Source of the DNA: Gemmobacter caeni
GTDB lineage: Bacteria; Pseudomonadota; Alphaproteobacteria; Rhodobacterales; Rhodobacteraceae
Assembly: GCF_003054195.1 (NCBI RefSeq)
Contig: NZ_QBKP01000008.1
Coordinates: 124,001-188,000, forward strand
Direction of reading: 5' to 3'
DNA length: 64,000 nt
The notes beneath the pieces are model-generated. The model was given only the letters and a program-made list of their open reading frames with translations. It was not told the DNA's origin and searched no databases. A program made the translations under genes and the position numbers. Shown here piece by piece: positions 1 through 64,000 of the stretch. Position 1 is the first letter of the stretch; the number at the start of each line of letters is the position of its first letter.

Positions 1-600
1 TACGTCAACCGCAACCAGATCGGCGCCGTGGTTGGCAGCCAGCCCTTCGGGGGCGAGGGGCTTTCGGGCACCGGGCCGAAGGCGGGTGGCCCGGACTATC
101 TGGCGCGCTTCACCGCACAACCCGCGCCTGAGGTTGATCCCGGCGCCGCCGGAACTGCGACTGAGGCCGAGGTGAGCCGCGCGCTGAAAGCCGTGCAGGG
201 TCTGGATGAGGTGATGCAGGTGCATGACCTGCCGGGTCCGACCGGCGAGAGCAACCGGCTGTCGGCGCATCGTCGTGCACCGCTGCTGTGCATGGGCCCC
301 GGTGCAGCCGCCGCGCTGGCGCAGGCCGAGGCGGTGCGTCGTCTTGGCGGCGCCGCGGTCGAGGCGGCGGGGCTTGACCCGCAGGCCCTGACCCGGCTTG
401 ACGGATTCTCGGGCGTGCTGTGCTGGGGCGAGGGCGCGCGCGCCTGTGCCGAGGCGCTGGCCGCCCGCAAGGGGCCGATCCTGCCGCTGATCGGTGGCCT
501 GCCCGATGCCGCGCATGTGGCGCTGGAGCGCCATGTCTGCATCGACACCACGGCTTCGGGCGGTAATGCACAACTGTTGGCCGAGGTTTCCGGGGCCTGA
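1..600 (+). CDS. putA: PutA C-terminal end (proline/P5C dehydrogenase), partial
   Basis: This is the 3' end of a gene that begins before the window; the frame is open from base 1. The first residues ([20 protein letters not shown], then [12 protein letters not shown]) are the conserved end of the delta-1-pyrroline-5-carboxylate dehydrogenase domain. A further 160 or so residues resemble the C-terminal tail domain of long bifunctional PutA proteins. PutA oxidises proline to glutamate in two steps, linked to the membrane quinone pool and NAD. It ends with TGA at 598-600, facing the convergent GntR gene. Only about 199 residues are visible, so catalytic residues cannot be checked. A plain aldehyde dehydrogenase is less likely because of the C-terminal extension. 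Confidence 0.85.
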
Positions 601-648
601 CCCGAAATCGTGCTGATACCCTGATCCGGGCGCCCCTGCGGCGTCCGG

Positions 649-1392
649 TCAGCTTTCGTAGCGATACATTTCGCTCGACCTGTCCAGATGGCGGCGCATG
701 GCATTTACCGCACCCTCCGGGTCTTTCTGGCCGATGAGGGTCAGGATCTCTTCATGCTCCGCCAGGGTCTTGTGCTCGTTTCCTGACCAGTGCAGCAGCG
801 CGGTGTAATAGCGCAGCAGCCAGCGCAGCATCGACGCCGAGACGGCAGCCATGATCGGGTTGCGCGTGGTTTCCGCAATGCGGGCGTGAAAGCGCAGATC
901 GGCTTCGATGAACTGGCGCGGGTCATCCAGATGGCCACGCTGGTCATCCAGGATACGGCGAAGATCGAACAAATCCTGTTCGGTCGCCCGCAAGGCAGCT
1001 AACCGCACCATGCCCATTTCGAACATGCGACGCGCCTCCTTGAGGTTTTCCAGCTGATCGGGGGCAGAAGACAGCAGGATCTGCGCCACCTCGTCCACCC
1101 GGTCCAGAACGCTGTCAGGCGACAGGGCGTTCACCCGGCTGCGGCCGCCGTGGGAAATGGTGATCAGCCCCATGGTCTGCATGGATTGCAGCGCCTCGCG
1201 CACCGCGGGGCGGCCAACGCCGAAGCGCTGCATCAGATCGCGCTCTGACGGCATGGGGTCGCCGGGCCGCAGATCGCCCGAGGTGATCATGGCGCGCAGC
1301 CGGTCAAACACCTCGTCCGACAGCTTGCGCCGGACAATCTTGTCCTCCCCGGCAGGGGCGGCCGTCCGGGGGGTATCGCTGGTCGGGGGCAT
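649..1392 (-). CDS. FadR-subfamily GntR transcriptional regulator, probable apionate-pathway repressor
   Basis: A protein of 247 residues with an N-terminal winged helix (LSDEVFDRLRAMITSG, then PSERDLMQRFGVGRPAVREA) and a C-terminal FCD effector-binding domain rich in metal-ligand-type His and Asp residues. This is the usual layout and length for FadR-type repressors of sugar-acid catabolism. I chose the ATG at 1392 because the protein then begins MPPTSDTP. An in-frame upstream extension to 1494 would run through the operator-containing intergenic region. The gene is divergent from the RuBisCO-like gene. Three copies of a shared 12-bp motif in the neighbouring intergenic regions (1420, 1577, 5540) are its probable targets. 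The effector is likely a pathway intermediate, which is inference. Confidence 0.85.
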   Translation of the reverse strand: MPPTSDTPRTAAPAGEDKIVRRKLSDEVFDRLRAMITSGDLRPGDPMPSERDLMQRFGVGRPAVREALQSMQTMGLITISHGGRSRVNALSPDSVLDRVDEVAQILLSSAPDQLENLKEARRMFEMGMVRLAALRATEQDLFDLRRILDDQRGHLDDPRQFIEADLRFHARIAETTRNPIMAAVSASMLRWLLRYYTALLHWSGNEHKTLAEHEEILTLIGQKDPEGAVNAMRRHLDRSSEMYRYES

Positions 1393-1419
1393 GGGGTGTC
1401 TCGTTTCTGCGGGGTGAAA

Positions 1420-1440
1420 TTGTATGATGAGGTGATCATA
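1420..1440. promoter_or_regulatory. Operator O1, candidate GntR autoregulatory site
   Basis: TTGTATGATGAG at 1420-1431 matches two other sites in this locus. It is part of a palindrome with arms TATGAT (1423-1428) and ATCATA (1435-1440). It sits 28 bp before the start of the GntR gene, a typical place for autorepression. Confidence 0.55.
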
Positions 1441-1576
1441 TGCAATATCCGCCCCGCTCGCAACCAGAGCGGTAGCCGTGCGCTGCGTGAGCAAGGTACT
1501 GGAAATTCGCAGAAATTACAGTCCGCTGTGCTTTCGTCTGGCGGATGTGGCCGGATAGAAAGTCATTGCTGTCATG

Positions 1577-1595
1577 TGGTATAATGAGTATACCA
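1577..1595. promoter_or_regulatory. Operator O2, perfect inverted repeat upstream of the RuBisCO-like gene
   Basis: Arms TGGTATA and TATACCA are separated by ATGAG, a perfect 7-bp inverted repeat. It includes TGGTATAATGAG, shared with O1 and O3. It ends 23 bp before the start codon and just upstream of the AAGGAGG ribosome-binding site, so a bound repressor would block transcription of the RuBisCO-like gene. Confidence 0.65.
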
Positions 1596-1618
1596 TAAGG
1601 GTAGAGAAGGAGGACGGC

Positions 1619-2899
1619 ATGACCGGAAAGCGCGACGACAGCACCATTCGCGTCACCTATCGGCTGGAAATTCCGGCCCTGCCGGGGGCGAGCCTTGAGA
1701 AGATGGCGGAAAAGATCGCCTCCGACCAATCGACCGGCACTTTTACCGAACTTCCGGGCGAGACCGAGGAAGTGCGTGCGCGTTGCGCTGCCCGCGTGGT
1801 CGCGGTGCAGCCGCTGGAAAGCACCGATCAGCCCGGCTTCCCGCGCCCCGAAGACCCGCCCGGAACCCATTACCTGCGTGGCGATGTCACCATCGCCTTC
1901 CCGCTGGAGGCCGTGGGCACCGATATCGCCGCGCTGATGACGATTACCGTCGGCGGTGTCTATTCGGCGCGCGGGCTTTCCGGGGTCCGGGTGATGGATT
2001 TCGACCTGCCGTCTGCATGGGCATGCCATCCGGGGCCGCAGTTCGGCATTGCCGGATCGCGCCGGCTGATGGATGTGGCGCAAGGGCCGATGATCGCCTC
2101 GATCATCAAGCCGTCGCTGGGCCTGACGCCTGCTGACACCGCACAGGTGGTGCGGGAACTCTGTGAGGCCGGGGTCGATTTCATCAAGGATGATGAAAAG
2201 CTGATGTCGCCCGGCTATTCGCCGCTGGCCGACCGTGTGGCTGCCATCATGCCGGTGATCGAGGATCATCAGCAGAAGACCGGCAAGCGCGTGCTTTATG
2301 CCTTTGGCATTTCCTCGGCCGACCCGGATGTGATGATGCGCAATCACGATCTGGTTCATGCGGCGGGCGGCGCGGCGGCGGTGGTCAATATCAACTCGGT
2401 CGGTTATGGCGGCATGAGTTTCCTGCGCAAACGCTCGGCCCTTTGCCTGCATGCGCATCGCAACGGCTGGGACATCCTGACCCGGAATCCCGCGCTGGGG
2501 ATGGAATTTCGCGCCTATCAGAAGATTTGGCGCCTGTTGGGGGTGGATCAGTTTCAGGTCAACGGTATCGCCGCGAAATACTGGGAACCTGACGACAGTT
2601 TCGTGCGCAGCTTTGGCGATTGCCTGACGCCGATCTTTTCCGAGGCCGATTGTGCGTTGCCAGTGGTCTGTTCCGGCCAATGGGGCGGGCAGGCGCCCGA
2701 GACCTTCCGCCGGACCGGCGGTCGGCTGGATCTGATGTATCTGGGGGGCGGCGGCATCCATGGGCACCCGATGGGGGCTCGTGCCGGGGTCACGGCGATC
2801 CGTCAGGCGTGGGAGGCGGCAGAGGCAGGGATCGCGCTGGCCGACTACGCCGGGACCCGCCCCGAACTTGCGGCTTCGCTGGCGAGGTTTGCGCGCTGA
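1619..2899 (+). CDS. RuBisCO-like protein, probable 3-oxo-isoapionate-4-phosphate decarboxylase or transcarboxylase/hydrolase
   Basis: A 426-residue member of the RuBisCO large-subunit superfamily (form IV). The lysine of IIKPSLGL (K164) and the metal-site motif DFIKDDE (K190, D192, E193) are present. The lysine that is two residues after K164 in true RuBisCO is serine here (S166), so CO2 fixation is not expected. Known RuBisCO-like enzymes in D-apionate catabolism act on 3-oxo-isoapionate-4-phosphate. One type decarboxylates it; the other moves and hydrolyses the carboxyl group to give 3-phosphoglycerate and glycolate. The neighbouring kinase and ApnO make either role very likely. No tetrulose-phosphate isomerase gene is nearby, which weakly favours the second. 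Start at 1619 follows AAGGAGG (1607-1613). It is divergent from the GntR gene. Confidence 0.85.
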   Translation: MTGKRDDSTIRVTYRLEIPALPGASLEKMAEKIASDQSTGTFTELPGETEEVRARCAARVVAVQPLESTDQPGFPRPEDPPGTHYLRGDVTIAFPLEAVGTDIAALMTITVGGVYSARGLSGVRVMDFDLPSAWACHPGPQFGIAGSRRLMDVAQGPMIASIIKPSLGLTPADTAQVVRELCEAGVDFIKDDEKLMSPGYSPLADRVAAIMPVIEDHQQKTGKRVLYAFGISSADPDVMMRNHDLVHAAGGAAAVVNINSVGYGGMSFLRKRSALCLHAHRNGWDILTRNPALGMEFRAYQKIWRLLGVDQFQVNGIAAKYWEPDDSFVRSFGDCLTPIFSEADCALPVVCSGQWGGQAPETFRRTGGRLDLMYLGGGGIHGHPMGARAGVTAIRQAWEAAEAGIALADYAGTRPELAASLARFAR

Positions 2900-2902
2900 G
2901 GT

Positions 2903-4075
2903 TCAGGGCCCCGACCTGCCAAGACGCGGTGCAAGGGGCAGGGCGGCCAGGCAGCCCAGCAGGGTGACGGCCAGCAGAAGGGTCGTCACCGGCACCAGAC
3001 CGGCCCGCTGGGCCACTGCCCCCGCCAGCAGCACGACCGACGCGGTCACACCGTAGGTGATTGCAGCGTAAAGCGAGGCAAGGCGGCCCTGTGTGGCGGC
3101 GCCGGTGCCTTGGGTCAGCAGGATCAGCGACAGCCGGTAGGCCCCGCCTGCGCCTGCACCAATCAGCACAAAGCCTGCGAGGCCGGGCAGATCCTGCCCG
3201 GTTGCCGCTGCGATCAGGATAGCGGCCAGACCAAGCGCAATCGACAGCAGGCCCGAGAGCTGCGGCCAAAGCTGCGCCATGCGGGGGCTTGCAAGCTGCA
3301 CGATCAGGCTGGCCAGCAGCAGCAGCGGAATCCCAAGCGCCTGCACCAACGGCATGCCATGATCCGCGAAATAGCTGGGCAGGAACACGATGGCCGAACT
3401 CAGCGCGGACCAAGTGAGACAGCCGGTCAGCAGCGGGCGCCAGTTCACGCGCAGGATCGGGGAAACCGGGTCGAGGTTTGCCGTGCCGGTATGGATGCTC
3501 TGCCGGTTCAGCGCACGCCGCCGCATCAGCAGCAGGGCCAGCGGCAGGCTCAGCGCGATGCAGGCAAGGGCGTGGATGTGAAAGCTGAGCGTGATGGCGC
3601 GCGTGCCCGTCAGTTGCAGCACCAGTTCCGAAGCCGAGGTGCCAAGGATCGCCCCGGCCAGATTGCCGGTGGCCGACAGTGCCCGTCCGCCTGCGCCGAT
3701 GGCTGCAACCACAACCGCTGCCGCCGCGCCGGTGCCAAGCCCGCCTGACAGTCCCTGAAGCGCGCGCCCGGCCAGAATACCCGGCGCCTGTCCGGTGCCC
3801 AGCAACAGATCTGCCGCGCAGGCCAGACCGAGTGACAGCACCAGCATCAGGGGCGCGCGGCTTGCGATGGCGGGGCTCGCCGCCACGAACAGCACCGCGA
3901 CCAGCGCCCCGACATAAGAGATATAGGTCAGTGTCATGGTCAGGGGCGAGAAGCCCAGAACCTCGCGGTAGACCGGCAGCAGGGGCGTGGGGGTATTGGT
4001 TCCCGCCAGCAGCAGGATGAAGGCGCCACCGCCCAGCAGGGCCTGCAGCTTCTGGCCCGGGGGCGTCGCTTGCAT
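2903..4075 (-). CDS. MFS transporter
   Basis: A 390-residue, very hydrophobic protein with about twelve predicted membrane segments and short charged loops (for example LLMRRRALNRQS near the middle), typical of major facilitator permeases. I used the ATG at 4075, which is 13 bases after the stop of the kinase gene and follows AGAGGG. An earlier in-frame GTG at 4108 would overlap the kinase. It is the second gene of a minus-strand pair with the kinase and converges on the RuBisCO-like gene with a 3-bp gap. It may import the pathway substrate or export an intermediate. No sequence feature defines the substrate. Confidence 0.75.
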   Translation of the reverse strand: MQATPPGQKLQALLGGGAFILLLAGTNTPTPLLPVYREVLGFSPLTMTLTYISYVGALVAVLFVAASPAIASRAPLMLVLSLGLACAADLLLGTGQAPGILAGRALQGLSGGLGTGAAAAVVVAAIGAGGRALSATGNLAGAILGTSASELVLQLTGTRAITLSFHIHALACIALSLPLALLLMRRRALNRQSIHTGTANLDPVSPILRVNWRPLLTGCLTWSALSSAIVFLPSYFADHGMPLVQALGIPLLLLASLIVQLASPRMAQLWPQLSGLLSIALGLAAILIAAATGQDLPGLAGFVLIGAGAGGAYRLSLILLTQGTGAATQGRLASLYAAITYGVTASVVLLAGAVAQRAGLVPVTTLLLAVTLLGCLAALPLAPRLGRSGP

Positions 4076-4088
4076 GATTTTGGCCCTC

Positions 4089-5468
4089 TTATCGCGGCCC
4101 GCCACCATCGCGGACCCAGCCGAAGAAATCTTCTGCCCCCATCTGCCCGCCCTTCAGCGCGATTTCCAGCCCGTCATGCTGGGATGTGCCATAGCCCTGG
4201 CAGATCGCCGCCCCCGGAATGGTGGGCGCGCGGGCCTCCAGCGCCTGCAACCCCAGCCGACGCATCCCGAAGCCCGAGGTGTCGCCGCCCGAGATCACCG
4301 CCCGGCGCAGGCCCGATCCGCGCAGGATGCCATCAAGGATGCGGCCAAGCGCATCGCCGATGCGGGCATTGGCTTCGGTCATTGACAGGGACACGCCGGA
4401 AAGAGCTGCGCGGAAATCCGTGACCGCCGGGTCGTCAGGGCCGCGCGCCGAATGAACCAGCGGGCTGGCCCCGCGTGCGGCAGCGGCACAGCCTTCGGCG
4501 ATCACGCGGGCAATCTGCGCCTCTGCCTCTGCCTCCGGTCCACAGACGCAGGCGGCGGGGAAGGACAGCAGTTCAAAACCTTGCGCCGCTGCGTGATCCA
4601 GTTGCCGCGCTGTGGTGGGGGAAACAGAACCGGAAACCGCCGCGATGGCGGAAACCTTTGCCAGCCCCGGCACCGGGGCGGGGCTGGTGATGAGGCCGCT
4701 GGCAATCCAGTGCCGGACCAGCGCATACTCGATACCCTGACTGCCGACGGCAAACCCCAGCCGGTCGCGGTTCTCCCAGATCAGTCGCCCGGCGGCGGCC
4801 TCCGAATCAGGGGCCATCGCGTCGATGGACAGAACCCGTGCGCCGGTGGCGAGCGCGCGCTCCAGCGCGGTCTGCGGGTCATCGGCCAGCATCTCGAGGT
4901 CGATCAGCGCCGCAGGCAGATCGGTCTGCGCCGCCAGATGGCGCAGCAGATCGGCTTCGGCCATCGGGGTGACCGGATGTCGTGCCATTACCGGGTGCCG
5001 GTCCAGCCGGAACACCCCGTCCAGCGTGCCCGCGAACAGGTGGCCGAACGCCTGATACCGGCGCATCTGTGGCGCGGCGGTCAGCATGGGCACGGCTGCC
5101 GCCGGGCGCACCGACAGCCCGACCCCGATCGCCGCCCCGATCGAGCCGGTCTCGGGCGAAGAATCGAAGGTGGAGCAGGCCTTGTAATGCAGGATCGGCG
5201 CACCCAGACGATGAAGCCAGCCCAACGGCGCGGGCAGGTTTTCCTGCATCCATTCCGGGCTTTCCGTTCGCGAGGTCGAGGCGATGCCGATGGCGCGCGC
5301 ATGCGGAAAGCGGCGTAGTAGCGCTTCTGACGGGATGTCGGAAAACAGCACGGCAGGTACGCCCGCGAAGGCCAGCACCTCCATCACCGCAGCCGAGCCG
5401 GTGAAATCGTCGCCATACCAGGTCAGCCAGGGTGCCTGTTGCGCGGTGTCCAGCACGTCTTCCGACAT
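4089..5468 (-). CDS. oiaK: 3-oxo-isoapionate kinase (four-carbon acid sugar kinase family, DUF1537)
   Basis: A 459-residue protein of the DUF1537 acid-sugar kinase family. The N-terminal domain has the signature WYGDDFTGSAAVME. The C-terminal nucleotide-binding domain has the signatures AVSGSVSPTTARQ and AVISGGDTSGFGMRRLG. Members phosphorylate threonate, erythronate, 3-dehydro acids or 3-oxo-isoapionate with ATP. The pairing with ApnO and a RuBisCO-like protein points to phosphorylation of 3-oxo-isoapionate at O4. The start at 5468 (MSEDVLDT) follows GGGAGGA. The gene is divergent from apnO across a 121-bp region holding operator O3, and the MFS gene follows it. Another acid-sugar kinase specificity cannot be excluded by sequence alone. 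Confidence 0.82.
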   Translation of the reverse strand: MSEDVLDTAQQAPWLTWYGDDFTGSAAVMEVLAFAGVPAVLFSDIPSEALLRRFPHARAIGIASTSRTESPEWMQENLPAPLGWLHRLGAPILHYKACSTFDSSPETGSIGAAIGVGLSVRPAAAVPMLTAAPQMRRYQAFGHLFAGTLDGVFRLDRHPVMARHPVTPMAEADLLRHLAAQTDLPAALIDLEMLADDPQTALERALATGARVLSIDAMAPDSEAAAGRLIWENRDRLGFAVGSQGIEYALVRHWIASGLITSPAPVPGLAKVSAIAAVSGSVSPTTARQLDHAAAQGFELLSFPAACVCGPEAEAEAQIARVIAEGCAAAARGASPLVHSARGPDDPAVTDFRAALSGVSLSMTEANARIGDALGRILDGILRGSGLRRAVISGGDTSGFGMRRLGLQALEARAPTIPGAAICQGYGTSQHDGLEIALKGGQMGAEDFFGWVRDGGGPR

Positions 5469-5530
5469 CGGTTTCCTCCCTTGCCGCGGGGTGTGCCGGC
5501 TGGCGACAGCGGCTATTGACTTAATCGTCA

Positions 5531-5551
5531 TATTATTATCTCATCATACCA
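5531..5551. promoter_or_regulatory. Operator O3 between oiaK and apnO
   Basis: On the minus strand this reads TGGTATGATGAG (5551-5540) and continues into an AT-rich imperfect repeat. The 12-mer matches O1 and O2 with one or two variable positions. It lies in the divergent region of oiaK and apnO, so one bound regulator could control both transcripts. Confidence 0.55.
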
Positions 5552-5589
5552 GTTATGCAAGATGCGCTTGGCGCAGCGGGAGGAACATC

Positions 5590-6417
5590 ATGACGACAGT
5601 TGCCTTGTTCGGGGCGGGCGGAAAAATGGGCATCCGTCTGGGCCGCAATCTGGCCAGGACCGATTTCGAGGTGCGCAGCGTCGAGGTTTCGGACATCGGC
5701 AAAGACCGCCTGCGCTCTGAGATCGGGGCCGAGGCGGTGGCGCCGGAGGTGGCGATCAAAGGCGCCGATGTGGTGATCCTGGCGGTGCCGGATACGGTGA
5801 TCGGCAAGGTGGCGAAGGATCTGGTGCCGCAGCTTGACCCCGGCACCATGGTCGTGGTGCTGGACGCGGCGGCGCCCTTCGCGGGCGATCTGCCGGAACG
5901 CGCCGACATCACCTATTTCGTGACCCACCCCTGCCATCCGGTCATTTTCAACTACGGCAAGACCGATGCTGAACTGCATGACCATTTCGGTGGCATCGCC
6001 GCGCCGCAGGGCGTGGTCAATGCGCTGATGCAGGGGCCGGAAGAACATTATGCGCTGGGCGATTCCATCGCGCGCGCCATCTATGCGCCGGTCAACCGCA
6101 CCCATCGCTGCACGGTCGAACAGATGGCCTATCTGGAGCCGGGCCTGTCGGAAACCGTCTGTGCCTCGCTGCTGGTTGTAATGCGTCAGGCGATGGACGA
6201 GGTGGTCAAGACCGGCGTCTCGCAGGAGTGTGCCCGCGACTTCCTGCTGGGCCATATGAACATCCTCGGCGCGGTGATCTTCGACGAGGTGCAGGGCGTG
6301 TTCTCGGACGCCTGCAACAAGGCCATCGAATTCGGTATTCCGGTGCTGATGAAAGATGACTGGAAGCGCGTGTTCGAGCCGGAGGAAATTCTGGCCAGCG
6401 TGAAGCGCATCACCTGA
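5590..6417 (+). CDS. apnO: D-apionate oxidoisomerase
   Basis: A 275-residue NAD-dependent enzyme with an N-terminal Rossmann fold (VALFGAGGKMGIRLGRNL) and a C-terminal helical domain of the phosphogluconate-dehydrogenase type (DDWKRVFEPEEIL near the end). The family includes ApnO, which oxidises D-apionate and moves a hydroxymethyl group to give 3-oxo-isoapionate, the substrate of OiaK. The start at 5590 follows GGGAGGAACATC. It lies 68 bp before the TRAP transporter genes in the same direction and is probably cotranscribed with them. The specific function rests on the length, the fold and the kinase/RuBisCO-like neighbours. Confidence 0.85.
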   Translation: MTTVALFGAGGKMGIRLGRNLARTDFEVRSVEVSDIGKDRLRSEIGAEAVAPEVAIKGADVVILAVPDTVIGKVAKDLVPQLDPGTMVVVLDAAAPFAGDLPERADITYFVTHPCHPVIFNYGKTDAELHDHFGGIAAPQGVVNALMQGPEEHYALGDSIARAIYAPVNRTHRCTVEQMAYLEPGLSETVCASLLVVMRQAMDEVVKTGVSQECARDFLLGHMNILGAVIFDEVQGVFSDACNKAIEFGIPVLMKDDWKRVFEPEEILASVKRIT

Positions 6418-6485
6418 ACCCATTCCGGGCAGGGGCGCGAGGGGCGCCCCGCCGCAATCAACGGTCATTCCAGGGAGGAACCACC

Positions 6486-7460
6486 ATGACCCGACTGACG
6501 ACGCTTGCCGTGCTGCTGGCCGGTGCCTCGGCCTTTGCGCTGCCGGTAACCGCCAAGACCTTCAATCTCGCTTTCACCCCGCCGCTGGAAAGCCATTACG
6601 GCGACGCGGGCAAGGCGTTCAAGACGAAGATCGAGGAGCTTTCGGGCGGCGATATCGAAATCGCGCTGAAACCCGCAGGCGCGCTGGGCGGCGAGCGGGA
6701 CGTGATCGAAGGCCTGCAAATCGGCACGGTCGAACTGACCATCTCGTCCACGGGGCCGATCGGGAATTTCGTGCCGCAGGTCTATGCGCTGGATTTCCCG
6801 TTCCTGTTCAAGGACTACGCTTCGGCCCATGCCGTGCTGGACGGCGAGATCGGGCAGGAAATCCTTGCCGATTTCGAACCCGCAGGTCTGGTGGGACTGG
6901 CCTGGGCCGAAAACGGCTTTCGCCACATCACCGATTCCAAGCATCCGATCCGCACCCCGGATGATCTGAAGGGCATCAAGCTGCGCACGATGGAAAACGA
7001 GGTGCATATCGCTGCCTTCAAGGCGCTGGGTGCCGCGCCGACCCCGATGAGCTGGACCGAGGTTCTGACCTCCCTGCAACAGGGCACCATCGACGGGCAG
7101 GAAAACCCGGTGCCGATCATCACTGCGAATAACATGTGGGAAATCCAGAAATATGCCTCGCTGACCGGGCATGTCTATTCCCCGGCGGCCGTGGTGATTT
7201 CCAAGATCACCTGGGACGAGCTGTCGCCCGAAGAGCAGGGCTGGATGAAAGAGGCCGCGAAGGCCGCGGCCGAAGCCTCGCGCGCGACCGTGGCGAAGAA
7301 CGAGACCGCCGGTGTCGAGAAGATGATCGCCAATGGCATGGAGGTCGTGACCGACATCGACAAGGCGGCGTTTGCCGCTGCGGTGCAGCCGGTCTATGAC
7401 GAATATGCGCCGAAATATTCGCCCGAGCTGATCCAGCGCATTCGCGACGCGCAAAAGTAA
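6486..7460 (+). CDS. dctP: TRAP transporter solute-binding protein (DctP family)
   Basis: A 324-residue periplasmic binding protein. Residues 1-23 form a Sec signal peptide ending in ALPVTA-K. The body shows DctP-family signatures such as LGGERDVIEGLQIGTVELT and SLQQGTIDGQENP, and a conserved Arg in KGIKLRTME that normally grips the substrate carboxylate. It captures an organic acid for the DctQM permease encoded next. Its place after apnO suggests D-apionate or a related branched acid as ligand. The start at 6486 follows GGGAGGAACCACC. Confidence 0.88.
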   Translation: MTRLTTLAVLLAGASAFALPVTAKTFNLAFTPPLESHYGDAGKAFKTKIEELSGGDIEIALKPAGALGGERDVIEGLQIGTVELTISSTGPIGNFVPQVYALDFPFLFKDYASAHAVLDGEIGQEILADFEPAGLVGLAWAENGFRHITDSKHPIRTPDDLKGIKLRTMENEVHIAAFKALGAAPTPMSWTEVLTSLQQGTIDGQENPVPIITANNMWEIQKYASLTGHVYSPAAVVISKITWDELSPEEQGWMKEAAKAAAEASRATVAKNETAGVEKMIANGMEVVTDIDKAAFAAAVQPVYDEYAPKYSPELIQRIRDAQK

Positions 7461-7547
7461 ACCGATGGCCGGCGCATTTCCCTGATGCGCCGGCGCACGG
7501 TTCGGGGGGAGGGCGGCGCAGGCCGCCGCGCATTCTCGGGAGGAGGA

Positions 7548-8048
7548 ATGTTGAAAGCTTTGACGTCTGCGGGCGAGGCTGCCGTGCGCCTGACCCATAA
7601 TGCCGCAGCCCTGCTGCTGGCTATTGCCACACTTCTTGTCTTTGTTCAGGTCGTTACCCGCTTCGTCCTGGGCGATGCCGCCGTCTGGTCCGAACTGGTG
7701 GCGCGCGGCGCGATCATCTGGTCGACCTTCCTTGTCGCGGGGGCGGCATTCCGGGCCGGGACCATGATTCCGATTGATTTCATCCGTTCGCTGCTGCCCG
7801 CACCGATCCAGCTTTGGGTCGTCCGGCTGGTCACGCTGCTGACGCTGATCTTTCTGGGTGTTCTGGTTTGGTATGGCATCCTCATGGCCGGACGGGCGCA
7901 GAGCCAGCGGGTCGCGATGCTGGATGTGTCGATGGCGGTCTTTTACGCGGCCATCCCGTTCGGTGCCCTTTGCGCCATTCCAGGTGTCCTGCTGCGGCAC
8001 CGCGATGCCGAGCGCGGCTCCCTGCATGACGAGGAGATCCACGAATGA
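7548..8048 (+). CDS. dctQ: TRAP transporter small permease (DctQ family)
   Basis: A 166-residue membrane protein with four predicted transmembrane helices. The DctQ-type signature is GDAAVWSELVARGAIIWSTF. It forms the small membrane subunit of the Na+-driven TRAP transporter. The ATG at 7548 directly follows GGGAGGAGG, an unusually tight spacing, and an in-frame TTG at 7551 would also work. An earlier start at 7485 would add a basic leader unlike the family. Its stop overlaps the dctM start by four bases (ATGA). Confidence 0.85.
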   Translation: MLKALTSAGEAAVRLTHNAAALLLAIATLLVFVQVVTRFVLGDAAVWSELVARGAIIWSTFLVAGAAFRAGTMIPIDFIRSLLPAPIQLWVVRLVTLLTLIFLGVLVWYGILMAGRAQSQRVAMLDVSMAVFYAAIPFGALCAIPGVLLRHRDAERGSLHDEEIHE

Positions 8049-9319
8049 ACCTTGGTCTTGCCGCGTTCCTGATCCTGTTCTTCGCCCTTTCGGTGCCCGT
8101 CGCGGTGTCGATCGGTCTTGCCTCGATCTTCTCGATCCACTTCTTCTCGAACATGCCACTTCTTGTGGTGCCGCAGAAGATGTTCACCGGACTGGACAGC
8201 TTTCCGCTGATGGCGGTGCCGTTTTTCATTCTTGCAGGCGTGATCATGACGCATGGTGGCATCTCGGCCCGGCTGGTCGATTTCGTCAAGGCGCTGGTCG
8301 GCGGCGTGCAGGGCGGGCTGGCGAGCTCCTGCGTGCTGACCTGCATGATTTTCGCCGCGATTTCCGGCTCGTCGGTGGCGACGACCTTCGCGGTCGGCTC
8401 CATCCTGATCCCGGCAATGGTGCGACATCACTATCCGGTGCCGATGGCTGCCTCCATCCAGGCATCCTCAGCGGAGCTCGGGGTGATCATCCCGCCTTCG
8501 GTACCGCTGATCCTTTATGCGGTTTCGACCGAAACCTCGGTGACGCGGCTGTTCCTCGCCGGTCTGCTGCCGGGCCTTCTGGTGGCGGCGGGGCTGGTGA
8601 TCATGGTCCAGGTCTGGTGCCGCCTCAAGGGGTATGGCCGCGAGGATGGCGACAGCCGCGCGCCTCTGGGGCAGGCCACGCGCCGCGCCTTCGGGGCCCT
8701 GATGATGCCGGTCATCATTATCGGCGGCATCTACGGCGGGGTCTTCACCCCGACCGAGGCCGCCGCAGTTTCGGTGATCTATGCTTTGGTCCTGTCGATG
8801 TTCGTCTATCGTGAGATCGGGCTGGCCGAACTGCCTGCCCTGTTCCGCGATGCGGCCCGATCTTCGGGGGCGGTCATGTTCATCATCGCCGCTGCCTCGC
8901 TGTTCAGCTTCCTGATCAGCCGCTCGGGCCTTCCCGCCGCGGTGGGTGACTGGGCGCAGGGAACGTTCTCGTCGGACATCACCTTCCTGCTGGGCATCAA
9001 CCTGCTGTTGTTCGTGGTCGGCATGTTCATCGAAACCTCGGCGGCCATTCTGGTTCTGGCCCCGATCCTGACGCCAGTCGCGCTGAGCTTCGGTATCGAT
9101 CCCGTGCATTTCGGTATCGTCATCGTGGTGAACCTCGCGCTTGGCATGTTCACGCCGCCGCTGGGGGTGAACCTGTTCGCCGCCGCGCAGGTGGCGAAAA
9201 TCCCGGTGCAGCGCATGTTCGGCAGCCTTCTGTGGCCGATCCTTGTGGTGATCGCGGCGCTGATGGTGATTACCTATGTGCCTCTGCTGTCTATCGGGTT
9301 TGCCAATTGGGCGATATGA
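8045..9319 (+). CDS. dctM: TRAP transporter large permease (DctM family)
   Basis: A 424-residue integral membrane protein with about twelve helices. DctM signatures include AISGSSVATTFAVGSILIPA, SAELGVIIPPSVPLILYAV and NLALGMFTPPLGVNLF. It is the ion-coupled channel subunit that works with DctQ and the DctP binding protein. Translation is coupled to dctQ through the ATGA overlap. It is the last gene of the apnO-dctPQM transcript and is followed by a strong hairpin terminator. Confidence 0.9.
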   Translation: MNLGLAAFLILFFALSVPVAVSIGLASIFSIHFFSNMPLLVVPQKMFTGLDSFPLMAVPFFILAGVIMTHGGISARLVDFVKALVGGVQGGLASSCVLTCMIFAAISGSSVATTFAVGSILIPAMVRHHYPVPMAASIQASSAELGVIIPPSVPLILYAVSTETSVTRLFLAGLLPGLLVAAGLVIMVQVWCRLKGYGREDGDSRAPLGQATRRAFGALMMPVIIIGGIYGGVFTPTEAAAVSVIYALVLSMFVYREIGLAELPALFRDAARSSGAVMFIIAAASLFSFLISRSGLPAAVGDWAQGTFSSDITFLLGINLLLFVVGMFIETSAAILVLAPILTPVALSFGIDPVHFGIVIVVNLALGMFTPPLGVNLFAAAQVAKIPVQRMFGSLLWPILVVIAALMVITYVPLLSIGFANWAI

Positions 9320-9342
9320 GCGCGCCTGTAGCAAGGTAAAGG

Positions 9343-9369
9343 AAAAGGGGCGCCTCGGGCGCCCCTTTT
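9343..9369. terminator. Bidirectional intrinsic terminator between dctM and hypE
   Basis: A perfect 12-bp stem, AAAAGGGGCGCC and GGCGCCCCTTTT, with a three-base loop TCG. The A-tract and T-tract make it work on both strands, ending the apnO-dctPQM transcript and the convergent hyp operon. Confidence 0.85.
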
Positions 9370-9393
9370 GCGGAAGCGGAGGACAGATGAGGA

Positions 9394-10416
9394 TCAGCAG
9401 ATCCTCGGCAGTTGTTCCCCCACCAGCATGTCGACGATCCGCGCGCCGCCGAAGGCCGTGCGCAAGGTCACGCGCCCGGCCTGTCCCTGGCTGGCGCGGC
9501 CGATCACGGTGCTGTCGCGCCCTTCGGGCAGGGAGCGCAGGGCCGCCAGCGCCGCCGTGGCCTCGGCCTCGGGACAGAACAGGACCAGCCGTCCCTCGTT
9601 CGCCAGATACAGCGGGTCCAGCCCGAGGATCTCGCAAACGCCGACCACCTCGGGGCGCAGGGGCAGGGCGGTTTCCTGTATCTCGACGGCAAGCCCCGCC
9701 TCCGCCGCCATTTCATTCAGCGCCGAAGCCAGCCCGCCGCGCGTGCAGTCACGGGCGGCGGAAATCCCCGGTGCGGCGGCGAGGGCGGCCTGCATCAGAT
9801 GGCCGAGCCCGGCGCAATCGCTTGCCAGATCGGTGGACAGCGCCAGATCGCCACGCGCGGCAAGGATGGCGGCGCCGTGATCGCCCAGCACACCGTTGAC
9901 AATGACCACATCGCCCGGACGAATGCGCGCGGCCCCTATATCGCGGCCGGGCGGGATAACGCCCACCCCGGCGGTGGTGATGAACACGCCGTCTGCCTTG
10001 CCGCGCTCCACCACCTTGGTGTCGCCGGTCACGATCCGCACCCCGGCCTTGTCCGCCTCGGCGGCCATGGTGGCCACGATCCGGCGCAACAGCGCGATTT
10101 CGCAGCCTTCCTCGATGATGAAAGCCGCCGAAAGCCAGAGCGGCCTCGCGCCTCCCACCGCCAGATCATTGACCGTGCCGCAGACCGCCAGCTTGCCGAT
10201 GTCACCGCCCGGAAATTCCAGCGGCGTGACGACGAAACTGTCGGTGGTGAAAGCCAGCCGCGCGCCGGGTTCCTGCAAGGCTGTCCCGGTCAGCCGGGCC
10301 TGATCCTCGGAGCCGGGCGGCTGAAAGACCGAGGTAAACACCTCGTCAATCAGGTCGCGCATGGCCCGACCGCCGCCGCCATGGGCCATGGTCACATGGG
10401 TGTCGCGCAGGGCCAT
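9394..10416 (-). CDS. hypE: HypE, carbamoyl-phosphate-derived cyanide synthesis for [NiFe] hydrogenase
   Basis: A 340-residue AIR-synthetase-like ATPase. It ends in the signature PRIC, whose terminal Cys receives the carbamoyl group from HypF and is dehydrated to a thiocyanate. HypCD then takes the cyanide for the Fe(CN)2CO centre. The ATP-binding signature HGGGGRAMRDLIDEVF is at the N-terminus. The start ATG at 10416 overlaps the hypD stop by one base (TAATG). It is the last gene of the twelve-gene minus-strand maturation operon. Confidence 0.95.
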   Translation of the reverse strand: MALRDTHVTMAHGGGGRAMRDLIDEVFTSVFQPPGSEDQARLTGTALQEPGARLAFTTDSFVVTPLEFPGGDIGKLAVCGTVNDLAVGGARPLWLSAAFIIEEGCEIALLRRIVATMAAEADKAGVRIVTGDTKVVERGKADGVFITTAGVGVIPPGRDIGAARIRPGDVVIVNGVLGDHGAAILAARGDLALSTDLASDCAGLGHLMQAALAAAPGISAARDCTRGGLASALNEMAAEAGLAVEIQETALPLRPEVVGVCEILGLDPLYLANEGRLVLFCPEAEATAALAALRSLPEGRDSTVIGRASQGQAGRVTLRTAFGGARIVDMLVGEQLPRIC

Positions 10417-11549
10417 TATTCTGCTGCCCTGATACCGGAATATTGCCAGTAGGCGGCACAGGCCCCTTCGGACGAGACCATCAGGGCGCCCAGAGGCATT
10501 TCCGGGGAGCAGCCGGTGCCGAATTGCGGGCATTGCGGCGGTTTCATCTTGCCGGTCATCACCGCACCGCAGCAACAGCCCTCGATCTCCGGCACATTGC
10601 GGCTGGAGGCGGCATAGCCGATACCGAATTTCTCTTCCGCGTCGAAGGCGGCATATTTCGCCCGGATCCGCAGGCCCGAGGCGTCGATCTCGCCCAGACC
10701 GCGCCATTCGAAGCTGGGCCGCCGTTCATAGACATCGGCGATCGCTGCCAGAGATACCGGATTGCCGTGTTCCGGCACCACCCGCGCATACTGGTTTTCA
10801 ATCGCAGCACGGCCTTCGGCGATCTGGGTCAGCACCATGAGAACCGATTGCAGCAGGTCCGTCGGCTCGAACCCTGCGACGACCAGCGGCTTGCCATAGT
10901 CGCGGGCAATGAAATCATAGGGATGGACGCCAATGACCATCGAGACATGCCCCGGCCCGATGAAACCGTCGAGCGTCATGTCCGCATCGTCCAGCAAGGC
11001 GCGGATCGGCTCCGGCACGGTGATATGGTTGCAGAAGACGCTGAAATTCGTCAGCCCCTCGCGCGCGGCCTGCTGGATCGACAGCGCGGTCGAAGGCGTC
11101 GTTGTCTCGAACCCGAGCCCGAAGAACACCACCTCGCGCCCCGGATTCCGCCGCGCCAGTTCCAGCGCATCAAGGGGGCTATAGACCATGCGGATATCCG
11201 CCCCGGCGGATTTCGCCTGCATCAGCGACTTGCGATGCCCCGGCACGCGCATGGCATCGCCGAATGTGGTGAAGATGACACCGGGACGTTCGGCAATCTC
11301 AACACATTCATCGACACGCGCCATCGGCAGCACGCAGACAGGGCAGCCGGGGCCATGGATGAACTCGATCCCGTCATGGATCAGCTTGTCCAGCCCGTAG
11401 CGGAAAATCGAATGGGTGTGGCCACCGCAGATTTCCATGATGTGTACGGGCCGGTCACGGCTGGCGCCGATGCGGTCGGCCATGCGGGCAATGGCGGAAA
11501 GCAGAGCACGGGCTGCCACCGGATCGCGGAATTCAGAGGCGAATTTCAT
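10416..11549 (-). CDS. hypD: HypD, Fe-S scaffold for hydrogenase active-site assembly
   Basis: A 377-residue protein with all HypD hallmarks: EICGGHTHSIFRYGLDKL, HGPGCPVCVLP, FGLGFETTTPSTA, and a C-terminal cysteine-rich cluster (EIEGCCCGAVMTGKMKPPQC) that holds the 4Fe-4S centre. With HypC it is the platform on which the iron ion receives CO and CN ligands. The start overlaps the hypC stop by four bases (ATGA), and the stop overlaps the hypE start. Confidence 0.95.
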   Translation of the reverse strand: MKFASEFRDPVAARALLSAIARMADRIGASRDRPVHIMEICGGHTHSIFRYGLDKLIHDGIEFIHGPGCPVCVLPMARVDECVEIAERPGVIFTTFGDAMRVPGHRKSLMQAKSAGADIRMVYSPLDALELARRNPGREVVFFGLGFETTTPSTALSIQQAAREGLTNFSVFCNHITVPEPIRALLDDADMTLDGFIGPGHVSMVIGVHPYDFIARDYGKPLVVAGFEPTDLLQSVLMVLTQIAEGRAAIENQYARVVPEHGNPVSLAAIADVYERRPSFEWRGLGEIDASGLRIRAKYAAFDAEEKFGIGYAASSRNVPEIEGCCCGAVMTGKMKPPQCPQFGTGCSPEMPLGALMVSSEGACAAYWQYSGIRAAE

Positions 11550-11827
11550 GCCAGCGCCTCCGCCGAAGAGGCCATCTGTTCCAGCGTTTCCTGCGCCTCG
11601 CCCAGATCCTGAAGCGCCTGCAAGGTTTTCGCGGCCTCCTCCTCGTCGATCAGGGCCATGGCGAAGCCGACATGGATCAGCGCCCATTGCCCGACCAGCG
11701 CCTCAAGGTCATTGCCAGCGACCGGCGCGACATTCACCTCGCGCCGCACGCCCGAAACCTCGGCCATCGCCATCAGACGATCCGCATGCGTGATCGCGAC
11801 GATCCGCCCAGGAATGCCAAGACACAT
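11546..11827 (-). CDS. hypC: HypC, hydrogenase maturation chaperone
   Basis: A 93-residue chaperone starting MCLGIPGRIV. Cys2 is the essential residue that binds iron with HypD and then contacts the hydrogenase large-subunit precursor. The 20-residue acidic C-terminal tail is slightly longer than in E. coli HypC. It sits between hupR and hypD, as in Rhodobacter. It is distinct from the paralogue HupF encoded at 17416-17736. Confidence 0.93.
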   Translation of the reverse strand: MCLGIPGRIVAITHADRLMAMAEVSGVRREVNVAPVAGNDLEALVGQWALIHVGFAMALIDEEEAAKTLQALQDLGEAQETLEQMASSAEALA

Positions 11828-11830
11828 CGT

Positions 11831-13309
11831 TCAGTCCTCCTCTTCCTCATGCACGCGGCCCGACGGGTCGGAAATGCCATAGCGGTCCAGCTTGGCCCGC
11901 AGGCCGACGCGCGAAAGCCCCAGCTCCACCGCAGCGCGGCTCTTGTTCCAGCGGTGGCGGGTCAGCGTTTCGCGCAGGATGCGCATTTCGATCAGTTCCA
12001 CCCGATCCTTCAGCGTGCCGTCCGCCATCAGCGCGGCATCGGCGCTGCGGTCGGAGCCAAGATCCGAGGGGGCTGCCTGAAGGATCGCGCGGCTGATGAG
12101 TTCAGCCCCCAGCATCGGGCCCTGTGCGAAGATCAGCATGCGTGTGACCTCGTTGTGCAGTTCCTTGAGATTTCCGGGCCAGTCCCAGTTTTCCAGAAAC
12201 TCCAGCGCATCGGGGGAAAAGCCGTGTGCGGCCTTGCCGTGGCGGGCGGAAAGGTCATCCAGAAACGCCTGTGCGAGGATCGCCACGTCACCGCGCCGCG
12301 CCCGCAGCGGCGGGATCACCAGTTCCGCCACCGCAAGCGCATAGTAAAGGTCAGCCCGGAAGGCGCCGTCCGCCACCCGGCGCAACAGATCCGCCCCGGC
12401 GCCCAGCAACAGCCGCAGATTGGCAGTCTGCACTTCCTGACCACCGACAGGGGTGAAGCTCCCCTCATCCAGCAGTCGCCACAGCGCCAGTTGCAGGCCG
12501 GGCGAGGCATGTTCGACCCCCTCGATGAACAGGGTGCCCCGGTCGCATTTCTGGGCCAGCCCGATCTTGTTGACGCCGCCGGGCAGGATACCCCGCTTGG
12601 CACCGAAAAGTTCGATCAGGGCCAGTTCCTCGGTCAATCCGGCAAGGTTCAGGGCATGGAACGGCCGGTCCGAACGGAGCGAGGAAAAATGCATGGCGCG
12701 CGCCAGCCGCGCCCGCCCGGTTCCCGGCTCGCCGGTCAGCAGGACGGGCACGTCGAAACTGGCGAAATGCCGGGCCGCCGCCAGCACGCCCTTCATCGGG
12801 CTTTGCGGGCTGTGAAGGATGGTTTCAAATCCCAGACCCTCACGCAGGGCCAGACGGCGCTTTTCCAGTTTGGTTTGCGCGGACGAGGCCAGAAAGCGCA
12901 TCTCCAGCGCCATCCGCTCGTTCTCGCGGGCAAGCTGGAACAGATGCGCCCCGTTGCGCGCCGCCATCAGAAGCTGGTCCGGATGCCACGGCTTTGTCAG
13001 GAACTGGTGAATTCCTGCATCATTGATCGCGCTCGCCATCGCGCCCGGATCGGTGTAGCCGGTGATGAGCATGCGGACGGTATCGGGCCAGCGTTCGCGC
13101 AATTCGGTCAGCAGGGCGACCCCGGTCTTGCCTGGCATCCGCTGATCGCAGATGACCACCTGCACCCATTCCTCTTCCATCCGCTGCACGGCTTCATCGG
13201 CGCTGCCAGCGGCGATGCAATCGAATTCGTCCTCCAGCGCCATGCGCATCGAGGATAGCGAATGTGGCTCGTCGTCGATCAGCAGGACGGTCGGGCGTGG
13301 GCTGGTCAT
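11831..13309 (-). CDS. hupR: HupR, NtrC-type response regulator of hydrogenase genes
   Basis: A 492-residue response regulator. The receiver domain has D55 as the probable phosphoacceptor ([13 protein letters not shown]) and K106. A central AAA+ domain follows, then a Fis-type helix-turn-helix near the end ([20 protein letters not shown]). The AAA+ domain is degraded. The Walker A lysine is replaced (GEPGTGRAR), the GAFTGA loop reads GILPGG (240-245), and the Walker B DE is replaced by EG. This agrees with R. capsulatus HupR, which is reported to work with sigma70 polymerase. It is the partner of HupT. The start overlaps the hypB stop (ATGA). Confidence 0.92.
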
Positions 13310-14205
13310 GCAGCTTTCTCCGCCAGACGCGCCCGCAGCCAGCCAAGCCATTCCGCCATGCCTGCGCCGGTGCGGGCAGACAGGGCGATGATTTCGATAT
13401 TCGGGTTCACCCGCCGCAGGTTGGCGGTATAGGCGGCCAGATCAACGTCGCAATGCGGCGCAAGATCCAGCTTGTTGAGGATCGCAAGACGCGCGGCACT
13501 GAACATATCAGGGTATTTCAGCGGCTTATCCTCGCCCTCGGTCACCGAAAGGATGGCGACCTTGGCATCTTCGCCGAGATCGAAGCCTGCGGGGCAAACC
13601 AGATTTCCGACATTTTCGATAAACAGGAATGACCCGGCGGCGGGGCGCAGCGCGTCGATGGCGGTGCCGACCATATGCGCATCCAGATGGCAGCCCTTGC
13701 CGGTGTTGATCTGAAGCGCCCGCGCGCCGGTAGCCCGGATCCTGTCGGCGTCGTTCGAGGTCTGCTGATCCCCCTCGATCACGGCCAGAGGGGCGTCTCC
13801 CAGTGCCTCGATGGTCTTGCACAGCAGCGTGGTTTTGCCCGAGCCGGGCGAGGAGACGAGATTGAGCGCCAGAACCCGAAGCGCGTCGAGCACCCGCCGG
13901 TTCGAGGCGGCAAAGGCATCGTTCTTGGCAAGGATCGAGGTTTCCACCTCGATCAGCCGCGCCTGCGTCAGCCCCGGAACCGACACCCCGGCCGGGCCGG
14001 TGCCGTAATGATGATGGCCTGCTGCCAGGGACGGTGCGGACGCGCGGTCGGCGGTGGCCTGGATATGGGGAAAGGGCAGGGCGGGGGCTGCGGGCCGGAA
14101 GACCGGGCCATGCGAATGCGCAAGGCCCAGCCGGTGCGCCTCGTCATGGCTCATTTCCCTGCCATCGACGGTCACCGTGTCACCACATCCGCAAACCGTA
14201 CACAT
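13306..14205 (-). CDS. hypB: HypB, nickel-inserting GTPase
   Basis: A 299-residue SIMIBI GTPase that, with HypA, loads nickel into the hydrogenase large subunit. The N-terminus carries the high-affinity metal motif CTVCGCGD and several histidines (HSHGP and GHHHYG), suggesting nickel storage. The P-loop is [11 protein letters not shown] and the guanine motif is NKLDL. The ATG at 14205 overlaps the hypA stop by one base (TGATG), and an in-frame GTG lies one codon earlier. Confidence 0.95.
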
Positions 14206-14546
14206 CACAGCACCTCCATATTCCTGATCCGCATTTCATCGCCACCCTCGGGGATCAGCCGTCCGCCATCGCACAGCGGGCAGGGGGCGAGCCTGTCGGC
14301 AATCTCGACCAGCTTCATGCAGTCATAGCAAAGCGCCTGCCCCGGCAAGTCAATGATCTCCAGCCGGGCCCCTTCGGCCGGGCTGCCCTTCATCACCACG
14401 TCAAAGGCGAATGCCAGCGCGGGCTTTTCGACCCCGGCAAAGCGGCCGATTTCCAGCCGCAGAAGGGTGACGCGCGAAAAACCATGGGCGCGGGCCTGAT
14501 CTTCCACGATGGAGCGGATGCCTTCGACAAGGCTCATCTCATGCAT
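14205..14546 (-). CDS. hypA: HypA, nickel metallochaperone
   Basis: A 113-residue protein starting [10 protein letters not shown]. His2 is the nickel ligand. The zinc site is formed by C73, C76, C89 and C92 in two CxxC pairs. It works with HypB in nickel insertion. The start lies within the end of hupK (8-base overlap), so translation is probably coupled. Confidence 0.95.
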
Positions 14547-15390
14547 CCTGCGGCTCCTCGATCAGCACCGGCACGCAGGGATCATGCAGCGCAATGATGC
14601 GCGGCGCGAGATGGCGTTGGTCTGCGGGCAGGCGACCCAGCGCCTGTAGCAGCGCGCCACCGGGGGCGAGCAGATGGTCGGTCGGGGTGCGCCGGGCGAT
14701 GCCGGTCACGCGACCCTCGCACGAGTTCAGCCGCAGGCCGTAGGCGCCGCGCGCGGCAGGAACACAGGCAAGGCCCTCGGCCGCGACCGGCGCAGGCAGC
14801 CGGTCGGCCAGCGCGGCCTCCAGATCGGCCAGCAAGCCGACGAAGCGCCAGAGCGGCCCGCGTCCGTAGCGGCTTTCAACGGCGCGCAGGGTGGGGGCAC
14901 CTGCCTGCCGACCGGCGGCAGAATTCTCATATGCGCCTTCGGCCAGCGGATGCGGCGGCGGCGGCAAGGGGGCGGTGCAGGCGATGCCCGGGGCGAATTC
15001 CTGCGTGATCCGGCAGGCCAGCGGTGTCAGCGGGCTGTCCCAGCGGCACAGATCCCCGTCGGCAGGCAGTCCGTTCCGGCCCAGCAACTCTGCCGGATCT
15101 GCGGGCAGGGCGGGCGCTGTCAGCCCGAAGGCCCTTGGAAGGATCACCGTCAGACGGATCACATGATCCCTGATGATTTCGGTCCGCAGATCGCCCGTCG
15201 CCGGAAGACCCAGCGCCAGCTGCGCCGCAAGGCCCTGCGCCACCCGGCACAGGTTGAACAACCGGGGCAGAAGTTCGGCCACTTCGGGCACGGGCCTGCC
15301 CAGAACCATCGTCTCGACCGGCAGCCGCTGGCCGGTGCGAAGCGCGGGTCCGTCCGGCCCAAAGCCCAAGAGGACCGAAGCCAGCGTCAT
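14539..15390 (-). CDS. hupK: HupK, large-subunit-like hydrogenase assembly protein
   Basis: A 283-residue protein that looks like a degenerate hydrogenase large subunit. An N-terminal [10 protein letters not shown] replaces the first CxxC motif, and the C-terminal [10 protein letters not shown] keeps only one Cys of the usual DPCxxC. HupK is thought to act as a scaffold during large-subunit assembly in aerobic hydrogen oxidisers. The sequence is Ala- and Pro-rich and poorly conserved, so the name relies on the motifs and on position between hupJ and hypA, which matches R. capsulatus. The start overlaps the hupJ stop (ATGA). Confidence 0.85.
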
Positions 15391-16154
15391 CCGCCCAGCC
15401 CCCCGGTGATGAGCCTCCGGCGCGACGGCCCTTCTGCCGCTGGCAGGCTGTCTACGGGCGGCGCCAGTTCTGCCTCGCGCCGCGCGCGGATATCTGCGGC
15501 CCGGTCGGTTTCGGCGCGGTTTTCCGGGCGGAACAGCTCGGCCATCACCGCGCGCGCAACATCCACCGCCTGAAGCTGGCTGGTGAAATCGCCCATGGGC
15601 GAAAACAGCGAGCAGGCCAGATAGGGGCCGGTCATTTCACGGGCGTTATGGATGAATTCATATTCGCCTGACGGGAAGACCAGCACCTCCTTGCCGGTTG
15701 CGGGCAGCAACGGGTAATCCGCCGGGGGCAGGAACACGAGGTTCATGAACCACGGGGCAACCAGCACACCCAGAAAGCCGCCCTCATATGGCTGAAACTC
15801 AACCGCCTGCACATGCAGCGCATGGTTCACCATCGGAACATCGCGCATCTTGCCGTTAAAGACTTCTGTGAAATCGGCGACCAGCGCCTGAGTGCGTCGC
15901 TCCATCTCTGCCAGAACCGGGGCCGAGGCGGCGCCGGGGTCTTCGCGCACCAGAAACTGGGCTTTCGGGGCAGAACAACCGGGGCAGGACCAGTCCTCCG
16001 GCAGATCGACAAAGGCGGTGCCGGGCATCACCTGCCGCGTATCGTCGCCTTCCGCCGGATCATAGGGGGTCCAGCAGATCTTGCATTCCATGATCGCAAG
16101 CGGGCTGATCTTGTCGGTCGCGCCCAGATAGCTGCCCTCGAACCCCGGCGTCAT
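15387..16154 (-). CDS. hupJ: HupJ, rubredoxin-HybE fusion for hydrogenase maturation
   Basis: A 255-residue two-domain protein. Residues 20-70 form a rubredoxin with iron ligands C24, C27, C57 and C60 (MECKICWTPYD and DWSCPGCSAPK). Residues 80-230 match the HybE/HupJ chaperone family (GFLGVLVAPWFMNLVFLP, then FPSGEYEFIH). In rhizobia these are two genes, hupI and hupJ; here they are fused as in Rhodobacter. The likely role is protection or redox assistance of Fe-S cluster assembly in the small subunit under oxygen. Confidence 0.9.
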   Translation of the reverse strand: MTPGFEGSYLGATDKISPLAIMECKICWTPYDPAEGDDTRQVMPGTAFVDLPEDWSCPGCSAPKAQFLVREDPGAASAPVLAEMERRTQALVADFTEVFNGKMRDVPMVNHALHVQAVEFQPYEGGFLGVLVAPWFMNLVFLPPADYPLLPATGKEVLVFPSGEYEFIHNAREMTGPYLACSLFSPMGDFTSQLQAVDVARAVMAELFRPENRAETDRAADIRARREAELAPPVDSLPAAEGPSRRRLITGGLGG

Positions 16155-16984
16155 CGGATCGCCTCGATCACGTCGCGGATGCGCAGGGCGCTGTCACGCA
16201 GGTCTTCATCGGCCGCCAATGCGACCTCGGGCATCCCGGTCACCTCGAAAGTGTCGAGGATCAGCGTGTCCATCGAATTGAAGAACTGCACCTTCCAGAC
16301 GGAGGGCATGGCGGTGGCTGTAACCCGGCAATTGCCATAGCCGCGCGACAGCACGGTAACGGCGCCTTCGCCCGTTGCCTCGGCCAGCCAGTCAAGATCC
16401 TCGGGTGTATGCGGCAACAGGGAAAGGTTGATCACATGCGCCATCGCTCCGGCCTTGTGGCTGCGCGACTTTTCCACCAGCTCGGTCAGGATCGCAGGGG
16501 CGTTGGCGAGGCCCGGCCCCTTCCGCGCGAGGCTTCCGATGGCAGGCCGGTGTGGCATATGGGCCCGCGTCAGTGCCAGAGCGGGCACGGGGGCCACCTC
16601 GACCAGATCCATCCCGGCGGCCAGACACATCCAGACCCCGGCAAAGACGCTTTCCTGCACCATGACCGCAGGCAGGCCGCGGATCTTCATGGAAACTTCG
16701 CCCTGACCCAGCGCATCAGCCATGACCTTGCGCGCTCCGGGCGAAAGGCTGGCCAGATCGAAACTGACCGGCGCCGCGCCCTGCGCCACCAGTTCGCAGG
16801 CGGCGGCCATTTCGGCCAGCATGGCCAGCGCATCGGCCATGGCCTGCTGGTCCTCGGCCTCGGGAATATGCGGCGCATAGGTGCGCATCCCCGAGGGCAT
16901 GGCCATGTATTGCAGTTCGCCATCCGGGTCGGGCTGCGATCCGGGTCCGAAACCGGCGGGGGGAAGGGTGAAGGGGCTGACCAT
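16151..16984 (-). CDS. hupH: HupH, hydrogenase expression/formation protein (HyaF family)
   Basis: A 277-residue HupH/HyaF-family protein. The C-terminal domain contains the conserved stretches LSRGYGNCRVTAT, VWKVQFFNSMD and LILDTFEVTGMPEVALAA. HupH-type proteins help maturation of the small subunit in aerobic uptake hydrogenases. The ATG at 16984 follows GAGG and lies 7 bp after the hupG stop; a longer frame to 17068 would overlap hupG heavily. The stop overlaps the hupJ start (ATGA). Confidence 0.9.
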   Translation of the reverse strand: MVSPFTLPPAGFGPGSQPDPDGELQYMAMPSGMRTYAPHIPEAEDQQAMADALAMLAEMAAACELVAQGAAPVSFDLASLSPGARKVMADALGQGEVSMKIRGLPAVMVQESVFAGVWMCLAAGMDLVEVAPVPALALTRAHMPHRPAIGSLARKGPGLANAPAILTELVEKSRSHKAGAMAHVINLSLLPHTPEDLDWLAEATGEGAVTVLSRGYGNCRVTATAMPSVWKVQFFNSMDTLILDTFEVTGMPEVALAADEDLRDSALRIRDVIEAIR

Positions 16985-16991
16985 CGGAACC

Positions 16992-17411
16992 TCAGGCGGG
17001 TTGAAGGGACAGGATATGGGTGATGCGCCCGAGATAGTCGGACCAGTCACGGACCTTCTCGATGGCACCCAGAAAGCCGGATTCGCGGAAGAACAGCAGC
17101 CCCGGCGTCTTCAGGGCGCGATACTGTTCCCGCAAGGCGGTTTCGATGGCCTCATCGACAACCGCGCAATCAAAGGCATTCTGGAAGGCAAGCCGCAGCT
17201 CGGGCAGGATCACCGCCGCATCCGCCGTTTCCAGATTCCGGCGCGGATCGCCCGGAATGAACAGGCAGTGCTGGCCGGGGCGTGCCAGAAAGCCGGTGAC
17301 ATCCTCTGCCGAGGCGAGGCGGGGATACAGGAACTCCGTCTCCAGCCGGGCAATCAGCGGGTGAAGACCGCTGGACGGGGGCAGATCCTGTAGCGGGGCA
17401 TGGTCTTGCAT
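16992..17411 (-). CDS. hupG: HupG, thioredoxin-fold chaperone (HyaE family)
   Basis: A 139-residue member of the HupG/HyaE family, which has a thioredoxin fold without the CxxC pair. It binds the Tat signal of the hydrogenase small subunit and delays export until assembly is complete. Conserved parts visible are GQHCLFIPGDPRRNLETAD and LPELRLAFQ. The start at 17411 is 4 bp after the hupF stop. No catalytic cysteines are present, as expected for the family. Confidence 0.88.
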   Translation of the reverse strand: MQDHAPLQDLPPSSGLHPLIARLETEFLYPRLASAEDVTGFLARPGQHCLFIPGDPRRNLETADAAVILPELRLAFQNAFDCAVVDEAIETALREQYRALKTPGLLFFRESGFLGAIEKVRDWSDYLGRITHILSLQPA

Positions 17412-17415
17412 GGTG

Positions 17416-17736
17416 TCAGCCTGTGCTGCGGCCCGCATCCTGCGCGGCCTGAAGATGGGGAGGAAGCCGGGGCAGGCGGTTTTCAAGATCGGCGAAGGCA
17501 TCGCCCGGGTCCTGGCCCTGCATGAGTGCCGCAAGCCCGGCCAGGGCGGCGCGGATCTTCTGCGCCTCGTCCTCGGGCAGAAGGGCATGGGCGGTGCCCA
17601 GAAAGTTCAGCACCCAGTCGCCCGGTCGCGCCTCGGGCAGCAGGGACAGGTCGACCAGCGCGGGCCGCTCGCCGTCCAGCGCATGCCCTGCGATGCCGTC
17701 GATTGCGACCAGAAGGACCGGAATGCCCACGCACAT
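17416..17736 (-). CDS. hupF: HupF, HypC-family chaperone for the large subunit
   Basis: A 106-residue HypC paralogue starting [10 protein letters not shown] with the essential Cys2, plus the family signature [20 protein letters not shown]. HupF is known to stabilise HupL in the presence of oxygen in hosts that also have HypC. Its ATG overlaps the hupD stop by one base (TGATG). Confidence 0.9.
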
Positions 17737-18344
17737 CAGGCGACACCGGGAAAGAAACGGGCATCGCCCGTGCGGCAGGCCTCGTCTTCAGAGGGGCGGC
17801 CCGCCTCATAAGCGTCGCGGCGGATCGAGGGATCGGCCAGCAGGTTGCTTTTGGTGCGGCCCGGCCCGACCGCGACGCCCCATTCGGCCAGGATCACGCG
17901 CGCCATGGCCAGCGCTTCGGGGATGCGTGCCGCGACCAGCGGGCGCAGGCCCCCGCCGTAATCCTCCAGCTCGACCGGCTGGCAGCCGATCAGCGCCATT
18001 TCCGGCGGGCGGCATCCCGTCAGGGCCGCCGTGGCGATGACATCCTGAAAGCCGGTCTGGTGCAGGCTCATCTTCTTTGCGCCCATGAAGGCGGGCACTT
18101 CATCATTGCGCACCAGTTTCATCGTGCCGGGTGGCAGCCCGTAGTCGATCGCGTCAAACACCAGCAGCGCGTCGACATTTTCAAGAAACGGCAGCAGATA
18201 CAGCCCCTGCGTGCCACCGTCGAGCAGTTGCACATTCTCCGGCAGGGCGTGGCTGTCGGCCATTTCCTCGACGCAGCGGACACCGAACCCCTCGTCAGCC
18301 CACAGAACATTGCCGATCCCGAGGATCAGAATTCGTTTCGGCAC
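17736..18344 (-). CDS. hupD: HupD, large-subunit maturation endopeptidase
   Basis: A 202-residue nickel-dependent protease that cuts the C-terminal extension of HupL after nickel insertion. The signature [19 protein letters not shown] contains the first metal ligand Glu, and Asp (VFDAIDYG) and His ([10 protein letters not shown]) ligands follow. I chose the GTG at 18344, giving [12 protein letters not shown] as in other HupD proteins; it follows GGAGGGG. An ATG at 18383 is in frame but its ribosome site is too close. It is the first gene of the minus-strand maturation operon, divergent from hupT. Confidence 0.9.
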
Positions 18345-18636
18345 CGGCGTCCCCTCCCTGGTGGCTGGTCGAATGGTTTGCATTCCTCCGTCCAAGTGAA
18401 AGCATGGCTTTCCGCCTGCCGTGATCAGGAATTTGCCGATAGCCGGGATTTTCTGCAAAGCCTTGAGGCTTAAGTATAAAATGCGGTCTCGGTATGCATC
18501 TGTCTACCGAGAATCGAAAAATAATTGTCCGATTTTCTAACTTTGTGGAAGTTAACTTTCCAAATAACCATGGCGACGGCCCGGCAGGACAAGATTCCGG
18601 CTTTGCCAGAACCCGCCACCGGCCTAGGATCAGGGC
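18345..18636. promoter_or_regulatory. Divergent control region hupD/hupT with two inverted repeats
   Basis: These 292 bp hold no gene and become AT-rich between about 18470 and 18575. A perfect 7-bp inverted repeat, CTCGGTA and TACCGAG with a 10-bp gap, lies at 18488-18511. A second near-palindrome centred on GTTAAC lies at 18546-18562 (TGGAAGTTAACTTTCCA). Both are placed to control the two divergent transcripts. The binding proteins are not known, and I could not identify clear -35/-10 boxes. Confidence 0.5.
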
Positions 18637-19968
18637 ATGACCGCGACGCACGAATCCAGCGACCCCGCCCAGCCGGTGCCCTTCAGCGATGATGCCTGGG
18701 GCGAGGTGCTGTCGGCCATGGACCGCACCTATGCCGATCTGGTGGATTATCAGGAGCGGCTGGAGCGTCAGAATGCCGAATTGCAGGAAATGCGCACTTT
18801 CCTGAATGCAATCCTGTCCTCCGTCTCGGATGTGCTGATCGTTGCGGGGCGTGGCGGTCAGGTGGAGCAGGTCAGCCGGTCGGTCACGCTGCTGACTGGC
18901 GGGCAGGAAAGCCAGGTCGTGACCATGGCGCTGCCCGATATGTTCACCGAAGGGCAGCGGCCGCTGCTGGCGGTCATCCTGCAAAGCGTGCGCGAACAGC
19001 GGCGCAGCGCCAGTCTTGAATGCGATCTGCTGACACCTGGCGGGGTGGAGCCTTTGGAACTGTCGGTTGCGCCCCGCCTGGACGACCGGGGCCGGGTGGA
19101 TGGCTATGTGCTGACCGGACGCCCGCTGGGCGCGCTGCGCAAGGCCTATGCCGAGCTTTCGGCCAGTCTCGACGCGCTCAAGACGGCACAGGCCTTTCTG
19201 GTGCGCAACGAAAAGCTCGCCTCTCTGGGGCGGCTTCTGGCCGGGGTGGCGCACGAGCTGAATAACCCGATCAGTTTCGTCTATGCCAATACCCATGCGC
19301 TTGAACGCTATGCGGGCAAGTTCGAAACCTATTTCACCAGGGTGCAGGATGGGGCCAGCCGCGAGGAGCTGATCGCGTTGCGTCAGGATCTGCGGCTGGA
19401 CCGCGAAGTGCAGAATCTGCGCATGGCCATCAGCGGTGCGCGCGATGGTGCGGAACGCGTGCGCGACATCGTGGAGGATCTGCGCCGCCTGTCCTCGGAC
19501 GGGGCGGGCGAAATGGTTGTATTCGATCTGGCCGAAACCGCGCGGGTCGCTGCGGAATGGGTCATGCGGGGCATGAGCCAGTCGGTCACGCTGGACAGCA
19601 CAGCGCTGGGCCGGACGATGGTTCTCGGGCGGCCCGGCCATATCCAGCAGGTCGTGATGAACCTGATCCAGAATGCTGTCGACGCGCTGGAAGGCGTGGC
19701 CGGCGCGAGGATCAGTCTTTCCGTCCGCACCGAGGCAGGGCAGGCGGTGCTGATCGTGGCCGACAATGGGCCGGGTGTGCCCGAGGCGGTGCGGGCTGCG
19801 ATCTTCGATCCGTTCTTCACCACCAAGGCGGTGGGGCGGGGTACGGGGCTTGGCCTGTCGATCAGCCACAAGATCGCGGAAGAGCATGGCGGCCTTCTGG
19901 CGTTGATGGACGAGGCAGAGGGCGCGGCTTTCCGGCTGGAATTGCCACTGGCAGAGGGGGCCGGATGA
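18637..19968 (+). CDS. hupT: HupT, soluble sensor histidine kinase
   Basis: A 443-residue kinase without membrane segments. The N-terminal part has a coiled coil (about 30-55) and a PAS domain (about 55-165). The dimerisation/phosphoacceptor segment has H206 in [16 protein letters not shown]. The ATPase domain carries the N, G1 and G2 boxes ([19 protein letters not shown] and [10 protein letters not shown]). In R. capsulatus HupT interacts with the H2 sensor HupUV and phosphorylates HupR when H2 is absent, repressing hupSL. The overlap with hupU (ATGA) suggests coupled synthesis. Confidence 0.93.
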
Positions 19969-20951
19969 AAACGCTTCTATGGCTTCAGGCGGCGGGCTGC
20001 GGTGGCTGCACGATGTCCCTGCTCTGCGCCGAAAGCCCGGATGTGATCGAAACGCTTGAGGATGCGGGCATCCGTCTGTTGTGGCATCCGGCGCTTTCGT
20101 TGGAAACCGGCGCCGAGGTGCTGACCCTGCTGAATGCAATCACCGAGGGCAGGCAGGTGCTTGATATCCTGTGCGTCGAGGGCGCGATTGCACGGGGGCC
20201 GGCAGGCACCGGGCGGTTTCAGATGCTGGCTGGCACCGGGCACAGCCTCATGCACTGGGTCGAAAGGCTGGCGCCGCGCGCGGCCCATGTCGTCGCCGTC
20301 GGATCTTGTGCAGCCTTTGGCGGCGTGACGGCGGCGGGGGGCAACCCCTCGGATGCGGTCGGCCTGCAATATGACGGTGGTCACTCCGGTGGCCTGTTCG
20401 CCCCGGACTGGCGGGCGGGGGGCGGTGATCCTGTCATCAATATCGCGGGCTGCCCGACGCATCCGGGCTGGGTGACCGAAACCCTGATGTTGCTGGCGGC
20501 AGGCGAGGAGATCGCACTGGACGGTTTTTCCCGGCCGCGCTTTTACGCGGATCATCTGGTTCACCACGGCTGTCCGAAGAACGAGTTCTACGAATACAAG
20601 GCCAGTGCGCGGGAACTGTCGGAGATCGGCTGCATGATGGAAAATCTGGGCTGTATCGGCACGCAGGCGGTGGGCGATTGCAATATCCGCCCCTGGAACG
20701 GCGAAGGGTCCTGCACGCGGGGCGGCTACCCCTGTATCAACTGCACCGCGCCGCGCTTCGAAGACCCTGCCCATGCCTTTGTCGAGACACCCAAGGTCGC
20801 GGGCATCCCGGTCGGCCTGCCGACCGATATGCCGAAAGCCTGGTTCATGGCGCTTGCCTCGCTGTCGAAGGCGGCGACACCGGAACGCATCGGCCAGAAC
20901 GCCAAGGCGGATCGCGTGCTGGTGCCGCCGACGCTGAGGCGGCCGAAATGA
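19965..20951 (+). CDS. hupU: HupU, regulatory (H2-sensing) hydrogenase small subunit
   Basis: A 328-residue [NiFe]-hydrogenase small subunit with the proximal-cluster motif [10 protein letters not shown] and further cysteine ligands for three clusters ([23 protein letters not shown] and [11 protein letters not shown]). It starts directly at the mature fold with no Tat signal, which marks cytoplasmic regulatory hydrogenases. With HupV it senses H2 and relays the signal to HupT. The start is coupled to the hupT stop. Confidence 0.93.
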
Positions 20952-22360
20952 TGCGCCTGGTGGTCGGCCCCTTCAACCGGGTCGAGGGGGATCTGGAAGT
21001 TGCCCTGACCGTCGAGGACGGGCATGTGCGGCGGGCCGAGGTCAATGCCCCGCTGTATCGCGGCTTTGAACAGATGCTGCTGGGGCGCGACCCGCGCGAT
21101 GCGCTTGTGATCACGCCGCGCATCTGTGGCATCTGCTCGATCAGCCAGTCGGCCGCTGCGGCGCAGGCTCTGGCCGGTGCGATGGGGCTGGAGCCGACAC
21201 CGCAGGGTGCGGCCATGGCGGCGCTGATCCATGCGGCGGAGAACGTGGCGGATCATCTGACGCATTTTCACCTGTTCTTCATGCCCGATTTCGCGCGCCC
21301 GGATTACGCAACCCGCCCCTGGCATCGTCGCGCAGTGGAGCGGTTCACCGCGATGGAAGGCGGTGCGCAGCGGCGTGCGGTGCAGGCGCGGGCCGAGCTT
21401 TTGCATGTCATGGGCCTTCTGGCAGGGAAATGGCCGCATACGCTCGCCATCCAGCCCGGCGGGGTCACGCGGGCACCCGGCCTGCGCGAAAAGGCCCGGC
21501 TTGGCGCGACGCTGCGTGCCTTCCGCCGCTATCTGGAGGAGGTTCTGTTCGGCGGGTCGCTGGAGGAATTTGCCGCGCTCGACACGCCTGATGCGCTGAT
21601 GCGCTGGGGGCGGGGCGATGTCGGGCTGTTTCTTGAAATCGCGGCGGACCTTGATCTGCTGACGCTGGGTCGGGGCAGCGGGCGCTATCTGTCTTTCGGG
21701 GCCTATCGCCAGGCAGAAGGCCCGGTCTTTGCCGCCGGGGTTTGGGACGGGGTGGCGCGGCAGCTTGATCCTGCGGCGGTCACCGAGGATCTGAGCCACG
21801 CCTGGATGGCGGGCGGGGCGCAGCACCCGTTTGAAGGCGTGACGGTGCCGGACGAAAGCATGTCGGCCCCGGCCTACAGCTGGTGCAAGGCCCCGCGTTT
21901 GCAGGGCCGGGGGTATGAGGTGGGCGCGCTGGCGCGTCAGGTGGTCGACGGCCATCCGCTTGCACTTGCGCTCGTGGGCGGCGGGGTGCTGGCACGCGTG
22001 GCCGGGCGGCTTCTGGAGCTGGCACGCAGCCAGCCGGTGATGGAGGGGCTGGTCGCCGGGATCGTGCCGGGAGAAGCCTTCATGGTGCAGGGCCATCTGC
22101 CAAGGTCGGGCCGCGGCGCCGGGCTGGTCGAGGCAGCGCGGGGTGCGCTGGGTCACTGGCTGCGCATCGAGGGGGGCAAGATCGCCGGATACCAGATCAT
22201 CGCCCCGACCACCTGGAATTTCAGCCCGCGTGACAGCGCCGGTGTGCCCGGCCCGCTGGAGGCGGCGCTGGAAGGGGTGGCGGTGGAAGGGCCGGGGGCG
22301 CTGTCCGTGCAGCATGTGGTACGCAGCTTCGACCCCTGCATGGTCTGCACGGTTCACTAG
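20948..22360 (+). CDS. hupV: HupV, regulatory (H2-sensing) hydrogenase large subunit
   Basis: A 470-residue large subunit with both nickel-ligand motifs: RICGIC (C60, C63) and DPCMVCTVH at the very end (C464, C467). There is no residue after the final His, so no endopeptidase step is needed, as known for regulatory hydrogenases. This contrasts with HupL, which has a 15-residue extension. The start overlaps the hupU stop (ATGA), and a second ATG follows immediately. Confidence 0.93.
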   Translation: MMRLVVGPFNRVEGDLEVALTVEDGHVRRAEVNAPLYRGFEQMLLGRDPRDALVITPRICGICSISQSAAAAQALAGAMGLEPTPQGAAMAALIHAAENVADHLTHFHLFFMPDFARPDYATRPWHRRAVERFTAMEGGAQRRAVQARAELLHVMGLLAGKWPHTLAIQPGGVTRAPGLREKARLGATLRAFRRYLEEVLFGGSLEEFAALDTPDALMRWGRGDVGLFLEIAADLDLLTLGRGSGRYLSFGAYRQAEGPVFAAGVWDGVARQLDPAAVTEDLSHAWMAGGAQHPFEGVTVPDESMSAPAYSWCKAPRLQGRGYEVGALARQVVDGHPLALALVGGGVLARVAGRLLELARSQPVMEGLVAGIVPGEAFMVQGHLPRSGRGAGLVEAARGALGHWLRIEGGKIAGYQIIAPTTWNFSPRDSAGVPGPLEAALEGVAVEGPGALSVQHVVRSFDPCMVCTVH

Positions 22361-22410
22361 GCCCAGGCCGCGCCAGCCAGGCGTGGATGCAGGCGGGGAG
22401 GGCAGGCAAT

Positions 22411-24651
22411 ATGAACGCTGTGGTCATACGGGTACGCGGGCAGGTGCAGGGCGTTGGCTTCAGGCCCTTCGTCTGGCAACTCGCGCAGGAATTTGGTCTG
22501 ACCGGCCGTGTCTGGAATGACGCCGAAGGCGTGGGGATCGAGGCGGCGGGGCCGGGGCTGGATGGATTCGTAGCGGCGCTGACCGCGCGGGCGCCGAAAC
22601 TGGCGCGCGTCGACGCGGTGGAGGTGGCGACGTTCGGCGGTGCCCTGCCGCCGGGGTTTGAAATCGCGGAAAGCCGGGGCAGGGGCGCGGAAACCCGCGT
22701 GACGCCGGATGCAGCGACCTGCGCCGCCTGTGCCACGGAAATTCGCGGGACGGGCCGCAGGCAGGGATATGCCTTCACCAATTGCACGCATTGCGGTCCG
22801 CGTTTCACCATTCTGAACGGGCTGCCCTATGATCGGGCGCAGACGACGATGGCGGCCTTTCCAATGTGTCCGGATTGCGCTGCGGAATACCGCGACCCTG
22901 CTGACCGGCGCTTCCATGCTCAGCCGGTTGCCTGCCCTGCCTGCGGCCCCCGGCTCTGGCTGGAGGTGGCGGGGCAGGATATGCCGGGCGACGCGGTCGC
23001 GCTGGCGGCAGATCTGTTGCGGGCGGGGGCGGTGTTGGCGATCAAGGGGCTTGGGGGCTTCCATCTGGCCTGCGACGCGGCAAATCCGGTGGCGGTGGCG
23101 ACCCTTCGGCACCGCAAGTACCGGCCGTCGAAACCGCTGGCGCTGATGGCGCAGGAGGCGGCGCTGCAAGGTGTGGTGGTTCTGTCTGGGGCGGATCTGG
23201 CGCTGCTCCGTGACCCGGCGGCGCCCATCGTTCTGGCGCCGTCGCGCCAGATCCTGCCCGAGGTCGTGGCGCCGGGCATGGCCGAGCTTGGCGTGATGCT
23301 GCCCTATACCCCGCAGCACCATCTGCTGAGCGATGCTTTCGGCGGCGTTCTGGTGATGACGAGCGGCAACCTGTCCGGCGAGCCGCAGGTGACCGGCAAT
23401 GCCGAGGCGCGCGAGAAGCTGTCGGGGTTCGCCGATGCCTTCCTCCTGCATGACCGCGAGATCGCGCGGCGGCTGGATGACAGTGTCGAACGCAGCACGC
23501 CGCCAATGGTGCTGCGCCGGGCGCGGGGGCGGGCGCCCGGAACGCTGGCCCTGCCGCCGGGATTTGAGGCTGCGCCGCAGGTGCTGGCGCTGGGCGGGCA
23601 GATGAAGGGTGCCATCTGCCTGACGAAGAACGGACAGGCGCTGCCGGGGCATCACCTGGGCGATCTGGATGACGCGCTTTGTGCCGATGAATTCGGAAAG
23701 GCGGTGGCCGATTACCGGGCGCTGTTCGATCATCGCCCCGAACTGGTCGCCGTCGATGCCCATCCCGGTTATCGCGCGACCCAGGCCGGGAAAGCCATGG
23801 GCCTTCCGGTGACGGAGGTCTGGCATCACCACGCTCATATGGCCGCCTGTCTGGCCGAGAACGGCTGGCCGCTGGAGGGGGGAAATGTGGCGGCGATTGT
23901 CCTTGATGGCACCGGCCTCGGCCCTGACGGAACGCTCTGGGGAGGTGAGGTGCTGTTTGGCGATTACCGTGGGTTCGAACGCAGGTTCTGGCTGAAACCC
24001 GCCCCGCTGATCGGGGGCGACAAAGCGGCGCGCGAACCCTGGCGCAATGCACTGGTGCGACTCGATCAGGCGGGGCTGCCCGACTGGGCGGATGCGTTGT
24101 TTCCGGGTCGTCCGCGCGATCTGGCGAGGCAGGCGGCGGCCAGGGGAATCAACGCGCCGATGTCCTCCAGCGCGGGGCGGCTGTTCGATGCGGTGGCGGC
24201 CTGTCTGGACATTTGCGCGGAGGGGCAAAGCTACGAGGGCGAGGCCGCGATGCGGCTGGAGGCGCTGACACGTCATGCGCCGGATCAGGGTTGCGGGTAT
24301 GAACTGACCCTGCACGGGACCGAATTCGACCCGGCTCCGCTCTGGCCCGCAATGCGCGATGACCTGCGGCACGGCCTGCCGACCGAGGTGATAGCTGAAC
24401 GGTTTCACGCCGGGCTGGGGCAGGCATTCGCCGGTGCCGCGCGTCAGCTGGTCGAAAGCGGCGCGGCGCAGGCGGTGGTGCTGTCGGGGGGGTGCTTCCA
24501 GAACACGCGCCTGCTGTCGGCGGTGGAGGCGGGGCTGCGTGGGTTGCCGGTGCTGAGCCATCGCCTCACGCCCGCCAATGACGGCGGGCTGGCGCTGGGG
24601 CAGGCGGTTGTCGCGGCGGCGCGGAGCTTGGGCGGTGCGGAAAGCCGCTGA
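22411..24651 (+). CDS. hypF: HypF, carbamoyltransferase for cyanide ligand synthesis
   Basis: A 746-residue multidomain protein. The acylphosphatase domain is at residues 1-90 (RVRGQVQGVGFRPF). Two zinc fingers follow (CAACATEI with CTHCGPRF, then CPDCAAEY with CPACGPRL), then a YrdC-like adenylation domain (AIKGLGGFHLACDA) and a C-terminal Kae1-like domain with HHHAHMAA. It makes carbamoyl-AMP from carbamoyl phosphate and hands the group to HypE. The ATG at 22411 follows GGGAGGG. It lies 50 bp after hupV and so belongs with the sensor operon rather than with the other hyp genes. Confidence 0.95.
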   Translation: MNAVVIRVRGQVQGVGFRPFVWQLAQEFGLTGRVWNDAEGVGIEAAGPGLDGFVAALTARAPKLARVDAVEVATFGGALPPGFEIAESRGRGAETRVTPDAATCAACATEIRGTGRRQGYAFTNCTHCGPRFTILNGLPYDRAQTTMAAFPMCPDCAAEYRDPADRRFHAQPVACPACGPRLWLEVAGQDMPGDAVALAADLLRAGAVLAIKGLGGFHLACDAANPVAVATLRHRKYRPSKPLALMAQEAALQGVVVLSGADLALLRDPAAPIVLAPSRQILPEVVAPGMAELGVMLPYTPQHHLLSDAFGGVLVMTSGNLSGEPQVTGNAEAREKLSGFADAFLLHDREIARRLDDSVERSTPPMVLRRARGRAPGTLALPPGFEAAPQVLALGGQMKGAICLTKNGQALPGHHLGDLDDALCADEFGKAVADYRALFDHRPELVAVDAHPGYRATQAGKAMGLPVTEVWHHHAHMAACLAENGWPLEGGNVAAIVLDGTGLGPDGTLWGGEVLFGDYRGFERRFWLKPAPLIGGDKAAREPWRNALVRLDQAGLPDWADALFPGRPRDLARQAAARGINAPMSSSAGRLFDAVAACLDICAEGQSYEGEAAMRLEALTRHAPDQGCGYELTLHGTEFDPAPLWPAMRDDLRHGLPTEVIAERFHAGLGQAFAGAARQLVESGAAQAVVLSGGCFQNTRLLSAVEAGLRGLPVLSHRLTPANDGGLALGQAVVAAARSLGGAESR

Positions 24652-24850
24652 CCGCCTGTCCGGGCAAGTGATTAGCCCGCGACCGGCGCGGCCTAGCCAT
24701 ATCTGCATCAACTATATGAAATAAAATAAGATTACTTCCGGCATACTGGTGCACACTTTCATTTTGTGCGGCCGGTCAGGGCCTGTTTTCCTGTGCAGCG
24801 GGAGCCTGCGCCATTTGGCCGTGGGGTGGAACGATGAAGGGAGGCCAGCC
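24652..24850 (+). promoter_or_regulatory. hupSLEC promoter region
   Basis: These 199 bp between hypF and hupS have an AT-rich core (24700-24745). An IHF-like stretch ATCAACTATATG lies around 24709. Short arms GCACA and TGTGC flank CTTTCATTT at about 24751-24769. In R. capsulatus the equivalent promoter is activated by HupR and IHF. I did not find the reported HupR motif TTG-N5-CAA here, so only the region is annotated. Confidence 0.45.
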
Positions 24851-25936
24851 TTGAGCCAGATCGAAACCTTCTATGAGGTGATGCGCAAACAGGGGATCAC
24901 CCGGCGCAGCTTCATGAAATATTGCGCGCTGACCGCCAGCGCGCTGGGCCTTGGCCCGGCCTTCGTGCCGAAGATCGCACATGCGATGGAAACCAAGCCG
25001 CGCACGCCGGTCATCTGGGTGAACGGGCTGGAGTGCACCTGCTGTTCGGAAAGCTTCATCCGGGGGGCGCATCCGCTGGCCAAGGATGTGGTGCTGTCGA
25101 TGATCTCGCTCGACTATTCCCACACTCTGATGGCTGCCGCCGGGCATCATGCCGAAGCCGCGCTGCAAGAGACCATCGACAAATACAAGGGCAATTACAT
25201 CCTCGCGGTCGAGGGCAATCCGCCGCTGAACGAGGATGGCATGTTCTGCATCGTCGGCGGCAAACCCTTTGTCGAGCAACTGAAACATGCCGCCGAACAC
25301 GCCAAGGCCGTGATCAGCTGGGGCGCCTGCGCATCTTACGGCTGTGTGCAGGCGGCGGCGCCGAACCCGACGCGCGCGACGCCGGTGCACAAGGTCATCA
25401 CCGACAAGCCGATCATCAAGGTGCCCGGCTGCCCGCCCATCGCCGAGGTGATGACCGGCGTGATCACCTACATGCTGACCTTCGACCGCCTGCCCGAACT
25501 GGACCGTCAGGGCCGCCCGGCAATGTTCTACGGGCAGCGAATCCATGACAAATGCTATCGCCGCCCGCATTTCGACGCAGGCCAGTTCGTCGAGCACTGG
25601 GACGACGAGAATGCGCGCAAGGGCTATTGCCTTTACAAGATGGGCTGCAAGGGGCCGACCACCTATAACGCCTGTTCCACCGTGCGCTGGAACGAGGGCG
25701 TCAGCTTCCCGATCCAGTCGGGCCATGGCTGCATCGGCTGTTCCGAGGACGGATTCTGGGATCAGGGCTCTTTCTATGACCGGCTGACCAACATCAAACA
25801 ATTCGGCATCGAAGCCAATGCCGATAAGGTGGGCATGACCGCTGCCGGTGTGGTGGGCGGTGCCGTTGCGGTGCATGCCGCCATATCCGCGCTGAAGCGG
25901 GCCCAGAAGAAGAACCAAGAGAAAGTGGAGGGTTAA
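24851..25936 (+). CDS. hupS: HupS, uptake [NiFe]-hydrogenase small subunit
   Basis: A 361-residue Fe-S subunit of the membrane-bound uptake hydrogenase. The Tat signal [10 protein letters not shown] is at residues 16-25, with cleavage near AHA-METKP. Cluster ligands begin at [11 protein letters not shown]-terminal membrane anchor follows ([16 protein letters not shown]). I chose the TTG at 24851 because it follows GGGAGG and gives [12 protein letters not shown], matching the family N-terminus. No in-frame ATG lies between 24752 and the Met at 24881, which would shorten the Tat signal. HupL follows after 3 bp. Confidence 0.93.
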
Positions 25937-25939
25937 GCC

Positions 25940-27739
<1,800 letters not shown>

Positions 27740-27752
27740 GGGAGGAAAAGCG

Positions 27753-28325
27753 ATGAAGAAACTGACACTTGCCGGTCTGCTTGCTCTGCTGGCCGCCCCG
27801 GCGATGGCCCATACCGGGCATGGCGCGACCGATGGGTTCCTGCACGGTTTCCTGCATCCGCTGAGTGGGGCCGATCACCTTCTGGCGATGCTTGCCGTGG
27901 GCCTGTGGTCGGGCTTCGTGCTGCCGCGCCGGGTCTGGATGGGCGCGCTCACCTTCATGACCGCGATGACGGCAGGGGCGGCGGTGGCCTGGGCCGGGTT
28001 TTCGCTGCCGCTGCTGGAAAGCTGGATCACGCTGTCCGTGCTGGCTTTCGGTCTCATCACGCTGTTCAGCCGCCGCGGACAGGCAGAGGGCATCACGCAG
28101 GCCACGCTGACGGCAATCGGCCTGTTTGCATTCTGTCACGGTCAGGCTCATGCCATCGAGGCGCTGGGCGATGTGCCCACCTATCTTGGCGGTTTCCTGC
28201 TGGCGACGGCCCTGCTGCATCTGGCAGGGATCGGGCTGGCCCGTGGCCTGGCGGAACGCAGTATGGCGCAGCGGCTGATGGGCGCGGGGATTGCGGCTTC
28301 CGGTCTTTACCTTCTGGTGGGCTGA
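27753..28325 (+). CDS. hupE: HupE/UreJ-family nickel permease
   Basis: A 190-residue membrane protein with a cleavable signal peptide ending PAMA-HTGHG and about six transmembrane helices. The family motif HPLSGADHLLAM in the first helix and FCHGQAHA later supply His and Asp residues linked to nickel diffusion. It follows GGGAGGA and starts 13 bp after hupL. In R. capsulatus the gene after hupL is the cytochrome gene, so this insertion is a local difference. Confidence 0.9.
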   Translation: MKKLTLAGLLALLAAPAMAHTGHGATDGFLHGFLHPLSGADHLLAMLAVGLWSGFVLPRRVWMGALTFMTAMTAGAAVAWAGFSLPLLESWITLSVLAFGLITLFSRRGQAEGITQATLTAIGLFAFCHGQAHAIEALGDVPTYLGGFLLATALLHLAGIGLARGLAERSMAQRLMGAGIAASGLYLLVG

Positions 28326-28328
28326 GCC

Positions 28329-29069
28329 ATGGCAAGCCCTTCCTCCAACATCGCGGCACATGATGTCGCGCCCGAGGATATGGCGACGGTCAGTCGCCAG
28401 ACCTCGATCTATGTCTACGAGGCGCCGGTGCGGATCTGGCACTGGGTCAATGCGGCGGCCATTCTGGTGCTTTGCGTGACGGGGTATTTCATCGGTCGGC
28501 CACCGCCCTCCATGCAGATCGGCGAAGCGGTGGAGCAGTTTGTCTTCGGCTATATCCGTTTCGCCCATTTCGCCGCCGGAATGGTGCTGACGGTCGGTTT
28601 TCTGGGCCGTGCCTACTGGGCCATTGTCGGCAACCATCATGCCCGGCAGCTGTTCTATGTGCCGGTCTGGCGCGGGCATTTCTGGAAAGAGGTCTGGTTC
28701 GAGATCCAGTGGTATCTGTTCCTCGCGAAAGAGCCGAAGAAATATGTGGGTCACAACCCGCTCGCGCAACTGGCGATGTTTTTCTTCCTGACGCTGGGGG
28801 GCAGCTTCATGATCGTGACCGGCCTCGCCCTTTACGCCGAAGGCGCGCAGGAGGGCAGCCTGACGCATCTGCTGTTCGGATGGGTGCATGGTCTGGTCTG
28901 GAACACCCAGCGCCTGCACACGCTGCATCATCTGGGCATGTGGTGGATCGTCATTTTCATGATCGTCCACATCTATGTCGCGATCCGCGAGGACATCATG
29001 AGCCGCCAGTCCATCGTCTCGACGATGATCTCCGGGCACCGCACCTTCAAGGATGACCGGCCGGACTGA
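28329..29069 (+). CDS. hupC: HupC, hydrogenase b-type cytochrome (HupM in R. capsulatus)
   Basis: A 246-residue membrane cytochrome with four or five helices. Haem-ligand histidines occur in VRIWHWVNAAAI, FAHFAAGMVL and LHTLHHLGMWW. It anchors HupSL to the periplasmic face of the membrane and passes electrons to ubiquinone. It starts 3 bp after hupE and ends the plus-strand structural operon before a hairpin. Confidence 0.93.
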   Translation: MASPSSNIAAHDVAPEDMATVSRQTSIYVYEAPVRIWHWVNAAAILVLCVTGYFIGRPPPSMQIGEAVEQFVFGYIRFAHFAAGMVLTVGFLGRAYWAIVGNHHARQLFYVPVWRGHFWKEVWFEIQWYLFLAKEPKKYVGHNPLAQLAMFFFLTLGGSFMIVTGLALYAEGAQEGSLTHLLFGWVHGLVWNTQRLHTLHHLGMWWIVIFMIVHIYVAIREDIMSRQSIVSTMISGHRTFKDDRPD

Positions 29070-29091
29070 CGGTGGGAGCGTGTCGCGCGGG

Positions 29092-29121
29092 CAGGGGCCG
29101 GGGGGAAACCTTCGGCCCCTG
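29092..29121. terminator. Hairpin between convergent hupC and purN
   Basis: Arms CAGGGGCCG and CGGCCCCTG form a perfect 9-bp stem with a 12-base loop, in the 64-bp gap between convergent genes. There is no T-tract, so its terminator role is inferred from position. Confidence 0.5.
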
Positions 29122-29133
29122 GCTGTTCGGTGC

Positions 29134-29724
29134 TCAGGGCAGGAGGACGGGCGTCCGGTCCCCGCCAGCGTAGCGGCGCAGCACGGCGGGATAAAGCCGG
29201 TGTTCCTGCACCAGCACCCGCGCCGCAAGGCTGTCGGCGCTGTCTCCCGGCATCACCGGCACCCGCGCCTGACCCAGCACCGGGCCATCGTCCAGCACCG
29301 CAGTCACCTCATGCACTGTGCAACCGGCCTCGGCATCGCCCGCATCCAGTGCACGCTGATGCGTGTGCAGCCCCGGATATTTCGGCAGCAGCGAGGGGTG
29401 GATGTTCAGCATCCGCCCTTCGAACCGGCTGACGAAAGCCGGGGTCAGCACCCGCATGAAGCCCGCGAGGCACAGGATATCCGGCTCCGCCGCCTCGATA
29501 TGTTTCAGAAGTTCGGCCTCGAAGCCCGCGCGGTCCTTGCCGAAGGGGCGGTGATCCACCGCCGCCGTCGCAATCCCGGACGCCGCGGCCTTCGCCAGCC
29601 CGCCCGCGCCCGGATCGTTCGACGCGACCAGCACCGCGCGCGCCGGATGATCGCCGGTCATCGAATGGACCAGCGCCACCATGTTGGAGCCACCCCCGGA
29701 AATCAGGATGGCGACGCGCTTCAC
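29134..29724 (-). CDS. purN: PurN, phosphoribosylglycinamide formyltransferase
   Basis: A 196-residue GAR transformylase of purine synthesis, using 10-formyl-THF. The N-terminal phosphate loop is [11 protein letters not shown]. The active-site segment [20 protein letters not shown] includes the catalytic Asn and His, and the Asp is in [13 protein letters not shown]. The start is GTG at 29724, which overlaps the purM stop (GTGA). The longer frame upstream runs inside purM. Confidence 0.94.
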
Positions 29725-30767
29725 AGCAGGCGGCCCTTGTAGATCACGCCCTCGCCCGCCACCACACGGCCCATGCGGCAGACAGTCTCGCCCTCGGCGC
29801 GCAGCAGCGCCTCGATCTCGTCGGCGCGGTCGGCGGCAACCGCCAGCATCATGCCGATGCCGCAGTTGAAGGTCTTGAGCAGCTCCGGCTCGCTCATCCC
29901 CGCCGTTTCCGCCAGCCAGCGGAACACCGGTGGCAGGGTCCATGCACCAAGGTCGATCTCGCAGGCGAGGCCCTCGGGCAGCACGCGGGGCGGGTTTTCG
30001 GTCAGGCCGCCGCCGGTGATATGCGCCAGCGCATGCACGCCGCCCGCCCGCACCGCCTTCAGCGCCTGTTTCACATAAAGCCGCGTCGGCGCCAGCAGCG
30101 CCGCGCCCAGCGTGCCCTCGCTGAAGGGCGAGGCCGCATCCCAGCCCAGACCCGACAGTTCCACCACCTTGCGCACGAAGCTGTAGCCGTTGGAATGAAC
30201 CCCGTTGGAACCCAGCCCCAACAGCACGTCGCCCTCGGCCACGGCCTTCGGCAGATCCTCGCCGCGTTCCATCGCGCCGACCGCGAAACCGGCGAGGTCG
30301 AAATCGCCCTTGTGATACATGCCCGGCATTTCGGCCGTCTCGCCACCGATCAGCGCGCAGCCCGACTGAACGCAGCCCTCTGCAATGCCCTCGACGATGC
30401 GGGCGGCCTGATCCACGTCCAGCTTGCCGGTGGCAAAGTAATCAAGGAAGAACAACGGCTCGGCGCCTTGGCAGACCAGATCGTTGACACACATCGCCAC
30501 GAGGTCGATCCCGATCGTATCGACATTGCCGGTGTCGATGGCGATGCGCAGCTTGGTGCCCACACCATCGGTGGCGCCGACGAGGATCGGATCGCTGTAG
30601 CCTGCCGCCTTCAGATCGAACAACGCACCAAAGCCGCCCAGCCCCGAAACGGTGCCCGAACGGTTGGTCCGCTTCGCCGCCGGCTTGATGCGCTCGACCA
30701 GCGCATTGCCCGCGTCGATGTCCACACCGGCGTCGGCATAGGTCAGTCCGTTCTTCTGCGTGGTCAT
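29721..30767 (-). CDS. purM: PurM, phosphoribosylformylglycinamidine cyclo-ligase (AIR synthetase)
   Basis: A 348-residue enzyme of purine synthesis that closes the imidazole ring with ATP. Family motifs include [46 protein letters not shown] and [16 protein letters not shown]. The start at 30767 gives [20 protein letters not shown], as in the family. It forms a two-gene operon with purN. The housekeeping pair marks the conserved chromosome next to the prophage site. Confidence 0.95.
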
Positions 30768-30897
30768 GGCGGGCCCCTCGTCACGGCGATTCATCCGGCC
30801 CTGCGCTTACCGCAAGGCGGCCAGCGGGGCCAGAGGAAACCGCCCGCCGCCCGCAGGCTTGACCCCCTGTCGCCTTGTGCTAAACGCAGGTCAGGCC

Positions 30898-30973
30898 GGG
30901 CCTGTAGCTCAATGGTCAGAGCAGGGCGCTCATAACGCCTTGGTTGGGGGTTCGAGTCCCTCCGGGCCTACCA
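30898..30973 (+). tRNA. tRNA with CAT anticodon (tRNA-Ile2 or tRNA-Met), prophage integration site
   Basis: A 76-nt cloverleaf including an encoded CCA. The acceptor is GGGCCTG with CGGGCCT, the D arm is GCTC/GAGC, the anticodon stem is GGGCG/CGCCT with loop CTCATAA, and the T loop is TTCGAGT. The CAT anticodon fits elongator Met or Ile2 (lysidine-modified). The body resembles alphaproteobacterial Ile2, so I prefer that reading. The integrase gene begins 153 bp downstream in the same direction, the usual layout when a phage uses a tRNA 3' end as its attachment site. Confidence 0.93.
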
Positions 30974-31125
30974 TTCGCCTTTTTCATGCGTCCAGAGCCG
31001 TCCGAGACACCGGCTTAGACGCATGAAAACAAGGCATTTTGATAGATGATCTTTTTCATTTGTCCCTATGCGTCCAGATGCCTGTTGGTATAATCGTTGG
31101 TATCAGACAGCGAGACGATACCAAC
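30974..31125. repeat. Prophage left-end (attL-side) region with repeated arm-type motifs
   Basis: Between the tRNA and int, ATGCGTCCAGA occurs at 30986-30996 and again at 31068-31077 plus one base. An inverted copy GACGCATG at 31018-31025 pairs with CATGCGTC at 30985-30992. CTTTTTCAT also occurs twice (about 30979 and 31051). Short repeated motifs beside an integrase at an attachment site are typical arm-type binding sites. The core att is probably within the tRNA 3' end. The right-hand copy is outside the window. Confidence 0.5.
31084..31125 (+). promoter_or_regulatory. Inverted repeat abutting the integrase start codon
   Basis: GTTGGTATC (31096-31104) and GATACCAAC (31117-31125) form a perfect 9-bp inverted repeat ending exactly at the int ATG. 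A third copy, GTTGGTAT, is at 31084-31091. It may be an operator for int or an mRNA hairpin limiting its translation. Confidence 0.5.
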
Positions 31126-32274
31126 ATGACTTTGACCGACAACGCCTGCAAGAACGCCAAGCCTTCGGATGCGGCCAGAAAGATGTCGGATGGGGGCGGT
31201 CTTTACCTGTTTGTTACCCCGAGCGGTTCGAAATTATGGAGGATGAACTACCGCTTCGAGGGGAAGCAGAAGACCCTATCCTTCGGCGCTTACCCGGCAG
31301 TAGGGCTCAAGGATGCCAGGGCGCACAGGGACAAGGCCAAGAGCGTTCTGGCTTCCGGTCGAGATCCTGCCGCGCAGACCGCAACTGAGGATAGCTTCGA
31401 GGCAGTTGCGCGAGAATGGCATCGCAGCAACGAAACCAAGTGGGTGCCGCAACATTCAGCACGGGTTCTGAGCAGACTGGTGCAGGATGTTTTTCCAGAG
31501 ATCGGCGGGACGCGGGTTTCGGAGATCACTCCGTCCCATGTGCTTGCTGTTCTGAGAAAGGTAGAAGGTCGCGGTGTGCGGGACACGCCTCGCCGGCTGC
31601 GACAGTCGATCAGCTCGGTGTTCCGGTACGCGGTGGCATCGGGTCTGACGCAGCTGGACCCGGCAGCGAGCATTCACGACGCACTGAAAGCGCGGCCGAA
31701 AACAAAACACAGGGCGGCGCTGAAGCCAGAGGAATTGCCGGAATTTTTCGCCAGACTGGCAAAATATGCCGGCAACCCGGTGACTGCCAAGGCGATCTAT
31801 TTCACGATGCTGACCATGACCCGCACCGCGGAAGTTCGCTTCGCCACCTGGGCAGAATTTCAGGGGGACACATGGAGGATTCCGGCCGAGCGGATGAAGA
31901 TGGGGAAAGAGCACCTTGTCCCACTTTCACCTCAGGCGCAGGCAGTTCTGGCCACGCTGGACAGATCGACGGAATGGGTGTTTCCGGGTGTCCGCGGAAG
32001 CATGTCCGAAAACACGATGATCTATGCGCTTTACCGGATGGGATACCACAGCAGGGTCACTGTTCACGGCATGCGGTCTCTGGCCTCGACCATGATGAAC
32101 GAAAGTGGCTTGTGGCGGGCGGATGCGATCGAGCGCCAGCTTGCTCATACCCCGAAGAACGAAGTGCGTGCCGCCTATAATGCTGCGCTATACTGGTCTG
32201 AACGGTGCCGGATGATGAACTGGTGGGGAGACTGGATCGAGCAGCAAAAGATGCTCGGTGAAATGTTGGGGTGA
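31126..32274 (+). CDS. int: Tyrosine integrase of the prophage
   Basis: A 382-residue tyrosine recombinase with an N-terminal arm-DNA-binding domain of the DUF4102 type (DGGGLYLFVTPSGSKLWRM), a SAM-like core-binding domain (about 85-180) and a catalytic domain. Visible catalytic residues are R233 (TMTRTAEVRF), H314 and R317 (VHGMRSLAS), H341 and probable nucleophile Y351. The ATG at 31126 directly follows an inverted repeat. No strong ribosome-binding site is seen. The stop codon lies inside the first structured repeat unit at 32273. It should integrate and, with the AlpA-like protein, perhaps excise the phage at the adjacent tRNA. Confidence 0.92.
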   Translation: MTLTDNACKNAKPSDAARKMSDGGGLYLFVTPSGSKLWRMNYRFEGKQKTLSFGAYPAVGLKDARAHRDKAKSVLASGRDPAAQTATEDSFEAVAREWHRSNETKWVPQHSARVLSRLVQDVFPEIGGTRVSEITPSHVLAVLRKVEGRGVRDTPRRLRQSISSVFRYAVASGLTQLDPAASIHDALKARPKTKHRAALKPEELPEFFARLAKYAGNPVTAKAIYFTMLTMTRTAEVRFATWAEFQGDTWRIPAERMKMGKEHLVPLSPQAQAVLATLDRSTEWVFPGVRGSMSENTMIYALYRMGYHSRVTVHGMRSLASTMMNESGLWRADAIERQLAHTPKNEVRAAYNAALYWSERCRMMNWWGDWIEQQKMLGEMLG

Positions 32275-32449
32275 GCGCGGGCCACATTTCAGGGGTTCCA
32301 AAGGTGCCCGTGGAAGTCAGCATCCCGCTTTCACTTCACCACTCAGGGGCCGCGCTCAGGAGGATGCATCTGCCGCGACTTGCTAAGCCGGTCACGCGGC
32401 GATCCTTGGTGTAAACCGGCGTCCTTTTGATGCACCCGCCAGAAAGCGG
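32273..32449 (-). repeat. Structured unit U3
   Basis: The hairpin CCGC/GCGG is at 32436-32449. The long-range stem pairs 32429-32437 (minus GGGTGCATC) with 32362-32370 (minus GATGCATCC), including one G-U pair on the minus strand. The second element spans 32273-32357 and is closed by GAGCGCG/CGCGCTC. Its end overlaps the int stop codon. Confidence 0.6.
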
Positions 32450-32568
32450 TGCCGCTATTTCCCGGCTGCCAGGTCGGCATGGATCGGCCACGACCATCGT
32501 TGGCGCACTGCTCCCATGCTGAGTGGGCCGTAGCCCTGATGCAACCCTATCGGGCCATCGTGCAAGGT

Positions 32569-32790
32569 GAGCGCGGGCCGGATAGGATTTGAACCTATAT
32601 AAGCTACACATCGGAATTACGCCCCGTAACCAAAATTCGGCACCGGACTCCGCGCTCACGAGGTCACAGATTTACCGGGTTTCCCCGGAAACATGGCAGG
32701 TGGCCACCTTACTCACTGTCTAACAATGCCGAGGTGCGACCCCGATGCCGGATGTGAGAACCATGTCAATCTGTGACCGCGTGAAAGCGG
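32569..32790 (-). repeat. Structured unit U2
   Basis: The hairpin is at 32777-32790 (minus CCGCTTTCACGCGG). The long-range 11-bp stem GGTCACAGATT/AATCTGTGACC joins 32768-32778 with 32662-32672 and encloses a CCGGG-GAAA-CCCGG hairpin (32675-32688). The second element, 32569-32657, is closed by GAGCGCG/CGCGCTC and contains a perfect 5-bp T-arm, ATAGG-TTCAAAT-CCTAT. Confidence 0.6.
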
Positions 32791-32919
32791 TTGCGGGTTG
32801 GGTGTATTGCGGCTCCCGCCTTCCGCTTGTTCCGACACCCTCGGCATGACCCATAACCGGCATCCAGGTCAACATTTCTCCTATCACCTTTCGGCAAGAG
32901 GCCGGTAGAAACACAAGTT

Positions 32920-33107
32920 GAGCGTGGGCCGTTCGCACGGACTTGAACCGCTGTCACCCGCTTTCACGCTGGTAGGCTTTACCCACAGCACTCGTTGCCG
33001 AACCACGCTCAGGAGGATGCTGAAAGGCCCTTTTGGTTTCACCCGCTCGCTCATCCTTGAGGAGTCTTGCTCTACGGGTCACTCATTCAGCATCCGCCAG
33101 AAAGCGG
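32920..33107 (-). repeat. Structured unit U1
   Basis: The hairpin is at 33094-33107. The 10-bp long-range stem GGATGCTGAA/TTCAGCATCC joins 33086-33095 with 33015-33024. The second element, 32920-33010, is closed by GAGCGTG/CACGCTC, a compensatory change relative to U2 and U3. It has an inner stem GTTCG/CGAAC, a TTCAAGT loop, and CCA after the inner stem, so it resembles a distorted tRNA. Confidence 0.6.
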
Positions 33108-33203
33108 TTGCGCGGTTATCGAGACGCGCCCCTCGGGGTCGGTTGTGAATTTGAATACCACCTCGCATCCACAAATCAATATTGGCGTGATTCGTGTTGC
33201 TTT

Positions 33204-33218
33204 GCAAGTTAAAAGTGA
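33204..33218 (+). promoter_or_regulatory. Phage palindromic operator S1 upstream of the AlpA-like gene
   Basis: GCAAGTTAAAAGTGA has a good right half-site (AAAAGTGA) and a weaker left half of the palindrome seen at four other gaps. A -10-like GATAAT (33217-33222) overlaps its end, the same arrangement as at S2. Confidence 0.4.
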
Positions 33219-33259
33219 TAATCTGAATCCATCAAGTCACCGCCATGACGAGGGGAAGC

Positions 33260-33430
33260 ATGTTTTTGAGAATCGGAGAAGTGATCAAGCGTACCGGGCT
33301 CGCCCGCAGCACGATCTATCAGATGGCAAGGGAGGGGAGGTTCCCGCCGCCGCGCCGCATTTCCTATCGCGTATCGGCGTGGGTCGAAGGCGAGATCGTC
33401 GCCTGGCAAGAAAAGTTCGTGAAGGGTTGA
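33260..33430 (+). CDS. AlpA-like helix-turn-helix protein (possible excisionase/activator)
   Basis: A 56-residue protein with the AlpA/MerR-like winged-helix pattern: IGEVIKRTGLARSTIYQMAR is the helix-turn-helix, then RFPPPRRISYRVSAWVEGEI and a final Trp segment. Such proteins act as excisionases or small activators in phages and satellites. I chose the ATG at 33260 with GAGGGG before it; an ATG at 33245 is also in frame. Its place before the terminase genes and next to the structured region makes a regulator of integration or late genes plausible. Confidence 0.7.
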   Translation: MFLRIGEVIKRTGLARSTIYQMAREGRFPPPRRISYRVSAWVEGEIVAWQEKFVKG

Positions 33431-33433
33431 TCC

Positions 33434-34069
33434 GTGACTGATGATCTGGACGCACTTCTCGGGCCTCCGTCGCCTCGACCTGAGCCTGAGCCCCATCCAT
33501 CCATGTTCCGCAAGCCGGTTGGGGTGACCTTTCTCGCTCAGGTCGTCGGCAAACAGCCCTACCAGATCGAGAAGCGCCTGGCGAAGTGTCCGGTCAAGGA
33601 ATGGGATCGCCGTGGTGCGAAGTCGCACCCGAAGTATGATTTCGTCGAGGCGATGGGCTACCTGATCAATCCCAAAATCGACATCGAGGATTGGCTGTCA
33701 TCGAAAAATGCAGCCAGCCTCCCGCCGTACATCAACAAGATGTTCTGGGATTCTGCCATGCAGCGCATCCGTGTGATGAACGCTGCCGGTGACCTTTGGC
33801 ATACCGAAGATGTTCTCGTCGTGATGGGAAGAGTCGCCCTTCTTATCAAGGAAGAAGCGAAAAACTGGATCGAGGATCTTCCTGAAAAGGATCAGTTGAG
33901 CAACGAGCAGTATGAATTTCTGCTGGGGGCTGTCGACCGGCTGATTTCTTCAGTTCGCAACCGTCTGATTGACCTTCCCAAGGAGGGTCTGACGCGGGCG
34001 AGCATGTCCGACACCATCATTTCCGAACTCGAAGCAAGCGGCGAGATGCCGTCGCAAGAGGACGAATGA
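33434..34069 (+). CDS. Terminase small subunit-like protein (Nu1-type position)
   Basis: A 211-residue protein resembling the DUF1441/Nu1-type small terminase group. The segment VTFLAQVVGKQPYQIEKRLA looks like a DNA-binding winged helix, followed by an alpha-helical region (about 110-190). It starts with GTG at 33434 after AAGGG and ends with an ATGA overlap onto the large subunit gene, as expected for a packaging pair. Small terminases recognise the packaging site on phage DNA. Confidence 0.65.
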   Translation: MTDDLDALLGPPSPRPEPEPHPSMFRKPVGVTFLAQVVGKQPYQIEKRLAKCPVKEWDRRGAKSHPKYDFVEAMGYLINPKIDIEDWLSSKNAASLPPYINKMFWDSAMQRIRVMNAAGDLWHTEDVLVVMGRVALLIKEEAKNWIEDLPEKDQLSNEQYEFLLGAVDRLISSVRNRLIDLPKEGLTRASMSDTIISELEASGEMPSQEDE

Positions 34070-36255
34070 CAGCCAGGACCATTAAGGCCCCATCCGTAAG
34101 AGACCTGGCTGAGGCGGCCAGGTATCATGGGATCGAAGAGATTGCGGCAAAAGCATTCGACATGATGCAGCCGGCAGAGCGGCTGACAGTGGCGCAATGC
34201 GCACAAGAATACATGTTTTTCGGATCAGGGTCCGGGCACAAGACCCGATGGTCGCCGCTCAAGACCCCATATCTGATCGAACCGATGAACATGCTGACGA
34301 GCCTGGACCATCAGGGCATGATTTTCGTTGGCCCGGCCCGAACCGGCAAAACGGCAATGTCTCTGGGGTGGATGGCGCATACGGTCATCACCGATCCGGC
34401 AGACATGCTTTACGTTCAGATGGACCGGGAAAATGCTCGCAAGTTTTCCAACGGGGATCTGCAACGTTTTCTCGTGGCGTCGGATGAGGTGCGCAAGCGC
34501 CAGCTCACCAAGCGTCAGATGGATAACACCTTCGACAAGACGTTTGAGTCGGGGATGCGGTTTCTGCTGACCTACCCGACTGCCTCCAACCTGTCGAACA
34601 TCACCGTCGGCCGGGTCTGGCTGATCGACTATGAACGCATGGACGATGATGTTGGCGGCGAAGGCACGCCCTACGACATGGCGGCGAAGCGGACGCAAAC
34701 CTTCGGGCGCCGCGGGATGACCGTAGCCGAGGCGTCCCCGAACCCGAACAAGGAAATCACCGATCCGAAGTGGGCACCCCAATCCCCACATCAGGCCCCG
34801 CCGATCAAAGGCATTTTCGAACTCTACAATCGTGGTGATCGCCGCAGGTTCTATTGGTTTTGCCCGAAGTGCGGATCTCCGTTCGAGCCGGATTTCAAAC
34901 ACCTCGTCGGTTACGAGGACGCTCGCGACATGCTTGAGGCGCGGGAGAAAACCTACATGCGGTGTCCGGTCAGAGGTTGTCCGATCGAGCCGAAATACAA
35001 AGACGCCATGAACATGAAGGGTGTCTGGGTGCCCGACTGGGCGCGCGTCGATGCAGATGGCGTCATCTCCCCTATTCGCGAAGACGGTTACATCGCTCGA
35101 TCAAACATCGCCTCCTTCTGGTTGAAGGGACCGGCCGCAGGTTACGTCACATGGGGCGAACTTGCTGCAAAATACCTCACCGCGACGAAGGCGCTCGAAG
35201 AGACCGGAGACGACGGGCCGCTGCGCACCACGATCACCGTGGATCAGGGGAGTTATTACATCCCGGCCTCGCGTCTGTCCGAACGATCCCCGGAACAGCT
35301 GAAAGAAAAGGCAGAAGACTGGGGGTCGACCGAGGAAGAACCGACAATCCCACCATGGGTGCGGTTCCTCGTTGCCACCATCGACGTGCAGAAAACCTGC
35401 TTCGTGGTTCAGATCAACGGCTATACCTCATCTGGAGATCTTGTCGTCATCGACGGCTTCAAACTGCGCTTGTCGGATCGACGCAACGCAGACGGAGACA
35501 GGTTGCCGATGGACCCAGCCGCCTATGGTGAGGACTGGGATATTCTGGTGCGCGAGGTGATGCGGAAAACCTACGCGCTGTCCGACGGTAGCGGTCGCCG
35601 CATGGCGATCCGGGCAACAGGATGCGACTCCGGTGGCGCGGAGGGGGTGACAACGCACGCCTATAATTTGTGGCGCCGTCTCAAGCAGACAGAGGACGGG
35701 CTTCATCGTCGCTTCATTCTGGTGAAAGGTGAGCCGAGCAAGACGGCCCCGAGAGCCCGCGCGACGTGGCCGGATTCCTCTCGCAAGGACAAGTATGCCG
35801 TTGCGCGCGGGGATGTGCCGGTCCTTCTGCTCAATTCCAACCTCGTAAAGGATCTGGTCAGCGGGATGTTGGCGCGCACCGTGGGCCAGGAGGATCAAAA
35901 CGAGATAGGTGTCAGTGGCAGGGTTCGTTTCCCGACATGGATGCAGCCGTGGTTCTACAATCAGATGACCACGGAAATTCGCACCGAGAAAGGCTGGGAG
36001 AATCCCCGTCGCCGTCGAAATGAAGCGTGGGACTTGAGCTGTTACGCCATGGGTATCGTGGTGCGGCCTATCGAGAGGGAGGCGCCGTGGGTGCATTTCG
36101 GTATCGAACGCATCGACTGGACCAATCCTCCGACATGGGCGGCCGAGTGGGATGACAACGATTTCATCGTCAACCCGGAAGCCGATGAAAGTACGGTCGC
36201 AGAGAAGCAGAAATCCAAACCGAGCTTCGCTGATCTAGCTTCACGACTGGCCTGA
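34066..36255 (+). CDS. Terminase large subunit (lambda GpA family)
   Basis: A 729-residue packaging motor. The N-terminal ATPase has Walker A GPARTGKT (89-96) and a Walker B-like segment VWLIDYERMDDD. A zinc-ribbon-like insertion has CPKCGSPFEP and CPVRGC. The C-terminal part carries the nuclease domain (VATIDVQ and ATGCDSGGAEG). GpA-type enzymes cut at cos sites and pump DNA into the prohead. Length and motifs match the family. Confidence 0.93.
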   Translation: MTARTIKAPSVRDLAEAARYHGIEEIAAKAFDMMQPAERLTVAQCAQEYMFFGSGSGHKTRWSPLKTPYLIEPMNMLTSLDHQGMIFVGPARTGKTAMSLGWMAHTVITDPADMLYVQMDRENARKFSNGDLQRFLVASDEVRKRQLTKRQMDNTFDKTFESGMRFLLTYPTASNLSNITVGRVWLIDYERMDDDVGGEGTPYDMAAKRTQTFGRRGMTVAEASPNPNKEITDPKWAPQSPHQAPPIKGIFELYNRGDRRRFYWFCPKCGSPFEPDFKHLVGYEDARDMLEAREKTYMRCPVRGCPIEPKYKDAMNMKGVWVPDWARVDADGVISPIREDGYIARSNIASFWLKGPAAGYVTWGELAAKYLTATKALEETGDDGPLRTTITVDQGSYYIPASRLSERSPEQLKEKAEDWGSTEEEPTIPPWVRFLVATIDVQKTCFVVQINGYTSSGDLVVIDGFKLRLSDRRNADGDRLPMDPAAYGEDWDILVREVMRKTYALSDGSGRRMAIRATGCDSGGAEGVTTHAYNLWRRLKQTEDGLHRRFILVKGEPSKTAPRARATWPDSSRKDKYAVARGDVPVLLLNSNLVKDLVSGMLARTVGQEDQNEIGVSGRVRFPTWMQPWFYNQMTTEIRTEKGWENPRRRRNEAWDLSCYAMGIVVRPIEREAPWVHFGIERIDWTNPPTWAAEWDDNDFIVNPEADESTVAEKQKSKPSFADLASRLA

Positions 36256-36283
36256 TGCTGCGGTTCGCTCTTTCATTCTTGCT

Positions 36284-36312
36284 TTGATAAAAGTCACTTT
36301 ATTAGTGATAAT
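36284..36312 (+). promoter_or_regulatory. Promoter with overlapping palindromic operator S2
   Basis: The -35-like TTGATA (36284-36289) and -10-like GATAAT (36307-36312) have the ideal 17-bp spacing. The perfect palindrome TCACT-TTATT-AGTGA (36294-36308) fills the spacer and covers the first bases of the -10 box, so a bound protein would occlude RNA polymerase. It lies 64 bp before the W-like gene. Confidence 0.6.
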
Positions 36313-36375
36313 CAAGTTATTATTGCAAGAAGTTGTGCATTCGTGTATCCGTATATGGACAAATTTCCTGTACGG

Positions 36376-36606
36376 ATGAGCAACTTGACCCTGACCGCAG
36401 CACAGAGACTCGTGGAGGCTGAGGCAGCGTATCATGCGCTGCTGACTGGCGGTCAGCCCGTGGAATGCCGTGACTCCAACGGTGAAAGTGTCAGGTACAC
36501 TCCAGCCAATGCCAGCCGCCTGAAAGCGTACATCGCTGAAATCAAGGCTGAGATTGCCGGCATCCAAAGTCAGCTTCGTCGCCCCATCAGACCGATCTGG
36601 GGGTAA
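36376..36606 (+). CDS. Head-tail joining protein W-like
   Basis: A 76-residue protein matching the lambda gpW pattern: N-terminal helix AQRLVEAEAAYHALLTGGQ, then GESVRYTPANASRLKAYI and a helical end. gpW is added to the filled head after the connector to stabilise DNA and allow tail joining. I took the ATG at 36376 because the gpW homology begins there, although no good ribosome-binding site is seen. GTG 36343 and ATG 36355 are in-frame alternatives. Confidence 0.85.
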   Translation: MSNLTLTAAQRLVEAEAAYHALLTGGQPVECRDSNGESVRYTPANASRLKAYIAEIKAEIAGIQSQLRRPIRPIWG

Positions 36607-36609
36607 GCG

Positions 36610-38313
36610 ATGAGCATTCAGGAAGAACTCAACGCATTGCTCGGCCCCGCCTCTCATCCTCCGGGCGAGGGCTATGCGGTCCACGCCCCGGCAACCGTGG
36701 CGGCGGTGGCCGGGGTGTCGGGCGGCGGTATTGCTCACGATGGTGCGAAAGCATTCAGTGAACTGGCGCTCTGGTCCCCGCCTCTGCGTTCGGTCAATGC
36801 TGACGTTCTGCCCGAGAAGGGCGTGCTCGATGCCAAGACCCGCGATCTGTTCCGCAACGATGCTTTTCTGTCCGGTGCAATGGTCACCCACAAGGACAGC
36901 ATCGTTGGTGCGCGATTCATGCTGAATGCTCGCCCCGCGACGAAGATCCTCTGGGGTAAAGAGGATGACACCTGGGAAGAAGAGTTTCAGGAGGAAATCG
37001 AAACCCGCTTCGATCTGTGGGCTGAATCCCCCCATGGCTGGCCCGACGTGGGTAAGCGCAACACGCTCACTGCAACCGTGCGCCTCGGCGTCGGTGTTGA
37101 TCTTGCCGGTGGCGAAGTTCTCGGTCTCGCGCGCTGGATGCCCAACGACGGCCGGCCCTATCGCACTGCATTTCAGATGATTGACCCGGATCGTCTTTCC
37201 GATCCGCTGACGCAGGCGTTCGTGTTTCCCAATCCGCGCCTGCGTCGCGGGATCGAGGTCGATGATTTCGGCGCACCCGTCGCGGCGTGGATCCGCAATT
37301 CGCATCCGTCTGATGGCCCGTTTCACGACTATTCGGACATGAAGCGGAACGACTGGACGCGGGTTCCGTGGAACCGCCCATGGGGGCGCCAGAACATTCT
37401 GCACATCTTCGAGCAGATGCGCCCCGAGCAGGCCCGTGGCATTTCCATCGCTTCTTCATCTCTCAACGAGATGAAGATGACCAAGCATTTCCGCAAAGCG
37501 CAGCTTCAGCGTGCGACCTTGGCGGCGTCCTATGCAATGGCACTGGAAGCTGAATTGCCTCAAGACACCACGCAGGCCCTTGGTGTCGGGTATGCCGCAG
37601 ACGGCAACGCCACGACCCAGTGGATGCTCGACTATCTCGCTGCGGTGCAAGAGTATTCCGGTGGTGCGAAAAACCTGCACGTCGACGGTGTGCAGATCCC
37701 GATGCTGCCGCCAGGTTCCAAGCTGTCGGTTCAGAACACCGGGGCGACGGGGCCGAACGACGCCGAGTATGAAATCAGCCTGCTGCGGTATTCGGCTGCC
37801 GCGCTCGGTCTGCCGCTGGAAGAGTTCATCCACGATTTCAGACAGACAAACTATTCCTCGGTTCGCGCGGCGTTGGGGCGGATGTGGGTCTCGATGCAAG
37901 TGCGCAAGCGCATGGTTGCGGAGCGCATTGCCAACTTCATTTACCGCCTGTGGCTGGAAGAGGCGATCAATCGCAACGAGATCGAGAGCCTGAAGCGTCG
38001 CAACGTTCCTTCTTTCTACGAAGGTCTGAACGCCGAAGCCTATTCGGCTTGCGAATGGATCGGGTCCGGTCGGGGCACGATTGACCCGCTCAAGGAAACG
38101 CAGGCCGACATCCTGGCACTCAAAGCCGGAATTGAGACGAAGGAAGCGATCATCGCTCGCAGAAGCGGTGCCGATTACCGCCGTGTCGCGCGCCAGATCG
38201 CGCGTGAACGCAAGCTGGATGCCTACTTCGAAAATCCGAGCGTCTACGACGCCGACAGCAAGAACGTGCAAAACTCGCTGACGGCGAGTCCGCGTGATGG
38301 GGCCGCCGCATGA
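36610..38313 (+). CDS. Portal protein (lambda gpB family)
   Basis: A 567-residue portal with lambda-type features such as GNATTQWMLDYL in the middle and ALGLPLEEFIHDFRQTNYSS followed by RAALGRMW. It forms the twelve-subunit vertex through which DNA enters and leaves the head. It starts 3 bp after the W-like gene and overlaps the protease gene by four bases (ATGA). The C-terminal segment (RQIARERKLDAYFENPSV) matches the family tail. Confidence 0.92.
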   Translation: MSIQEELNALLGPASHPPGEGYAVHAPATVAAVAGVSGGGIAHDGAKAFSELALWSPPLRSVNADVLPEKGVLDAKTRDLFRNDAFLSGAMVTHKDSIVGARFMLNARPATKILWGKEDDTWEEEFQEEIETRFDLWAESPHGWPDVGKRNTLTATVRLGVGVDLAGGEVLGLARWMPNDGRPYRTAFQMIDPDRLSDPLTQAFVFPNPRLRRGIEVDDFGAPVAAWIRNSHPSDGPFHDYSDMKRNDWTRVPWNRPWGRQNILHIFEQMRPEQARGISIASSSLNEMKMTKHFRKAQLQRATLAASYAMALEAELPQDTTQALGVGYAADGNATTQWMLDYLAAVQEYSGGAKNLHVDGVQIPMLPPGSKLSVQNTGATGPNDAEYEISLLRYSAAALGLPLEEFIHDFRQTNYSSVRAALGRMWVSMQVRKRMVAERIANFIYRLWLEEAINRNEIESLKRRNVPSFYEGLNAEAYSACEWIGSGRGTIDPLKETQADILALKAGIETKEAIIARRSGADYRRVARQIARERKLDAYFENPSVYDADSKNVQNSLTASPRDGAAA

Positions 38314-39638
38314 AGAACACGTCCATCCTTTCCCGCTTCCAGAACGAAGTTGCGATGTTGAACGCAACGCAACAGCCGTGGTTCGAGCATTGCGTTCATG
38401 CCGCGGCAGAATTTCTCGTGAAGATGGAGGAAGATCAGGGGTCCACGCAGGTTGCGGCCTCCGGTTTCTGGTATTCTGAGGATGACTGGCGGTCGGCATA
38501 CCGTCCCTACGATGTGCAGGATGGCATTCTGCGTATCCCGGTGCGCGGCGTCATGCTCAACGGATATCCGTGGGCGACGCAGTGGGCGACCGGCTACGAG
38601 TACATCCTTGAAGCGATGAAACGCGGCATGGCTGATCCCGATGTGAAGGGGATCGCCCTCATCATCGACAGCCCCGGTGGCATGGTCAGCGGGAACTTCG
38701 ATCTCGTTGACGACATCTTCGGGATGCGGGGAACCAAGCCCATCCGCGCCTATGCATCGGATTCGGCGTATTCAGCCGCTTACTCCATTGCCTCGGCTGC
38801 CGACACCATCACCGTGAGCCGTTCCGGTGGTGTGGGCTCCGTTGGTGTCGTGACCATGCACGTCGATATGTCGGCTGCGATGGAGAAGTACGGCTACAAG
38901 ATTACCTTCATCTATCGCGGGAAGCACAAGACCGACGGCAACCCGTATGAGGCGCTGCCCGACGATGTGCGGGATCGCATTCAGGCGCGCATCGACAGCA
39001 CCTATTCGGAGTTTGTGGGCATTGTCGCCCGCAACAGGGGTATGGACGAGGAGGCAGTCCGCAAGACGGAAGCCTTGACCTACTCGGCCCAGGAAGCACT
39101 CGACATCGGTTTTGCGGACAAGATCGGCCGCACCGACAGCGAGATCACGGCCTTTGCGGCCACCTTCAATCAAAGAAAGGACGAAGCGATGGCCGATAAT
39201 AACGAGGCCCAAACCATCACCACCGAGGATGTGAACAAGGCGCGCGCCGAAGGTGCAACCGCCGAACGCACCCGGATTTCGGCAATCCTTGGCTCCGACG
39301 AAGCCAAGAAGCGTCCGACGATTGCGATGAAATTCGCGCTGAACGAGAAGTTCGCCTCGCTCGACGCCGCCGCGGTCAACGAGATGCTGGGCAGCCTGCC
39401 GGAAGAAAAGCAGGAACAGCCCGCGCAAGAGAAACCGCAAGCCGCCACGACCACGGCCGGGGCCGGCGTGCAGGGCGCCATTTTCGACGCTGCGATGGCG
39501 GCGACCCAGCCCGGTCACGTTTCGACCGACGGCAAGGCCACCGAGGGCGGCACCAAGACCGAAGCCGATCAGGCTGCCGAAGACCGTGCGCTGCGTCAGG
39601 CTGCCGGCCTGGCGGGCTTCAACGACAACACCAAGTAA
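38310..39638 (+). CDS. Head maturation protease, S49 family (lambda gpC-like)
   Basis: A 442-residue protein. The N-terminal 290 residues are an S49/SppA-type serine protease (LIIDSPGGMVSGNFDLVDDI, then SDSAYSAAYSIASAAD with S155 as probable nucleophile, and GGVGSVGVVTMHVD). The C-terminal 150 residues are low-complexity and charged, as in the scaffold part of lambda C. It processes proteins inside the prohead. An internal start at 39189 likely yields a separate scaffold protein. Confidence 0.9.
   Translation: MKNTSILSRFQNEVAMLNATQQPWFEHCVHAAAEFLVKMEEDQGSTQVAASGFWYSEDDWRSAYRPYDVQDGILRIPVRGVMLNGYPWATQWATGYEYILEAMKRGMADPDVKGIALIIDSPGGMVSGNFDLVDDIFGMRGTKPIRAYASDSAYSAAYSIASAADTITVSRSGGVGSVGVVTMHVDMSAAMEKYGYKITFIYRGKHKTDGNPYEALPDDVRDRIQARIDSTYSEFVGIVARNRGMDEEAVRKTEALTYSAQEALDIGFADKIGRTDSEITAFAATFNQRKDEAMADNNEAQTITTEDVNKARAEGATAERTRISAILGSDEAKKRPTIAMKFALNEKFASLDAAAVNEMLGSLPEEKQEQPAQEKPQAATTTAGAGVQGAIFDAAMAATQPGHVSTDGKATEGGTKTEADQAAEDRALRQAAGLAGFNDNTK
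39189..39638 (+). CDS. Internal in-frame scaffolding protein (lambda Nu3-like)
   Basis: An in-frame ATG at 39189 has its own AAAGGA seven bases upstream and would produce the last 149 residues of the protease gene. Lambda makes its scaffold Nu3 in exactly this way, as a nested product sharing the end of gene C. The segment begins MADNNEAQ, is rich in Glu, Gln and Ala, and lies directly after the protease domain. The nested start is inference from the ribosome site and lambda precedent. Confidence 0.6.
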   Translation: MADNNEAQTITTEDVNKARAEGATAERTRISAILGSDEAKKRPTIAMKFALNEKFASLDAAAVNEMLGSLPEEKQEQPAQEKPQAATTTAGAGVQGAIFDAAMAATQPGHVSTDGKATEGGTKTEADQAAEDRALRQAAGLAGFNDNTK

Positions 39639-39650
39639 CAGGAGGCTTTC

Positions 39651-40067
39651 ATGGCCAACGTCACCCCTCCCTATGCCGACCCTGGCCGGGCCTCGTTCGA
39701 GGAACTGGACACCTACCTGCAGAATTTTCTGCTGGCTGGTTCCCATCCCGAACTGAAGCCCGCGTTCTCCGCTCCGATTCCGAACAGCGTCAATTACGCG
39801 CAGTTCACGGTGGTCGGCAAGAACAGCTCGGGTCAACTGATCCCGGCCACCTGGGACGCAACCACCCCGGTCAAGGCGATCGGCGTTCTGGTTCATGCCG
39901 TCGCGCTTGGCGCCTCGGGGAGCGCCAACGGTTCGTTCTGGTATTCGGGCTGCTTCAACATGGACTCGCTCGTCTGGGATGCGTCGTTCGACACTGAGGC
40001 GAAGAAACTGGCGGCCTTCGAAGGTTCGCCCACCCCCACCACCATCATCGTCGCCAAGCGCGGCTAA
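39651..40067 (+). CDS. Head decoration protein (lambda gpD family)
   Basis: A 138-residue protein of the gpD/HDPD family, whose trimers bind the expanded capsid. The family features are an N-terminal arm, FTVVGKNSSGQLIPATWD, and VKAIGVLVHAVALGASG. It follows AGGAGG with the usual spacing and lies between protease and major capsid genes, as in lambda. Confidence 0.88.
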   Translation: MANVTPPYADPGRASFEELDTYLQNFLLAGSHPELKPAFSAPIPNSVNYAQFTVVGKNSSGQLIPATWDATTPVKAIGVLVHAVALGASGSANGSFWYSGCFNMDSLVWDASFDTEAKKLAAFEGSPTPTTIIVAKRG

Positions 40068-40079
40068 ACGGAGGCGACT

Positions 40080-41180
40080 ATGCCCGCTGATTCCCAAAAC
40101 TACGAACTCTGGGACACCAATCGGTTCCTCGGCGTCTGGCGCGACGTGAAGCCGGATCCGCTGTACTGGACCGACTGGTTCCAGAACGAACTTCTGTCGG
40201 AAGACGAATACATCGACTTCGAGAAGATGCCTCTGGAAGGCCGGAAACTGATGCCGTTCGCCATGCCGCTGACCCGCGGCGGCGCCATCTACGAAGATTC
40301 CGGCAAGGCATTCCGGTTCAAACCGGCCTATGTGAAAGCGGAAGACCAGATTGATCCGCTGATGCCGCTGACCCGTCGCGTCGGGATCGACTCGAACGCG
40401 TCGCAGATGATGCCGAAACTGTCGCCGCCGCAGCGCCTCGACCTGATCCGCATGGCGATCACAGGTTCGCATTTTCGTGCTCACCAACGCCGTCTGAATC
40501 AGATGGCCTGCGTTGTGCTGCGCGACGGCATGATCACGCTGAAGGGTCCGAACTACCCGGAAACGGTGGTCAACTTCGGTCGGGCTGCCAACCATACCAT
40601 CACCCTCGGCGCCGGTTCGCGCTTCGGTGACTCCGGGGTCTCGATCCTGGACTTCTTCCAGTTGGTTATCGACCGGATGGCGACGGCAGAGTTCGGTGGT
40701 TTCCCGACGCGGGTTACCATGGGCGGCGGTGTCTGGAAGGTGATGCGCAAGGACGCGGAACTGAAAGATTTCCTCGACCTGAACCTGAAGCAGAACGATC
40801 GCGTGACGCTGGAGCGTGGTCTGACCAATGGTGAACCCGTCTACAAGGTTGGCGAGTTCATGGTCGGCGGCGCCAGCGGGCGCACCATCGAACTGTGGGT
40901 GGACGATTCCACCTATATCGACCCGAACACCAAGCTGGCGACCCGTTACATCGGCAACCACCAGATGCTGTTCAAGTCGACGCCGGATGCGGTCATGGGC
41001 TATCAGGCTTTCGGCCGCATCATCTCGCGCCGGGCGAACTGGGCTCCGATGCGTCTGTTCCCGCTGAACTGGCTGTCCAACCCCCCGGAAGAGACCGAGT
41101 ACATCACGCACCAGAGTGCGCCGCTGATGGCTCCGCTGAATCCGAACGCGACGCTGCTCGCCAACGTGATCGCACCGTGA
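40080..41180 (+). CDS. Major capsid protein (lambda gpE family)
   Basis: A 366-residue capsid protein of the lambda gpE family. Recognisable parts are FEKMPLEGRKLMPFAMPLTR near residue 50, YVKAEDQIDPLMPLTRRVG, and the strongly conserved RRANWAPMRLFPLNWLS near the end. It forms the icosahedral shell. A hairpin follows its stop, which may lower expression of downstream genes relative to the shell protein. Confidence 0.93.
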   Translation: MPADSQNYELWDTNRFLGVWRDVKPDPLYWTDWFQNELLSEDEYIDFEKMPLEGRKLMPFAMPLTRGGAIYEDSGKAFRFKPAYVKAEDQIDPLMPLTRRVGIDSNASQMMPKLSPPQRLDLIRMAITGSHFRAHQRRLNQMACVVLRDGMITLKGPNYPETVVNFGRAANHTITLGAGSRFGDSGVSILDFFQLVIDRMATAEFGGFPTRVTMGGGVWKVMRKDAELKDFLDLNLKQNDRVTLERGLTNGEPVYKVGEFMVGGASGRTIELWVDDSTYIDPNTKLATRYIGNHQMLFKSTPDAVMGYQAFGRIISRRANWAPMRLFPLNWLSNPPEETEYITHQSAPLMAPLNPNATLLANVIAP

Positions 41181-41189
41181 TCGTGAACC

Positions 41190-41211
41190 GGGCGGCCTGA
41201 ACTGGCCGCCC
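41190..41211 (+). terminator. GC-rich hairpin after the major capsid gene
   Basis: GGGCGGCC and GGCCGCCC form a perfect 8-bp stem with a 6-base loop, 10 bp after the capsid stop codon. There is no T-tract, so it is more likely an attenuator or mRNA-end stabiliser than a complete terminator. Confidence 0.45.
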
Positions 41212-41237
41212 ACTCCCAACATCAAGAGGAAACCGCC

Positions 41238-41588
41238 ATGAAGCTCGGTTACACCATTCACGAAGTCCAGAAGGGCAAGGACACGATCATCGCTCCCGGC
41301 CGTGTGCATCCGTTCGATGATCAGGAGCATGACGATCTGGCTCGCCTCGGCGCCATTCGTGAGCCTTCGCGCGACGAGATTGCGCTGTACGAAGCACTGC
41401 TGCCGGCCGTCGAAGAAGAAGATCCGAAGAAGTCGCCGGAACGGGAACAGCTTGAAGCCAAGGCCACTGAGCTTGGCGTCAAGTTCCAGGCGAATACCGG
41501 CGACGCTGCTCTGTTGAAGCGCATCGAAGAAGCCGAAGCCAAGAAGGCTGCGACGACCGGCACCAATCCCGGCGACGATACGCTCTGA
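41238..41588 (+). CDS. Small acidic protein at the lambda FI position
   Basis: A 116-residue acidic protein with an N-terminal fold around GYTIHEVQKGKDTIIAPGRV. A C-terminal helix pair (REQLEAKATELGVKFQ, then ALLKRIEEAEAKK) resembles HeH/Rho-N-type small DNA- or protein-binding motifs. Lambda FI, which helps DNA packaging, sits at this place and is also poorly conserved. The name rests mainly on synteny. Confidence 0.5.
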   Translation: MKLGYTIHEVQKGKDTIIAPGRVHPFDDQEHDDLARLGAIREPSRDEIALYEALLPAVEEEDPKKSPEREQLEAKATELGVKFQANTGDAALLKRIEEAEAKKAATTGTNPGDDTL

Positions 41589-41998
41589 TGGCAAGCTGGC
41601 GCGAACATAAGGCCAAGATGAAGCGGGATGCGCACACTGCGTTCCGCATTCCTGCGGTCTATCTTGTTCGCGCCGATGCCACCCCGGTTCCCTGCATGGT
41701 CAGGGTTCATTCCAAGGTAGCCCCGAACCAGAATGAGTTCACCTGGCCGGCCGCGCCGGGCTATCTTGAAATCGACCCTTACATCATCTTCGACGCTTCG
41801 GAAGTTCCGTCTCCGTCGCTGAAATCGCTCGTAGTTCTCAGCGCGACCGAGATCTATCGTATCGGTCCCAGCGAACCGCAGCGCGAAGGTTTTGTCAGAT
41901 CAGATGCCAACAAGGTTGAGGTATCCGACTGCGCTTCGATCATTGCCGCGATCCCGAATGCCGACTCTGATCCGGCGTTCCTCGGAGTGCTGTTCTGA
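41588..41998 (+). CDS. Head-tail attachment protein (lambda FII position)
   Basis: A 136-residue protein with beta-rich composition and segments such as VPCMVRVHSKVAPNQNEF and SLKSLVVLSATEIYRIGPSE. It is similar in layout to the FII/Phage_attach group, which form the ring joining head and tail. It overlaps both neighbours by one base (TGATG), typical of a translationally coupled morphogenesis operon. Confidence 0.6.
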   Translation: MASWREHKAKMKRDAHTAFRIPAVYLVRADATPVPCMVRVHSKVAPNQNEFTWPAAPGYLEIDPYIIFDASEVPSPSLKSLVVLSATEIYRIGPSEPQREGFVRSDANKVEVSDCASIIAAIPNADSDPAFLGVLF

Positions 41999-42624
41999 TG
42001 GAGTTTGCTGTCGTTCTCGAAGCCTTTCCGACCACCGGCTACATTGCCGATCTTTCGCCGGATCAGGTTGCCACGGCAGCGCGCATGGCGCTGAACAAGA
42101 TTGCAGATCGCACCCGGACGCGGGCAGATCGTGCCCTGCGTGAGCAAATCGCTTTTCCGGCAGCATTTCTCGGCCCCAGCGGAAAACGTCTGTGGGTGCA
42201 GACGAAGGCGTCGAACCAGTCGTTACAGGCGGTCATCCGTGGCCGAGGGCAAACCACTTCGCTTGCGAGGTTCGCCGGCAACACCAAACCCACCAGTGGG
42301 AAGCAGCGTCCGAAAGGTGGCGGGGTTCAGGTTCAGGTGAAAGCCGGTGGCGCGAAAAAGTTCATCGAGCGGGCCTTCATCATGCAGTTGCGCGGAGACA
42401 ACCGCGGGCTTGCGGTGAGGACGAAAGACGGGATGCGTCCTCGCGGGGCTTATGTGCCCAAAGAGATCGGCAAGAACCTGTGGTTGCTCTACGGACCGTC
42501 TGTTGACCAGGCTTTGATCAATTCCCGGCACGAAGGCATCTACGAAGACCTTGGCCCCGAGGTGCTGGACGCGCTTGACGCAGAGTTTCGCCGCCTGATT
42601 GATCTGAGGATTTCTGATGCCTGA
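41998..42624 (+). CDS. Minor tail protein Z-like
   Basis: A 208-residue basic protein resembling the lambda Z family: helical N-terminus (AARMALNKIADRTRTRADRA), a basic middle, and a C-terminal helix (ALDAEFRRLIDLRI). Z family proteins help finish the head-proximal end of the tail and position DNA. It lies between FII-like and U-like genes, and its end overlaps the next gene by 8 bp. Confidence 0.75.
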   Translation: MEFAVVLEAFPTTGYIADLSPDQVATAARMALNKIADRTRTRADRALREQIAFPAAFLGPSGKRLWVQTKASNQSLQAVIRGRGQTTSLARFAGNTKPTSGKQRPKGGGVQVQVKAGGAKKFIERAFIMQLRGDNRGLAVRTKDGMRPRGAYVPKEIGKNLWLLYGPSVDQALINSRHEGIYEDLGPEVLDALDAEFRRLIDLRISDA

Positions 42625-43141
42625 TCCGTTTCGCCTCCGTGTTATGAAAGCCGTGAGCGCGGCGATCAAGGGGATCACCCCTGCAAATGGTTTCACTCAC
42701 GACCTTTCTGATTACGTCGACGCGGACGGCATCACGAGGGAGCGGGTATTCCGTGGGCGTGATCTTTTCGGCCCCTCTGACGGGCTGCCGATGATCTCGA
42801 TTCTGGAAGATTTCCGCGCGCAGCCGATCAAGGCTCAAAGCCCGGAAGGTGGAAACCAGCGGAACTCTTTCCCGATCCTGATTCAGGGATTCGTGAAGGA
42901 CGACGTGGATCATCCTCTGGACCCGGCATACATGCTTGAGGCGGAAGTGCGTCAGGTTATGGCTGCGGCCAATGTGCGGTACAACATCCTCGGGACGGGC
43001 GACCGCGCCCCCTGTGTATCTGACATGGTGATCGGGGCTCCGATCTGTCGGCCGGCAGACAACGAATATTCCACCGTCGCCTACTTCTTTCTTTCGGTGA
43101 CACTCACCCTCTCGGAAGATCTGACGAGACCCTTTGCGTGA
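42617..43141 (+). CDS. Tail terminator protein (lambda U position)
   Basis: A 174-residue protein placed where lambda encodes U, the ring that ends tail-tube growth. Segments such as RGRDLFGPSDGLPMISILED and NSFPILIQGFVKDDVDHPLD, followed by YMLEAEVRQVM, fit the terminator fold. Function is inferred from order and length. A gap with operator S3 follows. Confidence 0.65.
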   Translation: MPDPFRLRVMKAVSAAIKGITPANGFTHDLSDYVDADGITRERVFRGRDLFGPSDGLPMISILEDFRAQPIKAQSPEGGNQRNSFPILIQGFVKDDVDHPLDPAYMLEAEVRQVMAAANVRYNILGTGDRAPCVSDMVIGAPICRPADNEYSTVAYFFLSVTLTLSEDLTRPFA

Positions 43142-43149
43142 TGTGAAAA

Positions 43150-43164
43150 TCACGTTATAAGTGC
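43150..43164 (+). promoter_or_regulatory. Phage palindromic operator S3 upstream of the tail tube gene
   Basis: TCACGTTATAAGTGC matches the palindrome consensus with one mismatch at the last base. A TATAAG inside it lies 16 bp after TTGCGT and could be a -10 box. It sits in the 46-bp gap before the tail tube gene. Confidence 0.5.
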
Positions 43165-43187
43165 AACAAACTCAAGGAGTGACGATA

Positions 43188-43973
43188 ATGGGCGTCGAGA
43201 ACTACAAAATCGGTCGAGGGGAGTTCATGTTCTCCCTGTTCGTTGACCCGCTGACCCGCGTCGAACGCGGTTTCCTTCCGTTCGGCAACTGCCCCGGTGG
43301 CACGTTCAATCGCACTGTCGAGCGCATCGAACACATGAGTTCGATGACCGGCGTCAAGACGAAGGACTTCTCGCAGATCGTGTCTTCGACCATGGCCGGG
43401 TCTGTCACCACGGACGAAGTTTCCGCGAACTCGATGGCGATGTTCCTCGGCGGCACCGCTGCCGACGTGTCCTTCACGTCCGGTACCGGGGTCACTTCGG
43501 TGTTCAACGCCTACAAGGGGGCGACCTATCAGCTCGGCGTCACCGCATCCCGCCCGAATGGTCTGCAACAGATCAAATCGACGCCGGCTGTCACGGTGAC
43601 GGGCGGCGCCGGGGGTAGCACCAGCTACACCGCAGGCACCGATTACACCATCGACTACGAGCGCGGCACGATCACGTTCCTGCTGGGTGGCACCATCACG
43701 GACGGCGGTCAGGTGACCGTCACCTACAGCCACGACGCCTACAGCCGGTTCCAGATCAATTCCGGTGCCATCGAAATCGAAGGCGCGCTGCGCTTCTACG
43801 ACCGGGCCGAGTTCGGTCAGCGGATGGACTGGTATCTGCCCTGGGTGAAGCTGACGCCGAACGGCGACGTGAACCTGATCGGTGACGAACTCACCTCGAT
43901 CTCGTGGAACGTCGAGGTGCTGAAGAAGGGCGCAATGGCCGAGGCGTATATCGCCGGCAAGCCGATCGTCTGA
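43188..43973 (+). CDS. Major tail tube protein (lambda V position)
   Basis: A 261-residue protein starting MGVENYKIGRGE after AAGGAG. It contains an N-terminal tube-like domain and an immunoglobulin-like stretch (SYTAGTDYTIDYERGTITFL, then GGQVTVTYSH), a common decoration on tail tubes. The end, LTSISWNVEVLKKGAMAEAY, is typical of tail tube proteins. It polymerises around the tape measure. Confidence 0.8.
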   Translation: MGVENYKIGRGEFMFSLFVDPLTRVERGFLPFGNCPGGTFNRTVERIEHMSSMTGVKTKDFSQIVSSTMAGSVTTDEVSANSMAMFLGGTAADVSFTSGTGVTSVFNAYKGATYQLGVTASRPNGLQQIKSTPAVTVTGGAGGSTSYTAGTDYTIDYERGTITFLLGGTITDGGQVTVTYSHDAYSRFQINSGAIEIEGALRFYDRAEFGQRMDWYLPWVKLTPNGDVNLIGDELTSISWNVEVLKKGAMAEAYIAGKPIV

Positions 43974-43988
43974 CGGGGGTGATGGAGG

Positions 43989-44426
43989 ATGACCACCGTT
44001 TTCGGAAACTACAGTCGGCCACGGCAGATCGTGAATATCGCCAGCGGTGACGGGGAGATGATCCCCGTCGCTTGCTACGGGCTCGGTCTGGATCACCTCG
44101 TTCTGCTGGTCCGCGAATATGCCGAAGTGCTGACGCCGATCTATGAGCAAACTGCATCCGGTCAACTGACTGCGGATCAGGCTATCGCTCTCGTCACATC
44201 TCTGATCGAGGAAGTTCCGGCGCTCGTCAGCATGACGATTGCTTTGGGTACCGATGCTCCCGCCGACGAGATGGACAAGATCACCGCACTGACGGTGGGC
44301 GCGAAGGTTGAGCTGGTTCACGCGATCGTCAAGGTCACGATGACCAGCGAAGGTGGGCCGGAAAAGATCGTGGAGATCGTCACGTCGGCGTATCGGGAAC
44401 TCAGCAAGAAGTTCCGCCCGACCTGA
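43989..44426 (+). CDS. Tail assembly chaperone, G-like
   Basis: A 145-residue helical protein at the lambda G position between tail tube and tape measure. Such chaperones bind the tape measure during tube assembly. It ends at 44426, and the following frame is the -1 frame, which stays open across the end of this gene. A programmed frameshift as in lambda G/GT is therefore possible, but I see no canonical slippery heptamer. Confidence 0.7.
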   Translation: MTTVFGNYSRPRQIVNIASGDGEMIPVACYGLGLDHLVLLVREYAEVLTPIYEQTASGQLTADQAIALVTSLIEEVPALVSMTIALGTDAPADEMDKITALTVGAKVELVHAIVKVTMTSEGGPEKIVEIVTSAYRELSKKFRPT

Positions 44427-44434
44427 AGGAATGG

Positions 44435-44692
44435 ATGTGGGGGCTCAGGAAACAGGCGAGCCTTCTCATCGAAGCCGGGCATCTGAACGCAGGGTCATAC
44501 ACCGTCGGCATGATCCTGGATGAGGCCAGAATTGTTCAGGAACGGCTGAACGCCAGAACCGCTCTGAACGCAGACCTCATGCACCTGGCGATCTCCGCTA
44601 CTCCGACAGAATACAACAAGGCGGGCGTTGCTCTGGCGAAAAGTGCCGCAAAAGCGCTCAAGGATACGCTGAAGAAACTGCGAGGTGGCTGA
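44435..44692 (+). CDS. Tail assembly chaperone, T-like extension
   Basis: An 85-residue protein (MWGLRKQASLLIEAGHLNAG). It lies in the -1 frame relative to the G-like gene. The frame is open upstream and gives sensible protein (QEVPPDLKEW), so it may be made mainly as a G-T fusion by frameshifting. The ATG at 44435 has a purine-rich GAAGGA only four bases upstream. Its stop overlaps the tape-measure start (TGATG). Confidence 0.65.
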   Translation: MWGLRKQASLLIEAGHLNAGSYTVGMILDEARIVQERLNARTALNADLMHLAISATPTEYNKAGVALAKSAAKALKDTLKKLRGG

Positions 44693-47600
44693 TGGGCCGT
44701 GAGACATTCTCCGATCTCAAGATCAGGGCCACCGACCAGTTCAGCTCGACCCTTGAAAAGGGCAAACGGAACTTTGACGAGTTCAGGAAATCCCTGACCC
44801 GCAAGGAAATTGTTCAGGAATCCCTGAAACAGAAAGACGCGATCCGGCAACTTGGGACCGAGATCGAGACGCTTCGCGACAAGTATCGTCAGTATGCGGA
44901 GCAGACGCGGCAGGGCGCGGCTACCCGGCAAGTCGGGATCGAAATGGTCCAGACCCGGGCGAAAATTCTGCAAACCAAGGATGCGATCGAGCAGCAGCGC
45001 GAAAGCCTGCAGCGCCTTCGCGGCGTAGCTGGTGGAACCTTTCGTGAGTTTTCTCAGCGTGCATCTGAAGCGGCTTCTGCCGCGATCCGGCAAGCTGAAG
45101 CCGAACGCAAGGCCACTGCTGTATCGCAGAAGAAAGCGGAAATTCAGGCCCGGCTGAACGCACAGGCCCGCAGTGGTTTTGCTGACTGGAATCATTACAT
45201 CGAGACCATTCATCGGCTGCAGGCGGCCGAGGAACGCAGCGCGCGGCAGGCTGCCCTGAAGGAGCAAATTCAGGCCCGGCTGACTAGCCGAGTGGTCAGC
45301 GGGTTTTCGGCATGGCAGCGACAGATCGGTATTTACGATGCGGAGTCCGCAGCCTTTGTTCGCAGCCATGCTGCCCTGAAACGCGCAGAAGGTGCTGCGA
45401 CACAAGCTGCCGGTGCGCAGAAGCGTCTGAAGCAAGCCGTGGATGCCACGACGGCATCGGTTCAGCGTCAGAATGCCGTTGAAAGCCGCGTCCTTCCGTT
45501 CGGAAGTGCGGCCGGTGGACGCGCATCGCGGGGCAAGAAGTTCGGCGGCGAAGATGCCGGTGTCGAGATGTACGGTCTTCGGCCGTATCAGATGGTCAAT
45601 CTCGGGTATCAGATCAACGACGTGATCGGTGGCGTGGCGATGGGGCAGGCGCCGTTGCAGATTCTCGCGCAGCAGGCCGGTCAGTTTGCGCAAATCTGGC
45701 CGGAAGCCATGGTTGCGCTGGTTCGCGGAGTCCCGATCCTTCTCGCCGCAGGCGCAGCTTTCAGCCCTCTGATTGCAGCCATGATGCGGGTTTCTGAGCA
45801 GAAGGAAAATCTGCGGTTCTTCAACCAGCAACTTGCTGTCAGCGCAGACGGCGGCCGATATAGCGCTGAAGGATTGAGTCAGGCGACGCGCGAAATGCGC
45901 AAATTCGGCGTAGCGACCGAAGATGCCAGGACTATGCTGATGGGATTTGTTTCAGCAGGCATTGACCAAGGTCAGTTCGTCGGGCTGGGTAGGCTGGCGA
46001 AAGACCTGGCCGAAGTTACAGGGCAGGACGTACCTGCTGCTGCTGAAAAAATGCTGACGGCTTTCCGTGGTGGTTCGCAAGGCGTGCGCGACCTTGATCG
46101 TGAGATGAACTTCCTCACGGCCTCGCAACTTGATCAGGTTCGTGCGATGGAGCGTGCCGGTAACGCCGCTGGTGCGATGGCACTGGCACAAGGCGCATTG
46201 CGTGACAAACTCGCAGCAACGAAGCCTGAACTGACCGAGTGGCAAAAAGCCACGAAAGAAATGGGTCAGGCTTGGGACGATCTCGTCACCGCAGTCGAAC
46301 AATCCGGTCTCATCGAACTTGCATCAAAGGGCCTGATGCTCGTTGCCATGTCCGCGAAAGGTTGGGCGTATCTTGCGCGAAATGCCAGTGGCGCGATCCA
46401 GTCTACCATCGCTCCGAATGACCTCCAACGGATGACAGCACTGACGGATCGCCGCAACAAGATTCTGAACGACATAGCGCGTGACGATGGTGCTTTTGCC
46501 CCAAGAACTGCCGCACTGCAGGAAGAACTCGCGGCTGTCGAGGCTGAAATCGAAAGCATTCTCCGAGATCAGAACGAAGCCTACAAAGAGGCTTCCGATC
46601 TTCGGGACCAGAACAAAGATGCTTCGGAAGCCGAAAAGAAGATCCAGTCTGACATCAATTTCGAATTGGATCGGCAGATCGAAACTGCTCAGCGTGAAGC
46701 CGAACTCGCTGCGCTGACCAATCGGGAACGGTTCATCGAGCAGGGTCTCCTGGAAGCCAAAACCCGCGCAATGGAAGCGCAAAAGGCGCTTGGTCTCGAT
46801 GCTGTCGGCCTCACCGAGGAACAGAACAGGCTTCTGCGCGAACGTCTCGGAATGGCTTTCGATACCCAAGCCAGTGCCGAACTTATGACCTCATCGGGCA
46901 TGAGCGGTCTCGTCGACAAGATTGTTGGCGTGGAAAGCGGCGGCAATGCCTCTGCTAAAAATCCTCAGTCAACTGCCACAGGTCTCGGTCAGTTCATCGC
47001 AAGCACTTGGCTGGATATGTTCCGGCGCTACTTCCCAGATCGCGCTGCGAGCATGAGTGAAGCGGCTATCCTGGAACTGCGGAAGGAGTCGGCTATCTCC
47101 CGCAAGATGGTCGAACTTTACGCAATGGAGAATGCGAAAGTTCTCCAGTCGGCCGGCGTAGCGGTCAACGAGGCATCGCTTTATCTCGCCCACTTCCTCG
47201 GTCCTCGCGGTGCAGCAGGCGTCATGGCTGCGTCTGCTTCTACCCCGGTTTCCAGCATTCTTGGGGCAGACCAGATCGCCGCCAACCGCAGCATCCTCGA
47301 AGGGAAGAATGCCGGGGAAGTTCGCGCCTGGTCGCAACGGAAGATGGGAGTTTCGTCAGCCGAACTCGATATCAGCCGGGAAATGGTCAAACTGGATGAA
47401 GACCGGGCGAAAAAGGCTGCCGACGAAGAAGAAAAGCGCCTGAAGCGTGAAGCCGATTACATGCGTTCTTACGCGGAGCGCATGGAAGGTCAGAAACTCG
47501 AACTGTCTCTGCAAACCCAGGAAGCCCGTCAGGCAGCAATCACCAAGGCGCTGTATGACGAGGAACTGAAGGCAAAGGAGGCCGGGCTTCAACTCACCAA

Positions 47601-48504
47601 GGAGCAGCGCGACGAAATCGCCTCTCTGACCGGGCGGCAGTTTGATAGAGAGAATGCTGAGACGAGGGTGAACCAGATCCTCGAACGGCGCCAGTTGCTC
47701 GTGCAAAACCTCACGATGGCGCGCGAAGCCGGCGACGCCGAGGCGATCTCAAAGATCACTGGCGAACTTGATGGGCTGGAAGGCGACCTCGGGAAGGCTA
47801 TCGACGATGCCATTGCGTTCTGGCAGGCGATCGGTGGGCCGCAGGCGGATGCTGCAATCCTGAAACTGAAGACCCTCAAGGTCGATGTTCAGGTGATGCA
47901 GAATGAAAGCCAACAGGTCATCCGGTCATGGAATGAATGGGCCGCAAATCAGGCATCGTCTGGCATCAGCCAGCTCGCGCAGGATATCGCAGCGGGTGAG
48001 AACGCCATTGACTCCCTTGGTCGTGCGTTTGCGAAATTCGCGGCCGATTTCCTGATCAAGATGGGCGAGATGATCGTTCAGGCGAACATGCTGAAGATCC
48101 TGCAAGGCAGCGGTTTCGGCAATATCGTTGGCGGATTCCTTGGCGGTCTCGGGGTTCCGGTTCCCATCGCCCATACTGGCGGCGTGATCGGCACGGATGC
48201 CCTGTCCACCAAAGTCGTGAACCCGGCTGTGTTTTCCGGCGCCATGCGGTATCATGGCGGGGGTTTCCCGGGTCTGAAGCCGAACGAAGTTCCGACGGTT
48301 CTGGAAATGGGCGAAGAGGTCTTGACCGCAAGCGATCCCCGGCATCGCAAGAATGGCGGCGGCGCAACCCAGGTTCGCGTCGTCAACGTGCTCGACCCCA
48401 ACGAAATCCTCGATACGGCAGTGAGTTCCCCCTCCGGTGAACAAAGCCTGATCAATTTCGTCACGAGGAACAAGCGGGCGATCTCGGGCATTCTGGGCAG
48501 TTGA
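44692..48504 (+). CDS. Tape measure protein with embedded lytic transglycosylase domain
   Basis: A 1270-residue tail length-determining protein. The N-terminal 300 residues are highly helical. Hydrophobic segments follow near residues 305-385. The middle (about 740-870) is a lytic transglycosylase-like domain with catalytic Glu748 in VGVESGGNASAKNP and the partner segment TGLGQFIASTWLDMFRRY. The C-terminus (about 1140-1230) has a conserved MGEMIVQANMLKILQG. It spans the tube and its enzyme domain probably opens cell-wall peptidoglycan during DNA injection. Confidence 0.92.
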   Translation: MGRETFSDLKIRATDQFSSTLEKGKRNFDEFRKSLTRKEIVQESLKQKDAIRQLGTEIETLRDKYRQYAEQTRQGAATRQVGIEMVQTRAKILQTKDAIEQQRESLQRLRGVAGGTFREFSQRASEAASAAIRQAEAERKATAVSQKKAEIQARLNAQARSGFADWNHYIETIHRLQAAEERSARQAALKEQIQARLTSRVVSGFSAWQRQIGIYDAESAAFVRSHAALKRAEGAATQAAGAQKRLKQAVDATTASVQRQNAVESRVLPFGSAAGGRASRGKKFGGEDAGVEMYGLRPYQMVNLGYQINDVIGGVAMGQAPLQILAQQAGQFAQIWPEAMVALVRGVPILLAAGAAFSPLIAAMMRVSEQKENLRFFNQQLAVSADGGRYSAEGLSQATREMRKFGVATEDARTMLMGFVSAGIDQGQFVGLGRLAKDLAEVTGQDVPAAAEKMLTAFRGGSQGVRDLDREMNFLTASQLDQVRAMERAGNAAGAMALAQGALRDKLAATKPELTEWQKATKEMGQAWDDLVTAVEQSGLIELASKGLMLVAMSAKGWAYLARNASGAIQSTIAPNDLQRMTALTDRRNKILNDIARDDGAFAPRTAALQEELAAVEAEIESILRDQNEAYKEASDLRDQNKDASEAEKKIQSDINFELDRQIETAQREAELAALTNRERFIEQGLLEAKTRAMEAQKALGLDAVGLTEEQNRLLRERLGMAFDTQASAELMTSSGMSGLVDKIVGVESGGNASAKNPQSTATGLGQFIASTWLDMFRRYFPDRAASMSEAAILELRKESAISRKMVELYAMENAKVLQSAGVAVNEASLYLAHFLGPRGAAGVMAASASTPVSSILGADQIAANRSILEGKNAGEVRAWSQRKMGVSSAELDISREMVKLDEDRAKKAADEEEKRLKREADYMRSYAERMEGQKLELSLQTQEARQAAITKALYDEELKAKEAGLQLTKEQRDEIASLTGRQFDRENAETRVNQILERRQLLVQNLTMAREAGDAEAISKITGELDGLEGDLGKAIDDAIAFWQAIGGPQADAAILKLKTLKVDVQVMQNESQQVIRSWNEWAANQASSGISQLAQDIAAGENAIDSLGRAFAKFAADFLIKMGEMIVQANMLKILQGSGFGNIVGGFLGGLGVPVPIAHTGGVIGTDALSTKVVNPAVFSGAMRYHGGGFPGLKPNEVPTVLEMGEEVLTASDPRHRKNGGGATQVRVVNVLDPNEILDTAVSSPSGEQSLINFVTRNKRAISGILGS

Positions 48505-48540
48505 CGAGGCAGTTGCGAAAACGGCGTCTCGCTGGTAGTT

Positions 48541-48555
48541 TCACTTAAAACGTGA
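48541..48555 (+). promoter_or_regulatory. Phage palindromic operator S4
   Basis: TCACTTAAAACGTGA has perfect outer arms TCAC/GTGA and an AT-rich centre. It lies in the 70-bp gap before the 48575 gene. Confidence 0.5.
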
Positions 48556-48574
48556 TCCTGTCGGGAAAGGTGAG

Positions 48575-49849
48575 ATGAGCGTATTCCTCCCGGTGGTCCC
48601 GAATTGGCGTTTCCCAGTCAGGGACACCTATGAGTTTCGCACCGAGATCCTTTCTTCCCGCGACGGGACTGAAAGCCGTTCGGCATTGCGCGAGCATCCG
48701 CGCAGGAAGATCGAGTTCACGGCACTTCTGGACGGAAGTCGGAACCGTGACATGGCAATGGCGATGGCTGCGGGTCGGGACGGACGGTTTGAGATTGCGG
48801 ATTACACCGCAGAACCGGCCTTCATAACGGCGGTCGCAGCCACGGCAACCACGCTCACCCTGCTTTCTGATGGCCCGCCGTGGCTGGACGGGGCGTTGTC
48901 CGAAGTTGCAATCGTGTCGTCGAGGACGGCGCGCAAGGTCACGGTGGCCGGGATCGCGGGGAATACCATCACGCTTGACGGTCAGATTGGCGTCGCAATT
49001 CCCGACGGCGCAGCGATCTATCCCGTTCTCGATGTGATCCAGTCGCAGTCGCTCACGGTTTCGGTTTACACTACCAGGCTGACCTCTGTCGACATGGCTT
49101 TCGATGTCACGCCGGGCACCAGTCTCGACGATAGCAGCGACAGCGACATTCTTTCGGCCGGCGCCTTCTACGGGCGCTATGTGCTGCTGAAAAAGCCGAA
49201 CTACATGCGCTCCCCCCGTCTCAATTTCGAGATGACCTTCGAGCGCGTGGATTTCGAGCGTGGGATAGTGAACACCTACGCCCCGGTCCCATTCACGCGC
49301 CGCTCGCTGTCTGCTGAATATGTCGGCTTCGACCGACCGGGCGTGCGCGAACTGCTCGACCTGTTTCTGCGGAACAAGGGGAAACTCGGTGAGATTTACG
49401 TCCCGACATGGGGGGATGACTTTCCCCCTGTCATCGGGATCACCGGCACCACGCTCACGGTGGCCGGAAGAACGTTCTACGATGCCTATGCGACAGATGA
49501 AGCCCACACCGCATTTCTGCTGAAGAAGTCGAACGGGGATATGGTTCCCTTCGAAATCCAGAGCATGTCGCTTTCCTCGGGAAACACGGTTCTGACGCTG
49601 GACAGAACGGTTGGGTTGAGCCCCGTGGAGGTTTCATCGGTGTCGTGGATGCACGTCTGCCGGTTTGCAAACGACGCACTGGTGATTGACTGGGAGACGA
49701 ACACCATCGCCTCGGTCGTCCTGCCATTCATCAGCCTGAAGAACATGCCGGTGGAAAATCTCTATGGGTCCAACTGGATCCTCGCGACCGGCTATTGGCG
49801 CGATCTCGGCCAGTGGGAAGACACGGCGACCTGGAAGGATTTCCCATGA
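48575..49849 (+). CDS. Distal-tail-like protein after the tape measure
   Basis: A 424-residue, beta-rich protein. The first part holds NWRFPVRDTYEFRTEILSSR, and the second holds YVLLKKPNYMRSPRLNFEM and VRELLDLFLRNKGKLGEIYV. The latter looks like the end of a baseplate or distal-tail domain with small inserted domains. I do not recognise a named family with certainty. Its place directly after the tape measure suggests the ring at the tail tip. It overlaps the fibre gene (ATGA). Confidence 0.55.
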   Translation: MSVFLPVVPNWRFPVRDTYEFRTEILSSRDGTESRSALREHPRRKIEFTALLDGSRNRDMAMAMAAGRDGRFEIADYTAEPAFITAVAATATTLTLLSDGPPWLDGALSEVAIVSSRTARKVTVAGIAGNTITLDGQIGVAIPDGAAIYPVLDVIQSQSLTVSVYTTRLTSVDMAFDVTPGTSLDDSSDSDILSAGAFYGRYVLLKKPNYMRSPRLNFEMTFERVDFERGIVNTYAPVPFTRRSLSAEYVGFDRPGVRELLDLFLRNKGKLGEIYVPTWGDDFPPVIGITGTTLTVAGRTFYDAYATDEAHTAFLLKKSNGDMVPFEIQSMSLSSGNTVLTLDRTVGLSPVEVSSVSWMHVCRFANDALVIDWETNTIASVVLPFISLKNMPVENLYGSNWILATGYWRDLGQWEDTATWKDFP

Positions 49850-52800
49850 CCATCGAACCGATTGCAAATGGCGAATCCGGCCATTCGGTACGCCTGAAGC
49901 TGAACGAGCTGATCGGCAACCACTACACCAACGCGCAGGGTGCGGCGCTTGAGGATAACGTTGCCCAGCAAATCGCTGATGTGATCGAAAGGGCGCAGGC
50001 CGCCGAGAATGCGGCCGAAGCTGCTGGCACGCAGGCGGTTCAGGCCAATGAAACCGCAACCACTTTGCGCAACGAGTTCGACAGTCTGACGGTCGATTTC
50101 ACCGGATCGTTGCTGGATGCCCTGGATGCGATTCAGGCAGAAGCACAGGCCCAGCTCGACAACGTTGCTCAGCAAGTGAACACCGATCTGGCTGCCGTGC
50201 AGTCGCAAGTGAACACCGATCTGGCTGCCGTGCAGTCGCAGATTTCAACCGACCTGTCAGCGATTGCGAGCGACCTTGCTGCCGTCGAAGGCGATATTGT
50301 TCAGATTCAGGTGGATCAGGCCGCGCTGGATGCCGTCGTCTCGAATGGGCTTGCTCAGGTAAATTCGGACATCGCCGGGCTTCGGACGGAAATCAACATC
50401 GACGATTTGCGCATCTTCAAGGAAGAGGATGCAACGGATCGTGTTCTGGAACTGCTCGCCGGGTTGAAGATGGAACTGGCGTTCACTGACAAAAAGGTCA
50501 GGGATGCGGGCATCTATGTCGACCCAGCCAACGGCACGGTGAAAATCCGAGCCCTTGAAAGCACTTCGGAAAGGGTTTCTCAGGCTGAAATCGACATCAA
50601 CGGCGTCAAGTCGGAAGTCGCGCTGAAAGCGTCCGTGACCTATGTGAACACGGCGATCAGCAACGCGCTTCTGGACCCGTCACAGATTCCGATCGTCGAC
50701 GAACTGTCGCTGCGGGTCACCGCCGCAGAGGTGCGACTGGATGGTCAGGACGCATTGATTGAACTGAAAGCCGATGCGCTCACGGTGAACGGTATCGAAG
50801 TCAGGCTCAATCAGGCCGAAGTGGACATTGACGCACTGGGCGCAGCTATCGCGCTGCGTGTGACCACCGCAGAGTTTCAGGCGGCCGAAAGCCGGCTGAC
50901 GGCTGCCGAAATCGTGCTGAACGCTCTGGACGTGCCGAGCATCACCGCCACGGTCACAGATCAGCGCGGTCTCGATGAATCCTTCGACGCCAGCGCCTTC
51001 TCTTCGCTGGGTGCTCTGCTTGGGGGATATCGCGACCGGCAGAATACGCGCGAGGCGTTCGCATCGGCGCAGCAACAGCTGCGTGCCGTGGTCGATGAAA
51101 ACTACGCCGCAGAGTCTTCTGCTCGACTGACCCTGGCAGCACTCGTCGATGATACGCGGGCCACGTTGCAGGTTGAACAGATCGCGCGTGCGACCGCAGA
51201 CGAGGCGATCTCCGTCCAGCTTACCAACCTTGATGCCTCGGTGACCGGCGTTTCAAGCAGCCTGAGTGCCAACTATTATACCAAGGCCCAGACTGACGCG
51301 GCGACGGCAGCCGCTACCCTTGCGCTCAAGAGCGAGATGGAAGGTGCCGGGGGCAGCATCGGCCTGCTGTCGGCAACCTTGTCGCAGGACTATTACACCA
51401 AGGTTGCAGTCGATTTGCAGCTTGCGCAGGCATCCACGACCCTCACCTCGGGTTACGAGGGTGCGATCGAGGATGAAACCGCGTTCCGCAACCTCGCCAA
51501 TCTGCTGCAGGCCTATGATGCGATCAAGGGCCAGAGGCAGGCTCTCGCTTTCGCTCAGCAGCAAATCCGAACCGTGGTGGACGAAGGCTTCTCTGCCGAA
51601 GCGACCGCGAGAACGCAGCTTGCCGCTCTGCTCGACAATACGCGCGCCACGCTTGAAGTGAACTATTACACGAGATCGCAGACGGATTCTGCGATCTCCA
51701 CCGCGACGCTTGCGCTGGAAGCCGAATTGACCGGGCCGGACGGTATCGTCAGTCTGCTGGAAGCCTCGCTCGAACAGAACTACTATACCAAAGCAGCGAC
51801 AGATTTTGCGATCGCGACTGCAACCCTTGCCCTGAAAAGCCAGATGGAGGGGCCGACCGGCAGCATCGGGCAACTGTCCGCCAACCTCACGCAAAACTAT
51901 TACACGAAGACCGCCGCTGATCTCGCGACGGCAGCGGCAACCCTTGCCCTGAAAAGCCAGATGGAGGGTGCCGGGGGCAGCATCGGGCAGTTGTCGGCCA
52001 ATCTCTCGCAGAATTATTACACGAAGACTGCAGCAGATACCGCTACGGCGGCGGCAACCACCGCGCTGAAAAGTCAGATGGAAGGTGCCGGAGGCAGCAT
52101 CGGACAACTGTCTGCCAATCTCTCGCAAAACTATTATACGAAGACTGCGACCGACAGCGCGATTTCCACGGCGACGACCACTCTGAAAAGTCAGATGGAA
52201 GGTGCAGGGGGCAGCATCGGGCAACTGTCTGCCAATCTCTCGCAGAATTATTATACGAAGACTGCAGCAGATACCGCTACGGCGGCGGCTACCACCGCGC
52301 TGAAAAGCCAGATGGAAGGGTCAACCGGCAGCATCGGGCAACTGTCGGCCAACCTGTCTCAGAATTATTACACGAAGACCGCGGCTGACGTGGCGATGGC
52401 TGCGGCCACCGCGACCTTGAAAAGTCAGATGGAAGGCGCCGGGGGCAGCATCGGGCAACTGTCTGCGACCCTGACCCAGAACTATTACACGAAGACCGCG
52501 ACTGACACTGCGATCTCGGCCGCTTTCACCACGTTGGAAAGCACGATCAATGGCGTGGGGGCGAACGTCGCGTCTCTTTCGGCCAATCTCTCGCAGAACT
52601 ATTACACGAAGACTGCGGCAGACACTGCGATCTCTGCTGCAAACACGAGCCTGCGGAGCCAGATGGAAGGCTCCACCGGCAGTATCGGGCTGCTGTCTGC
52701 CAACCTGTCGCAAAACTATTATACGAAGACCGCAGCCAATACCGCGATCTCGAATGCAACCACCACGCTGAAAAGCCAGATGGAGGGCCCGACCGGCAGC

Positions 52801-54291
52801 ATCGGGCAGTTGTCGGCAACCCTGAGCCAGAATTATTACACCAAAGCTGCTACCGACAGCGTGGTTGCCGGCGCTGTGACGACAATCAATACCTCGATCG
52901 GGGATCTGAACGGCGACATCACTGATGTCCGGGCACTGCGTCTGAATAACCTGAACGGCACATCGTTCGGTACGCTGTTGCAGAACCTCGGCGTTGCGTC
53001 GAACGGGACATCCGCTTTCGTCACCAACGTCGGCACGGCGATCAGCGATCTTCAGGGGAATGCTTCTGCTGGCTATCTGATCAAGGCTCAGGCCGGGAAC
53101 GCGGTGTCGTTGCTCGATCTGATTGCGGCCGACGGAAGCGGGGCTCCGGTTTCGATTGCAAAGATTTCGGCGCAAGACATCCTGCTGGAAGGTTCCGTCG
53201 CGGCATCGCAACTGGTTGTCACAGATTTCAGCGGCAACCTTGTGCCCAACCCGGCCTTCATTTTCGGGGATCTTCGCGGCTGGTCCGGGGTTCCGTCCAG
53301 CTTCTCGGTTGTGGCGAAAGGCGGTACACATTCGGCGCAGCAAGGTTCTCCGACCAAGAACATGCTTCGGATCGAAACGGATACCGGGACGACCCGCAGC
53401 GCCATGCTCGCATCTTTCCCGGTTGAAGGGGGGCAGACGTTCCGGTCCCGCTATCAATACGCCACGGGTGGCTCGTCTCGGGATGTTTCGCTTTCGCTGC
53501 GGTTCGCCTGGTACGATGCTGACGATGTGCAGATCAGCATTTCGACCGTCGCTGTCGCCAGCAATGCTTCCAACACTTCCTGGGTGACTTCGCCGCTGGG
53601 GCAGGCTGTCGCGCCGACGGGTGCAGCGAGAGTCGAAGTTTCGATGCGGCGTCTCTCCGGTGGCGCCGGCAATGCGTATCTGACCAACTTCGAAATTATC
53701 CGCCAGCGCACCGGCTCCACGCTGCTGACACCGAACAGCATCACGACCGATCTCGTGACCACGGATGATTTTGTCGCATGGTCGACCGCTCTGTTTGGCG
53801 GGCTGATGGCCTCTACGAACTATGTCAGCGGGGAGAGCGGCTGGAGGATCAACGTCAACGGCGACGCCGAGTTCGGCACGCTGGCACTGCGCAAGAATGC
53901 AATCACCGTGCCGGTGCGTTCCTACTCGCCGGATTTCGTCGATGTGACTTCCGACAGCAGCTGGACGACCGTCGCCCTGATCAAGGTGCGCAGAACCGGC
54001 GTGGCGACCGAGTTCATGTTCACTTGTTCGCTTGACGGCTACGGTTCCGGCTCCGCTCAGTTCAGGTTGCTGCGAGGTACAAACAATGTCGTGCGCAGCG
54101 CAAGCGCGGTGACCGGGGAACGCGGCCGGCAGGCGCAGGTGGCCTTCGCAATGATCGACTGGGATGAAGGCACCGGCATGACCACCTACCGCATCCAGTG
54201 CAAGAAATCCGATCCGAACGTGACGGCGGGCTGGAACGCCAATCTTCGCGTGTTCCGTCGTTACTTCTCTGCGATCCAGTTCAGGAGATAA
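49846..54291 (+). CDS. Large repetitive tail fibre
   Basis: A 1481-residue fibre. Residues 1-400 are coiled-coil-like with heptad repeats (VNTDLAAVQSQ appears twice in tandem). Residues about 475-1005 hold 13 copies of a 39-residue unit with the core NYYTK and LKSQMEG. The remaining third looks like beta-rich globular domains, with a carbohydrate-binding-like segment (NLVPNPAFIFGDLRGWSG). Trimeric fibres with such repeats carry receptor-binding heads. The ATG at 49846 overlaps the upstream stop. Confidence 0.85.
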   Translation: MTIEPIANGESGHSVRLKLNELIGNHYTNAQGAALEDNVAQQIADVIERAQAAENAAEAAGTQAVQANETATTLRNEFDSLTVDFTGSLLDALDAIQAEAQAQLDNVAQQVNTDLAAVQSQVNTDLAAVQSQISTDLSAIASDLAAVEGDIVQIQVDQAALDAVVSNGLAQVNSDIAGLRTEINIDDLRIFKEEDATDRVLELLAGLKMELAFTDKKVRDAGIYVDPANGTVKIRALESTSERVSQAEIDINGVKSEVALKASVTYVNTAISNALLDPSQIPIVDELSLRVTAAEVRLDGQDALIELKADALTVNGIEVRLNQAEVDIDALGAAIALRVTTAEFQAAESRLTAAEIVLNALDVPSITATVTDQRGLDESFDASAFSSLGALLGGYRDRQNTREAFASAQQQLRAVVDENYAAESSARLTLAALVDDTRATLQVEQIARATADEAISVQLTNLDASVTGVSSSLSANYYTKAQTDAATAAATLALKSEMEGAGGSIGLLSATLSQDYYTKVAVDLQLAQASTTLTSGYEGAIEDETAFRNLANLLQAYDAIKGQRQALAFAQQQIRTVVDEGFSAEATARTQLAALLDNTRATLEVNYYTRSQTDSAISTATLALEAELTGPDGIVSLLEASLEQNYYTKAATDFAIATATLALKSQMEGPTGSIGQLSANLTQNYYTKTAADLATAAATLALKSQMEGAGGSIGQLSANLSQNYYTKTAADTATAAATTALKSQMEGAGGSIGQLSANLSQNYYTKTATDSAISTATTTLKSQMEGAGGSIGQLSANLSQNYYTKTAADTATAAATTALKSQMEGSTGSIGQLSANLSQNYYTKTAADVAMAAATATLKSQMEGAGGSIGQLSATLTQNYYTKTATDTAISAAFTTLESTINGVGANVASLSANLSQNYYTKTAADTAISAANTSLRSQMEGSTGSIGLLSANLSQNYYTKTAANTAISNATTTLKSQMEGPTGSIGQLSATLSQNYYTKAATDSVVAGAVTTINTSIGDLNGDITDVRALRLNNLNGTSFGTLLQNLGVASNGTSAFVTNVGTAISDLQGNASAGYLIKAQAGNAVSLLDLIAADGSGAPVSIAKISAQDILLEGSVAASQLVVTDFSGNLVPNPAFIFGDLRGWSGVPSSFSVVAKGGTHSAQQGSPTKNMLRIETDTGTTRSAMLASFPVEGGQTFRSRYQYATGGSSRDVSLSLRFAWYDADDVQISISTVAVASNASNTSWVTSPLGQAVAPTGAARVEVSMRRLSGGAGNAYLTNFEIIRQRTGSTLLTPNSITTDLVTTDDFVAWSTALFGGLMASTNYVSGESGWRINVNGDAEFGTLALRKNAITVPVRSYSPDFVDVTSDSSWTTVALIKVRRTGVATEFMFTCSLDGYGSGSAQFRLLRGTNNVVRSASAVTGERGRQAQVAFAMIDWDEGTGMTTYRIQCKKSDPNVTAGWNANLRVFRRYFSAIQFRR
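51271..52860 (+). repeat. 117-bp coding tandem repeat inside the tail fibre gene
   Basis: The NYYTK codons start at 51271, 51388, 51661 and then every 117 bp to 52831 (11 uninterrupted copies, 13 in total). Units at 51895-52480 are nearly identical in DNA, those at the edges more diverged. One insertion of 156 bp above the period separates copies two and three. The sequence encodes a 39-residue unit with no frame change. Confidence 0.9.
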
Positions 54292-54292
54292 A

Positions 54293-54748
54293 ATGCCAGC
54301 CTTCATCGTCTATTCATCCCTTGAAGGGGGAACTGATCGCACTGTCATCCGGTACGGGGAGGCACCGGCAGAAGACATCGAGGATCAGGCCGGAACAAAT
54401 GAGATCGCCGTGGCGGTGCTCGCCTCGCAACTGGATAATTTCTACACCTATGCCCGCATCGTTGAGGACGCTCCCGAGAACACGAGCGGCAGCTATGTGG
54501 CGCAGATCAAGTATTATCCAGGTGACCAGTCGTTCGGTTTCTTCATCGGCTCCAGCATCAGTTCCGACATCACAGTGAAGCAGCAACGCGACATTCTGCT
54601 TGCGGACAGCGACTGGACGCAGCTTGCCGATGCCCCGTTGACCGCGACCAAGAAGGCGCAGTGGGCGACGTACCGGCAGGCTTTGCGGGACATTTCTTCG
54701 CAGCCCGGCTACCCCGGCAGCGTGACCTGGCCCACACCGCCCTCATAA
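54293..54748 (+). CDS. Tail fibre assembly chaperone-like protein
   Basis: A 151-residue protein whose C-terminal 60 residues carry the phage tail-assembly-chaperone pattern: QQRDILLADSDWTQLADAPL, then WATYRQALRDIS and GYPGSVTWPTPP. This domain is commonly found in small proteins next to tail fibre genes and helps fibre folding or attachment. It starts one base after the fibre stop. Confidence 0.78.
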   Translation: MPAFIVYSSLEGGTDRTVIRYGEAPAEDIEDQAGTNEIAVAVLASQLDNFYTYARIVEDAPENTSGSYVAQIKYYPGDQSFGFFIGSSISSDITVKQQRDILLADSDWTQLADAPLTATKKAQWATYRQALRDISSQPGYPGSVTWPTPPS

Positions 54749-54762
54749 TCACTTATTAGTGG
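54749..54762 (+). promoter_or_regulatory. Phage palindromic operator S5
   Basis: TCACTTATTAGTGG is a one-base-shorter variant of the palindrome and lies just after the chaperone-like gene. A second half-site-like CTCACTCTGTAATGG follows at 54766. They lie in the 73-bp gap before the next fibre gene. Confidence 0.45.
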
Positions 54763-54821
54763 AAACTCACTCTGTAATGGTGTAACTCTTGACCTAACTT
54801 TGTGGGCGAGAGGTTTCCAGC

Positions 54822-56042
54822 ATGGCGTGGTATCGCACCGGAACGGTGGCCGTAACGAACGGCAGCGCGACCGTGACAGGCACGAGTACACAATGGGTGT
54901 CGGCGGCCAAGACGGGCGATGCCATTCATCTTCCTGACGGTCGGATTTACGAGATCCTGACCATCAATTCCAATACCTCGATCACGCTGGCGACGAACTA
55001 TCTCGGGACCACCGCCAGCGGGCAAGGCTATGCCATTCAGCCGACGCGGGGCGTTGTGCAGAATGTCTACGATCTGCTGGTCTCCTATATGTCGTCGCTG
55101 TCGGCGCAACAGGATGGCCCGCTGTCTGGTCGTTTCGGTGACGGCACCGCTTCGGCCCCCGGCATCACCTTCCTCTCGGATCAGGATACCGGCCTCTATC
55201 GTCCGAGCGCAAACCAGCTTGCAGCCGTGACGAGTGGTGTCATGCGCTGGCTTCTCACGACCACGGGCTTCACGCTGAACCTGCCGATGACAGGCACCGC
55301 CGTGACCCAGAACGACAAGGATACCACGGCCGGGCGGCTGCACAGGACCGATGACAATATCCTGTTCCATGCCCTGCGCCGGTTCGGCGGCTATTATCCG
55401 GCCGGGGGCAGTGCAAATATCGACACTGCTGTAGCTGGTGATGCGGGGCTGTATGATGCCACACTCGCAGGGACATTTCCCGCTGCATCAGGTTTTTGGT
55501 GGATCACCTCGCAGGCGATATATTCGGGAACGGCACTGTTACAACGCGCCATTCGTTACACCGGAGTGGGTACGCCACCGGCGACGGCAGATGAATATAT
55601 GCGTATCCGGGCAAACGACGGCACATGGGGCGCCTGGCGGCGGGTCTACAATAGCGGATCGGTTGTCGGTCCAGTCAGTCAGTCAGGCGGTGTGCCTACC
55701 GGGGCGCTGATCGAGCGCGGCAGCAATGCCAATGGAGAATACGTCCGCTTTGCCGATGGCACCCAGATCTGTACTGCTCAGAGGATTGATACTACCGGAT
55801 TAACGGTGGCAGAGGGGCCATTCTACATCTCACCTAATGATCTGACGTGGACTTTTCCCGCGAGCTTCGTCGCCGGTCCTTCCGTGAATATCATGGGTTC
55901 TCGGAGTGACCGCTTTGGTGGCGCGTTCTTGCGAGGGGCATCGTCAACGACAGGACAAGGCTTCCGTCTATTTTCAACGGTCGCATTATCAGCATCAGTG
56001 AACCTACCGCACTCGTGCATCGCCATCGGCCGCTGGTTCTGA
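54822..56042 (+). CDS. Second tail fibre/receptor-binding protein
   Basis: A 406-residue protein. The N-terminal domain (YRTGTVAVTNGSATVTGTST) is a common particle-attachment domain of phage fibres. The middle has SDQDTGLYRPSANQLAAVT, typical of fibre shafts. The C-terminal domain contains NGEYVRFADGTQICTAQ, a receptor-binding-tip motif common in phages of marine and soil alphaproteobacteria. It follows the S5 operator gap. Confidence 0.8.
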   Translation: MAWYRTGTVAVTNGSATVTGTSTQWVSAAKTGDAIHLPDGRIYEILTINSNTSITLATNYLGTTASGQGYAIQPTRGVVQNVYDLLVSYMSSLSAQQDGPLSGRFGDGTASAPGITFLSDQDTGLYRPSANQLAAVTSGVMRWLLTTTGFTLNLPMTGTAVTQNDKDTTAGRLHRTDDNILFHALRRFGGYYPAGGSANIDTAVAGDAGLYDATLAGTFPAASGFWWITSQAIYSGTALLQRAIRYTGVGTPPATADEYMRIRANDGTWGAWRRVYNSGSVVGPVSQSGGVPTGALIERGSNANGEYVRFADGTQICTAQRIDTTGLTVAEGPFYISPNDLTWTFPASFVAGPSVNIMGSRSDRFGGAFLRGASSTTGQGFRLFSTVALSASVNLPHSCIAIGRWF

Positions 56043-56052
56043 GGGATATACC

Positions 56053-56745
56053 ATGGACATCGTTTTTTCGCCTCTCCGCAGCGACGACAGCCTCTCGCTT
56101 CACGTCTCGGGCGACACCGTTACCTTCAACGGCATTTCGTTCAATTTCTCGCAGATCGCGGAAGGAGAAATTCTCCCCGCCTCCGCAGTCGGTTGCAACA
56201 TGCTGAAAGGGAACGTCACCCGGAGCGGCGGTGCGTTGCAGCTGGAAATCCTGCTGCCCTATTCGCCCGCGGGGGATGTGAACGGGGATGGCGAGATCAC
56301 CGATATGGATGTGCCGGAAGCAATCCGGTTCCCGGCCCCGCTGTCGATCTCTGAAAATGGTCCGATCTCTGCGCCGGGTCTTTCCGAGCATCAGGGTATC
56401 ACGGGGCAGGGGACAATCGACTGGTCCAAATTGGTGACCGTCGCACATCAGAAGCAGGATCGCCTGAACGAATGGCGCGCTTCCACTTCGATCCCGAAGC
56501 TGGAACTGCTTCTGAACCTGGTGAAAGCCGAAATCATCTCGGAAGAAAGCGCGATGTCGTCGGACATCCCTGCCGAGTTCGTGCCGATCATCGACGCGAT
56601 GCCCAATCCGCCGCGCGCTGAAATTCGCATTCGCTGGGCGCATCTCGTCGATGTGCCTCGCTCCAGCCCGTTCGTCGGCATCGTGCAGAACGCATTCGGC
56701 TGGACTGATGAAACCGTCGACGGGCTGTTCGGCTGGGAGGACTGA
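56053..56745 (+). CDS. Unknown tail-module protein with a calcium-loop-like motif
   Basis: A 230-residue protein of unrecognised family. It contains DVNGDGEITDMDV (about residues 75-87), which resembles a calcium-binding EF-hand/dockerin loop. After it comes a helical region (AHQKQDRLNEWRAS). It lies between the fibre and TIM-barrel genes and overlaps the latter by one base (TGATG). A structural tail role is likely from position. Confidence 0.5.
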   Translation: MDIVFSPLRSDDSLSLHVSGDTVTFNGISFNFSQIAEGEILPASAVGCNMLKGNVTRSGGALQLEILLPYSPAGDVNGDGEITDMDVPEAIRFPAPLSISENGPISAPGLSEHQGITGQGTIDWSKLVTVAHQKQDRLNEWRASTSIPKLELLLNLVKAEIISEESAMSSDIPAEFVPIIDAMPNPPRAEIRIRWAHLVDVPRSSPFVGIVQNAFGWTDETVDGLFGWED

Positions 56746-59189
56746 TGAGCTTCAGCATCATCGAAGCCAGCCGGACTCTGAAGCGCCCCGTGAACCTTTA
56801 CCTGTTCAAGGGCGCCGATCCCACGCTTGAATCCATGGTCCGGTCGATGGTGATGATCCCGGGCACCACGCAGTTCGGTTACGGGACCACCAAAGTCACG
56901 ACCGACGACGTGCCGATGAACTTCCTCAACGGCAGCGAACTCAGCGATATCGAAGTGTCGCTGAACGATCTTCTCTCCGTCGCCCCGGACCTTGTGTCGG
57001 TCACACTGGTTGTCGCCTGGCACGGCACGGACTTGCGCTGCGGGTCGTGCCAGATCGTGCCCAAGGTAGAATCCGCAACCGGGGCAGACAGCCCTTACGT
57101 CTGGACTGTGGGGAATGTCACCCGCGGCAACGCGCAAGTGGTCTCACAGATCAGCAGCAAGCCTGCAATCGGCGGGGCGCCATCAGATCGCTCGATCTTC
57201 GAAGCGATTGCTGCGATCAAGGCGCGCGGGCTGAAGGTGACGCTTTACCCGTTCATCATCATGGATATCCCCAGCGGGAACAGCCTGACGGACCCTTACG
57301 GTGGCGTTCGGCAGGCAGCCTACCCTTGGCGCGGTCGGATTACCTGCAACCCTGCACCCGGTCAGCCGTCCACCGTCGACGGAACGTCCGGTGCGCAGAC
57401 GCAGGTGAACTCGTTCTTCGGAGTGGCGGCGTCCAACCAATTCTCATGGGACGCGACAAACAAGAAGGTCAACTACAGCGGCCCGGTCGAATGGGGCCTG
57501 CGCCGGTTCGTCCTGCACATGGCAACCATCGCGAAAGCTGCCGGTGGGGTGGATGATTTCCTTGTAGGCTCGGAACTTGTCGGGCTGACCAGGGTGCGTG
57601 CCAGCGGCAATACCTATCCTGCCGTCTCGGCTCTGGCTTCGCTGGTCACCAACACCAAATCCTACCTGCCCGGAACGCGCGTCAGCTATGCGGCCGACTG
57701 GTCGGAATATCACTCGCATCAGCCTGCGGGCGGCGGTCTCGTGTTCAACATGGACCAGCTTTGGGCTGCCTGCGATTTCGTGGCGATCGACAATTATCTG
57801 CCGCTGACCGACTGGCGCAACAGCGGGTCGAACATCGACTCCGAGATCGCCTTTTCTCCCTACGACGAAACCTATCTGCGCGATAACATCGAAGGCGGCG
57901 AATACTACGACTGGTATTACGCCTCGTCGAATGATCGCACCAATCAGACGAGGACGCCCATCGACCACTGGCGGTGGCGGCAGAAGGATATCCGCTCGTG
58001 GTGGAAGAATAACCACTACAATGTTTCTGCGGCAGGGGTCGTCAGCACCACGGCGACCTCCTGGACGGCTCAAGGGAAGCCGGTTGTATTCACGGAACTC
58101 GGCTGCCCTGCGGTGAACCTCGGGGCCAATCAGCCGAACGTCTTCGTCGATGCCAAGTCGTCCGAAAGCGCGGTGCCCTATTTCTCGAACGGAAATCAGG
58201 ATCCGGCGATGCAGCGCGCCTACATCGAGGCGTGGCTTTCCTATTGGCGCGTCTACAACGAACCCGGTTTCATCGAATACGACAGCATCGGGCTGTGGGC
58301 ATGGGACGCTCGCCCCTATCCGACATTCCCTTCGCGGTCTGATTTCTGGGGCGACAGTGACAACTGGCTGAAAGGTCACTGGCTCACCGGCAGACTGGTG
58401 CCGGGCCGGGCCATCGAGTCCAGCTTCTCGCAGTTTTTCGCTTTCACCAATGCGGAAAAGCCGGTGATGCGGGATGGCATTACCTTCCAGCCGTGGCCGG
58501 TTGAGCATGGTGACTTTTCGCAGGACGGCACGCTCGACAAATCCGGCCTCGACGTGACGCTTGCCGTCGGCACCGGGATCGACGCCCTGTTCAGCGCAGG
58601 GGCTCCGAGCGGTGTGCTGAATCTGATCATCTACAAGGGGCATCACGGGCTCGGCTCTGATGCGAAAAACTGGCCGGTGGAATGGAGCGGTCAGGTTGCC
58701 GGCGTCAGCTTCAAGAACAACAACCGCCTGACCGTCAGCGCGCAGTCGATCGCCACTTCCATGTCCCGGCCCGGTCTGCGCCGCAATTACCAGTTGCATT
58801 GCCCCCATGCGCTCTACGGGGAATCCTGCCGGGCGTCACTGCGGAACGCAAGTGCACTGGTGACGATCTCCGGTGCGACCTCCACCTATGTGGCCCTGAG
58901 TTCGGCGCCGCCAGTCGCGCGCGGAAAATATGCAGGCGGCCTGCTGTTCTGGACAGATGCAAACGGCACCCGCCAGGTGCGGACTATCCTCAGCATTTCT
59001 GCCACCAACCGGGTCAATGTGCGAGGGATCATCTCCGGTCTGTCGTCCGGGGACGAAGTGACGATCGCTCTGGGCTGCAATCGGAAAATGAATGATTGCC
59101 GGGATTTGCACGGGAACATTCTGAACTTCGGCGGGCAGCCCTTCATTCCGCTGCAAAGCCCGGTGTCCAGCACCTCCATCTTCTATTGA
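56745..59189 (+). CDS. GTA-type TIM-barrel/DUF2163-BR0599 tail fusion protein
   Basis: An 814-residue protein. The first part is a beta-rich tail-tip (DUF2163-like) segment. The centre (about 130-560) is a TIM-barrel-like domain as in gene transfer agent tail proteins, with FLVGSELVGLTRVR, YAADWSEYHSHQP and PVVFTELGCPAVNL, whose acidic residues resemble glycoside hydrolase active sites. The end is a BR0599-type cysteine-rich domain with HCPHALYGESCRAS. It probably forms part of the tail tip that penetrates the envelope. Confidence 0.75.
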   Translation: MSFSIIEASRTLKRPVNLYLFKGADPTLESMVRSMVMIPGTTQFGYGTTKVTTDDVPMNFLNGSELSDIEVSLNDLLSVAPDLVSVTLVVAWHGTDLRCGSCQIVPKVESATGADSPYVWTVGNVTRGNAQVVSQISSKPAIGGAPSDRSIFEAIAAIKARGLKVTLYPFIIMDIPSGNSLTDPYGGVRQAAYPWRGRITCNPAPGQPSTVDGTSGAQTQVNSFFGVAASNQFSWDATNKKVNYSGPVEWGLRRFVLHMATIAKAAGGVDDFLVGSELVGLTRVRASGNTYPAVSALASLVTNTKSYLPGTRVSYAADWSEYHSHQPAGGGLVFNMDQLWAACDFVAIDNYLPLTDWRNSGSNIDSEIAFSPYDETYLRDNIEGGEYYDWYYASSNDRTNQTRTPIDHWRWRQKDIRSWWKNNHYNVSAAGVVSTTATSWTAQGKPVVFTELGCPAVNLGANQPNVFVDAKSSESAVPYFSNGNQDPAMQRAYIEAWLSYWRVYNEPGFIEYDSIGLWAWDARPYPTFPSRSDFWGDSDNWLKGHWLTGRLVPGRAIESSFSQFFAFTNAEKPVMRDGITFQPWPVEHGDFSQDGTLDKSGLDVTLAVGTGIDALFSAGAPSGVLNLIIYKGHHGLGSDAKNWPVEWSGQVAGVSFKNNNRLTVSAQSIATSMSRPGLRRNYQLHCPHALYGESCRASLRNASALVTISGATSTYVALSSAPPVARGKYAGGLLFWTDANGTRQVRTILSISATNRVNVRGIISGLSSGDEVTIALGCNRKMNDCRDLHGNILNFGGQPFIPLQSPVSSTSIFY

Positions 59190-59197
59190 GGTGAATC

Positions 59198-59437
59198 ATG
59201 CCGTTTCAGTTGCTGCCTCTGCTGTTCAATGTGCTGATCGGCTTCGCCATCCAGTTGATCGGCTACATGTTCATGCCTCGCCCGAAGGGTCCGAAGCCTG
59301 ACGAGCTGAAAGATGCCGAGAGCCCGACAGCCGAAGCGGGAATGCCGATCCCGGTGCCGTTCGGGGACATCACCATCACAGGGGTGAATTATCTCTGGAC
59401 CGGAGAGAAGGAGACGACGGTGGAGAAGGTCAAATGA
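59198..59437 (+). CDS. Small tail protein with one N-terminal membrane-like helix
   Basis: A 79-residue protein with a hydrophobic start (LLPLLFNVLIGFAIQLIGYM) followed by a Pro-rich stretch. The motif GMPIPVPFGDITITGVNYLW also occurs near the start of many host-specificity J-type proteins. Here it is a separate small gene just upstream of the J-like gene. It overlaps the next gene by four bases. Confidence 0.6.
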   Translation: MPFQLLPLLFNVLIGFAIQLIGYMFMPRPKGPKPDELKDAESPTAEAGMPIPVPFGDITITGVNYLWTGEKETTVEKVK

Positions 59438-59637
59438 CCGACAGGATAACCGTCGACGATCTGCGGAAGGTGACGCTCTGCGTCAAAGGGCTGCGGCGAT
59501 ATTTCAATGAACGAGGTCTGGATTTCAAGGACTTCGTGAAGAACGGAATGACGGTCGAAGATGCCATGCTGCACGGTGACGAGGCGTTCATTCGGCGGGT
59601 GATCGAGATGAAAGGGCAGGGCGATGGGGAGCAGTAA
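59434..59637 (+). CDS. Small conserved phage protein, unknown
   Basis: A 67-residue protein with a predicted helix-turn-helix-like or ferredoxin-like core (LRRYFNERGLDFKDFVKNGM). It overlaps both neighbours (ATGA at the start and 14 bp at the end), so it is a real coupled gene of the tail-tip module. I do not assign a function. Confidence 0.6.
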   Translation: MTDRITVDDLRKVTLCVKGLRRYFNERGLDFKDFVKNGMTVEDAMLHGDEAFIRRVIEMKGQGDGEQ

Positions 59638-61957
59638 GGCAGGCGGCTATGCCGAAATCCCGAAGTATCACCTCAGCGCACATCTCGGCGTTTGTGTCTA
59701 TCGCCAGGGCACCGAGGTGTTGCGCGTGATGGTTGGCGACAAGGTGGCCCGCAGGCAGCGCATTTCCTCCAACACGCGCCTCGATATCGACCGGCCAAAC
59801 CTCTTTGGTGGCATCAAGAAGGAAGGCGGCGTATCGGGGCTGGTGGAGGTCCTGCTGGGTGCTGCCGATCAGGTGATGCCAGAACACCTCGCCCGTCGCC
59901 TCGGCCTGACCAGTGCGACCTGTCCCGGTTTCCGTGGCATCGTCAGCCTGTTTTTCACCGGCCGCGCGAACAGCGCCGAAGACCTCGAAGCCCAGGAGGG
60001 CTACTGGGTCGAACGTGAAGTCGGGAGCGAAGGAAATATCGTGCGGGAGTTCGTGCAGCCTCCCGCCCCCATGGAAGGGGAAACGCTCGGCTTCTACTGG
60101 GGGTCGAACAATCCCTATTTCAAGCAGCCGGCTGTGCGTGTGCGGGCTATCCCCATCGGCCTGAATCCCTCCATCGCGATGATCAGGCTGCCCGATGACA
60201 GCAAGGGGCGGCAGCAATACGGGGCGAACCCGGCCCACATGATCTTCGAGTGCCTGATCAACCGGGAGTGGGGAAAAGGCGGCAGCCTCGGGCAATTCAA
60301 TATCGCCTCCTACGAACGCACGGCTCAGACGCTCTACGACGAGGGCTTCGGCCTCGCGATGCTCTGGAAAAGGCAAAGCAAGATCGAGGATTTCATCAAC
60401 GAGGTCATCGACCACATTCAGGCTGTCCATTACGAGGATCCCGAAACCGGGAAGATGACGCTCGATCTGCTGCGCAATGACTACGACCCGGAAAACCTGC
60501 CACTGATCGACCCGTCGAATGCCGACATGCTCAGCTTCGACCGCAAAGCATGGGGCGAAATCGTCAACGAGGTGACAGTCACCTGGACGAACCCGGAAAC
60601 CGAAAAAGAAGAGACGGTCACCGCTCAGGATCTGGCAGCCATCGCCGCGCAGGGCGGGGTGAACAGCACCTCTCCGAACTACCACGGCGTCAGGTCTCAG
60701 GCGCTTGCGCAGAAACTCGCGCAGCGTGATCTGGCGGCGCAGAGCTATCCCATCGCCATTTGCGAGATGGAAGTCATTCTCGGAAACTGGAAGCTCCGTC
60801 CGGGTTCCGTCGTCAGGCTGACGTGGCCGGAACGCGGTCTGAGTGAAGTGCTGATGCGGGTTGGAGATGTGACCCGGGGGTCGTCCATGTCGAAGAAGGT
60901 CAGGGTCAAGATGCAGGAAGACATCTTCGGCCGCAGCCGTTCCGAATACAACGAGCCCGAACCGTCGCTGTGGCAGGATACCACGGTCGATCCGGGCAAC
61001 GTTACCACGCTCAAGATCGGCACCGCGCCGATGTTTCTGGCGCACCTCGCACTGGATCGGGCAGACCCGGCCGACGTGCAGTATCCCAGCGCGGTTGCGG
61101 TCGTGCTTCCGGTGCGGCCGACGGCTGATTACACGGGCTACACGCTCTGGTCGACGCGCACCAAGCCGAACGGCTCCATTGTTCCGACGCAGATCGGCAG
61201 CAGAGATTTTCCGGCATCCGCACAGCTCGCTGCCGCACTTCCACAGGTTGCCAGCGGAACCCTGTCGTTCAAGAATTTCTACGGTCCTGCTGTGACGCCT
61301 GGCGATTTCGTGATCATCGGCACCACTGCCGACAGTTCGCAGGAAATCGCCATGGTGGAATCAATCAGCAGCAGCACCATGACTGTTTCGCGCGGCATGA
61401 TGGACACGGTTCCGCGGGAATGGGCCACCGATACCCGGCTGTTCTTCGTTTCCACGGAAGACGTGTTCTTCGACAGCACGGAGCGCGCAGCCGGCGAAAG
61501 CGTTACCTATCGTCTCGCAACCCGCACCACCGCAGACGAGATGTCGTATGAAGATGCAACAGCGCGCAGCCTGACGCTGACCGATCGCGCCCATCTGCCG
61601 CTGCGGCCGGCGAATGTGAAAGTCAACGGACAGGCGTTCGGCGACTTCAATGCAGCAGGGATGTCGTCGTTCAGCATCACCTGGGCCAACAGGAATGCTA
61701 CCAGCGAAAGTCTGCAGGCTCTGCGCTGGACCGAGAGCACAGTCACACCCGACACCGGGCAAAAGACGCTGGTGAAAATCCTCGACTACAACTTCGCTGA
61801 AATCTGGGTTTCCGAGGAAATCACAGGAACCAGCTACACCCTTCCGGTAGCCCGTTTCGGGGCTTTCAACACAGCATGGGTGCAGGTTGTGTCGATCAGG
61901 GATGGGGATGAAAGCCTTCAGGGTCATGCGATCCGGTTCATCAACGTCGGTGCCTGA
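59624..61957 (+). CDS. Host specificity J-like tail tip protein
   Basis: A 777-residue tail hub protein of the phage-tail_3 type. The N-terminal segment is AEIPKYHLSAHLGVCVYRQG. A central region resembles baseplate hub domains (YLRN-like LDLLRNDYDPENLPLIDPSN, and WKLRPGSVVRLTWPERGL). The C-terminal 250 residues are beta-rich with fibronectin-like segments. It takes the place of J but is shorter, with the receptor-binding role probably moved to the separate fibre genes. Confidence 0.8.
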   Translation: MGSSKAGGYAEIPKYHLSAHLGVCVYRQGTEVLRVMVGDKVARRQRISSNTRLDIDRPNLFGGIKKEGGVSGLVEVLLGAADQVMPEHLARRLGLTSATCPGFRGIVSLFFTGRANSAEDLEAQEGYWVEREVGSEGNIVREFVQPPAPMEGETLGFYWGSNNPYFKQPAVRVRAIPIGLNPSIAMIRLPDDSKGRQQYGANPAHMIFECLINREWGKGGSLGQFNIASYERTAQTLYDEGFGLAMLWKRQSKIEDFINEVIDHIQAVHYEDPETGKMTLDLLRNDYDPENLPLIDPSNADMLSFDRKAWGEIVNEVTVTWTNPETEKEETVTAQDLAAIAAQGGVNSTSPNYHGVRSQALAQKLAQRDLAAQSYPIAICEMEVILGNWKLRPGSVVRLTWPERGLSEVLMRVGDVTRGSSMSKKVRVKMQEDIFGRSRSEYNEPEPSLWQDTTVDPGNVTTLKIGTAPMFLAHLALDRADPADVQYPSAVAVVLPVRPTADYTGYTLWSTRTKPNGSIVPTQIGSRDFPASAQLAAALPQVASGTLSFKNFYGPAVTPGDFVIIGTTADSSQEIAMVESISSSTMTVSRGMMDTVPREWATDTRLFFVSTEDVFFDSTERAAGESVTYRLATRTTADEMSYEDATARSLTLTDRAHLPLRPANVKVNGQAFGDFNAAGMSSFSITWANRNATSESLQALRWTESTVTPDTGQKTLVKILDYNFAEIWVSEEITGTSYTLPVARFGAFNTAWVQVVSIRDGDESLQGHAIRFINVGA

Positions 61958-62028
61958 CGCACGTTTTGGTTGACTTTCAACTTTTGATGCGAGATTCATG
62001 CTCCAACGGCAATGTCGGAGGATGCGTC

Positions 62029-62745
62029 ATGCCTGCTATGAATATCGGGTACACTCAACTGATCCTGGACCATGCACACGAAGCGCGGTTCTCGATCCCG
62101 ATGAAAGCCTATGCGCTCGCCACTGCATTCTGGGAAACCAACCGGACCATGCTGCCGGTCGAAGAGGCATATTACCTCGGGGAGCGTGCGGAGGCTTATC
62201 GCAAGAAACTTCGTTATTACCCGTGGCACGGTCGGGGTTTCGCGCAGCTGACGTGGGAGTCAAATTATATCCGGGCCGGGAAAGAACTGGATGTCGACCT
62301 GATCAGTCGCCCGGAGCGCGCAATGGAACCGGAAATCGCGGCCCGCGTTCTTGTCTGCGGGATGCGCGACGGGTGGTTCACCGGCAAAAAGATGTCGGAC
62401 TATTTCACCCGCTTCAGCACCGACTACACCAGTGCCCGCCGCATCATCAATGGCACCGACAGCGCCAAGGCGATCGCAGACATCGCGCTGCAGTATGAGC
62501 ACCAGCTTTCCCCGGAACCGGACTACCCGAACATCCGCCGCGGTTCGGTGGGGGCATCTGTCTCCAAAGCGCAGATCCTGTTGTCGGCCATGGGTTACTC
62601 GGTCGGCCCGGTCGACGGCATCTTCGGCGCCAGAACCGATGCGGCGACGAGATACTTCCAGCGGTCGGAAGCCTTGAACGCTGATGGCATCATCGGCCCG
62701 CAGACATGGGCTCGCCTTCTTTCCCACGAAACCGGAGACATCTGA
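62029..62745 (+). CDS. Endolysin: GH19-type lysozyme with peptidoglycan-binding domain
   Basis: A 238-residue endolysin. The N-terminal enzymatic domain shows catalytic-type Glu in ATAFWETNRT and the motif GRGFAQLTWESNY, as in GH19-like phage lysozymes. The C-terminal 65 residues are a peptidoglycan-binding domain with SVGASVSKAQILLSAMGY and DGIFGARTDAATRYFQ. The ATG at 62029 has GGAGG eight bases upstream. No signal peptide is seen, so release needs the downstream holin-like genes. Confidence 0.87.
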   Translation: MPAMNIGYTQLILDHAHEARFSIPMKAYALATAFWETNRTMLPVEEAYYLGERAEAYRKKLRYYPWHGRGFAQLTWESNYIRAGKELDVDLISRPERAMEPEIAARVLVCGMRDGWFTGKKMSDYFTRFSTDYTSARRIINGTDSAKAIADIALQYEHQLSPEPDYPNIRRGSVGASVSKAQILLSAMGYSVGPVDGIFGARTDAATRYFQRSEALNADGIIGPQTWARLLSHETGDI

Positions 62746-62746
62746 G

Positions 62747-62926
62747 ATGCAAACCGAAATCGCACGTCTTGTTCGCCACGGCTGGCCCATGCTCGTCGGC
62801 TATGCCGTTGGTGCCGGCCTCATCCCGTCCGATCTGCAGCAGCCGATCATCGAGGTCGGGCTTGCCGTGGTCAGCCTCGCCGTCTCCCTCTGGGTCAGCC
62901 GCCAGCGCGACGTTGCGCGGTCCTGA
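62747..62926 (+). CDS. Holin-like small membrane protein
   Basis: A 59-residue protein with two predicted transmembrane helices (PMLVGYAVGAGLIP and PIIEVGLAVVSLAVSLWV) and a charged C-terminus (SRQRDVARS). Small two-helix proteins next to endolysins are usually holins that open the inner membrane. It starts one base after the endolysin stop. Confidence 0.65.
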   Translation: MQTEIARLVRHGWPMLVGYAVGAGLIPSDLQQPIIEVGLAVVSLAVSLWVSRQRDVARS

Positions 62927-62960
62927 GTCCGAAGGCGTCTGATCTATGCAGGGGACAGTA

Positions 62961-63329
62961 ATGCCGCTCAACGAAAACGACAGGGCCGAGCTGGCGGTTC
63001 TGAACGTCATCGCGGAGTCGATGAAGACGATGAGCGGCCTCTTGCAGGCCCAGACCGAAGAACTCAAGGGCCTCGCCAGCAAGGTTGACGACGTGCAGGC
63101 CCGCGTCATTCGTCTCGAAGAGGCGAAGCATGGTCGAGATATCGAGCGCCTGATGCGGCAGGACGAAGATTTCCGTGCCAGGATACAGGCGCTCGAACTC
63201 GCAAACGCAACGCTTCACGGGCAAATCGGCGGTGTGAGCGGATCAGCGAACTGGGTCTATCGCCTTGGGCCTTGGGCTTTTGCCGTTGCCATGGCGGTGT
63301 TCCTCTTCTTCGAGAAACGTGGGGGTTAG
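62961..63329 (+). CDS. Coiled-coil protein with C-terminal membrane anchor (lysis accessory)
   Basis: A 122-residue protein. A long heptad-rich coiled coil (about 5-90) is followed by one C-terminal membrane helix (GPWAFAVAMAVFLFF) and a short basic end. This layout suits a holin partner or a spanin-like component of the lysis cassette. The ATG at 62961 follows AGGGG. It overlaps the end of the convergent gene by four bases. Confidence 0.6.
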   Translation: MPLNENDRAELAVLNVIAESMKTMSGLLQAQTEELKGLASKVDDVQARVIRLEEAKHGRDIERLMRQDEDFRARIQALELANATLHGQIGGVSGSANWVYRLGPWAFAVAMAVFLFFEKRGG

Positions 63330-63604
63330 GCTGCAGGATAACGCAGCCCGACTGCCTTCATGGCAATCGCCGTCAGGAAACCGATCTCCACAGCCCCGGT
63401 TTTAGCGGGCATCGCTTTGACGATGTGGGCGAAGACCGTAGGGTTGCCGGTTTCCTCCATGAACTTCACCAGATCGGCGGCATAGGCGTTCCCGGTCGCG
63501 CAATCCTTCTGGTAGTCGCCGGTTACTTCCGGCGCCCAGATGTGGAGTTCTTTTCCGTTCGTCTTCACGAAAGGCAGATCAGATATTTTTCGCATCTTTT
63601 TCAT
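63326..63604 (-). CDS. Small conserved prophage protein, unknown
   Basis: A 92-residue protein starting MKKMRKISDLPFV, with segments TGDYQKDCATGNAYAADLVK and GAVEIGFLTAIA. It overlaps the upstream methyltransferase-like gene by ATGA and is probably cotranscribed with it. It converges with the lysis genes, marking the switch from the late operon to a leftward operon. Similar small proteins with the core CATGNAYA are common in alphaproteobacterial phages; function is unknown to me. Confidence 0.6.
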   Translation of the reverse strand: MKKMRKISDLPFVKTNGKELHIWAPEVTGDYQKDCATGNAYAADLVKFMEETGNPTVFAHIVKAMPAKTGAVEIGFLTAIAMKAVGLRYPAA

Positions 63605-64000
63605 CCAAGCAATTGAGAAAGTTCGGGTATGTCGAAAGACAACCTTGACATTTCTCTGGCGGAAGGGCGTCGAATTGGTTCGAATCGTGTTTCGGTTTCA
63701 CCTTTTCGCCAAACCATCCAGCTCACATCCATCAGAGGACTGGTTCCGCGTTCCAATTCAAGAAAAGCCGGACGCCATGTGAGAGGTAAAACCCAAGATG
63801 GAGGGTGCCTCTCGAAAAGATGTATTCTGGATTTCGCGTGCCAGTACTGGCTCTTTAAAAGCATTGCCACATTATCGGTGAAACTCAGCGCCTTTTCTAT
63901 GAAGGCTGCTGCCACGTCGAAGGGCGGATTTGTGATGATCCAGTCTGGTGAGTAGGTGGTGGCCACCCTTGGAACGCATTTCAGAAAATTCACACCACCT
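63601..64000 (-). CDS. SAM-dependent DNA methyltransferase-like protein, 5' part missing
   Basis: About 133 residues are visible and the frame is open to the window edge, so the start lies beyond base 64000. The motif DWIITNPPFDVAAAFIEKAL is the adenine-methyltransferase active site (NPPF), followed by VAMLLKSQYWHA. A phage N6-adenine methyltransferase that protects phage DNA or regulates genes is likely. The SAM-binding region is outside the window, so a degenerate copy cannot be excluded. Confidence 0.65.
   Translation of the reverse strand, partial: GGVNFLKCVPRVATTYSPDWIITNPPFDVAAAFIEKALSFTDNVAMLLKSQYWHAKSRIHLFERHPPSWVLPLTWRPAFLELERGTSPLMDVSWMVWRKGETETRFEPIRRPSAREMSRLSFDIPELSQLLG

Follow-up and report, generated by a model that had tools for sequence, protein, structure and literature searches.

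Several RNA elements of phages offer points of comparison for the locus described here. The pRNA of phage phi29 lies beside the packaging genes and is tied to one type of packaging ATPase. The int-alpA RNA motif, which has a family in the Rfam library, is located between the int and alpA genes, and the promoter early stem-loops of T4-type phages are regulatory cassettes that shuffle between phage genes and are not known to carry a tRNA-like domain. GOLLD and ROOL are reported to occur in phages and prophages, to have no known function and to lie frequently near tRNA islands, with tRNAs sometimes included in the GOLLD linkers (PMC12286853). The putRNA of phage HK022 is described as a leader RNA of a phage operon with two stem-loops, which acts with the host RNA polymerase alone (PMC9378689).

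We analysed a window of 64,000 nt of Gemmobacter caeni DNA (the whole stretch under study), in which the minus strand of positions 32272-33107 carries three copies of one unit, recognized by direct reading and by our covariance model R1. The window shares its gene order with the int-alpA motif: a tyrosine integrase, the array, an excisionase-like regulator, and then the terminase genes, to which the array is antisense (Table 1). int-alpA itself was not among the Rfam matches of the stretch, either at gathering score or in permissive searches. As with the phi29 pRNA, the unit is found beside packaging genes, but it occurs with several terminase families. It can be likened to the T4-type stem-loops by description only, and some of its members have a tRNA-like domain. 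GOLLD and ROOL, likewise of phages and prophages and often near tRNA islands, are single RNAs of more than 600-800 nt with Rfam models of their own, whereas the present unit measures 84-223 nt. Neither model matched the window at gathering score, nor positions 32200-33300 at E up to 10. The preliminary description, which had likened the array to these RNAs while seeing no direct homology, was right in taking it for a conserved structured phage RNA; its single ornate RNA of ~840 nt gives way to a shorter unit (~85-225 nt) present in one to three copies. The likeness to putRNA would be that of a phage operon leader, but putRNA is about 70 nt long and belongs to early operons, while the present unit has 85-225 nt, mostly precedes packaging genes and, unlike putRNA, has two mutually exclusive helices and, in some members, a tRNA-like domain.

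Table 1 Features of the array, its surroundings and selected relatives
Feature	Position	Strand	Basis
Unit U1, first of the array in RNA direction	33107-32919	minus	model R1, 64.3 bits; in the model's building set
Unit U2	32790-32568	minus	model R1, 72.6 bits; in the model's building set
Unit U3	32449-32272	minus	model R1, 70.5 bits; in the model's building set
U1 5' tail CCGCUUUCUGGCGG	33094..33107	minus	direct reading
U1 tail and stem P2, GGATGCTGAA paired with TTCAGCATCC	33012..33107	minus	P2 covaries across the family
U1 strand S UGAGCGUGG	33003..33011	minus	direct reading
U1 domain P1, tRNA-like interior	32919..33011	minus	arms by direct reading; relaxed ARAGORN match in register
U2 tail and stem P2, GGTCACAGATT paired with AATCTGTGACC	32659..32790	minus	direct reading
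U2 domain P1, tRNA-like interior	32568..32658	minus	tRNA model, 27.6 bits at 32574-32649 (gathering score 29); relaxed ARAGORN match
U3 tail and stem P2	32359..32449	minus	direct reading
U3 domain P1, without tRNA match	32272..32358	minus	direct reading; relaxed ARAGORN
P0, inverted repeat around GATAAC directly upstream of U1	33110..33129	minus	direct reading and repeat scoring
Phage tyrosine integrase	31039..32274	plus	Pfam
Small excisionase/AlpA-like regulator	33260..33430	plus	phrog_2790 and phrog_66
Terminase small subunit	33434..34069	plus	phrog_141
Terminase large subunit, GpA type	34066..36255	plus	Pfam
tRNA-Met	30898-30973		ARAGORN
tRNA-like units in register	U1, U2, L072 second, L136, L165, L167, L195	sense	relaxed ARAGORN
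P1 and P2 halves, apparently exchanged	L160 10990-11333; L174 10544-10777; L072 6482-6655; L178 12241-12422		sequence reading

From 5' to 3', each unit consists of a tail (CCGCUUUCNNGCGG), a stem P2 whose sequence differs among U1, U2 and U3, CCUC followed by one base, a strand S (UGAGCGCGG; UGAGCGUGG in U1), an interior, and the 3' arm that closes P1 (CCGCGCUCA; CCACGCUCA in U1). Direct reading recovered the sequences named in the preliminary description for its three compound units at 32273-33107, whose limits grow by one base once an additional closing U-A pair is counted, and its three long-range stems of different sequence pair as claimed, that of U3 with a G.U on the minus strand. U3 overlaps the 3' end of the integrase gene in antisense. 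A coding region was rejected, as a 107-aa frame (32659-32336) has no PHROG match and unit lengths vary freely. The last 23 nt of the tRNA-Met (30951-30973) recur exactly at 221113-221135 of contig C8; the two copies are probably attL and attR, and the integrated region may therefore span ~66 kb, as against the 44.6-kb IMG/VR record. A tRNA-Val called by ARAGORN inside the portal gene (36700-36788) has no support from the Rfam tRNA model and is probably false. A second region of the same genome, on contig C20, encodes a related integrase (40%) and small terminase subunit (36%), and has no match to R1.

Searching the stretch against Rfam 15 yielded no family at gathering score, and permissive searches of the stretch and of nine relative loci gave only tRNA and sub-threshold matches. 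At or beside the unit of one relative (L033, 6252-6394, minus strand), SorX, SorY and STnc100 scored 25.5, 25.3 and 23.3 bits, compared with gathering scores of 46.6, 111 and 47; we take these as chance matches or as a putative terminator there. Our literature searches found no description of this RNA, and in a word search of a comparative paper on Alphaproteobacteria phages, including the three Sulfitobacter phages, non-coding, noncoding and intergenic did not occur. The RNA class appears to us to be new, while its working principle may prove familiar.

The whole stretch folds modestly better than its shuffles (z -2.5 on the minus and -3.8 on the plus strand, 20 shuffles each). Since these scores are weak, we searched for relatives, and the proof is comparative. 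BLAST with the whole stretch returned no match among phages and, against 147 relatives, only itself and short matches (32 genomes with a match, its own included). A pattern composed of the conserved parts recovered three independent contigs besides the prophage's own IMG/VR record. Wider patterns gave further relatives, one of these patterns at least 80 stretches, and a scan of the genome collection gave 20 stretches, of which a single one, from Leisingera (L145), was kept; the others were not flagged by our candidate script or were dropped as false. The script proposed 46 candidates, of which we kept 35 and dropped 11 (L086 second, L106, L121 second, L141, L142, L148, L149, L150, L153, L155 and L156). 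Alignment A1 comprises 32 of the kept units; leaving out L174:10598 (a fused unit), L176 and L177 (deviating P1 3' arm) flatters P1. All three are included in A2, whose 50 distinct rows were fitted to the model and hence lean to it.

Model R1, built from A1, gave 52 matches at E up to 0.001 in 42 sources, with at least one in each; most are IMG/VR contigs, joined by Octadecabacter DB virus 2, Sulfitobacter phage pCB2047-A and the Leisingera genome. These sources were chosen for holding a unit and include all 32 rows of A1, and the 52 matches (conserved unit length 84-223 nt) describe the family rather than test it. Outside the building set, R1 matched pCB2047-A (45.2 bits, E 3.2e-10), DB virus 2 (23.7 bits, E 1.4e-4), a second unit in L172 (30.8 bits), and L191-L197 and L199 (L198 repeats L191). 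Those that came from the tail-free pattern described below, which fixed part of P2, offer no independent evidence on P2. Two units share one locus in L072 (1 kb apart), L160, L172, L175, L191, L194 and L197, probably also in L136 (second match at E 0.008) and L174 (fused), and L033 may, by eye, hold a second one. L173 matched a pattern and failed R1; L200 and L201 were dropped after their sequences were read, and L162 and L163, with partial R1 matches at the sequence end, are excluded from further counts. In related contigs, closely similar versions of the P1 and P2 halves are combined differently, as if exchanged at a shared core (Table 1). In L160, L075, L177, L166, L168 and others, units, tRNA genes and the genes behind them are repeatedly separated by a short spacer resembling CTATTCTAAG. 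Under stricter filters, which lose weak matches, R1 found only the window's own genome among 394 cellular genomes of the family, and the own genome plus one doubtful match among 289 of the class; the stretch matched in G472 (E 0.0075) has none of the conserved words and is probably a chance match. The three hosts that are named (Leisingera, Octadecabacter and Sulfitobacter) belong without exception to the Roseobacteraceae.

Covariation among the stems had been taken in the preliminary description as a sign of conserved structure, and the relatives bear this out. In A1, 96.7% of 598 cells pair; changes on both sides affect 60 cells, where shuffles give 15.1 (sd 3.1), and sliding the partner by 1-3 columns leaves 6-21. 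The corresponding figures for A2 are 97.6% and 88 cells, against 16.7. The evidence comes from P2 and from the N-N' pair (U-A, G-C, C-G), columns that the search patterns behind A1 left free; the first three contigs were found with N-N' fixed as G-C, yet also satisfy the free pattern. The invariance of the tail, S and the P1 arm counts for little because they were partly fixed by the search patterns, and P1, which shows too little variation to covary strongly, does so in few members only, namely U1, L195 and DB virus 2, where pairing is kept with other letters. We conclude, with near certainty, that the three window copies belong to a conserved structured phage RNA family. The observation of a three-unit conserved structure is thereby confirmed, and the earlier interpretation as a whole is partly supported.

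Two lines of evidence point to the strand. In the free P2 columns, G.U pairs outnumber A.C mismatches by 17:0 in A1 and 23:0 in A2, and promoter-like sites scoring at least 7.5 lie within 150 nt upstream of 11 of the 52 units in sense and none in antisense (1.6 in shuffles). A TATAAA stands 8 nt before the CCGC in L172, L121 and L118; DB virus 2 has TTGACA-17-GATAGT 76 nt before its unit, and the candidate promoter of U1 is weak (6.6). From these counts, the RNA is very probably read from the minus strand of the window. Terminator-like sites within 200 nt downstream do not favour the sense strand (5/52 sense, 10/52 antisense, 2.3 in shuffles), and thus no expression platform is visible.

Strand S can pair either with the 3' arm of P1 or, imperfectly, with the 5' tail (CCGCUUU), in which case the helix extends P2. 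The two pairings are mutually exclusive, and each survives letter changes in some relatives. A search pattern in which the tail, GCGG and the 3' arm were all left free gave 24 distinct matches, 21 of which have the CCGC tail. The other three (CCGU in L191, UAGC with GCUA in L193, CUGC in L199) all keep the pairing with S, while the shared hairpin of the preliminary description, CCGCTTTCNNGCGG, is by eye broken in two of them. As a hairpin this element is poorly supported; it more plausibly forms the 5' strand of a separate helix that competes with P1. Allowing a small window of registers, tail and S form four of four pairs in 22 of the 24. A prefix ending just past S folds with tail-S pairs in all 41 units tested, which were picked from the 52 by requiring six or more P1 pairs together with four tail pairs, a choice that favours this outcome; at full length, the minimum-energy folds contain P1 in 26 and tail-S in 12 of the 41. 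A tuned energy balance of the two conformers was rejected, as their near-equality (mean difference 0.2 kcal/mol) is no better than with shuffled interiors (-0.7, similar spread). Among 49 units with a readable core, the P1 arms form nine of nine pairs in 30, seven or eight in 14, and five or fewer in 5, the low count in L145 and L194:8722 being at least partly due to where the model places the end. We regard a co-transcriptional strand exchange between tail-S and P1 as an evenly balanced proposition.

The preliminary description placed the array in a prophage region; typically, the unit flanks the packaging genes. Within 3 kb of the unit, 30 of 41 relative loci have a large-terminase match, as against 8 of 65 control loci (Fisher P 2e-10), where the controls are chance pattern matches among the listed stretches of the wide pattern search, and 19 of the 21 queries (20 TerL, one TerS) stem from this set's own loci and phages, which favours detection. 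Annotation adds a terminase to L031 (TerS) and DB virus 2 (TerS, where the circular record begins). Nine of the 41 have none nearby (L067, L098, L118, L167, L170, L178, L193, L195 and L199), with little sequence after the unit in L170 and L178. By their best PHROG matches, the TerL proteins belong to several families (38319, 38, 979, 26724, 3717 and 9; the window's TerL is of GpA type), and the small subunits differ too (phrog_141, 51 and 1482); several contigs are close relatives, and these associations are not independent events. In pCB2047-A, the unit sits in a 510-nt stretch without annotated features. Gene gp74 of DB virus 2 (L179; 5990-6514) begins inside the RNA unit (5925-6109), and its annotated start is therefore probably too early. 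A leader peptide between promoter and unit was rejected by eye, because the frame open in L107 is disrupted by a length change in L166. Integron attC sites and repeats of type III antitoxins were likewise rejected on inspection by eye.

Set against the arrangement of putRNA, a same-strand leader behind a promoter, the unit lies upstream on the same strand in 27 of the 30 TerL loci (255-2755 nt away) and has strong promoter candidates in 11 of 52 cases, while it is antisense to the terminase in the window and in L033, L121 and L172. In most relatives, we consider it likely that the unit is the leader of the packaging genes. This leader position, the competing helices and the occasional tRNA likeness suggest a co-transcriptional switch before the packaging genes, and the explanation that we tentatively put first, at slightly under even confidence, is a new phage RNA family acting as a host-directed leader switch of the packaging operon by strand exchange. 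During transcription, the tail-S hairpin would form first; the emerging 3' arm of P1 would then displace the tail from S and free the 5' CCGCUUU. Given that the terminases vary and that the named hosts come from one family, the Roseobacteraceae, the switch would act through a host component, either RNA polymerase or an RNA-processing enzyme, and would set the start or timing of the packaging operon by processing or by antitermination in the manner of putRNA (PMC9378689). Weighing against this explanation are the antisense and terminase-free loci, the terminator counts, the weak promoter candidate of U1 and the scarcity of the unit in cellular genomes. That the unit controls the packaging operon is possible, and we hold it with some reserve. 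More tentative still is the broader proposal of a class of nascent-RNA switches that gate the packaging operon of Roseobacteraceae phages via host transcription or RNA processing, in which the freed tail or P1 (a tRNA imitation in some) would act on RNA polymerase or RNase P, and the module would pass between phages with different terminases.

Since the window array is antisense to the terminase genes, it would here be a free-standing RNA or the leader of leftward transcription. The strongest alternative, though a fairly unlikely one, is a trans-acting phage RNA that stands alone under its own promoter, is often a neighbour of tRNA genes, and lies near the terminase because such genes gather there. 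It accords with the tandem copies and with the TATAAA 8 nt before the units of L172, L121 and L118. The antisense arrays (the window, L033, L121 and L172), the terminators that follow the units of L167 and L033 at distances of 48 and 57 nt, and the tRNA genes present in 6 of 33 scanned loci (L032, L075, L133, L145, L167 and L177) fit it better than they fit a leader switch. Such an RNA would, however, have no need for the same-strand upstream placement seen in nearly all TerL loci. P0-like inverted repeats scoring at least 20 precede 13 of the 52 units, compared with 0.7 in shuffles, and are thus not universal.

The interior of P1 resembles tRNA in some units. That of U2 reaches 27.6 bits against the tRNA model, below the gathering score of 29, and relaxed ARAGORN gave 10 matches in the 52 units, of which seven lie in sense and share their end with P1 (Table 1), as compared with 3.6 matches per set in mononucleotide shuffles, where register was not counted. 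With default settings, ARAGORN called no tRNA in the window's units and, among the others, only the P1 of L167 (1029-1125), with a four-base anticodon reading (cgag), beside two tRNA-Leu genes. If P1 imitated a tRNA as a processing signal, RNase P and 3' processing enzymes would cut the transcript and create new mRNA ends; the seven in-register matches, the U2 score and a tRNA gene only 4 nt after the unit of L032 speak for this. Yet 45 of the 52 units lack in-register tRNA likeness, the P1 of L193 has just 14 nt, and the P1 arm would lengthen the acceptor stem beyond tRNA length, making this reading improbable.

Location beside TerS and TerL, and repetition of the unit, would also suit a cos or pac site that the terminase recognizes for DNA packaging; given the G.U excess and the upstream promoters on one strand, and the recurrence of the same element with several different large and small subunits, we consider this highly improbable. 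A packaging-motor RNA comparable to phi29 pRNA, which would likewise adjoin packaging genes and in which the tail of one copy could pair with S of another molecule, is barely plausible, as the same unit occurs in several terminase families and we noticed no conserved loop-loop pair.

If the host-directed leader switch is correct, phages of an important marine bacterial family would share an RNA module that heads their packaging genes and is unannotated even in isolates. It would provide a concrete case of two competing helices seemingly kept by evolution, and a cultured phage and its host would be available for testing how the late operon starts.
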